DNA of 64,000 nt, taken from Pararhodobacter oceanensis. Its GTDB lineage: Bacteria > Pseudomonadota > Alphaproteobacteria > Rhodobacterales > Rhodobacteraceae. Positions 1 through 64,000 of this stretch are shown here, piece after piece (the first letter of the stretch is position 1; each line of letters begins with the position of its first letter). A program made the translations under genes and the position numbers. The notes under the pieces were generated by a model. The model did not search any database and was not told the DNA's origin. It saw only the letters and a program-made list of their open reading frames with translations. The stretch covers positions 496,001-560,000 of the forward strand of contig NZ_QDKM01000001.1 in the NCBI RefSeq assembly GCF_003076755.1, written 5' to 3'.

Positions 1-925
1 CGGGCCTGATGTTGCGCGCCATGCTTAACCAAAATCCCGGAAAGGTTAACATCTCGCCCATATCGCGCGGCGAGAGCGAGAATTTCGGATAACCCTCGCG
101 CGCAAATCCCAGCATCGCATTCGGCCCGACACTCACCGAGCCGTCGATCATCGGCGTCAGATGCACGCCCAGAAACGGCAATCCTGGCTCCGGCACCGGA
201 TAGATCATCGCGTTGACCACGCTGTTGCGCCGCGCATGCAGCCGGTAATATTCCCCGCGAAACGGCACGATCCGGTGCTTGATTCTCATCCCCGCCAGCC
301 GCGCCAACCGGTCCGATTGCAACCCCGCGCAGCCAATCAAATGCCGCGCCCGCAGGCTCTCGCCGCCGAGCACGACCCCGACGTGATCCCCGGTCTCCGT
401 GATCGCGCGCGGCTCGGCATTATAGCGGATTTCAGCGCCCTGATCGGTGATCTCCTGCGCCAAAGCGTCGAGCACACGTCGGTAGGAAACAATCGCCGCA
501 TCCGGCACCACGATCCCTGTGAGGCCGGTGATCTCGGGCTCCCGCACGGTCACCTCGGCGCCGTCAATCAGCTCTGCCCGAATGCCATTCTCGCCCGCCC
601 GCGCGAACAGCGCCTCCAGCCGCGGCACCTCCTCCGCCCGCGTGGCAACAATCATCTTACCGCGGTTTTCATACGGGATATCATGGGCTTGGCAGAACTC
701 CTTGGTCCGCGCCGCCCCCTCACGGCACAGCTTCGCCTTCAGGCTTCCGGGCGCATAATAGATCCCCGAATGGATCACGCCCGAGTTGTGTCCGGTCTGG
801 TGCCGCCCCAGTTCCGGCTCTTTTTCAATCACCACGACACTGGCGCCGGGTCGCGCCTGCAAGAGCGCCCGCGCCGTCGCCAGCCCGACAATCCCGCCGC
901 CGATCACACAATATTCATAGACCAT
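1..925 (-). CDS. lhgO: L-2-hydroxyglutarate oxidase LhgO (partial, C-terminus off the window)
   Basis: FAD-dependent oxidoreductase of the DAO superfamily that oxidises L-2-hydroxyglutarate to 2-oxoglutarate. About 308 N-terminal residues are visible. The protein opens with a Rossmann FAD-binding fingerprint (YCVIGGGIVGLATARAL, about residues 5-21), followed by the family block HQTGHNSGVIHSGIYY and, further on, FRGEYYRL and the VHLTPMIDGSVSVGPNA segment typical of LhgO. The ATG at 923-925 is 9 bp past the gnd stop codon, so the gene is the second member of a gnd-lhgO operon read leftward. The frame stays open to the window edge. Glycerol-3-phosphate dehydrogenase-like relatives are possible, but the motif set fits LhgO best. 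Confidence 0.85.
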   Translation of the reverse strand, partial: MVYEYCVIGGGIVGLATARALLQARPGASVVVIEKEPELGRHQTGHNSGVIHSGIYYAPGSLKAKLCREGAARTKEFCQAHDIPYENRGKMIVATRAEEVPRLEALFARAGENGIRAELIDGAEVTVREPEITGLTGIVVPDAAIVSYRRVLDALAQEITDQGAEIRYNAEPRAITETGDHVGVVLGGESLRARHLIGCAGLQSDRLARLAGMRIKHRIVPFRGEYYRLHARRNSVVNAMIYPVPEPGLPFLGVHLTPMIDGSVSVGPNAMLGFAREGYPKFSLSPRDMGEMLTFPGFWLSMARNIRP

Positions 926-934
926 CGCGCGCCT

Positions 935-2344
935 CTAACCCCAATCGCCGTGAAACCCGCTGCCCGCGCGATCCAACCGCTCGAACCCGTGTTCACCAAA
1001 GAAATCGCGCTGCGCCTGGATCATATTCGCCGTGCCACGCGCCGTGCGCATCATATCGAAATATGCCAGCGCCGCGGTCAGCGCGGGCACCGGCAAGCCG
1101 TGGGTCATCGCCACCGAGGCGGTCTTGCGCAGCCCCGCTTCATGGGTGCGCAAAAGGCCCGCGAACACCGGCGCCTGCATCAGGTTGCGCGCCGGTGCCT
1201 CGCGCAACGCCGCCGCCATATCATCCAGCATCGCTGATCGGATAATACAGCCCGCGCGCCAGACCTCGGCGATGGCGGGCATGGTTAATCCCCAGTCAAA
1301 CGCCCCGCTCGCCGCGTTAAGCAAGTCGAAGCCCTGCGCGTAACAGATGATCTTGCCCGCGATCAGCGCTGATTCGAGGTCTTCCAGCGTCAACGCCCCC
1401 TCGGGTAGCGCTTTGGGCGACGCTCCAAACCGCGCCTGCCCCGCGTGGCGCTCTTCCAATTTCGCCGAGATATTGCGCGCCGCCACCGCCGCTTCGATCA
1501 CCGGGATCGGCGCGCCGAGATGCTGCGCCTCAATCGCGGTCCAGCGCCCGGTGCCCTTCTGGCCCGCGCGGTCAAGGATCACATCCAGCATCGACGCGCC
1601 GCTCTCCGCATCCTGCGCCGCCGCAATCTGCGCCGAAATCTCGATCAGATATGAGCGCAGACGGCCCGCGTTCCACCCCTCGAACACCGGCGCGATGCCT
1701 GCGGAGGTCATCCCCATCCCATCGCGCATCACCCCGTAAGCCTCTGCAATCAATTGCATATCCGCATATTCGATGCCGTTGTGGACAGTTTTCACAAAAT
1801 GCCCTGCACCGCCCGGCCCCATCCAACTCGCGCAGGGCTGCCCGTCATAGCGCGCCGCAATCGCTTCCAACACCGGCGCCACCAAGGACCAGGCCTTCAG
1901 AGAGCCGCCGCCCATAATTGACGGCCCATGCCGCGCGCCCTCGGCCCCGCCAGAGACGCCGATCCCGATAAACCCCGGCACTTCGGCTGCGCGCCGTTCA
2001 GTGTCGTGGAAATTCGCGTTGCCAGCGTCGATGATGATATCGCCGTCCTCCAGAAACGGCGTTAACTCCGCGATCTGCTGGTCAACAACCGGCCCCGCGG
2101 GCACCATCAGGATGATCTTGCGCGGGCGCGCGATCGACCCCACCAGCGCCGCAAACTCCTTGGTCGGGGTGATCCGCGCCGCAAGATCCCCCGCCTGAGT
2201 GACGAATTCATCGGTGACCGACGCGGTGCGGTTGTAGACCGAGATCGCAAAGCCCTTTTCGGCGATATTGAGCGCCAGCATCGCACCCATCGTGCCCAAG
2301 CCGATCAATCCGATGTCCGAATGTCCAATCGCGGGGTCGCGCAT
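935..2344 (-). CDS. gnd: 6-phosphogluconate dehydrogenase (decarboxylating)
   Basis: 469 aa, the normal length for the NADP-dependent decarboxylating enzyme of the oxidative pentose phosphate pathway (6-phosphogluconate to ribulose-5-phosphate plus CO2). Rossmann motif IGLIGLGTMGAMLALNIAEKG (about residues 10-30), the substrate segment GVSGGAEGARHGPS (128-141) and the catalytic region HFVKTVHNGIEY (181-192, with the general-base Lys and Asn) are all present, followed by the all-alpha C-terminal domain. The frame is open upstream of 2344, but that extension lies opposite murQ and is not protein-like; the ATG at 2342-2344 starts just before the Rossmann fold. It is divergent from murQ and precedes lhgO by 9 bp. 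Confidence 0.95.
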   Translation of the reverse strand: MRDPAIGHSDIGLIGLGTMGAMLALNIAEKGFAISVYNRTASVTDEFVTQAGDLAARITPTKEFAALVGSIARPRKIILMVPAGPVVDQQIAELTPFLEDGDIIIDAGNANFHDTERRAAEVPGFIGIGVSGGAEGARHGPSIMGGGSLKAWSLVAPVLEAIAARYDGQPCASWMGPGGAGHFVKTVHNGIEYADMQLIAEAYGVMRDGMGMTSAGIAPVFEGWNAGRLRSYLIEISAQIAAAQDAESGASMLDVILDRAGQKGTGRWTAIEAQHLGAPIPVIEAAVAARNISAKLEERHAGQARFGASPKALPEGALTLEDLESALIAGKIICYAQGFDLLNAASGAFDWGLTMPAIAEVWRAGCIIRSAMLDDMAAALREAPARNLMQAPVFAGLLRTHEAGLRKTASVAMTHGLPVPALTAALAYFDMMRTARGTANMIQAQRDFFGEHGFERLDRAGSGFHGDWG

Positions 2345-2478
2345 ATCTGCTCCTGTAATCGCCTGCGTTATCCTTAACATGAGCCGCGGCGGCGCTGAAC
2401 ACCAGACGGGAATTGCCGCCGACGCGCAGCGCACTATACTCCCCGCCGAACCCGCGCCGCTTTCAGATCGAGGCCAGA

Positions 2479-3357
2479 ATGAGCAGCACAGAACACGCCG
2501 CCGCCCGTTTTTCGGGGCTTGAGACATGGCCCAGTAGCGAGGTCGCGCAGGCGCTTTTGGAAACCCAATTGGCCGCCGCCAGCGCCGCAATGCAGGCCGC
2601 CGCCCCTATGGCGCAAGCGATCGATGCCGCCGCCGCGCGATTGGCCGAGGGCGGGCGGTTGATCTATCTCGGCGCGGGCACCTCGGGGCGACTGGCGGTG
2701 CTCGATGCCGCCGAATTGCCGCCCACTTTCGACTGGCCAGCTGAGCGCGCGGTGGCGCTGATCGCGGGCGGAGAACGCGCCATCCAGCACGCGGTCGAGG
2801 GCGCCGAGGATGACACGGAGGCCGCAGCCGCGGCGCTCGATACCCTCGCCCTCACCCGCCAAGACGTGGTGATCGGCGTCGCCGCCTCAGGCCGCACGCC
2901 CTATACCTGCGCCGGTCTGGCGCATGCGCGCAAAGCGGGCGCGTTAACCATAGCCGTCTTCAACGCCCCGACCGCACCGCTGGCGGATCACGCCGATATC
3001 GCGCTCCTCGCCGCCACCGGCGCCGAGATCATCGCCGGTTCCACCCGGATGAAGGCCGGCACCGCGCAGAAAATCCTGCTGAATTGCCTCTCGACCGGCA
3101 TCATGCTGCGGCTGGGTTATGTCCACCGAGGCCGCATGGTCGAGATGCGCCCGACCAATGCCAAACTCCACGCCCGCGCGATCCAGATGGTCGCTGATCT
3201 GACCGGCGAGCCCATGGCGCGCGCCGAAGCCGCCTTTGTCGAGGCCGGCACGATCAAACTGGCGGTGGTGATGCTGGCACTGGGGCTAACGCTGGACGCC
3301 GCCGCCCAACGGTTGGCCGGTGCCAAGGGTATTCTTGCCGCCGCGCTAAGGGCTTAG
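2479..3357 (+). CDS. murQ: N-acetylmuramic acid 6-phosphate etherase
   Basis: 292 aa SIS-domain lyase that cleaves the D-lactyl ether of MurNAc-6-phosphate to give GlcNAc-6-phosphate and lactate in peptidoglycan recycling. Diagnostic segments are LGAGTSGRLAVLDAAELPPTF (about 64-84, with the catalytic Glu next to PPTF), ASGRTPYTCAG, AGSTRMKAGTAQK and MVEMRPTNAKL near residue 215. The ATG at 2479 is chosen over an upstream in-frame start at 2413 because the extra 22 residues have no family counterpart. Its usual partner AnmK is not in the window. The 134-bp gap to gnd must hold the divergent promoters of both genes. Confidence 0.95.
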   Translation: MSSTEHAAARFSGLETWPSSEVAQALLETQLAAASAAMQAAAPMAQAIDAAAARLAEGGRLIYLGAGTSGRLAVLDAAELPPTFDWPAERAVALIAGGERAIQHAVEGAEDDTEAAAAALDTLALTRQDVVIGVAASGRTPYTCAGLAHARKAGALTIAVFNAPTAPLADHADIALLAATGAEIIAGSTRMKAGTAQKILLNCLSTGIMLRLGYVHRGRMVEMRPTNAKLHARAIQMVADLTGEPMARAEAAFVEAGTIKLAVVMLALGLTLDAAAQRLAGAKGILAAALRA

Positions 3358-3410
3358 CCGCCGCAATCCCCCTTGCCGCCGCCGCCGATATCGCCCAATC
3401 TCGCGCCATT

Positions 3411-4544
3411 ATGTCCGACGCCTTTCGCCTTCTTCACAGCGCCGACCTGCATCTGGGCCGCCGGTTCGGCACCATGCCCGAAGCGATTCGCGGACGGTTG
3501 ATCGAGGCCCGCCACCAGATCGTGCAGCGCCTCGCCGATACCGCGCGCGCGCAAGGGGCCGCCGATATCCTTCTGGCCGGTGACACCTTTGACACGCAGA
3601 CCCCATCAGCCCCGGTCTGGCGTCAGGCGCTGGCGGTGATGGCTGCCGATCCCGCGCTGCGCTGGTGGATTTTACCGGGCAATCACGACAGTCTGCAGGC
3701 CGAGACCCTCTGGTCCGCATTCATCGCCCAGGCGCCGGAAAATGTCACTGTGATCACAAATTCCGAACCCCTATTCATGCGCGCGGACGTCATGCTTCTG
3801 CCCAGCCCCCTGCAGCGCCGCCGCCCCTCCAGCGACCCCACCGCATGGATGGATAGCGCAGCCACCGAACCGGGGGTCATCCGGCTGGGGTTGGCGCATG
3901 GTTCGGTCACCGATTTCTCTGCCGAGAGCAGTGCCGATGACGGGGTGATCGCCCCCGACCGCGCGCAAAAAGCCGGGCTCGCGTATCTCGCGCTCGGTGA
4001 TTGGCACGGACATCTGAAGGTCGGAAACCGCACCGCCTATAGCGGCACGCCCGAGGCTGACGGCTTCACCCATTCCGGCCGCGGTGGCTGCCTCATTGTT
4101 ACGCTGCAGGCTGGCATGGAGCCACAGATTGACCGCGTTGAGACCGGCCTGCTCCACTGGTCCGAGACCGAACTGCCGCTGCTGCCCGGCCAGGATCCGG
4201 CGACCGCTCTGAACACCCTGATCCCCGACACTCCGGCCAGCCGTCGCGACCATCTGCTGCGCATCCGCGCCACCGGCCGCACCCAATTGCCGCAGCATCA
4301 GGCCCTGACCACCGCCGCCGAGGATATCACCCCCGACTTCGCCTATTTCCACTTAGAAGCCAGCGCTTTACAGACCGAAGTTGAAGCGGCGGATCTGGAG
4401 CTACTGGACCATGGCGGCGCGTTGCGGATCGCCGCCGAAGCACTCAGCGCACAGGCCAATGATGCCGCGCTGCCCGAGGGCGAACGCCGCATAGCCACCG
4501 GCGCCTTGAACCGGCTCTACGGCTATTTGCGAGACGGAACATGA
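3411..4544 (+). CDS. Metallophosphoesterase, SbcD/YhaO-type DNA repair exonuclease subunit
   Basis: 377 aa calcineurin-like phosphoesterase. The metal-binding motifs come in canonical order: HSADLHLG (9-16), LLAGDTFD (54-61), PGNHDS (89-94), LAHGSV and LGDWHGH (near residues 161 and 195). Proteins of this kind act with an SMC-like ATPase as a nuclease that processes DNA ends and hairpins. The stop codon overlaps the start of the next gene by 4 bp (ATGA), so the two are translationally coupled and very probably form a complex. By length and partner it is nearer to the YhaO/YhaN branch than to classical SbcD/SbcC; which of the two it is cannot be settled by eye. Confidence 0.85.
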   Translation: MSDAFRLLHSADLHLGRRFGTMPEAIRGRLIEARHQIVQRLADTARAQGAADILLAGDTFDTQTPSAPVWRQALAVMAADPALRWWILPGNHDSLQAETLWSAFIAQAPENVTVITNSEPLFMRADVMLLPSPLQRRRPSSDPTAWMDSAATEPGVIRLGLAHGSVTDFSAESSADDGVIAPDRAQKAGLAYLALGDWHGHLKVGNRTAYSGTPEADGFTHSGRGGCLIVTLQAGMEPQIDRVETGLLHWSETELPLLPGQDPATALNTLIPDTPASRRDHLLRIRATGRTQLPQHQALTTAAEDITPDFAYFHLEASALQTEVEAADLELLDHGGALRIAAEALSAQANDAALPEGERRIATGALNRLYGYLRDGT

Positions 4545-7138
4545 AGCTGCGCTCGATCACAATGTCCGATGTGCGGCAGTTCAGCCGACAGGTGCATGTC
4601 GGTGATATCCGCGACGGTCTCAACGTCTTGTCCGCGCCCAATGAGGCGGGAAAATCGACGCTGTTTGACGCCATTCACGCGCTGTTTTTCATCCCCCATC
4701 GCTCGAGTAAAATCGCCCCGCTGCGCCCCGATATCGGCGGCAATCCGCAGATCACCATCGAGATTGAATTGCCCGACGGCATGCACCGGCTCACCAAGAT
4801 CTGGGGCCGTGGAAAGCTGGCCGAGGTCGCGCGCGATGGGCGGTTGATCGCCAAGGGAGACGAGGCGGAAGCCTTCATCTCGGGGCTGACTTTGCCTGCC
4901 GACGAAGGCGGTCCTGCGGGGCTATTATGGGTGCGCCAAGGGGTCACCGCGCTCGACGAGGGCAGCAACAAGGAGCTCAAAGCCGCCTATCAGGCGCGGC
5001 GCGATTTGATGTCCTCGGTGACCGGCGAATTCGAGTCTTTGACCGGCGGCAAACGCATGGACCGCGCGCTGACCAAGGCGCAGGCGGACCTCGACGCTCT
5101 GGTCACCCAACGCGGCGCAAAAGCGGGCGGCGCCTATGACGCGGCGCTGAAAAACGTCGCGCAATTGTTCGGGGAACACGAGGCATTGAGCGCCCGCGCG
5201 CAGCTCTTGCAAGAGGCGCTCAAAACCCGCCGCGCGCAGCGCCAAATGCTGCGCGATCTCACCGATCCCGCCGAAGTCGAGGCCCGCAACACAAGGTTAA
5301 CCGAGGCCATTGCCGCATTCGAGGCCGCGACGCGGCACGCTGATGCGCTTAGGGTCGCACAGGCTGAGTTTTCGCGTGCCGAAGCGGCGCAGAGTGACGC
5401 CGCACAACAGTTGTCACGGCACCAGAAAACCGCCGCCGCGGTGGCAAAACTGCAAAAGGATCTATCCGCCGCCCAGCCGCGCGCGGATGCCGCGCAAGCT
5501 GCCGTGACGGCGGCGAAATCAGCCCTGACCGACGCCCGCAATGAGACCGAACTCGCGCGTGATGCGCGGCGCACAGCGGACCAGCGGCTGCAAACCGCCC
5601 TACGCGCAGCCGCCCGCACCGCACAATTGGAACGGCACAAAGCGCTGACAGATGCGGTGACCGAAGCGTCGGATTTGATCGCCAGATTGCCCGATCTGCG
5701 CCGCGCCGCGCAGGCGGGACCGGATGCGAAAACCGCGCAGGTGATTGACAGTGCCGAACAGGATTTGCGCTTGGCACAGCATCTCGCCGCCGCCGCCGCC
5801 CCGCATATTGCGGTGCATTACGCCAGCGAGGACTCCCCGCGTGTGACGCTGGACGGCAAGGACATGGACGCCGATGCGCCACTGCCGGTGCACCGCGCAA
5901 CGACCCTTCATTTGCCCGGAATCGGCGATCTGGTGGTGACGCCTGGTGAAGCGCAGGATGCCCCCGAGCAATTGGCACAGGCACAGCGCAGGCTCGCCGA
6001 TCTGCTGAACGAATCGCAGATGCCCTCGGCCAGCGCCGCCCGCGCCGCCGCGCGCGACCGTCAGCTTGCCGAGAGTGAATTGCAGTCCGTTTTGGCACAT
6101 CTCAAACGTGTGGCGCCGAACGGGGTCGAGGCGCTGAAATCCGAGGCGGATGCCTTAATGTCTGGCATTCCAGAGCCCTCGGAGATCGACCCGGACACGG
6201 CGCAGAGCGACGTTAACATCGCCGCGCAAGCCTATGATAAGGCGCAGATCAAGCTGGAAACCGCCCGCGTTCATCTTGACGCCTCGGAACAGGCGCATCT
6301 GCGGGCCACGCTGGCACGGGACAACCTATCGGAGCGCTTGACGGAAGCCAAAACCGTCCTGGATGAATTGCCTGACATTCAGCTTCTGCGCGAAAACTGT
6401 GAGGCGGCGCAGCATGCACTGGATCTTGCGCAGCAAGCACTGGCTAATCTCTCAAACAACGCGCCGAACCTTGATGCGGCGCGCACGGCGCGGGATCGTG
6501 CAGCGGATGTGGTCCGCAACGCCGAGGCGGAAATTGCCAAGCTGAATGTGGCGATTGCCCGGTCTGATGCGACGATCGAGACGCAGGCCGGAGACGGGGT
6601 CGAAGAAGACCTCGCCGAGGTCGATGAGCAATTGACCTCGGCGCGCGAGACGGTGGCCTTGTTCGAACAAGAGATCGCGGTTCTCAGATGCCTTATCGCC
6701 GCGCTGGTCACCGCGCAATCCGCCGCACGTGACCGCTATTTCGCGCCGGTGCTGGCTGAATTGCGCCCGATGCTGCGGCTCTTATGGCCCGATGCCGAGC
6801 TGCGTTTTGATGGCGATAGCCTGCTGCCCAGCGCCCTGATCCGCGACGGGCAAGAAGACCCGATTGGCACGCTGTCGGGCGGCACGCGTGAGCAGATCGC
6901 GCTTCTGGTGCGGCTGGCCTTCGCGCGGCTGCTGGCCGGTCAGGGCAATCACGCGCCGGTCATTCTGGACGATGCGCTGGTCTATACCGATGACGACCGG
7001 ATCGAGCAGATGTTCAACGCGCTGCACGGGCAATCGGGCGACCTGCAGATCCTTGTATTCAGCTGCCGCAACCGCGCGCTGCGGGCCTTGGGCGGGCATA
7101 TGTTGAGCCTTGCGCCGGGGGCACCGGACGAGGGTTAA
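4541..7138 (+). CDS. SMC-like AAA ATPase, YhaN/SbcC-type partner of the upstream nuclease
   Basis: 865 aa ABC-type coiled-coil ATPase. Walker A is split from the C-terminal half in the Rad50/SbcC manner: APNEAGKST at 32-40, then about 700 residues of Ala/Glu/Arg/Gln-rich coiled coil, then signature LSGGTREQ (778-785) and Walker B PVILDDALVY (806-815). No CxxC zinc hook is obvious in the middle of the coiled coil, which argues for YhaN rather than SbcC/Rad50. Translationally coupled (4-bp overlap) to the phosphoesterase. It ends 30 bp before the convergent squalene/phytoene synthase-family gene. Confidence 0.85.
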   Translation: MKLRSITMSDVRQFSRQVHVGDIRDGLNVLSAPNEAGKSTLFDAIHALFFIPHRSSKIAPLRPDIGGNPQITIEIELPDGMHRLTKIWGRGKLAEVARDGRLIAKGDEAEAFISGLTLPADEGGPAGLLWVRQGVTALDEGSNKELKAAYQARRDLMSSVTGEFESLTGGKRMDRALTKAQADLDALVTQRGAKAGGAYDAALKNVAQLFGEHEALSARAQLLQEALKTRRAQRQMLRDLTDPAEVEARNTRLTEAIAAFEAATRHADALRVAQAEFSRAEAAQSDAAQQLSRHQKTAAAVAKLQKDLSAAQPRADAAQAAVTAAKSALTDARNETELARDARRTADQRLQTALRAAARTAQLERHKALTDAVTEASDLIARLPDLRRAAQAGPDAKTAQVIDSAEQDLRLAQHLAAAAAPHIAVHYASEDSPRVTLDGKDMDADAPLPVHRATTLHLPGIGDLVVTPGEAQDAPEQLAQAQRRLADLLNESQMPSASAARAAARDRQLAESELQSVLAHLKRVAPNGVEALKSEADALMSGIPEPSEIDPDTAQSDVNIAAQAYDKAQIKLETARVHLDASEQAHLRATLARDNLSERLTEAKTVLDELPDIQLLRENCEAAQHALDLAQQALANLSNNAPNLDAARTARDRAADVVRNAEAEIAKLNVAIARSDATIETQAGDGVEEDLAEVDEQLTSARETVALFEQEIAVLRCLIAALVTAQSAARDRYFAPVLAELRPMLRLLWPDAELRFDGDSLLPSALIRDGQEDPIGTLSGGTREQIALLVRLAFARLLAGQGNHAPVILDDALVYTDDDRIEQMFNALHGQSGDLQILVFSCRNRALRALGGHMLSLAPGAPDEG

Positions 7139-7168
7139 CGCGCCCCGTCCAAATCCGCCCAAAACCGG

Positions 7169-7939
7169 TTAATAGCCGATCAGGCTTTGCCAGAGCAGAC
7201 TGCCACGGCGGGCAAATTCGGATTGGGCCAAAGCACCATCTCCGACCCGCATCGGCTGCGCGGCGGCCAGTTTGAGGATCCTCGCGGTGCGCCATGTCGC
7301 GGCCAAGGCCGGACGCGCAGTTTTCGGCAGGTCGCGCAACTCGCGCCGTGCTTGGGTGTAGCGCGCCAACCCCTGTCTGGCCAGCGATGCCACTGCCTGC
7401 GGGCGCCCGTCGGGCAAGGGCAACCGCCCCGCAGCCTCAAGCGCCGGCACCGCCATCAGGTAATTCGCCATGCCCTGCGCCGCGCCCAATTGCTGCGCCG
7501 CCAAAGACGCCTCACCGCCCAAAGCCTGCACCGCCAGCGCCAGCAATGCCCCCGCGGAATCCTCAAGATAGCGCCACAGCGCCGCCTCATCCGCGAAAGC
7601 CGCGCTGGTGCCGATCTCGACCTCACGCGCGTCGATCACCCGCATCAAAAGGGCATAATCCAGCCCCGCCGTCTCGATCACCGAAAGCAGCGCCGCGGCG
7701 GTGTCATGGGTCACGCCGATCTCGCCCTGCAGCACATCGCGCCAGAATTGCAGCCGCATTTGCGCCAGCAGCGGCTCTTTGGTCACCCAAGGCGCGCGCG
7801 CAACCTCAAGGTTGAACGCATAAAGCGCCAGCAACGCGGGCCGCGCAGCGGGTGGCGCCGCCATGGTCGCCAGAAAACGGTCGGGATCGCCGATCTCAAC
7901 CTGCGCGGCGCAGGCGGCGATGATATCATGCGTGCTCAT
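7169..7939 (-). CDS. Squalene/phytoene synthase family protein
   Basis: 256 aa, all-alpha isoprenoid synthase fold of the squalene/phytoene synthase superfamily. The N-terminal block DRFLATMAAPPAARPALLALYAFNLEVARAP is typical of the short bacterial/mitochondrial (NDUFAF6-like) branch. The Asp-rich catalytic motifs of true phytoene synthases (DxxxD) are only weakly represented: one region reads MRVIDAREVEI and the second, DxxED-like, is not evident. Enzymatic activity is therefore uncertain. A GTG in frame at 7946-7948 is an alternative start; the ATG at 7937-7939 (MSTHD) is preferred. Convergent with the ATPase gene; 43 bp downstream of the hydrolase gene, probably co-transcribed. Confidence 0.75.
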   Translation of the reverse strand: MSTHDIIAACAAQVEIGDPDRFLATMAAPPAARPALLALYAFNLEVARAPWVTKEPLLAQMRLQFWRDVLQGEIGVTHDTAAALLSVIETAGLDYALLMRVIDAREVEIGTSAAFADEAALWRYLEDSAGALLALAVQALGGEASLAAQQLGAAQGMANYLMAVPALEAAGRLPLPDGRPQAVASLARQGLARYTQARRELRDLPKTARPALAATWRTARILKLAAAQPMRVGDGALAQSEFARRGSLLWQSLIGY

Positions 7940-7982
7940 GGCGCGCACATAGCGCGCGCCGCCCGATCATGCCAGTGTCAGG

Positions 7983-8984
7983 TTACCGCCGTCTTAAGAA
8001 ATCCGCGATCAGGTCAAAGGTTTCGGGATGGTCAACGACATCCAGATGCGCGGAATCGACCAGCGCATAGCGCCCGCGCTCGGTATACTCGCGCAGTGTC
8101 GGCGCATAGGCATCGGCGATAAAGGCCTCGTCACTGCGGCCTGCGACCAGCAGGAATTCGGGCAAAGCGCGGACATCCGCGGGCCAGTCACGGCGCGGCG
8201 CAAACCCGGTGTTGAGCCGGTAGGAATAGGCCCGCGTCGCAGTCTCGCCATAGGGGCCGTCAAGCACCGCATCGGGAAAGCGGAACTCGATCACCGGCAG
8301 ATGGTTGAGCGCGCGCAGCCCCACCATATTGAGCATCGACAATCCTATGATGCGCCGGGTCATCACCCGCGCCCATCCGCCCGAGCCCGCCCGCGCGGTC
8401 GGCGCATCATATTGCAAGAACGGCGCCAGCAAGATCGCGCGGTCCATCAGCCCGCCATGAGCACCACCGGCGAAACGCACCACCAGACCGCCGCCCGAGG
8501 AATGGCCCAGAAGGATCACCTCTTGCCCGTCGCGCGCCTCACCGGCGATCAATTCGGCCAGATCATCCTCGAACTGACCGATATAGGCGATGTCACCGCG
8601 CGGATCGGCCAGCGGGCCATGGCCGCGCAAATCGGGGGCGACGACATCGGCAAGCCCCTGCGATGCCAGAGCCGCGCCCAACGCCTCGAATTGCATCCCG
8701 TGCCAGCCCGAGCCGTGAATGGCCACCACCAAAGGCGCATCGGGCTCTGTCGCCTCCCAGCGGCGATAGCCCAGCGCCTGCCCGTCGCGCGCGGTGAAAT
8801 GATGCAACTCGCTGGGGGTGCTGGCGGCGGGGAGTGTGGTGAAATCCAGCCCCCTAGCCCCCGCACCCGCTTCGGCGCGCAAGTCCGGCGTTGGCCCGTC
8901 GCTGGCAATCAGCGTGAGGGCGATCACCGCAAAGATCGCGCCTCCGATGAGCACGGAGAGGGCGAGTTTTAGCAAGATAGACAT
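7983..8984 (-). CDS. Alpha/beta hydrolase, membrane-anchored
   Basis: 333 aa. Residues 1-27 form an N-terminal hydrophobic anchor (LLKLALSVLIGGAIFAVIAL). The hydrolase core shows the oxyanion segment IHGSGWHG (89-96), the nucleophile elbow GHSSGGG (160-166, Ser162), an Asp after the late strand (LLVAGRSDEAF) and the catalytic His in DSAHLDVVDHPE near the C-terminus. The substrate is unknown; the lysophospholipase/serine aminopeptidase (Hydrolase_4) group is the closest visual match. It lies between the methyltransferase gene and the squalene/phytoene synthase gene, all on the same strand. Confidence 0.8.
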   Translation of the reverse strand: MSILLKLALSVLIGGAIFAVIALTLIASDGPTPDLRAEAGAGARGLDFTTLPAASTPSELHHFTARDGQALGYRRWEATEPDAPLVVAIHGSGWHGMQFEALGAALASQGLADVVAPDLRGHGPLADPRGDIAYIGQFEDDLAELIAGEARDGQEVILLGHSSGGGLVVRFAGGAHGGLMDRAILLAPFLQYDAPTARAGSGGWARVMTRRIIGLSMLNMVGLRALNHLPVIEFRFPDAVLDGPYGETATRAYSYRLNTGFAPRRDWPADVRALPEFLLVAGRSDEAFIADAYAPTLREYTERGRYALVDSAHLDVVDHPETFDLIADFLRRR

Positions 8985-9059
8985 GACGGCTCCTGTAACA
9001 GCGCTCGAGGCACCGGCGGCGGGGCGAAACGTGGTGCCTCACCCCCTGCCCTCTGTGCC

Positions 9060-9749
9060 TCACTCCGGTGCAACGACCACCAGCCGCGCGCCGTAATTGA
9101 CCCCATGCGAACGCCATAAGGCGATTTCGCTTTTCAGGTGGGCGATCAATTCCGGCGCGGCGGTGAAACCGTCCAGTTCGACCTCAATCGGCCCGTAATA
9201 AGACGCCCAGCCCGCAGGCCCGACCCAGCGGGCATCGAGCAGACGGTAACCGGCGGCGGCGATCTCTTGTTCCAGATCGGCGGTGCTGCGCAATTGCAGA
9301 TCAACCTCGGCCCAGAATTCGCGCACTTCGGCGGGCGGATTGTCGCTGCGCGCCCGCAGATCCGAGAAGGCCACGCGCCCGCCTTCGGCAAGATGTGGCC
9401 GCCACGCGGTCAGCGCCGCTGTGATGCCGACATTATACACCGCCCCCGACGACCAGATCAAATCATAGGGGCCCGCGGGCGGGTCGGTCATATCGCCGAT
9501 ATGCGCGGCAATCTTCGGATAGCGCGCCCGCACCCGCCCGATAAAATCCGGCTCGATATCCAGCGCGACGATCTCGCCCTGCGGTGCGGCGGCATTGAGC
9601 GTGGCCAGATCCGCCCCCGTGCCGCAGCCCGCATCAAGGATGCGCGCGTCTTTCGGGGTCGCCGCCACGGCGAGCGCCCAACGCAGGCTCTCTGCGCTAC
9701 CCGGGCTCAACCGGTCCAGATCTCTGAACAGTTTCACAATTGTGGGCAC
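9060..9749 (-). CDS. Class I SAM-dependent methyltransferase
   Basis: 229 aa Rossmann-like methyltransferase. Motif I is ILDAGCGTGADLATL (about 37-51), then VALDIEPDFI (acidic residue after beta-2) and GDMTDPPAGPYDLIWSSGAVYNVG (motif IV region). The start appears to be a GTG at 9747-9749; no better ATG precedes the fold. The substrate cannot be read from the sequence. 70 bp separate it from cimA upstream and 75 bp from the hydrolase gene downstream. Confidence 0.8.
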   Translation of the reverse strand: MPTIVKLFRDLDRLSPGSAESLRWALAVAATPKDARILDAGCGTGADLATLNAAAPQGEIVALDIEPDFIGRVRARYPKIAAHIGDMTDPPAGPYDLIWSSGAVYNVGITAALTAWRPHLAEGGRVAFSDLRARSDNPPAEVREFWAEVDLQLRSTADLEQEIAAAGYRLLDARWVGPAGWASYYGPIEVELDGFTAAPELIAHLKSEIALWRSHGVNYGARLVVVAPE

Positions 9750-9819
9750 GGTGTCACTTTCACCTTCGATGTGCCGAGCCTAAGCGTGTTTGGGCAACCG
9801 GTCCAGTATTCTGCGTCAT

Positions 9820-11490
9820 CTAGCGTGTCACCGGTGCGAGCCCGTCGCGGATCAGTTTCCAGTTGATCGCATCGAGCAGCGCGGTGAATGACGCATCGAC
9901 AAGGTTGGCACTGACCCCGACCGTCGACCAGCGCCGCCCCTGCCCGTCCTCGCTGTCGATGATCACGCGGGTGACCGCATCGGTGCCACCCTGGGTGATA
10001 CGCACCTTATAGTCGACCAGATGCATGTCATCGATCGCCGCCTGATAGGGGCCGAGATCCTTGGTCAGCGCCTTTGAGAGCGCGTTGACCGGCCCGCGGT
10101 CGGTGCCGCTTTCGTCCATGCTCTCCGAGACCGAGAGCACTTTATCGCCGCCGATCTTCACCACCACGACTGCCTCGGACATGCTGATCATCTGGTCATA
10201 GCGGTTCTTGCGCCGCTCGACGCTGACGCGGTAGCGCTTGACCTCGAAGAACTGCGGCAGCAGGCCGAGTTCATTGCGCGCCAGCAATTCAAAAGAGGCC
10301 TGCGCGGCGTCATAGGCGTAGCCCTGATCTTCGCGCTCTTTGACCACATCGAGGATACGGGCGAGGCGTGGGTCTCCGGCCTCGACCTCGATACCGGCGG
10401 CTTTCAGGCGGGCGCGCAGGTTGGATTGCCCGGCCTGGTTCGACATCGGGATCACCCGCGCATTGCCGACCAGCGCGGGGTCGATATGCTCGTAGGTTGA
10501 GGGATCCTTGAGGATCGCGCTGGCGTGCAGCCCGGCCTTATGGGTGAAAGCGCTGGCGCCGACATAGGCGGCGGCGCGGATTGGCACGCGGTTGAGGATA
10601 TCATCGAGCTGCCGCGAGACGCGCAGAAGGTCGGCCAGCGCCTCTTGGGTGACGCCGGTCTCGAAGCGCGCGGCATAGGGGGGTTTCAATAGCAGCGTCG
10701 GGATCAGGCTGGTCAGATTGGCATTGCCGCAGCGTTCACCGAGCCCGTTGAGCGTGCCCTGGATCTGCCGCGCTCCGGCGTCGACGGCGGCGAGCGAGCC
10801 AGCGACGGCGTTGCCGGTGTCATCGTGGCAATGGATGCCGAGCTGCGCGCCGGGGATGCCTTCGGCGATGACCTGCGTCACGATGCGGTGGATCTCGGCT
10901 GGCAGGGTGCCGCCGTTGGTGTCGCAGAGAACGATCCAGCGGGCGCCGGCTTGATGGGCGGCTTTGAGGCAGGCGAGCGCGTAGGTCGGGTTGGATTTAA
11001 AGCCGTCAAAGAAATGTTCCGCGTCGAACAGGGCTTCGCGGCCCTGCGCGACCAGATGCGCGACGGAATCTTTGATCGCGGCGAGGTTCTCGTCTTCACT
11101 GATCCCGAGCGCGGTGGCGACGTGGAAATCATGGGTCTTGCCGACCAGACAAACAGCGGGGGTTCCGGCGTTCATCACCGCTGCCAGCACGTCATCATTG
11201 GCGGCGGAGCGGCCGGTGCGTTTGGTCATGCCGAAGGCGGTAAAGGTGGCGCGTGTTTCGGGGCGTTGGTCGAAAAACTCGCTGTCGGTGGGGTTCGCGC
11301 CGGGCCAGCCGCCTTCGATATAATCGACGCCCAGCGCATCGAGGGCGCGGGCGATTTGCTGCTTTTCGGCGGTGGAAAATTGCACGCCCTGGGTCTGTTG
11401 CCCGTCGCGCAGGGTGGTGTCGTAGAGATAGAGCCTCTCGCGCTGTCCCGCGGGTGGGACATTGGACATATCGTTTGAGTTCAATGACAT
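9820..11490 (-). CDS. cimA: (R)-citramalate synthase
   Basis: 556 aa member of the 2-isopropylmalate/homocitrate synthase superfamily, in the long CimA subgroup that condenses acetyl-CoA and pyruvate to citramalate (threonine-independent isoleucine synthesis). The TIM barrel opens with LYDTTLRDGQQTQGVQFS (about 22-39); the metal-binding HxH is in LGIHCHDDTGNAVAGSLAA; a GLGERCGNANL block follows. The C-terminal LeuA allosteric domain runs from about residue 400 to the end. The ATG at 11488-11490 has a purine-rich AAGGG upstream; an alternative ATG lies seven codons downstream. It is preceded by a 565-bp non-coding stretch with tandem repeats. Confidence 0.9.
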   Translation of the reverse strand: MSLNSNDMSNVPPAGQRERLYLYDTTLRDGQQTQGVQFSTAEKQQIARALDALGVDYIEGGWPGANPTDSEFFDQRPETRATFTAFGMTKRTGRSAANDDVLAAVMNAGTPAVCLVGKTHDFHVATALGISEDENLAAIKDSVAHLVAQGREALFDAEHFFDGFKSNPTYALACLKAAHQAGARWIVLCDTNGGTLPAEIHRIVTQVIAEGIPGAQLGIHCHDDTGNAVAGSLAAVDAGARQIQGTLNGLGERCGNANLTSLIPTLLLKPPYAARFETGVTQEALADLLRVSRQLDDILNRVPIRAAAYVGASAFTHKAGLHASAILKDPSTYEHIDPALVGNARVIPMSNQAGQSNLRARLKAAGIEVEAGDPRLARILDVVKEREDQGYAYDAAQASFELLARNELGLLPQFFEVKRYRVSVERRKNRYDQMISMSEAVVVVKIGGDKVLSVSESMDESGTDRGPVNALSKALTKDLGPYQAAIDDMHLVDYKVRITQGGTDAVTRVIIDSEDGQGRRWSTVGVSANLVDASFTALLDAINWKLIRDGLAPVTR

Positions 11491-11602
11491 GGCTTGCTGC
11501 CCTTACCCTTTGTTAACCTTACCGGCTTCATCTTGCCAAAAATACTCATGCGAGATTTGCCCCGAGAGATGTGCGTTGGATGAAGCGGTTGGGGATCAAA
11601 CT

Positions 11603-12055
11603 GCCCGTCCGTGCCTGCGGCACGGACAGCCCCCGACCGCCCCCATGGGCGGGGGGCTCCACCCCCACCCGCGGTCGAGGGCTGGGCGTTGTGAACGGGG
11701 CGAAGGTGCGAAGATTTGAGCGACATTAAGCGCGACGTTTCAACCCGAATGCCCGTGGCGCCTGCGACACGGGCAGCGCCCGTCCGCCCCGTCACGCCAG
11801 AGGCGTGCCTCCGGCACGGAGGGCGGGCGCTTTGCTTCCGCCCGCGGACGAGCCCTGCCCTTAGGTTTGTGCGACGAGGATACGCAAAGGCAAAACGTGC
11901 ATCAGGGGAAACAACAGCGCTAAAGATCACGCGCAGCATTTCTGCCAAACCGCCCGTGGCACGTGTGACACGGGCAGCGCCCGTCCGCCCCCCCGGGCGG
12001 GCGCTCTGCGCCCTCCCGCGGACGGGCCCTGCCCTCAGGTTTGCGCGTCGGGGTA
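11603..12055. repeat. Repeat family B: three tandem GC-rich hairpin units
   Basis: Three related units at about 11603-11700, 11751-11885 and 11952-12055. Each begins with GCCCGT, has an inverted GCCCGTG...CACGGGC arm, then GCGCCCGTCCGCC followed by a GGGCGGGCGCT return arm, CCCGCGGACG, and ends with GCCCTGCC and (units 2 and 3) TTAGGTTTGTGCG or TCAGGTTTGCGCG. Units 2 and 3 are spaced about 201 bp apart. The third ends at the cysS stop codon (12056-12058). No gene is credible in this interval. It separates cysS from cimA, both read leftward. Confidence 0.8.
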
Positions 12056-13498
12056 TCATGCCAGTCCTGCGAGTTTCTCGGGGTTGAAGTTCGAGCCCGC
12101 CAGCAACTCTACGCCACTCTTAGACATGCGCACTTCAACACCCGCCTCAATAAGGGAGTTTTTCAGTCTATCGACAGCGCTAAAATCCTTGGTTTGCATG
12201 GCCTGCGAACGATAGCTTTCAAGAAGCATCTCCAGACCAGACAAGTCGTAGGCGTTTTCAGCCCAGTCACTGACCTCTGGTGTCATCAAACCAACCAACT
12301 GGGCGGAGCCGACAAACTGTGAATACGCCTGATCCGCATCAAAGCTGTCCGGCAAATCTGCGCCAGCTTCAAAAGCCATAAGCACATTTGCTTGCCTATG
12401 CAGCTCAGTGATCGCCGCATGTGTGTTGAGGTCGTCGCTCAAAGCGTCGACCAGCGCAGCTGAAGGCGCGCTTGGCTGAACATCCTTCGCCAGTGCGTGC
12501 CACTCCCATAGCGTCTTCTCCGCCTCCTGCGCCTTCTTCTCCGTCCAATCCATCGTCTTACGGTAATGCGTCGACAGCATCACAAAGCGGATCACCTCGC
12601 CCGCATAGCCCTGATCCAGCAACTCCCGCACGGTGAAGAAATTGCCCAAGGATTTGGACATTTTCTTCCCCTCGACCAGCAGCATCTCGTTGTGCATCCA
12701 CACCGAGGCAAACCCCGCGCCGGGATGGGCGCAGCAGCTCTGCGCGATCTCGTTCTCATGGTGCGGAAATTGCAAGTCCAACCCGCCGCCATGGATGTCG
12801 AAACTCGGGCCCAAGAGCTCATGGCTCATCGCCGAGCATTCGATATGCCAGCCGGGACGACCGCGGCCCCATGGGCTCTCCCAGCCCGGCAGGTCATCGC
12901 CCGAGGGTTTCCACAACACGAAATCCATCGGATCTTCTTTGAACGGGGCAACTTCGACCCGTGCGCCGGCGATCATGTCATCGACCGAGCGACCGCTAAG
13001 CGCGCCGTATTCGGCATAGGAGCGCACGCGAAACAGCACATGCCCATCTTTGGCATAGGCGTGGCCCTTGGCGATCAGCCCCTCGATCATCGAAATCATC
13101 GCGCCGATATACTGGGTGGCGCGCGGCTCTTTGGTCGGGCGCATGGCCCCCAGCGCGTCCATATCGGCGTGATACCAGCCGATGGTTTCCTCGGTGCGCT
13201 CGGCGATCAGCTCCTCGAGCGTGCCCTCGGCCCCCGCCTTTTGGCGCTCCAGCGCGGTGTTGTTGATCTTGTCATCGACATCGGTGAAATTGCGCACATA
13301 GGTGACGTGATCGGCGCCAAACTCATGGCGCAACAGCCTGAACAACACGTCAAAGACGACCACCGGCCGCGCATTGCCCAGATGGGCGCGGTCATAGACC
13401 GTCGGCCCGCAGACATACATGCGGATATTCTCGGGGTCCAACGGCGTGAACACCTGTTTCTTGCGCGTCGCCGTATTATGCAGATGGATTGTCGTCAT
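12056..13498 (-). CDS. cysS: Cysteinyl-tRNA synthetase
   Basis: 480 aa class I aminoacyl-tRNA synthetase that charges tRNA-Cys. It carries the N-terminal zinc/HIGH region [18 protein letters not shown] (about 27-44), zinc-ligand segments near [12 protein letters not shown] and [11 protein letters not shown], and [12 protein letters not shown] (KMSKS). The ATG at 13496-13498 is favoured by an AAGGA seven bases upstream; other in-frame starts at 13504 and 13513 (GTG) sit on top of that site. The stop codon touches repeat unit B3. Base composition falls from over 60% GC in the catalytic half to roughly 50-55% GC in the last 400 bp; see findings. Confidence 0.95.
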
Positions 13499-13720
13499 TC
13501 TCATGTCCTTCACGCGGCTTCCGAAATGCGGCGGAACAGCCTCAACCTACCTCGCGGGCGGCATAGACTTTTTCGGTTGTGTTGGAAAACGAAAAGACCG
13601 GCCCGGCGAGATATCTCAGCGGGTAATGCAGCAAATAATGATGGCAAAATTGGTCATAGCGCCTTGCTAGCGCGTCACGGCCCGCTTGCCAAGTGTTTTG
13701 ACAGCGCGCATGCTGTGGCG

Positions 13721-14056
13721 ATGACCCGTGATGAGATGAATGCGATCTGCGCCGCCATGCCCGGCGCCGAAATCTCCAGCCCCTTCGGGCCGGGGCATGA
13801 CATCTGGAAGGTCGGCGGCAAGATTTTCGCCGCGATGGGTGCGCAGACGCCGGGGATCTCGGTAAAGACCGAGAGCGTCGAGGTCGCGCAGATGCTCAAG
13901 GATGCGGGGGTTGGTGCCAAGGCGCCCTATTTCCACCGCTCATGGATCCTGCTGCCATTGGACTGCGACGAAGAGGAGGCCAAGCACCGGATCGCGCGGT
14001 CTTATGCGCTGATCCGCGCGGGGCTGCCGAAGAAACTGCAGGCGGAGTTGGGCTGA
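13721..14056 (+). CDS. MmcQ/YjbR family protein
   Basis: 111 aa. The pattern MTRDEMNAICAAMPGAEISSPFGPGHDIWKVGGKIFAAM followed by VSVKTE-like and FHRSWILLPLD segments matches the small YjbR (MmcQ) family with a double-wing, TyfA-like fold, described as DNA-binding although its role is not established. The frame is open far upstream, antisense to cysS, but family homology begins at the ATG at 13721. Monocistronic, between cysS (divergent) and nsrR. Confidence 0.85.
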   Translation: MTRDEMNAICAAMPGAEISSPFGPGHDIWKVGGKIFAAMGAQTPGISVKTESVEVAQMLKDAGVGAKAPYFHRSWILLPLDCDEEEAKHRIARSYALIRAGLPKKLQAELG

Positions 14057-14140
14057 GCGGCTGGCGGACAGGCTGGCGGTGCTGGGCTGAGCGGCGGGCG
14101 GTGCTGAGGCTGTCTATAGGGCAAAACCGCGGCGCAGAAA

Positions 14141-14154
14141 TTGATCTCGGTCAA
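14141..14154 (+). promoter_or_regulatory. FNR/FnrL-type box upstream of nsrR
   Basis: TTGATCTCGGTCAA matches the FNR consensus TTGAT-N4-(A/G)TCAA exactly. Its centre is about 78 bp upstream of the nsrR start codon, a distance compatible with direct control by an oxygen-responsive FNR/FnrL or an NO-responsive Dnr-type regulator. Confidence 0.75.
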
Positions 14155-14225
14155 TGTAGCGGCGGGCGGTTATTGTTAACTTTCCCTGCATCATTCTGCC
14201 TCATCATCCTTATCCGGAGCCTGCA

Positions 14226-14720
14226 ATGCGACTGACCACACGGACCAACCTCGCCCTGCGCACCTTGATGGTCTGCGCGGTCAACCCCGACCGGATCGTG
14301 CGCAAAAGCGATGTGGCAAAGGCGATCAACGCCTCGGAGAACCATCTCGCGCAGGTGGTCAACCAATTGGGGCAAGAGGGGTTTCTGACCACCCTGCGCG
14401 GGCGCAACGGCGGGTTTACCTTAGGCATGCCGGCAGAGGAGATCAGCGTCGGGCGGTTGTTTCGCAAATTCGAGGCGGAATTGCCGTTTATGGAGTGTTT
14501 CACCGATGACAAGATCTGCCCGCTGAAGGGCGTCTGCCGCGTCGCCACCCCGCTGCACCGCGCGATTGAGGCGTTCTATGCGGCGCTTGATCCGGTGATG
14601 CTGACGGAACTGGTCGAATGCAACGCCGAGCTGGATGCGATTCTGGCGCTGGCGCCGAGCGCGCGGATGGTGAAAACGGCGGCCTGCAGCGCCGAGAGCG
14701 GCGCGGTGGCGCGGGCCTGA
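14226..14720 (+). CDS. nsrR: Rrf2-family transcriptional regulator, NsrR-like
   Basis: 164 aa. An N-terminal winged helix (MRLTTRTNLALRTLMVCA...ASENHLAQVVNQLGQEGFLTTLRGRNGGF) is followed by three cysteines in a C91-X6-C98-X5-C104 arrangement (ECFTDDKICPLKGVC), the Fe-S ligand set of NsrR, the nitric oxide-sensing repressor. IscR has different cysteine spacing. A perfect FNR-type box lies upstream, suggesting that NO and oxygen signals are integrated. No nitrosative-stress target gene is adjacent. Confidence 0.85.
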   Translation: MRLTTRTNLALRTLMVCAVNPDRIVRKSDVAKAINASENHLAQVVNQLGQEGFLTTLRGRNGGFTLGMPAEEISVGRLFRKFEAELPFMECFTDDKICPLKGVCRVATPLHRAIEAFYAALDPVMLTELVECNAELDAILALAPSARMVKTAACSAESGAVARA

Positions 14721-14737
14721 AGGGGCGGATACGGGTT

Positions 14738-15346
14738 TTAGAACACGATCCTGAGCCGATCGCGCATGATCTCGATCCGCGCGAAGCGCTCCAGATAGCC
14801 CATGCCCAGCAAAGACGCGTGCAGATCGCCCTCATTGACCAAAGCGCGGACCCGCTGCGAGACATGGCCCTGTAGCGTCACCTGATCCAGCGTCACCTGC
14901 GCGGTGCGGGTCACGCCATTGGCGGTGCGCGCGGTGCCCAGATATTGCAGGCTGGTGGGGCCGAACCCCAGTTTAAAGGCGTCCTCGCGGGTCAGCACCA
15001 TATCGCTGGCGCCGGTGTCGATGATAAACCGCACCGGATGCGGCTGGCCCGAGGGGCCGGTCAGCTCCAGCGTCAGATGGTATTGCCCGTCATAGCCACG
15101 GCGCAGCACCACCCCGTCGCCCTCGGCGCTTTGCACCGCGACGGTGGAATATTGCAGATTGTCCCACAGCCCGTAGGCCGCCGCGACGCCGGTGATCAAA
15201 AGCGCCCAGAGCACCGCATGGCGCAGCATCGTGTGAACGCGCCCGCGCATCGAGATCAGCAGATAGCCGGTCAACACGCTGCCCAGCACCGCCAGATAGA
15301 CGAGGTGATCAAGCTGCGCGGTGGAAAGAGCGTCAAAGATCGGCAT
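14738..15346 (-). CDS. Retropepsin-like aspartic protease, membrane-anchored
   Basis: 202 aa. Two hydrophobic segments (about 14-33 and 43-60) precede a single-domain aspartic protease fold with the active-site motif FIIDTGASDMVLT (107-119, catalytic Asp110). The motif occurs once, so the enzyme would act as a homodimer like other clan AA retropepsin-like bacterial proteins (TIGR02281 type). The hydrophobic N-terminus suggests a periplasm-facing catalytic domain. Substrate unknown. Convergent with nsrR. Confidence 0.8.
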   Translation of the reverse strand: MPIFDALSTAQLDHLVYLAVLGSVLTGYLLISMRGRVHTMLRHAVLWALLITGVAAAYGLWDNLQYSTVAVQSAEGDGVVLRRGYDGQYHLTLELTGPSGQPHPVRFIIDTGASDMVLTREDAFKLGFGPTSLQYLGTARTANGVTRTAQVTLDQVTLQGHVSQRVRALVNEGDLHASLLGMGYLERFARIEIMRDRLRIVF

Positions 15347-15454
15347 GCGGGTCCGGCGCGGGTGGCGCCCCTCGGCTGGTGGCGGATGGGGATAACATAG
15401 GCGCTGGCCGAGAAAACACCAAGCCGGCGACAGATGCCGCCCATCACGCCTGCG

Positions 15455-16075
15455 TCAGAGCAGCCCCGCGCCCTCGATCCCGTCGAGGATGAATTGCACC
15501 GAAAGCGCGGCCAGGAGCATGCCCAAAAGCCGCGTCACCACCATATTGCCGGTGGTGCCCAAAAGGCGCTCGACGGGCGTGGCGACGAGGAACAGCAGGA
15601 AGGCGATCAGCACCACCGCCAGCGTCACCGCCAGAATGCTCAATGTGCCAGCGATGCTGTTGGTCTGTCCGGCCAAAAGGATCACCGACGCCATCGCACC
15701 GGGACCGGCGATCAAGGGCATGGCGAGGGGGAACACCGAGGGGTCCGGCCGCGCCTCATCGGGGGCGGCATGGGTGCTGCGGCGCTGGGTGCGGCGCTCG
15801 AACAGCATATCAAGCGCGGTCAGGAACAACAGCAGACCACCGGCGATCTGGAAGGCGGGCATGGTGATGCCAACGGCAGTCAGCACCGCCTCACCAACCA
15901 GCGCAAAGACGATCAGCAACCCCGCCGCGATCAGACAGGCACGGCGCGCCACCGCGCGCCGATGCGCGGCATCGCTGCCTTGGGTCAGGGCAATGAACAT
16001 CGGCGTCAGACCGATCGGATCAATGATCACGAACATGGTTACAAAGGCCGAGACGAGGGCTGCGGTTTCCATCAT
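15455..16075 (-). CDS. MarC family integral membrane protein
   Basis: 206 aa, six predicted membrane helices, matching the MarC/UPF0056 family (FVTMFVIIDPIGLTPMFIAL near the N-terminus; GGLLLFLTALDMLFERR; FPLAMPLIAGPGAMASVILLAG). The last block, PLAxPLxAGPG, is the family signature. The ATG at 16073-16075 starts MMETAAL; an upstream extension to 16105 adds non-conserved residues. The upstream interval carries TGACATT-type motifs (see 16190-16230). Confidence 0.85.
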   Translation of the reverse strand: MMETAALVSAFVTMFVIIDPIGLTPMFIALTQGSDAAHRRAVARRACLIAAGLLIVFALVGEAVLTAVGITMPAFQIAGGLLLFLTALDMLFERRTQRRSTHAAPDEARPDPSVFPLAMPLIAGPGAMASVILLAGQTNSIAGTLSILAVTLAVVLIAFLLFLVATPVERLLGTTGNMVVTRLLGMLLAALSVQFILDGIEGAGLL

Positions 16076-16189
16076 GCCACCGGCATGGGGCACGGGCCGC
16101 ACCATGTCAACAATTTGTCGGGCAATGGCCGCAGGTTACAGGGTGAAACCCCGCCGCGTTCAGGCCAAGGACACGCCGCAGCACACCCA

Positions 16190-16230
16190 AACATATGACA
16201 TTTACGGTTTATATGTAAGACATTTAACGT
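16190..16230 (+). promoter_or_regulatory. TGACATT-type motifs upstream of marC
   Basis: AT-rich island in the 207-bp gap between marC and the ABC-F gene. It contains AAACATATGACATT (16189-16202) and a degenerate TATATGTAAGACATT about 22 bp on. The same 14-bp pattern recurs upstream of ppk2 (19921-20090). Function unknown: operator sites or worn insertion-sequence ends. Confidence 0.4.
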
Positions 16231-16282
16231 CAGGCAGATAAATGCCCGCAAATCCCAAATGCCTTACAATACCGACAATCCG

Positions 16283-18151
16283 CTATTCTTTCGCCTTATC
16301 ATGGGCTTCCGAGGCTTTCATCCAGAGCGCCTCGGCCTTATCCACCGCATCCATCACTTCGGCATATTTGCGGTTCCATGTCTCCAACTCCCCGCGCCGC
16401 GCGTCTTCATAGAGCGCCGGATCGGCCAGTTTCTTCGACAGTTTCTCGCGCATCTCTTCGAGCTTCTCGACCCTCTGCTCGCATTTGCGAACCTCGGAGC
16501 GCAGCGCCTGCAATTGCTCGCGTGTGGCCTTCTTCTTCTCGGGCTGTTTACGCTCGCGGGCCTTGGCGGCTTTCTCGGGCGAATCCGAGAGTAGCAGTTT
16601 GCGGTAGCTGTCGAGATCATCCTGATAGGGCGCAACACCGCCATCCTTGACCAGCCAGAGCCGGTCGGCGACCAGCGACAGAAGATGCATATCGTGGCTG
16701 ACCAAGATCACCGCGCCGGTATAGGCAGTCAGCGCCTCGACCAGAGCCTCGCGCGATTCGATATCCAAGTGGTTGGTCGGCTCGTCAAGGATCAGCAGAT
16801 GCGGCGCCTCGATGGTCGCCAGCAGCAGCGACAGCCGCGCCTTTTGCCCACCGGACAGACGCCCGACCACCGTCTCCGCCTGATCCGCCATCAGCCCGAA
16901 ACCGGCCAGACGCGCGCGCAACCGTGGCTCGCCCTCGGTCGGGCGCAACCGGCGGATGTGCTGGATCGGGGTCTCGTCAAGATGCAGCTCATCAACCTGA
17001 TGCTGAGCAAAATACCCCACCCGCAGCTTGTTCGAGCGCACCATTTCGCCGCCCATCGGCGCCAGCTTATCGGCCAGCAATTTCGACAGGGTTGATTTGC
17101 CCTCACCATTGCGGCCCAAGAGCGCGATCCGGTCGTCTTGGTCAATCCGCAGGTTCAACCGCCGCAGGATCACCGTCTGGTCATAGCCGACGGAAACCCC
17201 CTCCATGGCGATGATCGGCGGCGAGAGTTCCTCGGGCACGGGGAAGGTAAACACATGTTTCGCCGCCTCGGCAGGCGCGGTGATCGGCTGCATTTTCTCC
17301 AGCATTTTCACCCGCGACTGCGCCTGACGCGCCTTCGAGGCTTTGGCTTTGAACCGGTCAACAAAGGCCTGCAGATGCGCGCGCCGCGCGTCCTGTTTCT
17401 TGGATTCCGCCACCAATACCGCGCGCTGCTCGGCGCGGGTGCGGGCGAATGTGTCATAGCCGCCCTGATAGAGGGTTAATTTCTGCTCATCGAGATGCAG
17501 GATCGCCCCCACCGCGCGGTTCAACAGCCCGCGGTCATGGCTGATCACGATCACCGTACGCGGGTATTTCGCCAGATAGCTTTCCAGCCAGAGCGCGCCC
17601 TCAAGGTCCAGATAGTTGGTCGGCTCATCCAACAGCAACAGATCCGGTTGGGCAAAGAGCACACCGGCCAGCGCCACCCGCATCCGCCACCCGCCCGAGA
17701 AATCCGAACAGGGCCGCAGCATTTCCTCATGGGTAAAGCCGAGACCCTTGAGGATCGCGCTCGCCCGCCCCTCGGCGGACCATGCGTCGATATCGGCCAG
17801 ACGCGCCTGAATCTCGGCAATCCGCGCCGGATCGCTGGCGCTCTCGGCCTCAGCCATCAGACCGGCGCGCTCGGTATCGGCCTCAAGCACGGTGTCCAAA
17901 AGCGAGGTCGCGGACGAGGGCACCTCCTGCGCGACGCCGCCAATGCGGGCGCGCGACGGCAGGGTGATACTGCCGCCCTCCAGCGCCAACTCGCCGCGGA
18001 TCAGGCGAAACAGCGTGGTCTTGCCCGAGCCATTGCGCCCGACAAGACCAACTTTGTGGCCGGTGGGAATGCGGGCCGAGGCCCCTACGATGAGGGGGCG
18101 GCCATCGACGGAATACGACAGATCGGAAATGCTTAACATGCGTCGCGCCAT
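16283..18151 (-). CDS. ABC-F family ATPase (Uup/YheS-like)
   Basis: 622 aa soluble protein with two ABC domains and no membrane segments, as in ribosome-associated ABC-F translation factors. Walker A sites are [14 protein letters not shown] (about 34-47) and [13 protein letters not shown]; signatures are [12 protein letters not shown] and [14 protein letters not shown]; Walker B sites are [12 protein letters not shown] and [13 protein letters not shown] charged coiled coil (about 535-622) forms the C-terminal extension seen in Uup/YheS types. The start at 18149-18151 is favoured by AAGG seven bases upstream. The exact subfamily is not resolvable by eye. Confidence 0.9.
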
Positions 18152-18299
18152 AACAGAGCCTTGCGCGGGGCGCCAGCGGCCAATCGGGTTTCGCGGCAAT
18201 CGCTGCTTTTCAACCCCTGCTCGCCATGGTAAACGCCGCCAGCAATTGACCAGCGGGAGGGCATGGGGCCGCGACCGCACCGATATGAAAGAGACGCAG

Positions 18300-18722
18300 A
18301 TGGCTATTCAACGCACCTTCAGCATCATCAAACCCGATGCCACCAAGCGCAACCTGACCGGCGCAATCAACGCCAAGATCGAGGCCGCCGGCCTGCGGAT
18401 CATCGCGCAAAAGCGCATCCACCTGACCAAGGCACAGGCCGGCGTGTTCTACGCGGTGCATGCCGAGCGCCCGTTCTACGGCGAGCTGTGCGAGTTCATG
18501 GCCTCCGAGCCGGTGGTCGTGCAGGTTCTGGAAGGCGAGAACGCCATTGCCGCCTACCGTGACGTGATGGGCGCCACCGATCCCGCCGAAGCCGCCGAGG
18601 GGACGATCCGCAAGGACTTCGCGCTGTCGAAAGGCGAGAACTCGGTGCATGGGTCGGACGCGCCGGAAACCGCTGCCGAAGAGATCGCCTATTTCTTCGC
18701 CGGTCTCGAACTGGTCGGCTAA
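18300..18722 (+). CDS. ndk: Nucleoside diphosphate kinase
   Basis: 140 aa, the standard length. It transfers the gamma-phosphate between NTPs and NDPs through a phospho-histidine: His117 in [10 protein letters not shown]. Other family blocks are [15 protein letters not shown]-like at the N-terminus ([14 protein letters not shown], 5-18) and GTIRKDFA (101-108). The ATG at 18300 is fixed by homology; the frame continues upstream, antisense to the ABC-F gene, without family similarity. A strong hairpin terminator follows 20 bp downstream. Confidence 0.97.
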
Positions 18723-18741
18723 CCCCTTCCGATAGCTTATG

Positions 18742-18778
18742 AAACGGGCGGCACCTTCCCCAAGGCGCCGCCCGTTTT
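18742..18778 (+). terminator. Intrinsic terminator of ndk
   Basis: AAACGGGCGGC and GCCGCCCGTTT form a perfect 11-bp stem ending in a short T run, 20 bp after the ndk stop codon. Confidence 0.85.
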
Positions 18779-18790
18779 CATGTCATCTGT

Positions 18791-18910
18791 CGATAAATAT
18801 CCAGAGGGGGATCCCAAGGGGGCGCCTCGCGCCCCTTTGGCCGCGCGTGGGGCGGCCCCACCGGCGCTTGGGCCCCTCGATGGGGCCCAAGCGCCGCCCC
18901 CCTCAGCATT
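18791..18910. repeat. Hairpin-rich intergenic element (TAAATATCC type)
   Basis: Begins with ATAAATATCCAGAGGGGG and contains two hairpins: an imperfect AAGGGGGCGC...GCGCCCCTTT, and a perfect 14-bp stem GGCGCTTGGGCCCC / GGGGCCCAAGCGCC with a 5-nt loop at 18863-18895. A similar ATAAATATCCCGGGG start followed by a TTGGGGC/GCCCCAA hairpin is found at 25012-25042. It looks like a small intergenic repeat placed between ndk and the convergent lytic transglycosylase gene; it may also terminate transcription from the right. Confidence 0.55.
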
Positions 18911-18913
18911 ACC

Positions 18914-19405
18914 CTAACCGAAGCGGCGGTTGACCTCACGGTCCAAGAGCCCCGTCGCCACCAGCATGCAACGATCGCGCGCCACATAGTAATAGCCGCG
19001 CGCGTAATGCATCACCGCCGCATCCAGATCCCCGTCCGACAGCAGCCAGGCGCCACGCAGATAGCGGCCCGCGTAACGCAGGTTGATCTCGGGATCGAGC
19101 AGATCGGCGGGCTCTCCGCGAAACCCCATGGTGCGCGCGGTCTGCGGCAGGATCTGCATCAGCCCCCAATAGGGCCCGTTGCGGGCATGGGCGCGGTAGT
19201 CGCTCTCGCGCTGGATCACCCGGTGCAACAGCGCCTCGGGGATCTCCAGCTCCTGCGCCGCCTGCCGGATCAACACCCGCATTTGCAGGGTCTCGCCGGG
19301 ATAGAGCCGCGAGATCTCCTCTTGCGGCGCCGGTGCCGCGCCCCCGCATCCGGCCAGCGCCGCCAGCATCAGCGCGGCCACCATGGCTTTTATCATGTGC
19401 ATCAT
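18914..19405 (-). CDS. Lytic transglycosylase SLT-domain lipoprotein
   Basis: 163 aa. A lipoprotein signal peptide ends in LAALAGC (Cys20). The SLT (goose-lysozyme-like) fold shows VIQRESDY (catalytic Glu67), the YWGLMQILPQTA block and the RYAGRYLRGA region. It would cleave MurNAc-GlcNAc bonds, giving the 1,6-anhydro products whose recycling needs MurQ (gene at 2479). Its start codon overlaps the TfoX-C gene stop (ATGA), so the two are coupled. Confidence 0.85.
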   Translation of the reverse strand: MMHMIKAMVAALMLAALAGCGGAAPAPQEEISRLYPGETLQMRVLIRQAAQELEIPEALLHRVIQRESDYRAHARNGPYWGLMQILPQTARTMGFRGEPADLLDPEINLRYAGRYLRGAWLLSDGDLDAAVMHYARGYYYVARDRCMLVATGLLDREVNRRFG

Positions 19406-19764
19406 TCTCTCCGTCGCCGGCTGCGGCGTTTGGCTGTGGGATCGATCACGCCGATCTCATCTAGGATCGCCTCGATCCCCGCAATCCCCCCGCCACGCTT
19501 ATGGGCGGCTTTCAGCGCATCGAAACGCAGGCGCAACGCGTCTTTCTCGGCGCCTTTGCAGTCATTCCATGGCCGCCCCTGCAGCCCCATGACCAGCACG
19601 TAATAGCCGATGAAATGCGGCGGCTCACCGGCGGCCAATAGGGCCGCATAGCCCGCGTCGGCGCCGAGCGCGCGCAGCTCTTCGGCGCTGTGAATACCGG
19701 CGCGGGCAAAGCTTTCCTCGGCGGCGGGCCCGAGGTTTCTGATGCTGGAGATCGGGCTTGTCAT
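19402..19764 (-). CDS. TfoX/Sxy C-terminal domain protein
   Basis: 120 aa. ISSIRNLGPAAEESFARAGIHSAEELRALGADAGYAALL is the helix-hairpin-helix-like TfoX C-terminal domain; the N-terminal TfoX domain is absent. The remaining half has HFIGYYVLVMGLQGRPWND and ends in a basic tail (KRRSRRRRE). Stand-alone TfoX-C proteins are common in Rhodobacteraceae and their role is not known. The ATG at 19762-19764 is used; a longer frame to 19800 has no added homology. Coupled to the downstream transglycosylase gene. Confidence 0.75.
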   Translation of the reverse strand: MTSPISSIRNLGPAAEESFARAGIHSAEELRALGADAGYAALLAAGEPPHFIGYYVLVMGLQGRPWNDCKGAEKDALRLRFDALKAAHKRGGGIAGIEAILDEIGVIDPTAKRRSRRRRE

Positions 19765-19920
19765 GGCCTCAAGAGTGCCGCTGGCGGTGGCGTTTAGCAA
19801 GCTGTAGATGAAGGGCTTGCGTGGTGCCGCTGTCTGACGATGGTGGAGCGGGGGAATTTTCGGCGGGGCGGTTATTTCGGTTGGGCGTGGTTGTGGCGAT
19901 CAATATGCCCGCCCATATTA

Positions 19921-20090
19921 AATGTATGACATTAATTGATAACAATGAGATAGGCGGTGTTGTTGCGTAAATCTGCGCTATTCCTGCTGAACCTTCGAAC
20001 TCAAGCAACCCCAACCCAAATATCTGACATTCGCCATTTTCTGCGGCACCGGCCCGATCTAAACATCTGACATTATACTGTCTGACATTC
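19921..20090 (+). promoter_or_regulatory. Cluster of four TGACATT motifs upstream of ppk2
   Basis: AT-rich interval between divergent TfoX-C and ppk2. TGACATT occurs at 19927, 20025, 20068 and 20083; three copies share more context (AAATGTATGACATT, AAATATCTGACATT, AAACATCTGACATT). The first is partly palindromic (AATGT-N3-ACATT). The same motif occurs upstream of marC. Candidate operators for an unknown regulator, or remains of the repeated ends of an insertion sequence. Confidence 0.45.
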
Positions 20091-20157
20091 AGATGCTCCA
20101 ATTTTCTTGCGCGGGTCGGGGGCGACGTTTTATGCCTGTGGGAAACAGGAGGGTATC

Positions 20158-21030
20158 ATGGATTTGCCGTTCGACGGGGCGATCTCGGCCTATTTCAATG
20201 ACAGGGCGCCAGAGGCGCTGCGTGAGGCCATCAAGGAGGGGCGCAAGCGGGACATTCTGGAGGATGATTTCCCCTATGACCGCTGGATGAAGAAATCCGC
20301 CTATGAAGAGCGCTTCAAGGAATTGCAGGTCGAACTGGTGAAATTCCAGCGCTGGGTCGAGGCCAGCGGGCAGCGCATTGTGGTGGTCTTTGAGGGGCGC
20401 GATACGGCGGGGAAATCGGGGGCGATCAAGCGGGTCGCGGAAAATATGAACCCGCGCGGAGCAAAGGTGGTGGCGCTGCCGAAACCCACTGATCATGAGC
20501 GCGGCCAATGGTATTTCCAGCGCTACATCAAACATCTGCCCGGCGCCGGTGAGGTCACCCTGATGGACCGCAGTTGGTACAATCGCGGGGTGGTTGAAAA
20601 GGTCTTTGGCTTTTGCACCGACGCCCAGCGCGCGCATTTCTTCGAGCAACTTCCCGGCGTCGAGCGCGCGATGGTCGATGACGGCATTCATCTGATCAAA
20701 CTCTGGTTCAATGTCGGGCGCGCCGAGCAATTGCGCCGCATGCTCGACCGCGAATCCCACCCGCTCAAACAGTGGAAGCTCTCGCAGATCGACGTTAAGG
20801 GATTGTTCAGATGGGACGCCTATACTGAGGCGATCGCCGAAACTTTCGCGCGCTCGGATTTCGACTTTGCCCCTTGGACGATCATACGAGGAGATGACAA
20901 ATACCGCGCAAGGATCAGCGCCATGCAGCGCATTCTTCTGGCCTTTGACTATGACCGCAAGGATGTGGACGCCATCGGCACGCCCGATGCGTCAATCATG
21001 GGCGGTGTAGAACTATGGCCGCAGCCGTGA
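20158..21030 (+). CDS. ppk2: Polyphosphate kinase 2 (class I-like)
   Basis: 290 aa single-domain PPK2 that phosphorylates nucleoside diphosphates using polyphosphate. The P-loop is VVFEGRDTAGKSGAIKR (about 77-93), then the lid and base-binding blocks LPKPTDHERGQWYFQRYIKHLP, the Walker B-like DRSWYNRGVVEKVFGF and WKLSQIDVKGLFRWDAYTEA. One P-loop domain means a class I or III enzyme. The ATG at 20158 follows a good GGAGG. The P-loop reads DTAGKSG where DAAGKGG is usual, a mild variant. Confidence 0.93.
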   Translation: MDLPFDGAISAYFNDRAPEALREAIKEGRKRDILEDDFPYDRWMKKSAYEERFKELQVELVKFQRWVEASGQRIVVVFEGRDTAGKSGAIKRVAENMNPRGAKVVALPKPTDHERGQWYFQRYIKHLPGAGEVTLMDRSWYNRGVVEKVFGFCTDAQRAHFFEQLPGVERAMVDDGIHLIKLWFNVGRAEQLRRMLDRESHPLKQWKLSQIDVKGLFRWDAYTEAIAETFARSDFDFAPWTIIRGDDKYRARISAMQRILLAFDYDRKDVDAIGTPDASIMGGVELWPQP

Positions 21031-21072
21031 CCGGGTGCGCTTGACTTGAAGCCTACCGTCGCCGCCGCCCGC

Positions 21073-21741
21073 TCAGGCGCCCCTATGGGTGCCTAGCAGC
21101 ACCATGCCCTTTGGTGGCGGTGTATCAGAGGCCCAGATCACCGGCCCGTGGCGCGCCAGCTCGGCGCCGGTCTGATGATCGCCCTGCAGCAAGGCCAAAC
21201 GCCCCTGTGCGGCAGGCGCCAGCGCCCGCATCGCGTAATGCGCCGAGGCCGCAGCGCGTGGCGCGGGTTTCCACAGCACACCGCGCGCGGCTTGGGCGAT
21301 CAACAGGGCGACAATTTCGTCCAAAGGCGTATCGGCGGCGCTGAGCAGGATCGCGGGGCCGTCGGGATTTGAGGTGAGCGTGTTTGACGCGATCTCGCTG
21401 CCCGTAGGCCGTGGCGCTGCATCAGAAGGGAGTGGCGCTGCACTTAAGCGCTCGCGCAGCCCTTCGACCGCGCGGATATCTGCGGCACCGGCGCTAGCCT
21501 GCGCCCAAGCCTGCGCCATCGCCGCCGTATCCGCTGTGCCGCCCGCCGCGACGCCCGCTAGCGCCCGCGCCGCATCACGCGCATCGCCGCAAATAATCCC
21601 GCCCCAGCGCGCCACACCTGCAGGGCGCAGGTTAAGCAACCGATACCCCAAAGGCGCCCGCCACGCGCCTTGCGTGTAGTGCACGAAAAGCCGTTCATTC
21701 AATTCGGCCAGAAACTGCGGATCCATCCGGTCCACCGCCAT
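21073..21741 (-). CDS. Uncharacterised ALDH-like protein (diverged N-terminal-domain-like)
   Basis: 222 aa. No confident family. The second half reads like a worn aldehyde dehydrogenase NAD-binding domain: GPAILLSAADTPLDEIVALLIAQAARGVLWKPAPRAAASA resembles the ALDH stretch in which the coenzyme-binding Lys lies in VLKPAE, and LLQGDHQTGAELARHGPVIWASD resembles the VTGDG-x-TGxxL...ITFTGS region. The catalytic Cys/Glu half is missing altogether, so it cannot be a dehydrogenase. The ATG at 21739-21741 has GGAGG five bases upstream. It lies 45 bp after cvpA on the same strand, where many relatives have purF. Similarity is by eye only. Confidence 0.6.
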   Translation of the reverse strand: MAVDRMDPQFLAELNERLFVHYTQGAWRAPLGYRLLNLRPAGVARWGGIICGDARDAARALAGVAAGGTADTAAMAQAWAQASAGAADIRAVEGLRERLSAAPLPSDAAPRPTGSEIASNTLTSNPDGPAILLSAADTPLDEIVALLIAQAARGVLWKPAPRAAASAHYAMRALAPAAQGRLALLQGDHQTGAELARHGPVIWASDTPPPKGMVLLGTHRGA

Positions 21742-21786
21742 ATGCCCCTCCAAGCGCCCCTCCTCCGGCGCACCGGGGCAATAGGG

Positions 21787-22347
21787 TTACTGCGGCGCGC
21801 GGCAGCTGGCGGTCAGAGCGTTATACTGCTCGATGATCCAATTCGGCGCATCGGCGGGCAGATTGTCGATCAGCGCCGTCTGCACGCGGGCAAACAGGGC
21901 CACCGACTGGCTGTTATCGACCATCGGCACATTGCCCACCGGCACCGCGCGCTGGAACACCAAAAGCGCCACCGCGATTAACAGGATGCCGCGCAACACG
22001 CCAAAGAAGAAGCCCAAGCCCTGATCAATCCCGCCGAGCGCGGAATTGCGGATCAGACTGGAGAAGAGCGGGGTGAACAGCGCCACGATCATCAAGGTGA
22101 CGGCGAAAACCGCCGCGAAAGCCGCAATCACGGTTAATTCGCAGCTATCGCCAAGCAAATCCCCGACATAGGGGATCTCGCGCACCCAAGGTTCGACGGT
22201 CGGCGCCAGCGCAAAGGCGACCACCGCGGCCACCACCCAGCCGGCGATGGCCAAGAGTTCGCGGATCAAACCGCGCGAATAGGCCAGAATGGCCGAGACA
22301 ACGATCACCAAGGCGACGGCGCCATCAATCAACGTGAAGGATTCCAT
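21787..22347 (-). CDS. cvpA: CvpA family membrane protein
   Basis: 186 aa with about four membrane helices in the first 125 residues (LIDGAVALVIVVSAILAYSRGLIRELLAIAGWVVAAVVAF and so on). This is the CvpA/colicin V production family; members are associated with cell-envelope integrity and purF expression. It lies 19 bp downstream of radA, a common radA-cvpA order in alphaproteobacteria. Confidence 0.88.
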   Translation of the reverse strand: MESFTLIDGAVALVIVVSAILAYSRGLIRELLAIAGWVVAAVVAFALAPTVEPWVREIPYVGDLLGDSCELTVIAAFAAVFAVTLMIVALFTPLFSSLIRNSALGGIDQGLGFFFGVLRGILLIAVALLVFQRAVPVGNVPMVDNSQSVALFARVQTALIDNLPADAPNWIIEQYNALTASCRAPQ

Positions 22348-22366
22348 GCAATCCGCTCCTTAGGCG

Positions 22367-23725
22367 TCAACCTGCGCCAAAAACCTCGCCAACGAAACCG
22401 GTCAAATCGGCCATTTGCCGCAAACCGACCCCGTTGCCCGACCCCGGTTTCCCGCCCGCCGGTAACATGGCGCTGGTGAAACCAAGTTTTTGCGCCTCTT
22501 TCAACCTGTTTTCGCTCTGGCTGACCGGACGCAAGGCGCCCGACAGCGAGATTTCCCCGAATACCACCGTATCGGCGGGCAGCGCAACATCTTCGCGCGC
22601 GCCCAAAAGCGCGGCGGCGACGGCCAGATCGGCGGCGGGTTCATGCACCCGCATGCCGCCGGCGACGTTCAAAAACACGTCCAACCCGGCAAAGGGGATG
22701 CCGCAACGCGCCTCGAGCACCGCAAGAATTGTCGAAAGCCGCCCCGAATCCAGCCCGACCACCGTGCGCCGCGGCATCGACAGCGGCGAGGCCGAGACCA
22801 GCGCCTGAATTTCGGTCAACATTGGGCGCGTGCCCTCGATACCGGCAAAAACCACCGAGCCCGCCGCCGGTTCGCCGCGTTCCGAGAGAAACAGCGCCGA
22901 AGGGTTGGGCACTTCGGCCAAGCCGGCGCCGGTCATCTCGAAGACGCCGATCTCGTCGGCGGGGCCAAAGCGGTTTTTCACCGCCCGCAGGATGCGGAAT
23001 TGATGGCCGCGCTCGCCCTCGAAATAAAGCACGCAATCGACCATATGCTCGATCACCCGCGGGCCCGCGATCTGCCCGTCTTTGGTGACATGGCCGACCA
23101 GCACCACCGAGACACCCCGCTTCTTGGCAAATGTCACCAATTCATGAGAGGCGGCGCGCAATTGTGCCACCGATCCGGGGGCGCTGGCCACCGAATCCAG
23201 CCACATGGTCTGGATCGAATCGATGATCACCAGATCGGGACGCTCGGCGTCCAACGTGGTTAAGATGTCGCGCAGATTGGTCTCGGCGCCCAATTGCACC
23301 GGCGCATCATCCAGCCCCAGCCGAGAGGCCCGCATACGCACCTGCGCCGAGGCTTCTTCGCCGGAGATATAGAGGCATTTCAATCCCTTGCGCGCAAATG
23401 CGGCCACCGCCTGTAACAAGAGCGTCGATTTCCCGATCCCCGGATCGCCGCCAACCAAGATCGCCGAGGCCGGCACCAACCCGCCGCCCAACACGCGGTC
23501 AAATTCCGCCACGCCGGAAAGGGTGCGCGGCGGCGGCGCCTCTTTGGTTTGCAGGGTGCTCAGCTCAATGGTCTTGCCGCGCCCGACGCCGCCCTTGGGA
23601 CCGGTGCCCAGCGGCGCCTCTTCGACGATGGAATTCCACGCGCCACAGGCGTCGCAGCGCCCGCTCCATTTGCGGTGGATGCCACCACAGGCGGTGCAGG
23701 TGAATTGTGCGGGTGATTTGGCCAT
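22367..23725 (-). CDS. radA: DNA repair protein RadA (Sms)
   Basis: 452 aa RecA-like ATPase for branch migration in recombination. In order: a CxxC...CxxC zinc finger (FTCTACGG...CDACGAW, about 8-31), Walker A GGDPGIGKSTLLLQ (about 88-101), the RadA-specific KNRFG motif in VKNRFGPADEIGVFEM, and a C-terminal Lon-protease-like domain with GLDVFLNVAGGMRVHEPAADLAVA. First gene of the leftward radA-cvpA-ALDH-like operon. Confidence 0.95.
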   Translation of the reverse strand: MAKSPAQFTCTACGGIHRKWSGRCDACGAWNSIVEEAPLGTGPKGGVGRGKTIELSTLQTKEAPPPRTLSGVAEFDRVLGGGLVPASAILVGGDPGIGKSTLLLQAVAAFARKGLKCLYISGEEASAQVRMRASRLGLDDAPVQLGAETNLRDILTTLDAERPDLVIIDSIQTMWLDSVASAPGSVAQLRAASHELVTFAKKRGVSVVLVGHVTKDGQIAGPRVIEHMVDCVLYFEGERGHQFRILRAVKNRFGPADEIGVFEMTGAGLAEVPNPSALFLSERGEPAAGSVVFAGIEGTRPMLTEIQALVSASPLSMPRRTVVGLDSGRLSTILAVLEARCGIPFAGLDVFLNVAGGMRVHEPAADLAVAAALLGAREDVALPADTVVFGEISLSGALRPVSQSENRLKEAQKLGFTSAMLPAGGKPGSGNGVGLRQMADLTGFVGEVFGAG

Positions 23726-23854
23726 GAGGCGTTATCGCCCGCCCTCCCGCCTGACGCAAGCCACCCCGTCATCTTGCAAGCGCGCGGGCAAGATCAGCAT
23801 TGACGCGGCAAAAACCCCTCGGGATAGTCCGCCAGACCCTGACCGGAGACAACT

Positions 23855-24985
23855 ATGTTAACCGAAGACCAGAAATTGATCCGCGACACCGCCCGCGCTT
23901 TCGCCCGTGACCGACTGGCCCCCGGCGCCGCTGCGCGCGACGCCAGCGGCACGATCGAGCCCGAGATCCTGCGCGAAATGGGTGAATTGGGGTTTCTGGG
24001 GATGACCGTTAACCCTGATTTCGACGGCGCGGGCGCAGATTACGTCAGCTACGCGCTGGCGCTGATGGAGGTGGCGGCGGGCGATGGCGCGATCTCGACG
24101 GTGATGAGCGTGCATAACGCGCCGTTCAACGCGATCATTGAGCGCTTCGGTTCGGAGCAGCACAAAGACGAGGTGCTGCGCCCCGCCGCGCGCGGGGAGT
24201 TCATCGGCGCCTTTGCGCTGACCGAAACCCAGGCGGGCTCGGATGCCAGCGCAATCCGCAGCACAGCGCGCAGGGTGCAGGGCGGCTATGTGCTGAACGG
24301 CACGAAGGAATTCATCACCTCGGGCAAAATCGGGCGCTTTGTGATCACATTCGCGCGGATGGAGGGGGCGGAGGGAAAATCCGGCATCACCGCGTTTTTG
24401 GTCCCCACCGACAGCGCGGGCTTTGAGGTCGCCCGCGTTGAGGCGAAGATGGGCCAGCGCGCCTCGGACACCTGTGCGCTGCGCTATACCGATGTCGAGA
24501 TCAGCGACGCGATGCGCATCGGTGACGAGGGTCAGGGCTATAAGATCGCACTCGCCAGCCTCGAAACCGGCCGGATCGGCATCGCCTCGCAATCGGTGGG
24601 CATGGCGCAGGCGGCACTGGACGCGGCGGTGGGGTATGCGCAAGAGCGGCAGACCTTCGGCAGCGCCATCATTAACCATCAAGCGGTGGGATTCCGGCTC
24701 GCCGATCTCGCCACCCAGCTTGAGGCAGCGCGGCAGTTAACCCTACATGCCGCGCGGCTGAAAGATGCCGGCATCCCCTGCCTGACCGAGGCGGCGATGG
24801 CGAAACTCTATGCCTCCGAGGCCGCCGAGCGGATAGTCTCCGGCGCGCTACAGACCTTCGGCGGTATGGGCTATATGGTCGAAACCGGCCTCGAACGCAT
24901 CGCCCGAGATGTCCGCGTCTGCCAGATTTATGAGGGCACCTCGGATATCCAGAAACTGATCATCGCGCGGGCGCTCAACACCTGA
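23855..24985 (+). CDS. Acyl-CoA dehydrogenase
   Basis: 376 aa FAD flavoenzyme for the first step of acyl-CoA beta-oxidation or branched-chain catabolism. Typical blocks: N-terminal helical domain; AFALTETQAGSDASAIRSTA (about 111-130); EFITSGKIGRFVITFAR; GMAQAALDAAVGYAQERQTFG; and C-terminal LQTFGGMGYMVETGLERIARDVRVCQIYEGTSDIQ, where the Glu of the YEGTSDIQ motif is the catalytic base in medium/short-chain types. The ATG has GGAG six bases upstream. Substrate range not deducible. Monocistronic. Confidence 0.92.
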   Translation: MLTEDQKLIRDTARAFARDRLAPGAAARDASGTIEPEILREMGELGFLGMTVNPDFDGAGADYVSYALALMEVAAGDGAISTVMSVHNAPFNAIIERFGSEQHKDEVLRPAARGEFIGAFALTETQAGSDASAIRSTARRVQGGYVLNGTKEFITSGKIGRFVITFARMEGAEGKSGITAFLVPTDSAGFEVARVEAKMGQRASDTCALRYTDVEISDAMRIGDEGQGYKIALASLETGRIGIASQSVGMAQAALDAAVGYAQERQTFGSAIINHQAVGFRLADLATQLEAARQLTLHAARLKDAGIPCLTEAAMAKLYASEAAERIVSGALQTFGGMGYMVETGLERIARDVRVCQIYEGTSDIQKLIIARALNT

Positions 24986-25070
24986 TCCCGGCGCCCTCCC
25001 ACTTAGTGCCATAAATATCCCGGGGTTTGGGGCAGAGCCCCAAGACCGCGCCGCAGGCGCTTATAGCAAT

Positions 25071-25097
25071 AACGCAGGGTGAAATGCACCCTGCGTT
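25071..25097. terminator. Bidirectional hairpin terminator
   Basis: AACGCAGGGTG and CACCCTGCGTT form a perfect 11-bp stem with a 5-nt loop between the convergent acyl-CoA dehydrogenase and membrane-protein genes. T-rich on the right (TCATTTTAAC) and A-rich on the left, so it can serve both strands. Confidence 0.75.
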
Positions 25098-25116
25098 TCA
25101 TTTTAACAGGTCAATG

Positions 25117-25836
25117 CTACAGCCGCGTCCAGGGGTTAATCCCTTTGCGGCGCAGGGCGCGGTAGATGATGAACATGTAATAAAGATCGGCAATAAAAAT
25201 CGCGATGATGAAAGTGCCGACAAAATACCATTCATCGGGCCGCGCGATAATATAGGCGATCCCGCCGGACATCGATGTGCCGATCCATTTCGCCCAAGCG
25301 ATGGTAAAACTCTGCCCCTCGACACTGCCGCCACGGGCGTAGAACATCGCGATAAAGGCAATCGACATCAAGGCGTTCTGGGCAAAGGCAATCACCTTGG
25401 CGCCCTCAATCTGGTCGTGGTTGAAATATTCCTCAAACTGCATGAAGAACATCCCGCCATTATAAACAATCGCGGTGCCGAATGTCAGCATAGCAAGGCT
25501 GAAGATGATCCATTGCGCTTTGCTGATATTATATTGGGTCTCGAAATACTTATAGCCGTATTTGAAATAGGTATAGAGGATCAGCAGATCCAGCGTCGCC
25601 CAAAGGGTAAAAGCCCCCTGCGCTTTTAACGCACCATAGGGCACCAGTAGACTGTCGGCGCTGCCATGGGGGGTGATCACATAGGCAAAGATGATCTCCC
25701 ATGGCAGATTAAGCGAGAGCGCGACAATCGGCATACCGTAAGATTTGTCCTGAAAACCGCGATATGCGATGGCGATATAGGTCAGCGTCCAGCCATAAGT
25801 CGCAAGATGCGAGGAAATAATCGTCGGCGTATCCAT
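25117..25836 (-). CDS. Putative Pyr4-family transmembrane terpene cyclase
   Basis: 239 aa with about seven membrane helices and little else. The N-terminal region (YGWTLTYIAIAYRGFQDKSYGMPI followed by ALSLNLPWEIIFAYV) and the C-terminal helix (FIIAIFIADLYYMFIIY) match the layout of Pyr4/PaxB-type integral-membrane terpene cyclases, whose two essential acidic residues (Glu63 and Asp218 in Pyr4) correspond here to Glu47 and Asp217. Bacterial homologues are known only from annotation. Composition is clearly lower in GC than the flanking genes, suggesting transfer. The ATG at 25834-25836 is used; a TTG at 25854 is the alternative. If not a cyclase, it is an unassigned seven-helix membrane protein. 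Confidence 0.65.
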   Translation of the reverse strand: MDTPTIISSHLATYGWTLTYIAIAYRGFQDKSYGMPIVALSLNLPWEIIFAYVITPHGSADSLLVPYGALKAQGAFTLWATLDLLILYTYFKYGYKYFETQYNISKAQWIIFSLAMLTFGTAIVYNGGMFFMQFEEYFNHDQIEGAKVIAFAQNALMSIAFIAMFYARGGSVEGQSFTIAWAKWIGTSMSGGIAYIIARPDEWYFVGTFIIAIFIADLYYMFIIYRALRRKGINPWTRL

Positions 25837-25927
25837 AGAATTAACTCTGCTCAAAAATGGGTTTCAAACCAGATAATGCGCGGCATTAGAACTTTTGCAG
25901 AGCGTAAAATATACGCCCCACATATGC

Positions 25928-25956
25928 AAAACCCCGCACCTTATGGCACGGGGTTT
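25928..25956 (-). terminator. Intrinsic terminator of trigger factor gene
   Basis: Read leftward, AAACCCCGTGCC-ATAA-GGTGCGGGGTTTT forms a 12-bp stem (two G-T pairs) with a 4-nt loop and a T run, about 37 bp beyond the tig stop codon. Confidence 0.8.
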
Positions 25957-25993
25957 CTGTGTTCACCCCAACTCAAGGTTGGAGATCAGGGTC

Positions 25994-27325
25994 TCAGGAT
26001 TCGTCTTCCAACGCATCCAGAGCCGCCTTGAGATCGTCTTTCGAGACTTCCTTTTCCGACACATTGGCCTGCGTCAGGATCAGATCGACCACTTTGTCCT
26101 CGAACAGCGGGGCGCGCAGCTGCTGCTGCATCTGCGGGTTTTTCTGAACGAATTCAAAGAACTCACGCTCTTGACCCGGATACTGGCGGGCCTGCGACAT
26201 CACCGCTTGCGACATCTCGGCGTCGGTCACTTCGACCTCGGCCTTGCTGCCAACCTCGGCCAGCAACAGTCCCAGTTTGACGCGGCGCTCGGCGAGCGTG
26301 CGGTGCTCGTCGGTCGGCTCGATCGGGTCATGGTTGTGGTCGGTGACATCGGGGTTTTCGTCATGCCAGATCGAATGCGCGATCTGCGAGGCTTCGGCGT
26401 CAACCAGGCTCGGCGGCAGCTCGAAGGTCACCGCTTTGTCCAGCTCGTCGAGCAGCGCGCGTTTGACGATGGCGCGGGCGGCCTGTGCGTATTCGCCTTC
26501 CAGACCTTCGCGGATCTGGCCCTTCAGCGCGTCGAGTGATTCGGCGCCGAATTTGCTGGCCAATTCATCGTTAATTTCCGGGTCGACCGGGCCTTTGACG
26601 GCTTTGATCGTGCAGGCGAAAACCGCCTCTTTACCGGCCAGATGCTCGGCGCCGTATTCTTCGGGGAAGGAGACTTTGACGTCTTTTTCCTCGCCGGCTT
26701 TGACGCCGGTCAGCTGCTCTTCAAAGCCGGGGATGAACTGGCCCGAGCCCAGAACCAGCGGGTAGTCGCTGGCCGCGCCGCCCTCGAATTCCTCGCCGTC
26801 GATCGAGCCGGTGAAGTCAAAGACCACCTGATCGCCGTCTTCGGCAGCGCCGTCTTTGTCGTCAAAAGCCTGCGCCTGTTTGGCGAGGTTTTCCAGCGCC
26901 TCATCGACCGCTGCGTCATCGGCTTTGACCGCCAAACGCTCCAGTGAAATACCCGAGAAATCAGGGGCTTCGATGGTCGGCAGGGCTTCATAGCTCATCG
27001 AGACGACGACATCGTCGCCCTCTTTCCACTCTTCGCCGTTCTGCATTTCCACCGCCGGTTGCGCCGCCGGACGGTCACCGGTTTCCTCGAAATGCGCCTG
27101 CATCGCGCCATCGACGGCTTCCTGCATGGCTTCGCCCATCAGGCGCTGGCCGAACTGCTTTTTCAGCATCGCCATCGGGACCTTGCCCTTGCGAAAGCCC
27201 TTGATTTCGACTTCCGGCTGGGCCTCGCGCAGCTTTTCGTCCACCTTCGCGTCCAAATCAGCCGCGGGCACGGTGATCGTATAGCCGCGCTTCAGGCCGT
27301 CGTTCAGGGTTTCGGTGACTTGCAT
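25994..27325 (-). CDS. tig: Trigger factor, ribosome-associated chaperone/PPIase
   Basis: 443 aa with the canonical three parts: ribosome-binding tail containing [17 protein letters not shown] (the GFRxGKxP signature, about 43-59), the FKBP-type PPIase domain ([41 protein letters not shown], about 150-210), and the C-terminal helical chaperone arms. The ATG at 27323-27325 starts [13 protein letters not shown]; the longer open frame to 27430 has no counterpart in the family. A terminator follows at 25928-25956. Confidence 0.96.
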
Positions 27326-27845
27326 CTGGTTCCTCGCATATGCTGGCAGGCCACCCGGACGGCAGCCTGATAAATTCAGCGCCTTAGTAGTTGGCGCGCG
27401 AAGGGGGATCAACCCTGAATCTGGCGTCAAACCGGGCTCCGGGGCGCTGTTTGCGGGGTTTTCGGACGTGGGCGAGTGGCTGCCACGGGGCGGTTAACGG
27501 TTGCGCAACCATTCCGGCGGATGATGCGGATTGGCCTGCCTCATTGGTATCGGGTATTGGTACCTCTCGCTGCGGCGCGCGCGCAGGCGATCTATATGTC
27601 GAATCGCACCCGGTCTTGGAACCGGCGGGCGGCGGAGCGACGGGAAGGTTAACGCCCCCTGCGACAGGATGCGGGATTGCGGGCGGGTGATATCGCGTGG
27701 GACAGAGGCTGCGCGGTTCGGGCGCGTCCGGTTGGGTGCTGTCTGCCCCCTCCCCGTTTCAGATTGGAGCCCTTTCATCCATGCGCAACACCCCGTTCAC
27801 CACTGATATCGCAGCACAATTTCACCCGCAGACCGGATCGCAGCA
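27326..27845. other. 520-bp gap between tig and ubiX
   Basis: No credible gene. Must contain the divergent promoters for tig and ubiX. The only structure noticed is the perfect 12-bp palindrome GGTTGCGCAACC at 27499-27510. Open frames here lack family similarity and good start sites. Confidence 0.5.
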
Positions 27846-28412
27846 ATGAGCGCCCCGCAGCGTATGGTGGTGGGGATTTCGGGCGCCTCGGGGGTCATCT
27901 ACGGGGTGCGCCTGTTGGAAATCCTGCGCGAGCTCGGCATCGAATCCCATCTGGTGATCTCTGCCGCCGCCGAGATCACTCTGGCGCATGAGACCTCGCT
28001 GAAACTGGCGCAGGTCCAGGCCCTGGCCAGTCAGGTGCACGCGGCGGGCGACATCGCGGCGGGGATCGCCAGCGGCTCGTTTCGCACCATGGGGATGATC
28101 GTCGCCCCCTGTTCGGTGCGTTCGATGTCCGAAATCGCCAGCGGTGTGACCTCGGGGCTGCTGACCCGCGCGGCGGATGTGACGTTGAAAGAGCAGCGAA
28201 AACTGGTGCTGATGGTGCGCGAAACACCGCTGCATCGAGGGCATCTGCGCACGATGGCGCAGCTCGCCGAGATGGGCGCGATCATCGCCCCGCCGGTGCC
28301 CGCCTTCTACACCCGCCCCACGACGCTGGCGCAGATCATCGATCACAGCCTCGGCCGCATCCTCGATCTGTTCGGCATCGACGCGCAGGTGGTGAATCGC
28401 TGGAAGGACTGA
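27846..28412 (+). CDS. ubiX: Flavin prenyltransferase UbiX
   Basis: 188 aa. It makes prenylated FMN, the cofactor for the UbiD decarboxylase of ubiquinone synthesis. Signature blocks: VVGISGASGVIYGVRLLEIL (about 8-27), SGSFRTMGMIVAPCSVRSMSEIASG (the conserved SGS-x(n)-M...PCS region), and KLVLMVRETPLHRGHLRTM. No ubiD is in the window. A tRNA-Leu gene on the opposite strand follows 45 bp downstream. Confidence 0.95.
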   Translation: MSAPQRMVVGISGASGVIYGVRLLEILRELGIESHLVISAAAEITLAHETSLKLAQVQALASQVHAAGDIAAGIASGSFRTMGMIVAPCSVRSMSEIASGVTSGLLTRAADVTLKEQRKLVLMVRETPLHRGHLRTMAQLAEMGAIIAPPVPAFYTRPTTLAQIIDHSLGRILDLFGIDAQVVNRWKD

Positions 28413-28457
28413 GAGGCGCGAGGCGCATCAGCGCAATCGTGTTAACCTTGTTGAAAA

Positions 28458-28541
28458 TGGTGCGGGTGAAGGGACTCGAACCCCCACGCCAAAGGCGCCA
28501 GAACCTAAATCTGGTGCGTCTACCAGTTCCGCCACACCCGC
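28458..28541 (-). tRNA. tRNA-Leu(UAG)
   Basis: Read leftward: acceptor GCGGGTG pairs with CACCCGC, discriminator A and encoded CCA. The anticodon arm CCAGA-TTTAGGT-TCTGG carries anticodon TAG (reads CUA and other CUN codons). A long variable arm (CGCCTTTGGCG) and the T-loop TTCGAGT mark it as a class II leucine tRNA. Confidence 0.97.
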
Positions 28542-28671
28542 ATCGGCGCTCTGATAGCAACCTTGCCGCGGTAAGGCGAGAGCAAAAGCCCCGAAATCGC
28601 GAGAGTGCTGACATATTTTCACCATCATTGGTTCCAATATGGAAACGATAGGTCATTGTCAGGTATTCACC

Positions 28672-29175
28672 ATGTTTCAACAATTTACCCCCTCCCTCGT
28701 TCCGGTGCCCCGGGTCTCGGCGCGGGCGCGGCCAACGGGATTGCTGGCGGGCACGGTGGTGCGCACGGCGGATGGAGAATTGCCGGTGGAATATCTGCTG
28801 GCCGGGGACCGGGTCGCCACGGTGAGCAATGGATTGGTCGAATTGCGCGGCACCTCGCTGGTCGAGGCGCAGGATATCGATGTGGTCTGTTTCGCCCCTT
28901 CGGCATTGGGAAGATTGCGGGATTTGGTGGTGCCGATGCATCAACAGGTGCTGGTGCATGACTGGCGCGCGCAGATTTTACATGGGCGCGACTCGATGCT
29001 GACACCGGCGGCCTCGATGGTTGATGACCTGCATGTAACCCGTGAGCGGCGCGAAGCGGTGCGGCTGATCCGGCTGCATTTTGACGATCCGCAGGTGCTT
29101 TGGGCCGATGGGTTGAAAGTGGCGAGCGCGCCGACACCGGCGCCGGGGATCCTTGCGACGGGGCTGTTGCATTAA
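28672..29175 (+). CDS. Stand-alone Hint-domain (hedgehog/intein-like) protein
   Basis: 167 aa. GTVVRTADGELPVEYLLAGDRVAT (about 25-48) is the start of the Hint fold found in many Rhodobacteraceae proteins; VVPMHQQVLVHDWRAQILHGRDSMLTPAASMVDD corresponds to the later block with the conserved SPxHxxL-like His (PMHQQVL). The residue before GT, where self-processing Hint domains have Cys, is here in LLAG, so self-cleavage is unlikely. The ATG at 28672 is preferred (weak CAGG eight bases upstream); an ATG at 28639 is possible. Function unknown. Confidence 0.7.
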   Translation: MFQQFTPSLVPVPRVSARARPTGLLAGTVVRTADGELPVEYLLAGDRVATVSNGLVELRGTSLVEAQDIDVVCFAPSALGRLRDLVVPMHQQVLVHDWRAQILHGRDSMLTPAASMVDDLHVTRERREAVRLIRLHFDDPQVLWADGLKVASAPTPAPGILATGLLH

Positions 29176-29283
29176 GGATGTTCGCGGTTCGGATTAACCG
29201 GTTAACCTGAATTTACCGACCGGCGCGAGGGATTTGCAGGGCCATTGTATCCTCACCCCGGTACGACATTTCACAGATATTGG

Positions 29284-30807
29284 TCAGTGCGCTATTAGCC
29301 CGCGCAGCACCTGAGGAATCGCCTCGTGCAGATCCTCGGCGATCAATCCGGGGCCGAAAACCTGTGCGGCGCTGGCATGGAGATAGGCGGCGCTGGCGGC
29401 GGCCTCGAAACCGGGCATGCCGCGCGCCAGAAGTCCGGCGATCAGACCCGCGAGCACATCTCCGGCGCCCGCGGTGGCGAGCCATGGCACGGCGCGCTCG
29501 CGCAGGGCGGCATGGAGGGCGCAGCGCCCGTTCGGACCGGCGATCACCGTATCCGGCCCTTTCATCAGCAATGTGACCCCCAATTCCTGCGCGGCCTCTG
29601 TTGCGGCGTCGATCCGTGAGGGGCCGCCGGATCCGCGCATGCGTGCGCTCAAATCGGGGAAGAGACGGGCGAATTCGCCGCCATGCGGGGTGAGGATGCA
29701 GCCCGCGTGGAGATGCGCGCGCAGGGCGGCGTCGCCCGCGATTAAGGTTAACGCATCGGCATCGAGGACGCAGGGGCGTGTATCGCGCAGCGCCACATCG
29801 ACAAGCGCATGGGCGCGGGCGTCGAGGCCCAGTCCGGGACCGAGGAGAAGCGCGCTGATCCGTGGGTCGCTGAGGCTGGTGGCGAGGTCATCAGCAGTAT
29901 CAACCGGCGTCAGCATCACCGCATCGAGCCGCGCGGCGTTCTCAGGGATCGCCGCCCTCGGGCAACCCAAAGTCACCAGACCGGCGCCGATGCGCAAAGC
30001 CGCGCGCGCCGCCAGACGGGCGGCACCGCCCCTGCCCGAGCCGCCCGAGAGCACCAAAGCATGCCCGTGCGAGAATTTATGGCCGCCGGATTTACCAAGA
30101 TTACAGAGCGGCCCGGTGATCAGGGGGATGCCCGGCTCGGGCCGCAGGCCCAAGGGTGCGATCTCGAGGGCGCCGCAAATCTCGGGGCCTTCGGCCAGCA
30201 TATGGCAGGGTTTGGGGGCGTGGAAAGTGACGGTGAGATCGGCGCGGAAGGGCGCGTCGCACAGCCAGCGCCCGCTGTCGCTACACAGGCCGGTGGGCAG
30301 ATCGACGGCGACGCGGGTGAGGCGCGTGAATTCTGCGCTGGCGGTATGGACGGGGGCGAGTAGCGCCTCGGGGCTGCGGCTTTGACCGATGCCCAAGAGC
30401 GCGTCGATCAGCACCGCGCCCTCGGAAAGACCGTCGCGGATCGCCTCGGCGGTCAGCGGATACACCCCCTGCCCTGCGGCGAGCCAGCGGCGGGCGTTTT
30501 CGCCGGCGTCGCCCACGGGGATCTGGCCAGCGCTCAAGGTTTCGGCGGTCAGCGCACAGACCCGCACCTGCCAGCCGCGCGCCGCCAAGAGCCGCGCGAT
30601 GACGAACCCGTCGCCGCCATTATTGCCCTTGCCGCAGAGCACCACGGCGCGGTTTGCTTCGGGGGCATGCGCGATGATTGCCTTGACAACGCCCTCGCCC
30701 GCGCGCTCCATCAAGGTTAATCCGCTGACCTCACCCGCCGCGATCGCCCTCTGCTCGAGGGCGCGCATCTGCGCGGTGGTCACGATATCCGGTATCTGCC
30801 CTGTCAT
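29284..30807 (-). CDS. nnrDE: Bifunctional NAD(P)HX epimerase / ADP-dependent NAD(P)HX dehydratase
   Basis: 507 aa fusion that repairs hydrated NAD(P)H. The N-terminal epimerase (YjeF_N) domain has ALEQRAIAAGEVSGLTLMERAG and VVLCGKGNNGGDGFVIARLLAARGW (about 52-75). The C-terminal ribokinase-like dehydratase (carbohydrate kinase family) has VLSGGSGRGGAARLAARAALRIGAGLVTLG, LLGPGLGLD, ILTPHGGEFARLF and the anion-hole motif TAGAGDVLAGLIAGLL near residue 460. The fused two-domain form is standard in bacteria. The ATG at 30805-30807 is used. It lies upstream of, and divergent from, glnB. Confidence 0.93.
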   Translation of the reverse strand: MTGQIPDIVTTAQMRALEQRAIAAGEVSGLTLMERAGEGVVKAIIAHAPEANRAVVLCGKGNNGGDGFVIARLLAARGWQVRVCALTAETLSAGQIPVGDAGENARRWLAAGQGVYPLTAEAIRDGLSEGAVLIDALLGIGQSRSPEALLAPVHTASAEFTRLTRVAVDLPTGLCSDSGRWLCDAPFRADLTVTFHAPKPCHMLAEGPEICGALEIAPLGLRPEPGIPLITGPLCNLGKSGGHKFSHGHALVLSGGSGRGGAARLAARAALRIGAGLVTLGCPRAAIPENAARLDAVMLTPVDTADDLATSLSDPRISALLLGPGLGLDARAHALVDVALRDTRPCVLDADALTLIAGDAALRAHLHAGCILTPHGGEFARLFPDLSARMRGSGGPSRIDAATEAAQELGVTLLMKGPDTVIAGPNGRCALHAALRERAVPWLATAGAGDVLAGLIAGLLARGMPGFEAAASAAYLHASAAQVFGPGLIAEDLHEAIPQVLRGLIAH

Positions 30808-30939
30808 CCGCCAATTCCGGTGAATTGCATTCAAATCCTGCATATTTCGCGGGCGATTTGCCTAGATTTTAAGCAAAACGCTCGAATTTCGCCCATTTGG
30901 CGGGAACTCCCGCCCCGGCAGGAGGTTAGTCGATTGTGA

Positions 30940-31353
<414 letters not shown>

Positions 31354-31429
31354 TCACGCGCTGTGATCACAACCAGCATGACGCCGGGAAATTAGTCAAA
31401 CACGCATAACTGCAACTCAGGGGAAACCA

Positions 31430-32836
31430 ATGAGCGTTGAGAAAGTTCTGAAGAAAATCAAAGATGAAGGCATCGAATATGTCGATGTCCGCTTTACCGA
31501 TCCGCGCGGCAAGCTGCAGCATGTCACCATCGTCAACGACCTGATTGACGAGGATTTTCTGGAAGAAGGCTTTATGTTCGACGGCTCGTCGATTGCCGGT
31601 TGGAAGTCGATTGACCAATCCGACATGAAGCTGATGCCGGACACCGAAAGCAGCTATGTGGATCCGTTTTACGCCGAGAAAACGCTGGCCATCCACTGCA
31701 ATGTGGTCGAGCCCGACACCGGCGAGCCCTATGCCCGCGACCCGCGCGGCACGGCGATCAAGGCCGAGGCGTATCTGAAGTCCTCCGGCATCGGCGATCA
31801 GGCGTTTTTCGGCCCCGAGGCCGAGTTCTTCCTGTTCGACGATGTGCGCTATGCGGTGACCCCGGGCAAAGTCGGCTTTTCGGTCGATGCGGAATCCGCC
31901 GCCTGGAACACCGACACCGAATTCGAGGGCGGCAATCTGGCTCATCGCTCGAAGCTCAAGGGCGGGTATTTCCCGGTCAACCCGGTTGACGACGCGCAGG
32001 ATATCCGCTCGGAAATGCTGTCGACGATGAAGGCGATCGGGATGAAGGTGGACAAGCACCACCACGAGGTTGCCACCTGTCAGCACGAGCTGGGGCTGGT
32101 CTTTGGCGGGCTGACCGAACAGGCCGACGAGATCCAGAAATACAAATACATCATCCATAATGTCGCCCATGCCTACGGCAAGACCGCGACCTTCATGCCA
32201 AAGCCGATTGCCGGTGATAACGGCTCGGGGATGCATGTGAATATGTCGATCTGGAAAGACGGCAAGCCCTTGTTTGCAGGCGATAAATACGCTGATCTGT
32301 CGCAGGAGGCGCTGTATTTCATCGGCGGCATTCTGAAGCACGCCAAGGCGCTGAACGCGATCACCAACCCCTCGACCAACAGCTACAAGCGGCTGATCCC
32401 CGGGTTCGAGGCGCCGGTTCTGCGGGCCTATTCGGCGCGCAACCGCTCGGGCTGTGTGCGCATTCCGTGGACCGAATCGCCCAAGGCCAAGCGCGTCGAG
32501 GCACGCTTCCCCGACCCCGCCGCGAACCCCTATCTGTGCTTTGCCGCGCTCTTGATGGCCGGGCTTGACGGGATCAAACACAAGATCGACCCGGGCGCCG
32601 CCTCGGATAAGGATCTTTATGATCTGCCGCCCGAAGAACTGGCCGCGATCCCCACCGTTTGTGGCTCGCTGCGCGAGGCGCTGGAGGAGCTGGAGAAGGA
32701 TCACGAGTTCCTGCTGGCCGGAGATGTGTTCACCAAGGACCAGCTGGACGGCTATATGGCGCTGAAATGGGACGAGGTTTACGCCTATGAGCACACGCCG
32801 CATCCGGTAGAATTCCAGATGTATTATAGCTGCTGA
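31430..32836 (+). CDS. glnA: Glutamine synthetase type I
   Basis: 468 aa, GSI-beta length. Beta-grasp and catalytic domains are intact: [30 protein letters not shown] (NGSGMH loop), the adenylylation site DLYDLPPEE with Tyr397 exactly where expected, and [10 protein letters not shown]. Adenylylation implies control by GlnE and P-II. A strong terminator lies about 50 bp after the stop codon. Confidence 0.97.
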
Positions 32837-32887
32837 TCGGCGGGTGATCTGGCGCTAATCCGGCGGATCACAGGTTGAGAATGACGG

Positions 32888-32915
32888 AAAGGGCGCCTTC
32901 GGGGCGCCCTTTTTG
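32888..32915 (+). terminator. Intrinsic terminator of glnBA
   Basis: AAAGGGCGCC-TTCGG-GGCGCCCTTTTT: a perfect 10-bp stem with a UUCG-like loop and T run after glnA. Confidence 0.92.
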
Positions 32916-32919
32916 CTGC

Positions 32920-33255
32920 GCAGCGATGAGGGGTGCGTCCGACACTGGGTGGGCGCGCGCGAGCTCTGAACGGCGCGCGGCACTTCAAAGCATGGGTGTT
33001 GGTTGCGCTGGGAAGGACATCGCCAAGCGCCCTCCCGAGGGGAAGGGTCGGGCGCGGCCCGTGGGTGGCACGGGCCTGAGTGTTAGCCTGCTTGTGAGTA
33101 AAGCGGAAAGGGACGCGCCCGATCCTGGGTGGGCGGATGAGCGCTTGGAACGACGCGCGGCGCTTCAAAGCATGTGTGTCGGTTGCGCTGGGAAGGACAT
33201 CGCCAAGCGCCCTCCCGGGGGGAGGGTCGGGCGCGGCCCGTGGTTCCCACGGGCC
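32920..33255 (+). repeat. Repeat family A, two tandem units (A1, A2)
   Basis: Two units with an exact 180-bp offset: the 36 bases from 33001 and from 33181 (both starting GGTTGCGCTGGGAAGGACAT) are identical. Each unit runs TGGGTGGGCG - GCGCGGC - ACTTCAAAGCAT (or GCTTCAAAGCAT) - GGTTGCGCTGGGAAGGACAT - GCCCTCCC - GGGTCGGGCGCGGCCCGTG - CACGGGCC, with internal hairpins (GCCCTCCC...GGGAGGG; GGCCCGTG...CACGGGCC). A1 about 32920-33076, A2 about 33087-33255. The same family recurs in reverse at 44487-45057 and 62133-62290. A long open frame crosses the repeats but is an artefact of composition. Confidence 0.85.
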
Positions 33256-33421
33256 AAACAGGTGGATGGTGAGGCGGCGAAAGCTATCCCGTGCGTGGAA
33301 AGGGGCGGAAAGGTGTGCCCCCGGGCCAAACAGGGCGCAGGCGCGAAGGGCGCTTCCACGGCGCGGCTTTTGCGGTATACCGGTGTCAGAGGGAGCAACA
33401 GGCGCCCGGCAGGAGAGCGGT

Positions 33422-33436
33422 ATGAGACCGGCATGA
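33422..33436 (+). CDS. Possible four-codon leader ORF (MRPA)
   Basis: ATG AGA CCG GCA TGA. It has an AGGAG six bases upstream, and its stop codon overlaps the ATG of the next gene (33433), which itself has no suitably spaced ribosome-binding site. This may be a minimal coupling ORF or chance. Confidence 0.25.
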   Translation: MRPA

Positions 33437-33861
33437 GCAAATATCATCCCCTTGACGTGCGCCACCCGTCGAACAAACACCGGCAGCGCAATACCTATCT
33501 ATTGGCGCCGGTGGATCATGCCGCCTATGAGTTGCAGCCGCTGCAAAGCCAGAGCGAACCCGCGGCGCGGCGCCGGGTCTCGAGCAAGCGGAAACGTTCA
33601 GAAACCCAGGCTGACAGCACGGCCCAGAACACGCCAGCGGCGACGCCCTGGGGGCAATCGAATGAGGCGGCTGCGGTGCAGACGCCAGCGCCCGCCAGCA
33701 CCGGCGCGGCGCCGCCGGTGATCCAGAAACCGCGCAAAAGCTGGCTGCCGACGCTGATCATCTTTGGCGTCATCGCCTATGCGGTGCTGCGCAACACCTC
33801 GTTTGGCCGCGATATCAGCTTTATGGTGATGCGCGCGCTCTATGACCTCGGGGTATTGTGA
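33433..33861 (+). CDS. Hypothetical protein with one C-terminal membrane helix
   Basis: 142 aa, not recognised. A hydrophilic, Ala/Pro/Gln-rich N-terminal two-thirds with a basic patch (RRRVSSKRKRSE) leads to one membrane helix, LPTLIIFGVIAYAVLRNT (about 108-125), and a short C-terminal tail ending LYDLGVL. A cytoplasmic domain anchored by its C-terminus is likely. Codon use matches neighbours. It may start through translational coupling with a four-codon ORF; upstream in-frame codons run into repeat A2 and are not considered coding. Confidence 0.6.
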   Translation: MSKYHPLDVRHPSNKHRQRNTYLLAPVDHAAYELQPLQSQSEPAARRRVSSKRKRSETQADSTAQNTPAATPWGQSNEAAAVQTPAPASTGAAPPVIQKPRKSWLPTLIIFGVIAYAVLRNTSFGRDISFMVMRALYDLGVL

Positions 33862-33974
33862 GGCGGGCTTTGAGCCGCAACCCTTAGGATTTTAAGCACT
33901 TCGCGCAAGCCTCGCGCGCCCGCGACGTGTAATCTGCTCCTGCCCCGCGACGTTTTCGGGGCAGGAAGGACGAC

Positions 33975-34829
33975 ATGCGAAATGGTCAGGGCATTGTCGG
34001 GGCGACCTTATTGTTTGGCCCCAATGACCCGCCACCCGACCTTGTGGCCTCGATGCAGTTTCTCGTCGACGATTTGCGTTCCGATGGACACCGCATATCC
34101 GGGCTGCGGCTGGGTGCGCGGTCCATGCGGCTGCGCGCGGATCAGTTCGAACTGGCATTAACCATCGCCGACACGCCGATCCCCGAACATGCAATGACGC
34201 AATTGTTTCGCCCGGCGGCGTTGTATAGCGACGAAGAGCGGCCGGATTTCTCGAAAGTCCATCTGCTGCGCAATCTGCGCGGACACAGCCATGCGCTGGG
34301 GTTTTTGCTGCGCCGTCGCGGGCCACCGCTGGCGGATGAGCTGGAGGCCGAGCAGGAGCTGGTGCGCAAAGGGCGGCTCTGTCTGCTGCCGGTGATTGAA
34401 GCGGCGCCGCCCTTGCTGATGATCTGGCAGCCGGGCGGGTTGTTGCTGTCGAAAACCGAGTTTATCCGCGCCGATCCCGATATCCTGCGCCGTGGGGCGC
34501 CGCCGGGGCAGCCCCTGCTAATCACCGGGGCAAACCGCGCCCGCGCCGCGCGTCCCGGCCTGACCACACAGCCGATCCGCCTGCCCCCCCAAAGCCGCAG
34601 CGCGCGCGCCGAAGGGCGGTCGGGCGGGCGGGTGTTTGGCAGCCACCAGCCGCAGCGGCCCAAGGTGCTGCCACGGCTGGAGGGGGCGGATAGTGAGGTG
34701 GTCGCGGCACTGCGGGCGCCGGTGGTCGCACCGGATGCGCCGCGCCGCGGCCGGCTGGGGTTGTTTGTGGCGGTGGCAGTGCTGGGGCTGTTCCTGCCGC
34801 AGGTTCTGGGCCAGTGGTTGCCGCTTTAG
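33975..34829 (+). CDS. Hypothetical protein with C-terminal membrane anchor
   Basis: 284 aa, not recognised. The N-terminal about 160 residues look like a compact globular domain (GIVGATLLFGPNDPPPDLVASMQFLVDDLRSDGHRISGLRLG...RGHSHALGFLLRRRG). A low-complexity Arg/Pro/Ala linker follows, and a single terminal helix, GLFVAVAVLGLFLPQVLGQWLPL, that would anchor it in the membrane. Good-looking RBS (GGAAGGA) before the ATG at 33975. Same strand as the preceding single-helix protein, 113 bp apart; they may be related in function. Confidence 0.65.
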   Translation: MRNGQGIVGATLLFGPNDPPPDLVASMQFLVDDLRSDGHRISGLRLGARSMRLRADQFELALTIADTPIPEHAMTQLFRPAALYSDEERPDFSKVHLLRNLRGHSHALGFLLRRRGPPLADELEAEQELVRKGRLCLLPVIEAAPPLLMIWQPGGLLLSKTEFIRADPDILRRGAPPGQPLLITGANRARAARPGLTTQPIRLPPQSRSARAEGRSGGRVFGSHQPQRPKVLPRLEGADSEVVAALRAPVVAPDAPRRGRLGLFVAVAVLGLFLPQVLGQWLPL

Positions 34830-34983
34830 CGCCCCTGATGGCCGCCCCTGACGCCTCGCCGTGGGTGAATGGGCGCTTTATGCCTTACGACAAGCGCGAA
34901 AGCGTCCCGAGGTGCCGCCCCTGATGCGCGCCCAGCTACGGGCGCCTCGGTAAACGCAGGCGCCCCCTGCCCCCCGCGCGCCG

Positions 34984-37900
34984 TTATTCGGCGGCGTGCA
35001 GCGGGTTTTGCTCGGGGTCGGCCTCGTGCGTGTCGGGGGTGGGTTTTGGCTTGGCTTTGGCGGGCGGCGGCGCGGCGACGGGATCCCAGATAATCTCGGC
35101 ATTGCGGACCTTGCCGGTGCGCCTTAGCAGCGCCCGATCCTCGCGGTCTGCACCCGCCCGAAGCGCGCGCAGACGCGGGCCGAGCGTGGTGACAAGGCGC
35201 GAGACCCAGACCCGCGCGGCCAAGAGCGCAGGCGTCAGAATCAGCGTCAGAATCGTCGAAGTGCCAAGCCCGAACACCACCGCCGAAGCCAGCGGTTTCC
35301 ACATCATCGAGGTCGGGCTGTCGATTGAATAGCCGCCGTTCACAAAGTCAATCGACACGCCCAGCATCATCGGCGCGAGACCGGCGATGGTGGTGATCGT
35401 GGTCAAGAGAACCGGCCGCAACCGCTGTTCGGCGGTGCGCACGATGGCCTCGATCCGCGGCATATAGCGGACGAAATCCTGATAGGTGTCGATCAGCACA
35501 ATGTTGTTGTTCACCACGATCCCGGCCAGCGCGACAATGCCGGTGCCGGTCATGATCACCGAGAAGGGCTGCGCCATCACGATCATCCCGATCAACACGC
35601 CCGCAGTGGATAGCACCACCGCGACCAGCACCAGAACCGAGTTATAGAAACTGTTGAACTGCGCCAAAAGAATGATGAACATCAAGCCCATAGCCGCGCC
35701 GAATGCTCCGGCGAGGAAGGCTTGCGATTCCTCTTGGTCCTGCTGTTCGCCGGTCCATTGCCAGTCGATACCGGCGGGCAGCGGCGCCTCGTTTTGCAGC
35801 CAAGTGGTCAATTCGGCGATCCGTTCCGAGGCGGTCACCGGCACCATACGCCCGCCCGCCTCGAGGATCGCGTCGCGGGCTTCGGTGGCGATCCGCGCGG
35901 CCTCCGAGCCGACGGGATGGGCGCGGGGATCGACCTCACCGCGCGGGGCCAGCCGCAGGCTTTGCCCCTCGGCATCGAGGATATGGATCAGATCGGGCGC
36001 AACCCCGGCCTTGACGTCGAAATAGCGCCGCTCGCCGAAACGGTCGATGGTGCCGCGCAGGGCGACCGGCTCGCGGGTGACGAAATTGGACAGCGGGATC
36101 AACCCCTGCGCGGTCTGCACCCGCAGCGTGTCGAGGGTGGAAAGAAGCCGGTCGCCCTCGGGCAGGCGGACGCGGATTTCGACCTCTTCCTCCGAGGTTT
36201 CGACGCGCATTGTGTCCAGCATCAGGCCGCGGGTGATCAGCTGCACCATGCCGCCAACGGTCTGCACATCGGCGCCGAAGCGGCCCGCGACGGCGGTATC
36301 GACGCGGATTTCCCAATCGATACCGGGCAGCGGGCGGGTGTCTTCGACATCGACCACACCGCCGATGTCCGCCATTCTTGCGCTGACCAGATCCACCGCG
36401 CGGCCCAGCGTTTCAAAATCGTCGCCGATCAGCCGCAAATGCACCGGTTTTGCCGAGGCCGGGCCGCCGGTCATGATCATGAATTCGGTGATAATCCCGG
36501 GGATCTGGCGGAATTGGGCCTCCATCCGGTCAAGCACCGCTTGCCCGCGCAGGCTGTCGTCATCGCCGCGCTCATCCCAATTGACCAGTTCGAACTGGAT
36601 CTGCCCGATGGCGTCGCGCGGCGCCTGCGCACCGGCGGTATTGGCATTGAGCCCGCCCGAGCCGCCAAAGGCAAAGCTGGAGGCAACGCCCGGCTCGCCA
36701 ATCACCACCTCTTCGACGAGGCCCAGCAGATGGTCCTTTTCCTCAAGGCTGAGATTGCCGCGCGCGCGGACATAGACGATGCCCTGCTCGGGCTCGGTGG
36801 GGGCAAAGAAATCAACCCCGTAGTTATTGTTGCCGTAGAAGATAAAGACTTGGTAAACCGCGAAGAAAATCACCGAGATGGTGATGAAGGGCATGAACCA
36901 ATTGCCGACGATCAGGCGGGTGAAACGGCCAAAGAGGGTGCGTTGCTCGCCCGAGCGCACGCGCTGCGGTTTGGCCGCGGGTTTGAGCGCGTTAAGGCTG
37001 ATCGACATGCCGACCGCGCCAAGCAGCATCGCCAGCGCACCGGGCAGAAAGCGCAGGGCCGAGTCCGGCACCACCGCCTCGGGGGACTGCGCGAAGACCA
37101 GCGCGGGATTGAGCAGCACCAGCGCCCCGCCCGCCAGCAGCGCCAGCGCGGCAAACATCACCGGCAGGCGCAAGAGCCACGGCAGGCGCCGCAAGCGCTG
37201 CGCGATCTGGTCAAACCGGCGCGCGATACGGCCCGTGACGCCGCCCATCACCGGCAGGAAAATCAGCGCCACGATCAGCGAGGCCGAGAGCACGAAAATC
37301 AGCGTGACCGGCAAAAGCCCCATGAATTCGCCGGCAACCCCGGGCCAGAACAGCATCGGCAGAAAGGCGCAGAGCGTGGTCGCGGTGGAGGCGACGACCG
37401 GCCAGAACATGCGTTTGGCGGCGGCGACATAGGCATCCATCGGGCCTTTGCCCTGTTTGATCTGCTGGTCGGCGTATTCGGCCACCACCACCGCGCCATC
37501 GACCAGCATGCCGACCGCAAGGATCAGGCCGAACATCACGATATTCGAAATCGTCACATCCATCAGACCCAGCAGGATAAAGCTGAGCAGGAAGGACGAG
37601 GGGATCGCGAAACCGACCAAAAGCGCCGAGCGGGTGCCGAGGCTGGCCAGCACCACGATCATCACCAAGGCGATGGCGGTGAGCACCGAACCCTCAAGCT
37701 GGCTGATCATCGAACTGACCTGATAGGAGCGGTCGAGCGCCGGTGTCACGATGATCGAATCGCGCAGCTCCTGCGGCCATGCGGCGACGGTCTCATCGAC
37801 CACCGCGCGCACCGCATCAACGGTGCCGATCAGGTTGAAGCCCTTGCGTTTGACCACCTGCAGGGCCAGCGTCGGCGCGCCCTCGAAACGGGCGGTGCCC

Positions 37901-38703
37901 TCGCGGTCCTGGAAGGTCATCTGGATCGTCGCCAGATCACCGAGCGTCACCACCGAGTCGCCATTGACCTTGATCGGCAGGCTGTAGATGTCTTGCGGGC
38001 TTTCAAAATTGCCCGGCAGCGAGAGCGAGAAACGTCCGCTGTCGGTCTCGATCTCGCCCGCCGCGACCAGTTGGTTGTTGCTGGTCACCGCCTGCAACAA
38101 CTCCCCTGCCGAGACGTTGTAAGCCTCGAGCCGCAGCGGGTCGATGATCACCTCGACCATCTCGTCGCGCACGCCCGCAACATCCGCCGAGAGCACCGAT
38201 TCCACCGTCTCGATGGCGCGTTCCAGATCGCGGGCGGCGCGCAAGAGGGTGCGTTCGGGCACATCGCCCGAGACCGCGATAATCACGATGGGGAATTGCG
38301 AGAAGTTGAATTCGTTGACCGTGTAACTATCGGCGCCTTCAGGGAAATTCGCCGCCGCGCGGCTCATCCGGTCGCGCACATCGGCGATCACCGCGGTCTT
38401 GTCCCAGTCGAAATCAAACTCCAGCACCACACCTGCATAGCCCTGCGAGGCGGTGCCGGTCATCTCGACGAGGCTATCGAGACCCGACAGCTCCTGCTCC
38501 ATCGGGCGGATCAACAGCGTCTCGGAATCGCTAGCGGAAATCCCCGCGAAGGGCACCGAGATAAACAGCGCGGGCACTTCGATATCGGGCTCGCCCTCTT
38601 TGGGCAGGCTGACATAGGCGAAGGCACCGGCGGCGAGCGTCAGCACGATAAAGGCGAGGACCATGCGGGCGCGTTTGGCGGCCCAGTCGATGATGCCCAG
38701 CAT
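34984..38703 (-). CDS. RND-family multidrug efflux permease (AcrB/HAE1 type)
   Basis: 1239 aa inner-membrane proton/drug antiporter. N-terminal AKRARMVLAFIVLTLAAGAFAYVSLPKEGEPDIEVPALFISVPFAG is typical of the family; TM4 contains MFGLILAVGMLVDGAVVVAEYAD with the essential Asp pair; later TFGxTVxL-like helices ILVAVVLSTAGVLIGMIVM and GTGIVALAGIVVNNNIVLIDTYQD are present. It is about 200 residues longer than usual: an insert of roughly 80-100 residues with two extra hydrophobic segments lies between TM6 and TM7 (about 520-620), and there is a Pro/Lys-rich C-terminal tail. The ATG at 38701-38703 has GGAG eight bases upstream. Translated 4 bp after the adaptor gene. Confidence 0.93.
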   Translation of the reverse strand: MLGIIDWAAKRARMVLAFIVLTLAAGAFAYVSLPKEGEPDIEVPALFISVPFAGISASDSETLLIRPMEQELSGLDSLVEMTGTASQGYAGVVLEFDFDWDKTAVIADVRDRMSRAAANFPEGADSYTVNEFNFSQFPIVIIAVSGDVPERTLLRAARDLERAIETVESVLSADVAGVRDEMVEVIIDPLRLEAYNVSAGELLQAVTSNNQLVAAGEIETDSGRFSLSLPGNFESPQDIYSLPIKVNGDSVVTLGDLATIQMTFQDREGTARFEGAPTLALQVVKRKGFNLIGTVDAVRAVVDETVAAWPQELRDSIIVTPALDRSYQVSSMISQLEGSVLTAIALVMIVVLASLGTRSALLVGFAIPSSFLLSFILLGLMDVTISNIVMFGLILAVGMLVDGAVVVAEYADQQIKQGKGPMDAYVAAAKRMFWPVVASTATTLCAFLPMLFWPGVAGEFMGLLPVTLIFVLSASLIVALIFLPVMGGVTGRIARRFDQIAQRLRRLPWLLRLPVMFAALALLAGGALVLLNPALVFAQSPEAVVPDSALRFLPGALAMLLGAVGMSISLNALKPAAKPQRVRSGEQRTLFGRFTRLIVGNWFMPFITISVIFFAVYQVFIFYGNNNYGVDFFAPTEPEQGIVYVRARGNLSLEEKDHLLGLVEEVVIGEPGVASSFAFGGSGGLNANTAGAQAPRDAIGQIQFELVNWDERGDDDSLRGQAVLDRMEAQFRQIPGIITEFMIMTGGPASAKPVHLRLIGDDFETLGRAVDLVSARMADIGGVVDVEDTRPLPGIDWEIRVDTAVAGRFGADVQTVGGMVQLITRGLMLDTMRVETSEEEVEIRVRLPEGDRLLSTLDTLRVQTAQGLIPLSNFVTREPVALRGTIDRFGERRYFDVKAGVAPDLIHILDAEGQSLRLAPRGEVDPRAHPVGSEAARIATEARDAILEAGGRMVPVTASERIAELTTWLQNEAPLPAGIDWQWTGEQQDQEESQAFLAGAFGAAMGLMFIILLAQFNSFYNSVLVLVAVVLSTAGVLIGMIVMAQPFSVIMTGTGIVALAGIVVNNNIVLIDTYQDFVRYMPRIEAIVRTAEQRLRPVLLTTITTIAGLAPMMLGVSIDFVNGGYSIDSPTSMMWKPLASAVVFGLGTSTILTLILTPALLAARVWVSRLVTTLGPRLRALRAGADREDRALLRRTGKVRNAEIIWDPVAAPPPAKAKPKPTPDTHEADPEQNPLHAAE

Positions 38704-38707
38704 CGGC

Positions 38708-39847
38708 CTACTCCTCGCCGCGACGGGTGACGCGGACCTCGATCCCGTCGGTGACATATTCATGACCGGTGACAATCACATCGGCGACCTCGGGCAATCC
38801 CGAGACCCAGAACCCTTGTGGCGCGTCGCGCAGCACGGTGACCGGCACGAAATAAGTGTGGTTGGTCTCATCGACCAGCCGCATGCCCAGCGTGCCGTCA
38901 TCGGCGATGGTCAGCGCCGAGCCGGGCACCAGATGCCCGCGTGAGGCGGTGGCGGCGACCATGATATCGGCGCTCATCCCGTCGCGAATCGCCAGATCGG
39001 GGTTCGGCACGGTGACCTCGACGCGGAAGGTGCGGGTGGTGACATCCGAGGCGCGCGACAGGAAGCTGACCCTGCCGGTGACCTCGGCGCCGCTGGACAG
39101 CCGCGCACCGGCCATGGCGCCGACCGCGAGCCGGTCGATCTGGGTTTCGGCGGCATAACCGACCAGCAGGATCGGATCGAGCTGGATCACCGTCGCGCAG
39201 AGCCCGCCAGCGGTGAGCAGCGAGCCGGTCTCGGCGGAGCTGGCCTCGAGCACACCGTCAAAGGGGGCGAGAATGGTCAGCCGCGCCATTTCGGCCTGCG
39301 CCGCGGCGACACCGGCCTGCGCGGCCTCGACGCCCGAGCGGGCGGACTGCAAGGTGGCCTCGGCAGTGGCGACGCGGTTCTGCGCGCTATAGCCCTCTTC
39401 GGTCAGCCGCATGGTGGTGTCGAAATTGGTTTGCGCTTCATCGAGCCGCGCGCGGGCCTCCGAGAGCCGTGCTTCGGCCTCGGCCAGACTGGCGGCGCGG
39501 GTGCCGGGATCAATCGCGCAGAGCAATTCGCCAGCGCGGATCATTGCGCCGCGGGGGCGCGGGGCCGAGACCACCGGACCGGTGGTTTCCGAGCGCACTT
39601 CGACACTGCGCGAGGCGGCAGTGCGTCCGCGCAGCACCACCGCGCTTTCAAGATCGCGTTCGGTGATTTGCTGCACCACGACGCCGAACAAGCCGCGCTC
39701 ATTGGTGCTGGCAGAGGCGGCGGTATCGTCCGATTGCGCCTGCGCCGGTTCGACACCCGCCGCATTAAGCAGCAGATCGCGTTCCATAACCAGCATGTAG
39801 AGGCTCACCAAAACCAACAACGCGGTGAAAATCGGCACAATTCGCAT
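38708..39847 (-). CDS. RND efflux periplasmic adaptor (membrane fusion protein)
   Basis: 379 aa. An N-terminal anchor (MRIVPIFTALLVLVSLYMLVM) is followed by the HlyD/AcrA layout: barrel-sandwich half VVSAPRPRGAMIRAGELLCAIDPGTR, an alpha-hairpin coiled coil (AEARLSEARARLDEAQTNFDTTMRL...), the second lipoyl half APFDGVLEASSAETGSLLTAGG, and the beta-barrel. The ATG at 39845-39847 has AAGG eight bases upstream. Its stop codon lies 4 bp before the permease start; the outer-membrane channel is not in the window. Confidence 0.92.
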   Translation of the reverse strand: MRIVPIFTALLVLVSLYMLVMERDLLLNAAGVEPAQAQSDDTAASASTNERGLFGVVVQQITERDLESAVVLRGRTAASRSVEVRSETTGPVVSAPRPRGAMIRAGELLCAIDPGTRAASLAEAEARLSEARARLDEAQTNFDTTMRLTEEGYSAQNRVATAEATLQSARSGVEAAQAGVAAAQAEMARLTILAPFDGVLEASSAETGSLLTAGGLCATVIQLDPILLVGYAAETQIDRLAVGAMAGARLSSGAEVTGRVSFLSRASDVTTRTFRVEVTVPNPDLAIRDGMSADIMVAATASRGHLVPGSALTIADDGTLGMRLVDETNHTYFVPVTVLRDAPQGFWVSGLPEVADVIVTGHEYVTDGIEVRVTRRGEE

Positions 39848-40409
39848 CAAATTACCTTCCGTCCGGCGCCCGGCGGCTGTGTTCAAACCCGTTCCAACCG
39901 TCACAATTCCGTCAGCCGCGACCCTGCCCGCCCGATGCAGTGGGTCCTGCGCGCCAGCGGGTGCCGGTTGGTCCTTGTCACCCGCCGTCTGGCCGCCCGT
40001 TATCTTGCCCTCGCCCTGCCCGCAGACGTGCCCGCCGGCCTAGCCGTAAACCTGCCCGAGCATGTTGCCACGGTCCGCCCATCCGTCAAGCAATGCGCAG
40101 GCGATATTGTCTCTATACGCCGCTCACGCCGCACGGATTACGCCGATGCGTAAAAACATGCAATCTCTGCCCAAAAAATTGCCGTTGCGTAAACCGTGCA
40201 GGATCAGGCGGCACAGGGGCCGCACAAGCCCAAACGGGTGCCGCCGGGCTGGGCGACAGCGCGGGGGATAGGCGAGAAATGGGGCGGAAAAACGGCAAAT
40301 GGCCGCCCGCGCGAGGGCTCTACACTTGGCAAGCCGTGGCGCTTCGGGATAAGAGGGGCGAAGATGTCGCGCCTATGCGTGGCGGTAACTCACGACGCGG
40401 AGGCCATTG
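39848..40409. other. 562-bp divergent intergenic region
   Basis: Separates the leftward RND operon from the rightward yfgM-bamB-der operon and must contain both promoters. No gene, repeat or recognisable operator was found; open frames on either strand have no protein-like features. Confidence 0.5.
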
Positions 40410-41081
40410 GTGAGCAACCCGGAAAGTTTCATCGACGAGGTGAACGAGGAACTCAAGCGCGACCGCTTGTTTGCCACGATGCGCAAATACGCGCCCATTG
40501 CGATTCTGGCGGTGATTGTGCTGGTCGGTGGCGCGGCGTGGAATGAATGGCGCAAGGCGCAGGCGACCAGTCAGGCGCAGGCCTTTGGCGATGCGATTGT
40601 CACCGCGCTGGACAGCGAAGACCCGCAGGCGCAGCGCAGCGCTCTGGCCGCGCTTGAGGGTGAGCTTGAGGTCGGTGGCGACCGCGCCGGTATCCTGAAC
40701 CTGCTCTTGGCCGCGACCGAGTTGAACGCCGACCAGCGCCCCGCCGCGATCGACGCGCTGGAAGCGGTGGAGAATAACGCCGATCTGCCCTCGAGCTACC
40801 GGCAGATTGCCGCGCTCAAGCGGGTGATCATCGGCGGCGCCGAGATCCCGCTGGACGAGCGTGAGCAGGTGTTGAACGGCCTCGCCGCACCGGGTCAGGC
40901 GTTCCGCCCGCTGGCGCTGGAGCAACTGGCGCTTCTGGCGCTGGAAAGCGGCGACCGCGAGACCGCGCTTTCCCGTGCCGAAGCCTTGTTGCAAGAAGCC
41001 GATGTGACCGCCGCGCTGCGCCGCCGCGTCGCACAATTGATTGTTGTTTTGGGCGGTGATCAACCCAGCGATCTGGGGTGA
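40410..41081 (+). CDS. YfgM-like tetratricopeptide-type membrane protein
   Basis: 223 aa. An N-terminal cytoplasmic stretch (NPESFIDEVNEELKRDRLFATMRKY) precedes one membrane helix (APIAILAVIVLVGGAAW, about 29-45) and a helical repeat domain (DUF2133/TPR_21 type), as in YfgM, the SecYEG-associated periplasmic chaperone partner. It starts at a GTG (40410) with GGAGG six bases upstream; a TTG one codon earlier is less well spaced. First gene of the conserved yfgM-bamB-der order. Confidence 0.85.
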   Translation: MSNPESFIDEVNEELKRDRLFATMRKYAPIAILAVIVLVGGAAWNEWRKAQATSQAQAFGDAIVTALDSEDPQAQRSALAALEGELEVGGDRAGILNLLLAATELNADQRPAAIDALEAVENNADLPSSYRQIAALKRVIIGGAEIPLDEREQVLNGLAAPGQAFRPLALEQLALLALESGDRETALSRAEALLQEADVTAALRRRVAQLIVVLGGDQPSDLG

Positions 41082-41118
41082 TACTGCTCGATATTTGCCA
41101 TTTTGGGGGGAATAACCC

Positions 41119-42423
41119 ATGCGCGTGATCCGCACCGTTGCTCTGATTGGTCTGATTGGCCTGACCGCCGCCTGCAACCGCGACGAGATCCTTGAGGGTG
41201 AGCGCGTGGATATCCGCGCCCCTTGGGGCGGTGGCGAGGTCGAGGAAAACCGCAGCCAGCCGATCAGCCTGCCCTCGCAGGCGGCGAATGGCAGCTGGAG
41301 CCAGCGGCAGGGCACCTCGGGCGCGCGGCCCCGCCATCCGGCACTCTCGGCCAATCCGCAATTGGCTTGGTCGACCCCGATTGGCGCCAGTGACAGCCGC
41401 CGCGCGCGTCTGACCACCGATCCGGTGGCCGCGGGCGGGCGGGTCTTTACGCTGGATGCGGGCACCCGTGTGCAGGCGACCTCGGAGGCCGGTCAGGTGA
41501 TCTGGTCCTCGGATGTGCTGCCGCCGCGCGGGGCGCGGGGCTCGGCCTCGGGCGGGGCGCTGGCGGTCTCGGGCTCGCGGCTCTATGTCGCCTCGGCCTT
41601 TGCCTTTGTCGCGGCGCTGGATGTCGAGACCGGCAATGAATTGTGGCGGGTCGATTTCGACAGCCCGCTGACCGGCGCACCGGCGGTCAACGGCGAGTCG
41701 ATCTATGTCAGCGCCACCGATTCCACGCTTTGGGCGCTCGATGCCAGCACCGGCCGCATTCAATGGTCCCTGCCCGGCACCGCCGCTCTGGCCACGGTGG
41801 CCCGCGGCGCGGCACCGGCGATCACCAATTCGCTGGTCGTCTTTCCCACGCAATCGGGCGAATTGACCGCCGCGCGGCGCGGCAATGGCGCGCTGACCTG
41901 GACTTCGGTCGCGGCAGGGCGGCGGATCGGCTCGGCACTGGCCTCGATCTCGGCGATCACCGGCGATCCGGTGGTTGACGGTTCCCGCATCTATGCCGCC
42001 ACCCAGGCCGGGCGCACCTTTGCGCTGGATGCGGACAGCGGCAGCACGATCTGGACCGCCGAAGAAGGCGCCGTGGCACCGGTCTGGCCGGTCGGCGGCT
42101 CGGTGTTCCTGATCAGCGACCAGAACCGGCTGATGCGGCTGGATGCCCGCGACGGCACGACGATCTGGGCGCAGGATCTGCCGCTTTATACCGACGACCG
42201 CGCGCGCCGCCGTCTGGCGATTTTCCCGCAGCATGGGCCGGTGCTGGCCGGTGGCCGCCTCTGGGTGGCTTCGGGCGACGGGGCCTTGCGCGGCTTTGAT
42301 CCGGTCTCGGGCGCGCAGGTTTTCGCCACCGAAATCCCCGGCGGCGCGGCCTCGGGGCCGATTGTGGCGGGCGGCACGCTCTATGTGCTGGGCCGCAACG
42401 GCGCGCTGCACGCTTACCGCTAA
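41119..42423 (+). CDS. bamB: BamB-like outer-membrane assembly lipoprotein (PQQ-type beta-propeller)
   Basis: 434 aa. A lipobox LTAAC places the lipidated Cys at 19. The mature part is an eight-bladed PQQ-like propeller with repeated blade motifs (FVAALDVETGNELWRVDF; LWALDASTGRIQWSLPG; TFALDADSGSTIWTAEEG; RLMRLDARDGTTIWAQDL). Placed between a YfgM-like gene and der exactly as in Escherichia coli, so it is assigned to the BAM complex, which folds outer-membrane proteins. Confidence 0.9.
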   Translation: MRVIRTVALIGLIGLTAACNRDEILEGERVDIRAPWGGGEVEENRSQPISLPSQAANGSWSQRQGTSGARPRHPALSANPQLAWSTPIGASDSRRARLTTDPVAAGGRVFTLDAGTRVQATSEAGQVIWSSDVLPPRGARGSASGGALAVSGSRLYVASAFAFVAALDVETGNELWRVDFDSPLTGAPAVNGESIYVSATDSTLWALDASTGRIQWSLPGTAALATVARGAAPAITNSLVVFPTQSGELTAARRGNGALTWTSVAAGRRIGSALASISAITGDPVVDGSRIYAATQAGRTFALDADSGSTIWTAEEGAVAPVWPVGGSVFLISDQNRLMRLDARDGTTIWAQDLPLYTDDRARRRLAIFPQHGPVLAGGRLWVASGDGALRGFDPVSGAQVFATEIPGGAASGPIVAGGTLYVLGRNGALHAYR

Positions 42424-42597
42424 GCATCGCCTGCGGATCGCTGCGCACGGCCAATCACAGTGACGGCGCCACCGCTGGCGGAGGCCTGCCGTCACCTGCC
42501 GCGCTTGACCCGATCACGCGCGGCTTTACTTTAGACGCGGGCGCGCCTATGTCGGCGCCTTCACCGCGTTTCATTGCACGCAAAACCGGAGGCCGCC

Positions 42598-44079
42598 ATG
42601 AGCTTCACTCTTGCCCTTGTGGGCCGCCCGAATGTGGGGAAATCCACGCTGTTCAACCGTTTGGTTGGCAAGCGTCTGGCCTTGGTCGATGACCAGCCCG
42701 GCGTCACCCGCGATCTGCGTGAAGGCGAGGCGAAACTGGGCGATCTGCGGTTCACCGTGCTCGATACCGCCGGTCTGGAGAATGTCACCGACGACTCTCT
42801 GCAAGGCCGGATGCGGCGGTTGACCGAACGCGCGGTCGAGATGGTCGATGTCTGCCTGTTCATCATCGACGCCCGCGTGGGGATCACCCCCGCTGACGAG
42901 ATTTTCGCCGATATCCTGCGCCGCCGCGCCAAACATGTGATCCTTGCCGCCAATAAGGCCGAGGGCAATGCCGGTGAAGGCGGGTTCCTTGAGGCCTATT
43001 CGCTGGGCATCGGCGAGCCGATCCGCCTGTCCGCCGAACATGGCGAGGGGATTGACGAACTTTATCACATGCTGCGCCCCTTGGCCGCGACCTTTGACCA
43101 GCGCGAGCAATCCACCGCGCCCGAGACCGATATCAGCGTCGATCAGGACAGCGAATTCGACAACACCGAGCTGGGTGAGGCCGAGGAGGTCCCCGCTTGG
43201 GTGCCGACGATCAAACGCCCGCTGCAAATCGCGGTGATCGGCCGCCCCAATGCCGGTAAATCGACGCTGATCAACCAGATCATCGGCGAAGAGCGGCTGC
43301 TGACCGGCCCCGAGGCGGGGATCACCCGCGATTCGATCTCGCTGCCGTTCAATTGGAACGGCACGCCGGTGCGGCTGTTTGATACCGCCGGTATGCGGCG
43401 CAAGGCACGGATCACCGAAAAGCTGGAAAAGCTCTCGGTCGCTGACGGGCTGCGGGCAGTGAAATTTGCCGAGGTTGTGGTGGTGCTCCTGGATGCCGCG
43501 ATCCCCTTCGAGACGCAGGACCTGCGCATTGCCGATCTCGCCGAGCGCGAGGGCCGTGCGGTGGTCGTGGCGGTGAACAAATGGGATATCGAGGACGACA
43601 AGCAGGACAAGCTCAAGGAGCTGCTACAGACCTTTGAGCGCAACCTGCCGCAGCTGCGCGGCGCGCCCCTGATCACCATTTCCGCGAAAACCGGCCGTGG
43701 CATGGAGCGTCTGCACGAGGCGATCATCCGCGCGCATACGATCTGGAACCGCCGCGTGGCGACCTCGCGGTTGAACAACTGGCTGCTGGCAATGACTGAG
43801 GCGCATCCGCCCCCCGCCCCCGGTGGCCGCCGGATCAAGCTGCGCTATATCACCCAGGCCAAGACCCGCCCGCCGGGGTTTGTGGTGAAATGCTCGAATC
43901 CCGAGGATCTGCCGAAAAGCTATGAGCGCTATCTGGTCAATGGTCTGCGTGAGGCTTTTGACATGCCGGGCACGCCGATCCGCCTGTATTTGCGCGGTGG
44001 CAGCGATGAAAACCCCTATAAGAACCGCAAGAAGGCCCAGCCCTCGAAGCTGAAAAAGCACAAGAATCCCGAGCGCTAG
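42598..44079 (+). CDS. der: Ribosome biogenesis GTPase Der (EngA)
   Basis: 493 aa with two tandem GTPase domains, unique to Der. G1: [11 protein letters not shown] (about 8-18) and [11 protein letters not shown] (about 210-220); G3: DTAGLE and DTAGMR; G4: NKAE in the first domain, NKWD in the second. The C-terminal KH-like domain follows ([40 protein letters not shown]), with a basic tail. The ATG at 42598 follows a GGAGG. It acts in 50S subunit assembly. Confidence 0.96.
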
Positions 44080-44121
44080 GCTGCGGGGCTCTTGGCGGGC
44101 CTTCGTTGCATTTGCAACTAT

Positions 44122-44135
44122 TTGATCTAGATCAA
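44122..44135 (+). promoter_or_regulatory. FNR/FnrL-type box upstream of the DUF6455 gene
   Basis: TTGATCTAGATCAA, a fully palindromic match to TTGAT-N4-ATCAA. The centre is about 68 bp upstream of the start codon at 44197, as expected for activation from position about -41. Confidence 0.8.
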
Positions 44136-44196
44136 TGTCGTCTCTTTGGCAAAGCTGCACTGTGGGTTTCACATTTGCTTGCGCCGGAGGACGACA

Positions 44197-44451
44197 ATGG
44201 GACTGCTGACACGCCTGAACCACCATACCGATCTGATCACCCGTATGGCCAGCACGGTGAATGCCGATTTCACCACCGCGATGGTGGATCGCCGGATGAG
44301 CGGGCAGGAATTGCGCAACGCGGTGTTTGCCTGCGTCGGCTGCGAGGGCGGCGCGCGCTGCCCCGACTGGCTGGAGGCGCATAGCGCAGGCGCCGAGGAC
44401 ACCCCCGCCTACTGCCGCAACCGCGATCTGCTGCAGCGGTTGCGCGATTGA
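44197..44451 (+). CDS. DUF6455 family small cysteine-rich protein
   Basis: 84 aa. After a helical N-terminus (MGLLTRLNHHTDLITRMAS) comes a Cys-rich segment FACVGCEGGARCPDWL (Cys48, 51 and 57 approximately) and a last Cys in AYCRNRDLL: four cysteines that could hold a metal or Fe-S cluster. It matches the DUF6455 family of Rhodobacteraceae; no function is known. The ATG at 44197 has CGGAGGA upstream. A perfect FNR box suggests anaerobic induction. It sits alone between der and the family A repeats. Confidence 0.75.
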   Translation: MGLLTRLNHHTDLITRMASTVNADFTTAMVDRRMSGQELRNAVFACVGCEGGARCPDWLEAHSAGAEDTPAYCRNRDLLQRLRD

Positions 44452-44486
44452 GGCACTCTATCTAACGGCGCAGACTTTCTGTTTGC

Positions 44487-45057
44487 CCCTTGGGTCGCGG
44501 GCGGCTTCGCCCCTATAAACACGCGGCCCCCTGTATCTTTATGCGCCACTGCGCAACGCTCTGGCCCGGGGGCACCCCGGGCCGCGCCCGACCCTCCCCA
44601 TGGGAGGGCGCATTGGCGATGGCGTGAGATGCTCACCCGACATCAGTGCTTTGGAGCGTAGCGCGTCGTGGCAAGGGCCGTGCGCCCACCCAGGGTCAGG
44701 CGCGTCCCTAATCGCCTTGTTCGTAGGCAGGCCATATGTCGGGCTCGTGGACACCACGGGCGGCTTTGCGCCTGCAACACGCGGACCCTGTATCTTGAAG
44801 CACCACGGTGCAACCCTCTGGCCCGTGGACACCACGGGCCGCGCCCGACCCTCCCCCCGGGAGGGCGCTTTGGCGATGTCACGCAATGCCCAACCGGCAT
44901 CAGTGCTTTCGAGTGCAGCGCGTTGTGGCAAGGACATCGGCGCCCACCCAGGCTCGGGCGCGTCCCTTATCGCTTTGCCCATAAGCAGACCATCCGTCCG
45001 GCTCGGGCATCAGTCCGGGCAGCGCGCCCACCCAGGGTCGGGCGCGGCCCTTATCGC
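44487..45057 (-). repeat. Repeat family A, two tandem long units plus a fragment (A3, A4, A5)
   Basis: Reverse-orientation copies of the element at 32920-33255. Two long units are offset by about 258 bp: A3 about 44487-44732, A4 about 44745-44990, each with an extra 75-bp lead (GGGCGGCTT...CACGCGG...CCTGTATCTT) before the core GACCCTCCC...GGGAGGGCGC, CATCAGTGCTTT and GCGCCCACCCAGG. A truncated third copy (A5, 45022-45057) keeps only the GCGCCCACCCAGGGTCGGGCG end and abuts the mraY stop codon. No gene in this interval. Confidence 0.85.
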
Positions 45058-45058
45058 C

Positions 45059-46144
45059 TCAGCGGATTTTCAGCGTCGCCAGCCCGATCAGCGCCAGCAC
45101 CAGCGAGATGATCCAGAAGCGGATCACGATCTGCGGCTCGGCCCAGCCCTTTTTCTCGAAATGGTGATGGATCGGCGCCATCAGGAACACACGCTTGCCG
45201 GTGCGTTTGAAATAGACCACCTGAATGATCACGCTCAGCGCCTCGACAACGAACAACCCGCCGACAATCCCCAGCACGATCTCATGCTTGGTGACCACCG
45301 CAATCGCCCCCAGAGCACCGCCCAGAGCCAAGGAGCCGGTGTCGCCCATGAACACCGCCGCGGGCGGCGCGTTATACCAGAGGAAACCCAGACCGCCTCC
45401 GGCCAAAGCGGCGGTGAAGATCAACAGCTCACCGGCGCCGGGCACATAATGGACATCGAGATAGGCGGTGAAATCGACCCGCCCGACGGCATAGGCGATC
45501 GCCCCCAAAGTGCCCGCGGCGATCATCACCGGCATGATCGCCAACCCATCCAGCCCATCGGTCAGATTGACCGAATTCGCCGAGCCAACGATGACGAACA
45601 TCGCGAAGGGAATGAAAAACCAGCTTAAATCCAGCAGGTATTCCTTGAACACCGGAAAGGCGAGCCGGCCCGAGAGGGTCTCGGGATGCAGATACATCGC
45701 CGCGACCGAAGCAATCAGCGCGATCAGGAACCCCAGCCCCAGACGCACGCGCCCCGAGACGCCGGCATGGGAGGATTTCGACACTTTCGCGTAGTCATCG
45801 GCAAACCCGATCGCGCCAAAGCCCAGCGTCACGCCAAGCACCAGCCAGACATAGGGATTGTCGAGCCGCGCCCACATCAGTGTCGCGAAGGTCAGCGCCG
45901 AGAGGATCAACAGCCCGCCCATCGTCGGCGTGCCCTTCTTGGTCAAGAGATGCGATTCCGGCCCGTCCTCACGGATCGGCTGGCCCCGGCCCTGACGGCG
46001 GCGCAGCAGGTTGATCAGCGGCGTGCCAAAGACAAACCCGAAGATCAGGGCAGTGAAAAACGCCGCCCCCGCGCGCACGGTGATATAGCGAAACAGGTTG
46101 AAGCCGATATGGGCCTCTGAAAATTCGGCAAGCCAATACAGCAT
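45059..46144 (-). CDS. mraY: Phospho-N-acetylmuramoyl-pentapeptide transferase
   Basis: 361 aa, ten-helix membrane enzyme forming lipid I. Catalytic and signature motifs: TPTMGG (near residue 72), GFADDYAKV (two Asp), [11 protein letters not shown] and [10 protein letters not shown], with [12 protein letters not shown] close to the C-terminus (HHH loop). It lies 3 bp after murF. It is the last dcw gene here; murD, normally next, is not present, and repeat family A begins at the stop codon. Confidence 0.97.
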
Positions 46145-46147
46145 GCA

Positions 46148-47551
46148 TTACTCTCCGTTCGGATCGTCAGGTTGGGCGTGGCCAAGATTGCGCAACGCAT
46201 CCACCACACGCGAGACATAACTGCCTTTCGAGCCCTTCACCAGAACAACGTCGCCCGGATGCACCAGCCGGTGCGCCTTAGCGCCGAGATCCTCGGCCTG
46301 CGGGACATAGTGGCCACGTTGTGGCTCGGGCAGCGCAGTGTAGAGGGTTTGCATCCGCGGGCCGACGCAGTGCACGCGGTCAATCTGCGCCATCGCCGGA
46401 TGGGTAGCGACCGCAAGATGCAGCGCCTGTTCTTGCGGGCCGAGTTCCAGCATATCGCCGAGAATGGCGATCCGCCGCCCGCCCGCGCCGGGGGTGGTAT
46501 TGGCCAGCACATCCAGCGCCGCCGCGAGGGAGGCGGGATTGGCGTTGAAGGCGTCGTCGATCAGGGTGAAACTGGCGTCCTGCACCGGATCAAGGATCAA
46601 TATCTCGCGTTTGCCGCGCCCCGCCGGAGGCTGCCAGCGGCCCAAAGCCTGCGCGGCCAGCGCCAGATCCAGCCCCAGCGCCTCGGCCACCGCCATGGAG
46701 GCGAGCGCGTTCATCCCGAAATGCGCGCCCGAATCCGTCAGCCTTATCCAGTAGCTTTCGCCCTTGATCTTGGCCTCGACCACCAGCGCGCCGCGGGCAT
46801 GGCGCAGGCTGGCAAGCTGTAGATCGCCGTTTTCGCCAAAGCCTGTGCCCTGCGCGCCCGCGGCTTTGCGCAGGATCGGCGTGGTGTCGAGATCGGCGTT
46901 ATAGATTGCCGCACCTTGCGGTGTGAGCGCGCCGAAGATCGCGGCTTTTTCCCGCGCGATGGCGGCGACATCCGCAAAGGCCTCAAGATGCGCGGCGGCG
47001 ACGGTGGTGATCAGCGCCACATCGGGGCGGGTCAACGCCGCCAAGGGTGCGATCTCGCCGGGGTGGTTCATGCCGATCTCGATCACCGCGAAATCGGCGC
47101 TCTGCGGCAGCCGCGCAAGGGTGATCGGGACCCCCCAATGGTTGTTGAAACTGGCCTCGGCGGCATGCACCGTGCCGAATTCTGCCAGCATCTCGCGGAG
47201 CATTTCCTTGGTCGAGGTTTTGCCCACCGAGCCGGTGACGGCCACGACTTTCGCCTGTGCCCGCGCCCGCCCTGCCGCGCCAAGCGCTTCGAGTGCCTTT
47301 AGGACATCGGGCACCACCAGACAGGGGCCGGTGACACCCTCGGGGATATGATCGACCAGCGCCGCCGCCGCGCCATTGGCAAAGGCTTGGGCCACGAAAT
47401 CATGCCCGTCGCGGGCGGCTTTGAGGGCGATAAACAGATCGCCCGCCTGCAGGCTGCGGGTGTCGATCGACAGGCCGGTGACGTTGAACGGCGCCGAGGC
47501 GGTGCCGCCGGTGGCCGCCGCCGCGTCCGCGTGGGTCCAGAGCGCGCCCAT
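46148..47551 (-). CDS. murF: UDP-MurNAc-tripeptide-D-Ala-D-Ala ligase
   Basis: 467 aa Mur ligase adding D-Ala-D-Ala. ATP-binding VVAVTGSVGKTSTKEML (about 104-120); central-domain EIGMNHPGEI; the C-terminal-domain block DDAFNANPASLAAAL. The ATG at 47549-47551 starts MGALWTHAD and lies 1 bp past the murE stop codon; an upstream in-frame extension is antisense-like and not used. Confidence 0.96.
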   Translation of the reverse strand: MGALWTHADAAAATGGTASAPFNVTGLSIDTRSLQAGDLFIALKAARDGHDFVAQAFANGAAAALVDHIPEGVTGPCLVVPDVLKALEALGAAGRARAQAKVVAVTGSVGKTSTKEMLREMLAEFGTVHAAEASFNNHWGVPITLARLPQSADFAVIEIGMNHPGEIAPLAALTRPDVALITTVAAAHLEAFADVAAIAREKAAIFGALTPQGAAIYNADLDTTPILRKAAGAQGTGFGENGDLQLASLRHARGALVVEAKIKGESYWIRLTDSGAHFGMNALASMAVAEALGLDLALAAQALGRWQPPAGRGKREILILDPVQDASFTLIDDAFNANPASLAAALDVLANTTPGAGGRRIAILGDMLELGPQEQALHLAVATHPAMAQIDRVHCVGPRMQTLYTALPEPQRGHYVPQAEDLGAKAHRLVHPGDVVLVKGSKGSYVSRVVDALRNLGHAQPDDPNGE

Positions 47552-47552
47552 C

Positions 47553-49028
47553 TTAAAGCCGCCCGTCAAGCGCGGCGACGGCAACACTGGCTTGTTCCAG
47601 ATCGTCAAACGGATAGACCGTGTCGCCGACGGTCTGGCCGGTCTCATGGCCCTTGCCGGCGATCAGTAGCGCATCGCCCGGTTGCAGCGCATCGACGGCC
47701 CGCAGGATCGCCTCGGCGCGGTCGCCGACCTCGGTGGCCTCGGGGCAGGCTTGCATTATTTCAACACGAATAGCCGCAGGATCCTCAGATCTCGGGTTGT
47801 CGTCTGTCACAAATACAACATCCGCGTGTTCGGCGGCGGCTTTGCCCATCAGCGGGCGTTTGGCGCGGTCACGGTCGCCGCCCGCGCCCAGAACGATGAT
47901 CAACCGGCCCATCACATGCGGGCGCAGCGCCTTGAGTGCGGTTTCGACAGCGGCGGGGGTATGGGCGTAATCGACAAACACCGGCGCGCCGTTTTCGCGG
48001 GTCGCGGCCAGTTCCATCCGGCCCCGCACGCCCTGCAGTTTCGGCATCGCGGCAATCGCCTCACCGGCATCGGCGCCGCTGGCGACCAAGAGCCCGAGCG
48101 CGACCAGCGCGTTCCACGCCTGAAACCCGCCGACCAGCGGCAGATGCACGTGATGCGCCTGCCCGCCCAGCGAAAACCGCAGCTCCTGCCCCTGCGCGTC
48201 ATAGCGCTGCGCCAGAATGCGCAGATCGCAGTCCTCGGTTTGGCCCACGCGCAGCACCTGCTGATCGACCCTTGCGGCCAGCCGCGCGCCCCATTCGTCA
48301 TCGGTGTTGATCACCGCCACGCCGTCCTCGGGCAACAGCCGGTGAAAGAGCCCCGCTTTGGCCTCGTAATAATCCTCCATCGTGGGGTGATAATCGAGAT
48401 GGTCCTGCGAGAGATTGGTGAATCCCGCCGCAACAATGCCGACCCCGTCGAGCCGCCGCTGGTCAAGCCCGTGCGAGCTGGCCTCCATCGCCGCATGGGT
48501 CACCCCTTCGGCGGCGGCCTGCGCCAAAATGCCCTGCAGGGTGACCGCGTCGGGGGTGGTATGGGCCAATGGTGCCTCCCATGCGCCCTCAACGCCGGTG
48601 GTGCCGATGTTAACCGCAGGGTAACCCAGATGGGTCCATAATTGGCGGGCGAAACTGGCGACCGAGGTTTTGCCGTTGGTGCCGGTCACCGCGACCATGG
48701 TCTCGGGCTGGGCGCCGAACCAGAGCGCGGCGGCCATCGCCAGCGCGGCGGGCGCGTCTTCGGCGACGACCAGCGCCGCCTCGGGGTGGCGGGCCAGCGT
48801 CTCGGCGGCCATGGCGGCGCCCTCGCGGTCGGTCAATATCGCGCTCGCGCCCATGCGCAGCGCCGGATCAATGAAGGAGGCGCCATGCATCAATGTGCCC
48901 GGTAGCGCGGCAAACAGCGTGCCCGGTTTGACCGTGCGACTGTCCAATGTGATCGCACTGACGCGCGCCTGCGGATTGCCGCTGCGCGCGGTGAGCCCCA
49001 ATTCGCCAAGGTGTTTGTTGCTACTCAT
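47553..49028 (-). CDS. murE: UDP-MurNAc-tripeptide synthetase (meso-diaminopimelate-adding)
   Basis: 491 aa. ATP loop VTGTNGKTSVASFARQ (about 114-129); the DNPRSEDP motif (near residue 408) is the DNPR signature for meso-diaminopimelate specificity, consistent with a Gram-negative wall. The carbamylated-Lys region is present (YYEAKAGLF). Between ftsI and murF in the standard dcw order. Confidence 0.96.
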   Translation of the reverse strand: MSSNKHLGELGLTARSGNPQARVSAITLDSRTVKPGTLFAALPGTLMHGASFIDPALRMGASAILTDREGAAMAAETLARHPEAALVVAEDAPAALAMAAALWFGAQPETMVAVTGTNGKTSVASFARQLWTHLGYPAVNIGTTGVEGAWEAPLAHTTPDAVTLQGILAQAAAEGVTHAAMEASSHGLDQRRLDGVGIVAAGFTNLSQDHLDYHPTMEDYYEAKAGLFHRLLPEDGVAVINTDDEWGARLAARVDQQVLRVGQTEDCDLRILAQRYDAQGQELRFSLGGQAHHVHLPLVGGFQAWNALVALGLLVASGADAGEAIAAMPKLQGVRGRMELAATRENGAPVFVDYAHTPAAVETALKALRPHVMGRLIIVLGAGGDRDRAKRPLMGKAAAEHADVVFVTDDNPRSEDPAAIRVEIMQACPEATEVGDRAEAILRAVDALQPGDALLIAGKGHETGQTVGDTVYPFDDLEQASVAVAALDGRL

Positions 49029-49055
49029 ATCGCCTCTCGCTTCGCTTGCCGTTGC

Positions 49056-50831
49056 CTAACGCAGCGAGAAGGCCGCTTCAATCTCTGCATCGCTTTGCGG
49101 GCGCATTCCCATCATCGGCGCGATCCGGCGGACCATCTCGGCGGCCACCGGCACCACCGTCCAGCCAGCGGTGCGCCGCGCCTGTTCGCCCGAGGTTTCC
49201 GAGGGCTCGTCCAGCGTCACCACGATCACATAGCGCGGATCGGTCATCGGGAAGGCGCCGGCGAAGGTCGCGATCACACGGTCGTCGTAATAGCGGCCCT
49301 GCGGGTTCGGCTTGTCCGCCGAGCCGGTCTTGCCGCCGACCGCATAGCCTTCGACCTGCGCCATCCGCGCGGTGCCGCGTTCGACCACCGCATGCATCAT
49401 CGCGCGCATCTGCCGCGAGGTCTCAGGGGTGACCAATTGCTCGACCGGCTGCACCTCGGGGCGGCGCAAAAGCGTCGGCACCACGCGGCGCCCACCGTTG
49501 ACCAAAGCCGCATATCCGGCCGCCAGATGCACCGGCGTGGTCGACAGGCCGTGGCCGTAACTGATTGTCATTGCAGATAATTCCCCCCAACGCTCGGGGA
49601 ATTGCGGCAATGCGCGGCGGGCCTCGGTGACCTCCAGATCCAGGGGATCGAGAAAGCCGAAGCGGCGCAGAAAGTCCTGTTGCCGGTCAATACCGATCAT
49701 CTGCGCCAGCCGCGCGGTGCCGATATTCGAGGAATGCACGAAGACCTCGCTGACCGGCAATTCGGCGCCGTAATTGCGGTAATCGCGGATGCTGAAACCG
49801 GCCATCCGCAGCGGGCCACGGGTGTCGATCACCGTCTCGGGGGTGACCAATCCCAGATCGAGCGCCTGCGCCACGGCAAAGGATTTCATCACCGAGCCGA
49901 GCTCATAGACGCCCTGCACGGCATGGTTAAACAACGGGTGTTCGGTGGGATCGCCCTCAACCGGTGGCGCCGGGCGGTCGTTGGGGTCAAAGTCCGGCAG
50001 GGAGGCCATGGCGACCAATTCGCCGGTGTCCGCATCCATGATGATCGCCGATCCGGCGCGGGCATTGAGCATCTCGATGCCGCTGCCGAGCACCTCTTCG
50101 ACCACGCCCTGAACCGCCAGATCCAGCGACAGGGTTAACGGCACATCCGCCAGATCGGGATCACGCAAACGCGCATCCATCCGGTGTTCGATGCCGGCGG
50201 TGCCGATGATTTCCGCCGCGGTCACGCCCTGCTGCCCGTAACCGGCGCCGCCCAGCACATGCGCGGCGAGGCGACCGTTGGGATAGAGCCGCATCTGACG
50301 CGGGCCAAGCAACAGACCGGGCTCGCCGATATCATGCACCGCCTGCGCCTGCTCGGGCGAGAGACGCGCGCGGATCCAGACGAAACTGCGGTCGGGATCG
50401 GTCAGCCGTGCGGCCAAGCGATCCTCATCAACATCGGGAAAAATCCGCGCCAGTTCCGCCGCCGCGCGGTCGCCATCAATCATATAGCGCAACTCGGCAT
50501 AGAGCGAATTGGTCACCAGATTGGTCGCCAGAATACGCCCGTTGCGGTCAAGAATATCGGCGCGGGCATCGGCGATCTGCTCACCGACATAGGGTTCGGC
50601 CTCGATCACCGGCGCGGCAGCCAAGAGCCCCATCCGCGTGCCGATCGCCGCATAGCCGGCAAAAAACAGCACCGCGAGGATCAACAGCCGCCATTCCGCC
50701 CGTTTGCGCCCTATATCTCGGGCTTGCTCACGCCGCACCCGCAACATCTCGCGTTCGACCGCCTGCGGATTTTCGCCCTGCGCACGCGCGTCCAGAATGC
50801 GGGGCAGCGGGCGAAGCGGCGTGCGGACCAT
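49056..50831 (-). CDS. ftsI: Penicillin-binding protein 3 / FtsI septal transpeptidase
   Basis: 591 aa. One membrane helix near residues 45-65 (LLILAVLFFAGYAAIGTRMGLL), a PBP-dimer domain, then the transpeptidase with SVMK (GSVMKSFAVAQ, about 312-322), SSN (VHSSNIGTARL) and KTG (GGKTGSADKPN). These three motifs make it a class B PBP. The start codon overlaps the ftsL stop (TGATG), so the two are coupled. Confidence 0.96.
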   Translation of the reverse strand: MVRTPLRPLPRILDARAQGENPQAVEREMLRVRREQARDIGRKRAEWRLLILAVLFFAGYAAIGTRMGLLAAAPVIEAEPYVGEQIADARADILDRNGRILATNLVTNSLYAELRYMIDGDRAAAELARIFPDVDEDRLAARLTDPDRSFVWIRARLSPEQAQAVHDIGEPGLLLGPRQMRLYPNGRLAAHVLGGAGYGQQGVTAAEIIGTAGIEHRMDARLRDPDLADVPLTLSLDLAVQGVVEEVLGSGIEMLNARAGSAIIMDADTGELVAMASLPDFDPNDRPAPPVEGDPTEHPLFNHAVQGVYELGSVMKSFAVAQALDLGLVTPETVIDTRGPLRMAGFSIRDYRNYGAELPVSEVFVHSSNIGTARLAQMIGIDRQQDFLRRFGFLDPLDLEVTEARRALPQFPERWGELSAMTISYGHGLSTTPVHLAAGYAALVNGGRRVVPTLLRRPEVQPVEQLVTPETSRQMRAMMHAVVERGTARMAQVEGYAVGGKTGSADKPNPQGRYYDDRVIATFAGAFPMTDPRYVIVVTLDEPSETSGEQARRTAGWTVVPVAAEMVRRIAPMMGMRPQSDAEIEAAFSLR

Positions 50832-51142
50832 CAGTCATCCCCCCGACGGGTCAGGGAAATCGGATAGGGGATTTCGGAAATATGACCGAATTGCCGTCCC
50901 TCCAGTGACAACAGGCCAAGGCGGCTGGCGTTCATTTCGGCCAGCGCCAGCAGGCGTTCGGGGCGGTTGAGATAGGCCCATTCGGCGCGCTGCACATTGA
51001 TCGCCTCGGTCAGGCTGCGGATTTCACGGCGCAATTCGCGGGTCTCGTTTTTCGCGCGCTGGGTGCGGTCGTTTTGACCGTAAGCCCAGATCGCCAGCCC
51101 CATCACCGCGAAAGCCGATAGAACGTAGAACACGCCGCGCAT
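50831..51142 (-). CDS. ftsL: Cell division protein FtsL
   Basis: 103 aa bitopic protein: a short cytoplasmic start, one membrane helix (GVFYVLSAFAVMGLAIWAYG, 3-22) and a coiled coil (QRAKNETRELRREIRSLTEAINVQRAEWAYLNRPERL) with the final LGLLSLEGRQFGHISEIP block. Identified mostly by position between rsmH and ftsI, as FtsL is poorly conserved. Its start overlaps the rsmH stop (TGATG). A longer frame upstream is antisense-like and was not used. Confidence 0.9.
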   Translation of the reverse strand: MRGVFYVLSAFAVMGLAIWAYGQNDRTQRAKNETRELRREIRSLTEAINVQRAEWAYLNRPERLLALAEMNASRLGLLSLEGRQFGHISEIPYPISLTRRGDD

Positions 51143-52149
51143 CAGTGATCCCCTTTGAGCGCCAGTCTCGGCAGGCCGACGCCCTCGCGGTCGACGGCGC
51201 CGGCGGGTTCTGCGGTGCGGCGTGCGATGCGCAAGAGTGCCGAGCGCGCCCGCGGGTTGGCGGCGCATTCCTCGGCGTCGGCGGCGATGGCTTTGCGGTT
51301 CACCAGCGTGAACCGCGGTTGCTCTTGTTCGATTTGCGGCGCGTGGCGACTGCCCTGCCCGCCGCGACCGGCGCGCAATTGCATGAAGCGTTTGACGATC
51401 CGGTCTTCGAGCGAATGGAAACTGACCACGGCCAGCAATCCACCGGGTTTGAGCGCGCGTTCGGCGGCCTCCAAGCCCGAGATCAGCTCGTGAAACTCGG
51501 TGTTCACCGCGATTCTCAGCGCCTGAAAGCTGCGCGTGGCGGGATGGCTCTGGCCGGGTTTGGGGCGCGGCAGGCAGGAGGTGACGATCTCGGTCAGCCG
51601 CAGCGTGGTCTCGATCGGCGCCTCTGCGCGGGCCGCAACAATCGCGCGGGCGATCCGGCGTGAAGCGCGTTCTTCGCCGTAATGATAAAGGATATCAGCG
51701 AGTTCTGCCTCGCTTGAGCCATTCACCAGATCCGCCGCCGAGGGCCCATCCTGGCTCATCCGCATGTCGAGGGGGCCGTCTTTGGCAAAGGAAAACCCGC
51801 GTTCGGCAAGATCAAGCTGCATCGAGGAGACGCCGAGATCGAGCACAATCCCGTCCAGCAGCCCGCCGTCCAGAACGCCCGCGGCATGGGCATCGAGCTC
51901 GCTGAACACGCCCTGCACCAAAGCCAGCCGCGTGCCATACTCCGCGCCCCATTCCGCCGCCAATTCCAGCGCCAAAGGATCGCGGTCAACGCCGATCACA
52001 CGCTCGGCACCGGCCTCAAGCAGCCCGCGCGCATAGCCGCCCGCGCCCAGAGTGCCGTCCAGCCAGACGCCCGAGACCGGCGCAACCTCGCGTAAAATCG
52101 GGGTGAGCAGCACGGGAACATGGGGGGCTTCGGGTGCGGCTTGGGTCAT
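51142..52149 (-). CDS. rsmH: 16S rRNA m4C1402 methyltransferase RsmH
   Basis: 335 aa. [38 protein letters not shown] (residues 10-47) contains the SAM-binding GTLGAGGY motif; later [14 protein letters not shown] and [19 protein letters not shown] are RsmH signatures. Also called MraW. 11 bp downstream of mraZ; coupled to ftsL. Confidence 0.96.
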
Positions 52150-52160
52150 GGCGGTTGATT

Positions 52161-52679
52161 TCAGTCTTCTGGAAGGTCAGGGAGCAGGATGGTCGGGTCG
52201 AAATCCTCGTCTTGCTGGGCAAGCCATTCTTCCTCGCGCGCCAATTCCTCGGTGGCGTAGGTTTCCGGCTTCCAGATCTGGAAATGGTCGCCCGCCGCGA
52301 TAAAGAAGGCTTTGTTTTCCAGATCCAGCTTTTTGCGCAGCTTTTGAGGCAAAACGATGCGACCGTCTTCGACCACCTGCGCATCCATCGAATGGCCGTG
52401 ATACCAGCGTTCCAGCATCTTGCGCTCTTTCGAGCCTTTTTTCATCCGCTCGATGCGGCGGTCGATCAGCTCGATCGCCTCCATCGTGTAGCATTCAAGG
52501 AAGTTGTGGCTTTCAAACCCGTAGACGATCACCAGATTGGGGCGCTGGCCTTCGGACCAATTCGGGTCGCAGGCTTCGATCACACGGCGAAACGGGGCCG
52601 GGACCGAGACCCTGCCCTTGCTATCTACCGTCTGTTCGCTCTCACTGCGAAACCTGCGCGCCACTGTTTTGCGCCTCAT
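52161..52679 (-). CDS. mraZ: MraZ, transcriptional regulator of the dcw cluster
   Basis: 172 aa, two SpoVT/AbrB-like (MraZ) domains: [17 protein letters not shown] (about 19-35) and [33 protein letters not shown] (about 104-136). In other bacteria MraZ represses its own operon through TGGG-type direct repeats. First gene of the dcw cluster; the upstream region is unusual (see 52724-52766, 52805-52816 and 52953-53307). Confidence 0.95.
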
Positions 52680-52723
52680 ATTTGATGCCCGCGATCATGG
52701 TGATTTTCGGGCCCCTAAAATTG

Positions 52724-52766
52724 GAAGTGGCGATTTGGGCTGCTGCCACGGCCCAAATCGCCTTCC
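52724..52766. repeat. Inverted repeat in the mraZ leader
   Basis: GGCGATTTGGGC (52729-52740) and GCCCAAATCGCC (52751-52762) are a perfect 12-bp inverted repeat with a 10-bp spacer; outer GGAAG/CTTCC extends it with one bulge. It lies 45-87 bp upstream of the mraZ start codon, with no T run, so it is a leader hairpin or operator rather than a terminator. Confidence 0.8.
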
Positions 52767-52804
52767 ATGACCCATCTCTGGGTGTCCAATCACGCAGACC
52801 ACCT

Positions 52805-52816
52805 GGGGGGGGGGGG
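52805..52816. repeat. Homopolymer run of 12 G
   Basis: A run of twelve G (C on the mraZ strand) about 126-137 bp upstream of mraZ. Runs this long are prone to slippage and to sequencing error. Confidence 0.85.
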
Positions 52817-52952
52817 ATTGGTGCTGCTCGTCTGCGTGTCGGATCTCGCCTTCTTCACAAGGTCGTCGTCTTCGGCGTCGCGGAATTATGTGCCTGTATG
52901 AGTTGCCTCAAGTTTTTTGTTTTGTCGTCCCGCTCTTCCGTGAGAACAGTAA

Positions 52953-53307
52953 TGGCATGGGATTTCATGGCCCGCAATGGCGTTGAGTGGCACCGGCGGC
53001 ATTTTTGTGCAGATAGAATCGGCGGATTGACGGGCAGACGCAGTTTCGCAGCGTGGTGAAACACTACATATAGACAAAATTACCCGCGACCAACACCACA
53101 CCCTGCGGAAACCGCCGCTTTAAACCCCGGCCATGAAATCCCGATCAGCCCCTGAATAGTGTTGCGCAGATAGCACACGCAATCGTGTTTGAACCCTATG
53201 CGACAGGTTATCCACAGATAAATCCGCCGCATTTTCGCGATGGGGCCAGCCGGTGCCATGTGCGGGCCATGATTTCCCAGAAAGCCGGATACGGGCCATG
53301 AAATCCC
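52953..53307. promoter_or_regulatory. Phased TGG motif blocks in the mraZ-mrp intergenic region
   Basis: Four copies of a 15-bp sequence, GGGATTTCATGGCCC: forward at 52959, and on the opposite strand at 53129-53142, 53264-53278 (GGGCCATGATTTCCC variant) and 53293-53307. In the first, TGG recurs every 10 bp: TGGGA, TGGCC, TGGCG and TGGCA start at 52958, 52968, 52978 and 52988. The reverse-strand copies at 53264-53308 show similar 10-11-bp spacing. MraZ boxes in Escherichia coli are TGGGN repeats with 5-bp spacers, so these may be MraZ sites. Confidence 0.5.
53208..53216 (+). promoter_or_regulatory. Single consensus DnaA box
   Basis: TTATCCACA, a perfect DnaA box, in the same intergenic region as the TGG motif blocks. 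Isolated, so not an origin; it might allow DnaA-linked control of mraZ. Confidence 0.4.
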
Positions 53308-53381
53308 AGCGCGGTGCCATATCCGCCCTTGCGAGGCTTGTGTAAAGCCCTCAATCGGGCCGTTCACGGGGTATACGCAGG

Positions 53382-53413
53382 AAAAACCCCGAAGGCGCGG
53401 GCCTTCGGGGTCT
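53382..53413 (-). terminator. Intrinsic terminator of mrp
   Basis: Read leftward: ACCCCGAAGGC-CCG-style loop-GCCTTCGGGGT followed by TTTTT; a perfect 11-bp stem about 58 bp after the mrp stop codon. Confidence 0.88.
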
Positions 53414-53470
53414 ATTTTGCCAATTCAGGCTGGGGCAGTGCGGTAGCGTCCCCGCATTATGGGCATCAGG

Positions 53471-54571
53471 TCAGGCGAGAAACCCGTCGATCAAGCCGCG
53501 CGCCATCACCCGATACGCCTCACCGGCGGCGGAATCGGTGGCCGCCACCGGCACCCCGCCATCGCCCGAGAGCCGCGTCTCGACATTCAGCGGCAGCGAG
53601 CCAAGGAAGGGGATGCCCTGTTTCTCGGCCTCGCGCTGCACCCCGCCATCGCCGAAGATATGCTCTTCATGGCCGCATTTGGGGCAGACGAAGGTCGACA
53701 TATTCTCGACCAGCCCGAGCACCGGCGTTTTCAGCGTCTCGAAGGCTTTGAGCGCCTTGCGCGCATCCAAGAGCGCCACATCCTGCGGGGTCGAGACAAC
53801 AATCGCGCCGGTGACGTCGAATTTCTGGCAGAGCGTCAGCTGCACATCGCCGGTGCCCGGCGGCATATCCACGATCAACAGATCCAGATCGCCCCAAGCC
53901 ACCTGCGTCATCAACTGCTGCAATGCGCCCATCAGCATCGGGCCGCGCCAGATCACCGCCTCATCCTCGGCCATCATTAACCCCAAGGAGATCATCCGCA
54001 CGCCATGCGCCACCGGCGGGATGATGGTTTTGCCGTCCGGCGAGGCGGGGCGTTTGGTGACGCCCATCATCCGGCCCTGACTGGGCCCGTAGATATCGGC
54101 GTCGACCAGCCCGACCTTCCAGCCCTCGCGCGCCATCGCGACGGCCAGATTGGCCGAGACGGTGGATTTACCGACCCCGCCCTTGCCCGAGCCGATCGCC
54201 AGAATGCGTTGCACACCGGGCACCGTCGAGGGGCCGGGTTTGGGATGGCCGCCGATTTTCAGGCTGGGCGGCTCGCCCGCGGGCGGGGCTTTGACGGCGG
54301 GTTTCGCGGCGGGGCCATGGGCGGTCATCGCCACCGAGACCCGCGCGATCCCCGGCTGTTTGCCCAAAGCGGCCTCGGCGGCGGCGCGCACCGGCTCCAT
54401 CGCCTGTGCGACCTGCGGAGATTCCACTTCGATCACGAAACGCACATTGCCGCCATCGACGACCAGCGCCCGCACCAGATCGCGGCTGACCAGCGAGCCG
54501 CCGCCGGGCACCTCCACTGTGTCAAGCGTGGCTAAAATTGACTCGCGCGTGGGCGTTGGGGTCGAGGACAT
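53471..54571 (-). CDS. mrp: Mrp/ApbC family Fe-S cluster carrier ATPase
   Basis: 366 aa. N-terminal DUF59/MIP18-like domain (residues 5-80), Pro/Ala linker, then a deviant Walker A AIGSGKGGVGKST (125-137) and GLVDADIYGPSQGRMMG. The CxxC that binds the bridging Fe-S cluster is in FVCPKCGHEE. ILIVDMPPGTGDVQLTL-like block present (LLIVDMPPGTGDVQL). The ATG at 54569-54571 has AGGAG upstream. Involved in loading Fe-S clusters onto apoproteins. Confidence 0.95.
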   Translation of the reverse strand: MSSTPTPTRESILATLDTVEVPGGGSLVSRDLVRALVVDGGNVRFVIEVESPQVAQAMEPVRAAAEAALGKQPGIARVSVAMTAHGPAAKPAVKAPPAGEPPSLKIGGHPKPGPSTVPGVQRILAIGSGKGGVGKSTVSANLAVAMAREGWKVGLVDADIYGPSQGRMMGVTKRPASPDGKTIIPPVAHGVRMISLGLMMAEDEAVIWRGPMLMGALQQLMTQVAWGDLDLLIVDMPPGTGDVQLTLCQKFDVTGAIVVSTPQDVALLDARKALKAFETLKTPVLGLVENMSTFVCPKCGHEEHIFGDGGVQREAEKQGIPFLGSLPLNVETRLSGDGGVPVAATDSAAGEAYRVMARGLIDGFLA

Positions 54572-54878
54572 TGCAAATCTCTCCTGTCGGTTCACTGCTC
54601 AGGCCGTAACCTGTTCAAAATTCCTTGGCAAACAAGGTCCAAACGCCGGTTTATCGGATCAAGCCTGTTGATTAGCTTGCGTTTTTTTATCCGGCTGGTC
54701 AAAAACGAAATGGAACCCCCTGAAAACGCCCAAAACTTCAACCGCGTATGCCATGCGGTTTCTGCATAGCGGCATTGCGACACAGGGGGATTGTGCATCT
54801 GCAGCATAAGGTCCATCTCTGTGTCACCGGGAAGGAAGACATAACATTTTCCCCGGTTGTGAAGAAAGAGAGAGTTCC

Positions 54879-55100
54879 ATGGCTTATGCATCCGTTCGTC
54901 AGAACCGCGGCTTTTTGGTCCTGAACACCCTGCGCGACGGCTTTGCCGCGCTGAGCGCCGCCTGGTCGCGCTCGCGCACGTTTACGCGCACCTATAACGA
55001 GCTGAACGCCCTGAGCACCCGCGATTTGCAGGACCTCGGCATTCACCGCAGCATGATTTCGCGTCTGGCCCATGAGGCCGCTTACGGTCGCGACAGCTGA
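54879..55100 (+). CDS. DUF1127 small protein (CcaF-like) upstream of small RNA array
   Basis: 73 aa. The C-terminal half, RTYNELNALSTRDLQDLGIHRSMISRLAHEAAYGR (about 36-70), is the Arg-rich DUF1127 motif. In Rhodobacter sphaeroides a DUF1127 gene (RSP_6037) is co-transcribed with the CcsR1-4 small RNAs under RpoHI/RpoHII stress control; the same layout is seen here. The protein is thought to bind RNA and affect maturation of such small RNAs; that role is known only from relatives. A GAGAG lies just before the ATG. The 307-bp region upstream to mrp should hold its stress promoter, which I could not pin down. Confidence 0.9.
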   Translation: MAYASVRQNRGFLVLNTLRDGFAALSAAWSRSRTFTRTYNELNALSTRDLQDLGIHRSMISRLAHEAAYGRDS

Positions 55101-55134
55101 TTGAGATAGCGGGCCCTTGGGGCCTGCACAAAGA

Positions 55135-55163
55135 ACGACAACGCCCCTCCCTGCGTTGATCGT
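55135..55163 (+). ncRNA. CcsR-like hairpin 1
   Basis: CAACGC / GCGTTG with extra ACGA / TCGT pairs across a one-base bulge; loop CCCTCCCT. Confidence 0.7.
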
Positions 55164-55167
55164 GACC

Positions 55168-55201
55168 GGAACCGCCGCCTCCTCCTCCCTGCGGCTGTTC
55201 C
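55168..55201 (+). ncRNA. CcsR-like hairpin 2
   Basis: GGAACCGCCGC / GCGGCTGTTCC, 11 positions with one mismatch; loop CTCCTCCTCCCT. Confidence 0.8.
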
Positions 55202-55247
55202 ACAATGTTGCTAGCGTCTGATCCGCAGATCGGGTCGCAGGCACTCC

Positions 55248-55282
55248 GGCACGGTTGCACCTCCTCCCTTTGCAACCGTGCC
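55248..55282 (+). ncRNA. CcsR-like hairpin 3
   Basis: GGCACGGTTGCA / TGCAACCGTGCC, perfect 12-bp stem; loop CCTCCTCCCTT. Followed at once by the palindrome CCCCGAATTCGGGG. Confidence 0.88.
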
Positions 55283-55312
55283 CCGAATTCGGGGTTAACG
55301 CCCCACCGGAAC

Positions 55313-55343
55313 GCGGCCCCCGTCCCTCCCACGGGGTCACCGC
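55313..55343 (+). ncRNA. CcsR-like hairpin 4
   Basis: CCCCGT / ACGGGG plus outer GCGG / CCGC across a small internal loop; loop CCCTCCC. Confidence 0.65.
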
Positions 55344-55347
55344 TCAG

Positions 55348-55380
55348 GCGCGACGATCATCTCCTCCCGGATCGTCGCGC
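55348..55380 (+). ncRNA. CcsR-like hairpin 5
   Basis: GCGCGACGATC / GATCGTCGCGC, perfect 11-bp stem; loop ATCTCCTCCCG. Confidence 0.88.
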
Positions 55381-55430
55381 CCAAAATATCAGGGCCCCGA
55401 TCCCGATCGGATTGGCGGGCCCAGCGAGAC

Positions 55431-55462
55431 GCGCGGGTTGGACCTCCTCCCCTGACCTGCGC
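55431..55462 (+). ncRNA. CcsR-like hairpin 6
   Basis: GCGCGGGT / ACCTGCGC with one G-U pair; loop contains CCTCCTCCCC. Confidence 0.75.
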
Positions 55463-55468
55463 CAAGAG

Positions 55469-55504
55469 CGCGGCTACCGATCCTCCCCGGTAGCCGCGTT
55501 TTTT
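55469..55504 (+). terminator. CcsR-like hairpin 7 and terminator of the array
   Basis: CGCGGCTACC / GGTAGCCGCG, perfect 10-bp stem, loop GATCCTCCCC, followed by six T. Serves both as last motif hairpin and as intrinsic terminator. Confidence 0.9.
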
Positions 55505-55539
55505 CATTGCGAAATCAGAAGTTTAAGACGCGCCCCTTC

Positions 55540-57948
55540 TCAGAAGGGCACGTCATCCATCCCGTCAGCGGGGGTGACGAAACGCGCGACGATATGTTTC
55601 TCGCCGGCGCGGTCAAAGGCCACCGCCAGTTTGTCGCCATCCACCGCCAGCACCGTGCCGGTGCCGAATTTCTGGTGAAAGACGCGCTCGCCATCGGTGA
55701 AATGCACATCCGGCGCGGGGGGGTGCTTGGCTTTGGGCTGCGGCGGCGCTTTTTGCCCGCGCGCCTGCATCCGCCGCCAACCGGGCGCGTTATAGACATC
55801 GGCCTTGGCGGCGCGGTCGTCCATCGTGGAATGTTCGGGCTGGCGCGCCGCCGCGCCGAATGCCCCGCCATAGAGGCCCGGCGGGGTGCGGATTTCGACA
55901 TGCTCAGGGGGCAATTCATCGATAAAACGGCTGGGAAGCTGGCTTTGCCACTGGCCGAACACGCGGCGATTCGCGGCAAATGAGATCATGCACAGCTTTT
56001 CGGCGCGGGTGATGCCGACATAGGCCAGCCGTCGCTCTTCCTCGAGCCCCTTGGGACCTGATTCGTCCATCGAGCGCTGGCTCGGAAACAGCCCGTCCTC
56101 CCACCCCGGCAGGAACACCATCGGGAATTCCAGCCCTTTGGCCGCATGCAGCGTCATGATCGTCACCTTCTCGGTGCGATCCTCGGTCTCATTGTCCATG
56201 ATCAGCGCGACATGCTCAAGGAATCCCTGAAGGTTATCAAAGCCTTCCAGCGCTTTGATCAACTCCTTGAGGTTCTCCAGCCGCCCCTCGGCCTCGGGGG
56301 TTTTCTGCGCCTGCCACATAGCGGTATAGCCCGATTCGTCGAGCATCTGCTCGGCCAATTCGATATGCGAGAGGCGTTTGCGCTGCGTCGGGCCGTCGTG
56401 TTCGATCACATCATCGTCACCCTCGACGACCGCGCCGGGGATAGAATTGCGCACCGCATCATGCCAGCGCGCCATATTCTCGATAAATTCGCGCAGGTTC
56501 GCCGCGCCGCGCCCGCCCAACAGCCCGTCACGCAGCACCAAAGCGGCGCCAAGGAGCAGCGGCACGTCATTCTCGCGCGCTACCCGCTGGATCGTTTGCT
56601 GGGCTTTGTCGCCCAAGCCGCGTTTGGGCATATTGACGATGCGCTCAAAGGCCAGATCGTCGGTTGGCGAGATCGCGAGGCGGAAATAAGCCATCGCATC
56701 GCGAATCTCGAGCCGTTCATAGAATCGCGGGCCGCCGACAACGCGATACGGCAGGCCGATGGTCAAAAACCGGTCCTCGAAGGCGCGCATCTGGTGGCTG
56801 GCGCGCACCAGAATCGCCATCCCGTCGGGCGATTGCGGCGGCAGCCCCCTGCCCCCGCGCTCGAGCGCCTCGATCTCCTCGCCGATCCAGCGCGCCTCAT
56901 CCTCGCCGTCCCAATGACCGATGAGCACGACCTTCTGCCCCTCGGTTTCCTCGGTCCAGAGCGTCTTGCCCAGCCGCCCCTCATTGGCAGCAATCACACC
57001 GGAGGCGGCGGCCAGAATATGCGGGGTCGAGCGGTAGTTTTGCTCCAGCCGCACCACTGTGGCACCGGGGAAATCGCGTTCGAATCGCAGGATGTTGCCC
57101 ACCTCGGCGCCGCGCCAGCCATAGATCGACTGGTCATCATCGCCGACGCAGCAAATATTCGAATGCGCCTGCGCCAAGAGCCGCAGCAGCAGATATTGCG
57201 CGACGTTGGTGTCTTGATATTCGTCCACCAGAATGAACCGCAGCCAGCGCTGGTATTGCGCCAGAATATCGGGATTCTGCTGCAGGATCGTGACCACATG
57301 CAGCAGCAGATCGCCGAAATCGCAGGCATTGAGCGTGCGCAACCGGTCCTGATAGGCGGCGTAGAGTTCGGTGCCGCGGTTGTCAAAGGCGCTGGCCTCG
57401 GAACCGGGCACCACCTCGGGCCGCCACGCGCGGTTCTTCCAACCGTCAATCAGCCCCGCCAGCGCCCGCGGCGGCCAGCGTTTCTCATCCAGATTATTGG
57501 CGCGAATCAACTGCTTAAGGAGGCGCAACTGGTCGTCGGTGTCGAGAATGGTGAAATTCGACTTTAACCCGACCAATTCCGCGTGGCGGCGCAGAAACCG
57601 CACCCCGATGGCGTGAAAGGTGCCGAGCCACGGCATCCCCTCAACAACATCGCCCAATTGCTGGCCAATGCGGTATTTCATCTCGCGCGCGGCCTTATTG
57701 GTAAAGGTCACCGCCAAAATTTCATTGGGCCGCGCCTTGCCGCTGGCGATCAGATGGGCGATGCGCGCGGTCAGGGCGCGGGTTTTCCCCGTCCCGGCGC
57801 CCGCCAGCATCAGCACCGGCCCGTCCAGCGCCTCAACGGCGGTGCGCTGCGCCTCATTGAGCCCGTCCAGATAGCGGGCGGTTTGCGGCGCCACCGCCCG
57901 CGCCATCGCCTGTTGCGACAGGCTGGCTTGGCTTTTGTCATCACTCAT
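55540..57948 (-). CDS. uvrD: UvrD/PcrA-type ATP-dependent DNA helicase
   Basis: 802 aa superfamily 1A helicase of excision and mismatch repair. Motifs in order: Q-motif LNEAQRTAVEAL, Walker A LAGAGTGKTRAL (about 52-63), VDEYQDTN (II), CCVGDDDQSIYGWRGA (III), LEQNYRS (IV), MTLHAAKGLEFPMVFLPG (V) and RRLAYVGITRA (VI). The C-terminal RNA-polymerase-interacting, Tudor-like end is present (FHQKFGTGTVLAVDGDKLAVAF). A GTTC-N7-GTTC SOS box sits 5 bp upstream of the start codon. Confidence 0.94.
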   Translation of the reverse strand: MSDDKSQASLSQQAMARAVAPQTARYLDGLNEAQRTAVEALDGPVLMLAGAGTGKTRALTARIAHLIASGKARPNEILAVTFTNKAAREMKYRIGQQLGDVVEGMPWLGTFHAIGVRFLRRHAELVGLKSNFTILDTDDQLRLLKQLIRANNLDEKRWPPRALAGLIDGWKNRAWRPEVVPGSEASAFDNRGTELYAAYQDRLRTLNACDFGDLLLHVVTILQQNPDILAQYQRWLRFILVDEYQDTNVAQYLLLRLLAQAHSNICCVGDDDQSIYGWRGAEVGNILRFERDFPGATVVRLEQNYRSTPHILAAASGVIAANEGRLGKTLWTEETEGQKVVLIGHWDGEDEARWIGEEIEALERGGRGLPPQSPDGMAILVRASHQMRAFEDRFLTIGLPYRVVGGPRFYERLEIRDAMAYFRLAISPTDDLAFERIVNMPKRGLGDKAQQTIQRVARENDVPLLLGAALVLRDGLLGGRGAANLREFIENMARWHDAVRNSIPGAVVEGDDDVIEHDGPTQRKRLSHIELAEQMLDESGYTAMWQAQKTPEAEGRLENLKELIKALEGFDNLQGFLEHVALIMDNETEDRTEKVTIMTLHAAKGLEFPMVFLPGWEDGLFPSQRSMDESGPKGLEEERRLAYVGITRAEKLCMISFAANRRVFGQWQSQLPSRFIDELPPEHVEIRTPPGLYGGAFGAAARQPEHSTMDDRAAKADVYNAPGWRRMQARGQKAPPQPKAKHPPAPDVHFTDGERVFHQKFGTGTVLAVDGDKLAVAFDRAGEKHIVARFVTPADGMDDVPF

Positions 57949-57952
57949 TCGC

Positions 57953-57967
57953 GTTCCCCACTTGTTC
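57953..57967. promoter_or_regulatory. SOS (LexA) box at the uvrD start
   Basis: GTTCCCCACTTGTTC: GTTC-N7-GTTC, the alphaproteobacterial LexA site, five bases from the uvrD ATG, so that bound LexA would block transcription start or early elongation. Confidence 0.7.
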
Positions 57968-58029
57968 CTGTCTTGCCCGTCTTGGCGCTGTTTCGCAAGG
58001 GCAAGTTGGCGCGCGGGCTGCGCCTCGGC

Positions 58030-58914
58030 TTAGCTCCGCCGCGCCAGATAGGCCCGTGTGAAGGCGATATAGCCTTCGGCGGTGACCTGCAAATCACTGC
58101 GGATCAGATCATGCAAAGCCGGCAGATTATGGAAGGGCACCGAGGGGAACACATGGTGTTCGACATGGTAGGGCATGTTCCACGCCAGAAACCGGATGAT
58201 GGCGCTGGTGAAGGTGGTGCGGGTGTTGGCGAACATATCGGCAACGCGCGGGCAATCACCGTGTTCGGCCAAGAGATAGAGCCGCAACACCGGCTGCGCG
58301 AGGAACACCGGCAAGAGCCAGACCCAGAAGAGCGCCGGCGTCCAGAGGAGTGAGAGCGCCGATGCGGCATATAGCAGCGCCATGATCCTTGCCTCGCGGA
58401 TCGCCTGCGGGCGGGCGCGTGCGGGCAGGTAATCGGCGCGGAATTTGCCGGTGACCAGCGCCGCCATCAACCGCGCTGCCGAGGCCCAATAGGGGAAGCC
58501 CGAGACATGCCAGGCCCAAGCGCGGCGGGTCTCGGGTTTGGTGCCCTCAAGCTCGGGATCCTTGCCGTCGAGATTGGTGAAGCGGTGATGCGCCAGATGG
58601 AAATAGCGAAACCAGATGAAGGGGTTAACGAGGATAAAGCCGCAGACCTGCCCGACGCGATCGGCCAGCCAATCCGAGGCAAAGGGGGTCTTATGGGTGC
58701 ATTCATGCTGCAGGGTAAACAGCGCGACCAAGAGCACGCCCTGCACCGGCAACAGCGCCCACCAGAGCGGCACTTTCAGCAAGATCAGCCCGCCGACCAG
58801 CAGATTCGCGCCCGTATGCCCCGCCAGATGGGCGATCCCGCGCCATTTTGAGCGCGCAGTCAGCGCGTTGCGGGTCTCGGGCGGTAGGGAAGAGAGGAAT
58901 TCACTATGCGTCAT
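58030..58914 (-). CDS. Membrane fatty acid desaturase family protein
   Basis: 294 aa with several hydrophobic helices and the three His boxes of di-iron membrane desaturases/hydroxylases: LQHECTHKT (about 69-77), FHLAHHRFTN (about 105-114) and MPYHVEHHVFP (about 249-259). Substrate not deducible; acyl lipid and beta-carotene hydroxylase-like relatives share these boxes. Confidence 0.85.
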   Translation of the reverse strand: MTHSEFLSSLPPETRNALTARSKWRGIAHLAGHTGANLLVGGLILLKVPLWWALLPVQGVLLVALFTLQHECTHKTPFASDWLADRVGQVCGFILVNPFIWFRYFHLAHHRFTNLDGKDPELEGTKPETRRAWAWHVSGFPYWASAARLMAALVTGKFRADYLPARARPQAIREARIMALLYAASALSLLWTPALFWVWLLPVFLAQPVLRLYLLAEHGDCPRVADMFANTRTTFTSAIIRFLAWNMPYHVEHHVFPSVPFHNLPALHDLIRSDLQVTAEGYIAFTRAYLARRS

Positions 58915-59029
58915 GGCGACAGGCTGTTGCCGCGCGCGGCGCCTGTCAAGCGGCCTCTTGGCGCGCGTGGTGATCCCCCGCCGAAGCGATTAATGGCGGC
59001 GGGGGATCGGGTGTTAATGGTTAACGCGC

Positions 59030-59332
59030 TCAGAGTTCGGCGTCATCCAGAAGTTCGACAATCATCAAATCACGCACCGAAGCGCCGCGCGCATGATCGA
59101 GCGCCGCCTGATATTCCGCCGAATGATAGCAGGTCTCGCCGGCCTCGAGCGAGGGGAAGACCGCGACCACATGGCGGGCGCGCTCACTGCCCTCAAGGGT
59201 CACATAGCGCGCGCCACGGGCGATGAATTTGCCGCCGTGTTTGGCAATCGCCGGACCCGCGCCTTCGGCGTAACGGGCGTAGGCGTCGGCATCGGTGACC
59301 TCGACATGGGCGATCCACAGGGCTTTGGGCAT
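59030..59332 (-). CDS. DUF1330 family protein
   Basis: 100 aa ferredoxin-like (dimeric alpha-beta barrel) protein: ALWIAHVEVTDADAYARYAEGAGPAIAKHGGKFIARG, ending LDHARGASVRDLMIVELLDD. Members are small cytoplasmic proteins with no assigned activity. It starts 3 bp after the alaS stop codon and so is in the same transcript. Confidence 0.88.
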   Translation of the reverse strand: MPKALWIAHVEVTDADAYARYAEGAGPAIAKHGGKFIARGARYVTLEGSERARHVVAVFPSLEAGETCYHSAEYQAALDHARGASVRDLMIVELLDDAEL

Positions 59333-59335
59333 GAT

Positions 59336-61987
59336 TTATCCTTTGATCAGGGTTTCAACGGCGGCAATCGCGGCGTCGGCGGTGGCGATATCCTTGCCGC
59401 CGCCCTGCGCCATATCGGGACGGCCGCCTCCGCCTTTGCCACCGAGTTCGGTAACCGCGGTTTTAACCACATCGACGGCCGAGATCGTGCCGGTCAAATC
59501 ACCGGTGACCCCCGCCGCAACGGCAGGTTTCGCGCCGGTATCAGCGATCAGCAACACCACGCCCGAGCCGATTTTCTCTTTCATCGTGTCGACCATCGCC
59601 GGCAGATCCTTGCCCGAGACCCCCGAAAGCACCTGCGCGATCAGCTTGACGCCGTTGATCTCGCGCGCTTCGACACCGGCGCCGCCACCGCCGCCCATGG
59701 CCAGATCGCGCTTGAGCTGCGCCACCTCATTGGCCAGCGCGCGGCGTTCATCGGCCAGCGCTTTGACCCGCTCGGCAACCTCGGCGAGCGGCGCTTTGAT
59801 GGTGTTGGCAACATCGATCAGCCGCGCTTCCTGCTGGCGCAGATGGGCCAGCGCGATATCCCCGGTCAGCGCCTCAATGCGGCGCACGCCCGAGGAGGAG
59901 GCCGAATCGCCCAGAAGCACAAAGGCGCCGATGTCGCCGGTGCGCGTGACATGGGTGCCGCCGCAAAGCTCCAGCGAATAGGTATTGCCGTCGCCGCCCT
60001 TGCCGGATCCGCGCGCGCGCCCCATCGAGACCACGCGCACTTCGTCGCCGTATTTCTCGCCAAACAGCGCCTGCGCGCCCAAAGCGCGGGCGTCATCGGG
60101 GGTCATGATGCGGGTCTCAACCCTGTCATTCTGGCGGATGAACCCGTTGACCTCGGCCTCGACATTGGCGAGTTCCTCGGCGCTCAGCCCCTTGCCATGG
60201 GAAAAATCAAACCGCAGCCGGTCCGGCGCATTCAGCGAGCCGCGCTGCGCGACATGGTCGCCAAGTGCGCGGCGCAGCGCCTCATGCAGTAGATGCGTCG
60301 CCGAGTGGTTGGCGCGGATCGCGGTGCGGCGGTCATGCGCGACCTCCAGTTTCACCGGCATGCCGGGCTGCAATTCGCCCTCGGTGATCTTGGCGATATG
60401 GGTGAATATCCCGTTAACCTTGCGGGTATCCGTGACCACGGCCTCGCCATTGTCCCAGCGGATAAAGCCCTGATCGCCGACCTGTCCGCCGGATTCGGCG
60501 TAGAACGGGGTCTGGTTCACCACCACCTGCACCTCGCCCTTGGCGCTATTCGCGGTCTTGCCGTCGACGACCAAAGCCAGCACCTGCGCCTCGGCGCTCT
60601 CGGTGTCATAGCCGAGGAATTCGGTGGCGCCGTGGGTGTCTTCCAACTCAAACCAAACCGCCGAATTGGCCGCCTCGCCCGAGCCCGACCACGAGGCGCG
60701 GGCCTTGGCTTTTTGCTCGGCCATCGCCGCCTCGAAGCCCGCGACATCCACTTCGCGGCCCTTTTCGCGCAGCGCATCCTGCGTCAGATCCAGCGGGAAA
60801 CCGTAGGTGTCATAGAGCCGGAACGCCGCCTCGCCGGGCAGGGTTGCGCCATCGGCGAGCCGGTCCAGCTCACCGTCGAGCAGTTTCAAACCGCGATCCA
60901 GCGTGGTGCGGAAGCGTTTTTCTTCCTGCTCCAGCGTCTCGGTGATCAGCGCTTCGGCCTGACGCAACTCGGTGTAATGGCCGCCCATCGCGCGCACCAG
61001 ATCGCTGACCAGACGGTACATCACCGGATCCTGCGCGCCGAGCATATGCGCGTGACGCATGGCGCGGCGCATGATCCGGCGCAGCACATAGCCGCGCCCT
61101 TCATTCGACGGCATGACGCCATCGGCGATCAAAAACGCGGTCGAGCGCAGGTGGTCGGCAATCACCCGGTGGTGCATTTTGCCGTGACCATCCGGCGCGC
61201 CATCGGTCAGATTGGCCGAAGCCTCGATGAGGCCGCGCATCAGATCGGTGTCGTAATTGTCGTGTTTGCCTTGCAGCAGTGCGCCGATCCGCTCAAGCCC
61301 CATGCCGGTGTCGATCGACTGGTTCGGCAGGTCGATCATATCGCCGTTTTCGAGCTGCTCGTTTTGCATGAACACGAGGTTCCAGATCTCGATGAACCGG
61401 TCGCCGTCTTCCTCGGCACTGCCCGGAGGGCCGCCCCAGATATGGTCGCCGTGGTCAAAGAAAATCTCGGTGCAAGGGCCGCAGGGACCCGTCGGCCCCA
61501 TGCGCCAGAAATTATCGTCGGTGGGAATGCGGATGATCCGGTCGTCGGAGAAACCGGCGACCTTTTTCCACATCTCCGCGGCCTCGTCATCGGTGTGATA
61601 GACGGTGACCAGCAGCTTGTCCTTGGGGATGTCGAAATCCTTGGTCAGGAGTTCCCAAGCAAAGGGGATCGCCTCGGCTTTGAAATAATCGCCGAAGCTG
61701 AAATTGCCCAGCATTTCAAAGAAGGTATGGTGGCGCGCGGTATAGCCGACATTGTCGAGATCGTTGTGTTTGCCACCGGCGCGCACGCATTTTTGCGAGG
61801 TCGTGGCACGGGTGTAATCGCGGTGCTCGATGCCGGTGAAAACGTTTTTGAACTGCACCATGCCGGAGTTCACGAACATCAGGGTCGGGTCGTTCCGCGG
61901 CACCAGGGGCGAGCTGTCAACCACAGCGTGGCCCTGACGGCGGAAGTAATCGAGAAAAGTCGAGCGAATATCGTTTAGGCTGGCCAT
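59336..61987 (-). CDS. alaS: Alanyl-tRNA synthetase
   Basis: 883 aa class II synthetase. N-terminal [43 protein letters not shown]; editing-domain zinc site in [19 protein letters not shown] (HxxxH) and [17 protein letters not shown] (Cys and His); C-terminal DHHA1 domain with [16 protein letters not shown]-like end ([18 protein letters not shown]). The ATG at 61985-61987 starts MASLNDIR; the open frame upstream runs into repeat A6 and is not coding. Confidence 0.96.
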
Positions 61988-62132
61988 TGGGCGGGGTCTT
62001 TCCTGAGGCGCTTTTGCCCGCAAGGGGCGGTCGGCACAGGGTTTATCCGCTTGGCTTTGCGCTGTCCACCAAACAGGCGCAGTTCCGGGGATCGGTGGCG
62101 GTTGGACGGGTTTTGAGATGCCACCTATCCGC

Positions 62133-62290
62133 TGGCTCGCACGGGGGAACCCCGGGCCGCGCCCGACCCTCACCCCGGGAGGGCGCTTTGGCGAAATTCG
62201 GGGCGGCTCATCCGACATGGATGCTTTGAGGTGCACCGCGTTGTGGCGCCGACACCTGCGCCCACCCAAGGGTCGGGCGCGGCCCTTTGC
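62133..62290 (-). repeat. Repeat family A, single unit (A6)
   Basis: Reverse-orientation copy between recA and alaS: TGGCTCGCACGGGG, CCCGGGCCGCGCCCGACCCT, GGGAGGGCGCTTTGGCGA, ATGGATGCTTTGAGGTGCAC, GCGTTGTGGC and GCGCCCACCC...GGGTCGGGCGCGGCCC. The GCTTTGAGGTGC block corresponds to the GCTTTGGAGCG and GCTTTCGAGTGC blocks of the other copies. Confidence 0.85.
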
Positions 62291-62324
62291 GCATTGCGCG
62301 GGCGAAATTCCTACCGTCTTGCAA

Positions 62325-62356
62325 TAAAAAAGCCGCCCGTTTGCACAACGGGCGGC
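62325..62356 (-). terminator. Intrinsic terminator of recA
   Basis: Read leftward: GCCGCCCGTT-GTGCA-AACGGGCGGC followed by TTTTTT; perfect 10-bp stem, 32 bp after the recA stop codon. Confidence 0.92.
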
Positions 62357-62387
62357 CTATCTAATCGCGGTGACGCAGGTCTACCCG

Positions 62388-63455
62388 TCACTCATCCAGC
62401 ACTTCACCATCACTGCGGTCGAGATCGAAATCCAGCCCGTTGGCGGCGCGGATCTTGTCTTCGATCTCCAGCGCGATGGTCGGATTGGTTTTCAGGTAAT
62501 TCTTCGCGTTTTCACGCCCCTGACCGATTCGCTCATCGCCATAGGAATACCAGGAGCCGGATTTCTCCACGACACCGGCCTTCACGCCGATATCCAAAAG
62601 CTCACCGGTTTTCGAGATGCCTTCGCCATACATGATGTCGAATTCGACCTGTTTGAACGGCGGCGCGACCTTGTTTTTCACCACTTTCACGCGGGTGGCG
62701 TTGCCGACGATTTCATCGCGGTCCTTGATCGCGCCGATGCGGCGGATGTCCAGACGCACCGAGGAGTAGAATTTCAACGCATTGCCGCCGGTGGTGGTTT
62801 CGGGCGAGCCGAACATCACGCCGATCTTCATGCGGATCTGGTTGATGAAAATCACCATCGTGTTCGAGCGCGAGATCGAGCCGGTGAGTTTGCGCATTGC
62901 CTGGCTCATCAGACGGGCGTGAACGCCGACGCTGCTGTCACCCATATCGCCCTCAAGCTCGGACTTCGGGGTCAGGGCGGCGACCGAATCGACGACAATC
63001 ACACTGACCGCGCCCGAGCGCACCAATGTATCGACGATTTCGAGCGCCTGTTCACCGGTGTCGGGCTGCGAAATCAGCAGCTCGTCCAGATTCACGCCCA
63101 ATTTCTTGGCGTATTGCGGATCCAGCGCGTGTTCGGCGTCGACAAAGGCGCAGATCCCGCCTTTTTTCTGCTCTTCGGCCAGCACATGCAGGGTCAGCGT
63201 GGTTTTACCCGAGCTTTCCGGCCCGTAAATCTCGATGATGCGGCCTTTCGGCAGCCCACCAATGCCCAGCGCGATATCCAGCCCCAAAGAGCCGGTCGAG
63301 GTGGAGGCGATCTCGGCGACCGGATTATCGGCGCCCAGTTTCATGATCGAGCCTTTGCCAAATTGGCGCTCAATCTGCGCTAGAGCGGAGTCCAGCGCCT
63401 TTTGTTTATCGGCGGCACGTTTATCGGTCATGTCAAGAAGGCTCGCGGTTGCCAT
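62388..63455 (-). CDS. recA: Recombinase RecA
   Basis: 355 aa. Walker [18 protein letters not shown] (about 74-90), [19 protein letters not shown], loop L2 [28 protein letters not shown] and the acidic C-terminal tail. It drives strand exchange and LexA self-cleavage. An SOS box lies about 50 bp upstream and a terminator directly downstream. Confidence 0.98.
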
Positions 63456-63505
63456 AGGGTTGACCTCTTATTTCATAGCCCGCTGCGGGCAGCAATACGG
63501 CGTTT

Positions 63506-63520
63506 GTTCGCCATGTGTTC
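63506..63520. promoter_or_regulatory. SOS (LexA) box of recA
   Basis: GTTCGCCATGTGTTC: GTTC-N7-GTTC, centred about 58 bp upstream of the recA ATG, in the promoter region. Confidence 0.88.
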
Positions 63521-63690
63521 CAGCCATATATGCGGACAAAGTGAGAACATTACAAGCATTATCTGCAGGATCATGGTGATTGAGCAGGGTTAACAAATCG
63601 TTACGCCCGGTATCCGCGCCAAAATCGCAGCGTGAAACGCGCGCAAAGCCCCGCGAAACCGCCGCCCTATGGCGGATATCTGGGTAAAAA

Positions 63691-63777
63691 TGGTGGCCGC
63701 TGTGGGACTTGAACCCACACGCCCATACGAGCAACGGATTTTAAGTCCGGTCTGTCTACCGATTCCAGCAAGCGGCC
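63691..63777 (-). tRNA. tRNA-Leu(UAA)
   Basis: Read leftward: acceptor GGCCGCT / AGCGGCC, discriminator A, encoded CCA. Anticodon loop CTTAAAA flanked by CGGA / TCCG gives anticodon TAA. Long variable arm (TGCTCGTATGGGCGT) and TTCAAGT T-loop: class II leucine tRNA reading UUA/UUG. Confidence 0.97.
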
Positions 63778-63959
63778 CCCGCCCCGTCATAGCAGCCGCG
63801 CCGCCGCGCTCAAGCCCTGAAAGTGAATTTCTCCCCGCGCCCTGCCCCGTATCCCTGCGGATTTCGATGACGCGAAGTCACAATTCGCCCAGTTTCGCCA
63901 CCCTCCCTTGACCACGCGCGGCAATTGCCTACCCATTGTCGGCAAAAAGGGAGGCCCGA

Positions 63960-64000
63960 ATGCTTGGTCAAATGATGAGCCAGCCGCTGCTGATTTCCAG
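63960..64000 (+). CDS. Acyl-CoA ligase (DmdB-like), first 13 codons only
   Basis: The frame begins MLGQMMSQPLLIS, with GGAGG five bases upstream of the ATG, and runs off the window. This opening is characteristic of Rhodobacterales AMP-forming acyl-CoA ligases, including 3-(methylthio)propionyl-CoA ligase (DmdB). With only 13 residues the assignment is tentative. Confidence 0.5.
   Translation, partial: MLGQMMSQPLLIS

Follow-up and report, generated by a model that had tools for sequence, protein, structure and literature searches.

A partly eroded ccaF1-CcsR-type hairpin array in Pararhodobacter oceanensis and its predicted ribosome-binding-site targets

The cuckoo RNA family and its CIN1 locus are reportedly the subject of work by Reinkensmeier and Giegerich (2015). 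As they appear in excerpts of PMC10253847 and PMC10746234, these RNAs combine adjacent hairpins, a conserved loop motif, variable stems and a DUF1127 neighbour. Rhodobacter (Cereibacter) sphaeroides has the ccaF1-CcsR1-4 locus (Rfam RF02791), in which four units of two hairpins each, with CCUCC loops and a terminator-like end, lie behind a DUF1127 gene. According to passages of PMC10253847, ccaF1 and the CcsR RNAs are co-transcribed and their maturation depends on CcaF1. The CcsR targets reported in parts of PMC8307010, PMC8625941 and PMC7074977 are flhR, the pyruvate dehydrogenase complex and the glutathione pool; solute-binding proteins do not figure among them there.

In Sinorhizobium, NfeR1 (ar14, RF02344) has three hairpins and a transcript of its own, driven by an RpoD-type promoter; through its redundant CCUCCUCCC loops ntrB is silenced at the translation start, and the predicted targets of NfeR1 are mostly ABC transport genes (excerpts of PMC10746234). 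Regulation of ABC transporter mRNAs of the anti-Shine-Dalgarno type is also described for AbcR1 and AbcR2 (parts of PMC3712013 and PMC10746234). Neither a pair-count rule nor a CcsR regulon of solute-binding proteins is stated in the excerpts of PMC10253847, PMC8307010, PMC8625941, PMC3927594, PMC10746234, PMC7074977 and PMC12218461 that form the literature considered here, Reinkensmeier and Giegerich 2015, Billenkamp 2015 and Grutzner 2021 lying outside this scope.

The locus and its described relatives

Within the 64,000-nucleotide stretch of P. oceanensis DNA that was analysed (the window), positions 54879-55100 (+) encode a 73-aa DUF1127 protein (Pfam PF06568, E 7.7e-10), which is the counterpart of CcaF1. 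By this protein, the closest named relatives are Pararhodobacter species; the protein of Pararhodobacter zhoushanensis is 67% identical. Seven hairpins with CCUCC loops had been placed behind this gene in a preliminary description of the sequence, and a motif hairpin scan recovered all seven, with a CCUCCC core, at 55135-55503 (Table 1). They lie directly 3' of the gene, the first beginning at 55135 and the stop codon ending at 55100, and in the rest of the 64 kb the same scan gave six more, five of them on the + strand and one on the - strand. Folding of 55101-55510, which had been proposed as a check, gave -207 kcal/mol (z = -8.3), and none of 100 shuffles was as good. The last hairpin is likely to be the terminator, as had been suggested: it is GC-rich and runs into TTTTTT, though it was unlisted in a simple terminator scan, which gave a single site, on the - strand (shuffles, mean 1.6).

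The assignment to the CcsR/cuckoo family also stands. Rfam CcsR1 matches 55426-55504 with an E value of 2.8e-11 and 50.5 bits, below the gathering cut-off of 65.3, which four of the eight relative loci tested pass, and ar14 (RF02344) matches twice with 41.8 and 36.7 bits, below its cut-off of 58.8. Together with the DUF1127 neighbour and the synteny, the CcsR1 match supports the array as the counterpart of R. sphaeroides ccaF1-CcsR1-4 ("cuckoo RNA"). Of the named loci (best 80 of 314), 79 had a tblastn match to mrp in the 2.5 kb flanks, 51 to uvrD and 45 to mraZ. In Cereibacter-type loci (L059, L068, L078, L081) the gene is flanked by mraZ, mrp and uvrD, an orthologous position; the sharing of this neighbourhood with ccaF1-CcsR1-4 is judged from the fetched Cereibacter loci and not from R. 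sphaeroides itself. In the window, mraZ and mrp (52161-54595) adjoin the array as in the Cereibacter loci. In Rhodobacter mraZ heads this gene cluster, and two small-RNA loci may be neighbours here.

The locus itself is of a known kind; its target code is a prediction. It differs from ccaF1-CcsR1-4 in that one of the eight loops is lost and three are shortened, and in that the best CcsR1 match is the last pair. Several loops lack the full nonamer of the cuckoo RNA/CIN1 family. Unlike NfeR1, the pairs lie in the 3' UTR of the DUF1127 gene, and the seeds of AbcR1 and AbcR2 are similar to the loops but not identical.

Table 1. Features of the DUF1127 locus (positions in the window)
Feature	Position	Strand	Remarks
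Conserved upstream block	54762..54818	+	CTGCATAGCGGCATTGC (54762), TTGTGCATCTGCAGCA (54791-54806), CCATCT (54813); alignment of 16 genus loci
Ribosome-binding-site region of the DUF1127 gene	54864..54878	+	GAAAGAGAGAG, without GGAGG
Leading hairpin, no motif	55109..55127	+	just 3' of the stop codon; similar GGGCC..GGCC in most aligned genus relatives
Hairpin 1, pair 1 weak	55135..55163	+	shortened loop CCCUCCCU; aligned relatives, CUCCUCCUCCCU
Hairpin 2, pair 1 strong	55168..55201	+	loop CUCCUCCUCCCU
Degenerate hairpin, pair 2 weak	55209..55242	+	stem preserved, motif gone, loop CGCA
Hairpin 3, pair 2 strong	55248..55282	+	loop CCUCCUCCCUU; two double paired-base changes in the genus
Hairpin 4, pair 3 weak	55315..55338	+	shortened loop CCCUCCC
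Hairpin 5, pair 3 strong	55347..55381	+	loop AUCUCCUCCCG
Spacer hairpin, no motif, between pairs 3 and 4	55392..55422	+	z -2.4
Hairpin 6, pair 4 weak	55431..55462	+	loop ACCUCCUCCC; 5' half of the CcsR1-like match
Hairpin 7, pair 4 strong, likely terminator	55464..55503	+	loop AUCCUCCC, T run

Hairpin pairs and loop loss

DUF1127 loci were taken from the genus (17 of 18 genomes matched), from named contigs (best 80 of 314) and from a family sample of one genome per genus, in which 121 of 149 genomes had a DUF1127 match and 118 were fetched (G046, G078 and G150 were left out). Among these 118 genomes, 82 have an array of at least four hairpins, 18 have one to three, and 18 have none at the fetched places. 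In the family sample, which includes this genome, the 700-nt stretches 3' of 136 DUF1127 genes hold 706 motif hairpins in sense orientation; the controls for the same genes gave 24 upstream, 49 when the sequence was reversed and 1 in antisense. Motif hairpins behind DUF1127 genes are not a product of chance.

The 166 distinct arrays of at least four hairpins, that of the window included, range in size from 4 to 17, and the number is even in 117 of them (P 1.3e-7). When the even arrays are divided into successive pairs, the second hairpin is stronger on average in 114/117 (102/117 without the last pair), the mean weak-strong difference being 5.6 kcal/mol and the largest of 1000 permutations 1.8. 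Gaps are shorter within than between pairs in 110/117 even arrays, with medians of 6 and 32 nt. A run of at least four T accompanies the last hairpin in 119 of the 166 arrays and 32 of the 1143 inner hairpins. Rfam CcsR1 gives an 83-nt match in Luteovulum azotoformans, Cereibacter johrii and C. changlensis (106.2, 106.2 and 94.1 bits, respectively), which in each case covers exactly the first hairpin pair behind the DUF1127 gene. From the even counts, the weak/strong order, the gaps and this span, it follows that a two-hairpin RNA is the unit of the array. Growth by whole units is shown by the 14-hairpin array of locus L111, which has the same CcsR1 score and contains five identical 47-nt pair segments spaced by 114-115 nt. 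The genus alone would suggest a rule of 4, 8 or 12 hairpins; this failed, arrays of 6 and 10 being common. The notion of seven hairpins as an expansion was rejected in view of the size range; the enlargement over the four R. sphaeroides RNAs that had been implied disappears because a CcsR1 match covers a pair, so that the window also has four units.

The count of seven was itself incomplete, having missed an eighth hairpin with a CGCA loop at 55209-55242. Its inner stem comprises 10 pairs with a bulge, and among 200 shuffles of 55210-55242 an equally good fold was reached by 4. The corresponding place holds motif hairpin 3 in nine aligned genus relatives; the array therefore consists of eight hairpin places, forming four weak-plus-strong pairs. 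The three pairs with both motifs have internal gaps of 4, 8 and 1 nt, and the gaps between pairs are 32 nt (pairs 2-3) and 49 nt (pairs 3-4). Of the 10 aligned genus loci, 8 have CGAATTC after the strong hairpin of pair 2 (55284-55290 in the window); this sequence could be an RNase E site or the relic of a duplication boundary.

The stems had been described as unrelated. Compared with one another in the window they are indeed unlike, but the genus shows recognisable conservation of the stems of pairs 1-2. In the strong stem of pair 2, pairing is kept with two double changes among the six distinct sequences that ten genus loci provide. This covariation, reached by 17 of 500 shuffles, gives modest support to conserved pairing. 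Strong-stem similarity is 0.52 within and 0.42 between arrays.

Exact CCUCCUCCC is present in three window loops only, at 55181, 55260 and 55443 (hairpins 2, 3 and 6). Hairpin 5, which had been classed with them, carries UCUCCUCCC, while hairpins 1, 4 and 7 have only CCUCCC and were rightly called short. Thus, of the eight hairpins, three have exact CCUCCUCCC, one more has CUCCUCCC, three have CCUCCC and one has none. The order is short-long-long-short-long-long-short rather than the alternation that had been proposed. Nor is a two-type architecture supported, as short loops are rare elsewhere and occur on weak (19/440), strong (11/323) and terminal (8/117) hairpins of even arrays alike. Short CCUCCC-only loops, a class that is approximate because loop borders depend on the greedy stem of the scan, amount to 38/880 in the 117 even arrays (the 49 odd arrays, the window's among them, being left out) versus 3/7 in the window (binomial P 0.002). 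In the comparison of loops with relatives that had been called for, CCUCCUCCC proved to be retained by nine aligned relatives at hairpin places 1 and 3, so the pattern of the window looks like loss and not like another family. It is best read as lineage-specific erosion of a four-unit array. Single-motif loss is not confined to the window: the motif hairpin of the second place is missing from the relative L007. Because two of the weak hairpins of pairs 1-3 have shortened loops and the third has lost its motif, the function of the window's array may be fading.

Candidate promoter and ribosome-binding site of the DUF1127 gene

The block upstream of the gene is conserved in the genus as CATAGC..GCATTG and TTGTGC..GCAGCA, with CCATCT in most loci, and the arrangement TTGTGC-16-CCATCT is conserved. 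It is a candidate stress promoter; a sigma-70 scan gave no match. The TGC-rich part might contain a PhaR-type operator. By analogy with R. sphaeroides, for which the assignment stands in a figure legend of PMC10253847, the sigma factor would be RpoHI/RpoHII. Exact TTGTGCANNNGCAGCA occurs twice in the genome, each time before a DUF1127 gene; with one mismatch there are 15 further matches, and 4 in the reversed control. The second DUF1127 gene (G000 C5:10688-10974, loci L023 and L249) has the TTGTGCANNNGCAGCA upstream element and is devoid of a hairpin array.

A GAAAGAG-like sequence precedes the DUF1127 gene in the closest relatives. GGAGG was found before none of 163 DUF1127 genes with arrays and none of 29 without, so that an avoidance of GGAGG special to array-linked genes is unsupported. 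GGAG or GAGG precedes 48/163 array-linked versus 14/29 array-less genes (P 0.054, a comparison of these two gene sets only). At the gene's own site, duplex energies are -2.9 to -6.4 kcal/mol for the loops and -9.9 kcal/mol for the 16S tail (isolated loop letters, hairpin constraint ignored). As the 16S tail pairs there more strongly than the loops, silencing of its own ccaF1 gene by the array is unlikely.

Unrelated to the array, a REP-like palindrome (GCCCGACCCTC..GGGAGGGCGC) lies at 33207-33232 (-), 44586-44611 (+), 44843-44868 (+) and 62161-62186 (+) of the window. It has 171 matches in the genome with at most two mismatches (reversed pattern, 0), and many among the matches listed are grouped about 180-270 nt apart.

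Predicted targets and alternative readings

Conservation of the CCTCCC core is by construction, because the hairpin scan demands CCTCCC in the loop. In arrays selected in this way, 1268 of 1283 CUCCU loops continue with CCC, these last three bases not being demanded. The 16S tail continues with UUU. With their near-invariant CCC, the loops are thus predicted to be a better match for GGGAGGAG ribosome-binding sites than the ribosome is. Mimicry of the 16S 3' end by the loops was rejected, as 9 loops have CCUCCUU and 1285 have CUCCUCC. At 12 GGGAGGAG sites, duplex energies are -16 to -18 kcal/mol for full loops, -12 to -13 for shortened loops, -1.7 for the CGCA loop and -11.6 for the 16S tail; at 8 AAGGAGG sites they are -9.6 to -11.0 for the loops and -11.2 for the 16S tail (all with isolated letters, hairpin constraint ignored). 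By these energies, erosion should weaken three loops and remove one.

The genome holds 14 GGGAGGAG sites with an ATG at a distance of 2-10 nt downstream, against 4 in the reversed control. Of the 13 ORFs kept (an 11-aa ORF was dropped), seven encode periplasmic solute-binding proteins: three DctP, two Peripla_BP_4, one Peripla_BP_6 and one TctC. The other six are two acyl-CoA dehydrogenases, an AMP-binding enzyme, an FAD oxidoreductase, an S15-type hydrolase and one unmatched ORF (96 aa, without a Pfam match). Behind AAGGAGG, solute-binding proteins are 1/23 (Fisher P 0.0013; 30 of 51 sites fetched, 23 ORFs of at least 60 aa kept). Among relatives, they are 9/26 in a genus sample (28 new loci, two without an ORF found) and 8/20 in G001 (20 of 42 sites taken). 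Where no array was found, they are 4/23 in G159 (23 of 23 sites) and 0/12 in G147 (14 of 34 sites, ORFs below 60 aa dropped). Array absence means no DUF1127 match, or a match without hairpins, plus zero motif pairs, a score also given to the window's genome despite its array; G159 is 84% complete. Excluding from the genus sample two loci that repeat G001 genes and one in G016 (no array known), the sum for array genomes is 24/56 (7+9+8 of 13+23+20) versus 4/35 for genomes where no array was found (P 0.002), orthologues in related genomes not being independent. Three G151 sites were left out of the target sets. This genome and three relatives (L240, L293, L309, L312) share a solute-binding protein of branched-chain type with GGGAGGAGAACC(A/G)ATG, and the L240 gene carries GGGAGGAGAACCAATG.

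In the 132 of 149 genomes at least 90% complete, GGGAGGAG-ATG sites correlate with arrays (rho 0.39). After removal of the sites in fetched loci, rho is 0.375 for site number per Mb versus exact-motif pairs and 0.16 (P 0.06) versus hairpin count, all uncorrected for tree or GC; the correlation thus varies with the way in which arrays are counted. The sites number from 1 to 68 per family-sample genome; this genome has 14, G001 42, G004 48 and G003, with seven motif hairpins, just 13. The composition of the predicted target set suggests that the loops may act on nutrient-uptake genes.

The locus is probably a partly eroded ccaF1-CcsR locus with four two-hairpin RNAs whose loops block GGGAGGAG sites. 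The anti-Shine-Dalgarno character that had been attributed to the loops is supported by duplex complementarity, target composition and the NfeR1 mechanism (excerpts of PMC10746234). A single transcript, presumably stress-driven, would yield the DUF1127 protein and four two-hairpin small RNAs, which would be cut from the ccaF1 3' UTR by RNase E with CcaF1, as reported for R. sphaeroides. By base pairing of the exposed CUCCUCCC loops with GGGAGGAG ribosome-binding sites, translation would then be blocked; judging from complementarity and target composition, this would affect chiefly solute-binding proteins and catabolic enzymes, so that uptake and catabolism would fall during stress. With redundant loops, the number of units may set the dose. 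In this lineage, with one loop lost and three shortened, pairing would be weakened and not abolished.

The loops might instead serve mainly as decoys titrating a CCUCC-binding protein (CcaF1, Hfq or a ribosome-assembly factor), mRNA pairing being secondary. The 4 to 17 near-identical loops per transcript would suit such a role, as would the binding of RNA by CcaF1, its effect on CcsR levels and the interaction of CcsR RNAs with Hfq described in parts of PMC10253847 and PMC8307010. We consider it improbable, given the scarcity of 16S-like CCUCCUU loops, an argument against imitation of the 16S end, and the excess of solute-binding proteins behind the exact loop complement. Still less credible is a mainly cis-acting array, which would stabilise the 3' end of the ccaF1 mRNA or serve its processing, with the loop sequence as recognition element. 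The joint transcription and CcaF1-dependent maturation described for R. sphaeroides (passages of PMC10253847) agree with it, but the hairpin number behind the same gene varies widely, from 4 to 17, and CcsR RNAs are described as targeting flhR mRNA (excerpt of PMC8307010).

The link between GGGAGGAG and solute-binding proteins could also be a habit of translation strength unrelated to the array, which would be compatible with the locus assignment. The 4/23 of G159, where no array was found, and the weak correlation with hairpin count point that way. This explanation is on the unlikely side, as one of the 23 ORFs behind the strong AAGGAGG sites of the same genome encodes a solute-binding protein, G147, again with no array found, has 0/12, and the array genomes exceed those where none was found (with the caveat on related genomes given above).

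Beyond the silencing of GGGAGGAG sites by this array, a wider proposal is put forward tentatively and may well not hold in full. DUF1127-linked cuckoo arrays of the Rhodobacteraceae would be copy-number-tuned silencers of a regulon written in ribosome-binding sites, in which the CCC of the loops outcompetes the ribosome at GGGAGGAG sites of solute-binding and catabolic genes, sparing AAGGAGG sites and the array's own gene. Units would be gained and lost as two-hairpin blocks, and the erosion seen here would be a natural loss-of-dose experiment. The useful outcome is the comparative picture of a two-hairpin unit, array sizes of 4 to 17 and a near-invariant CCC that separates the loops from a 16S mimic. 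The predicted target list would link the CcsR RNAs of Rhodobacteraceae with the transporter regulation of rhizobial NfeR1/AbcR.
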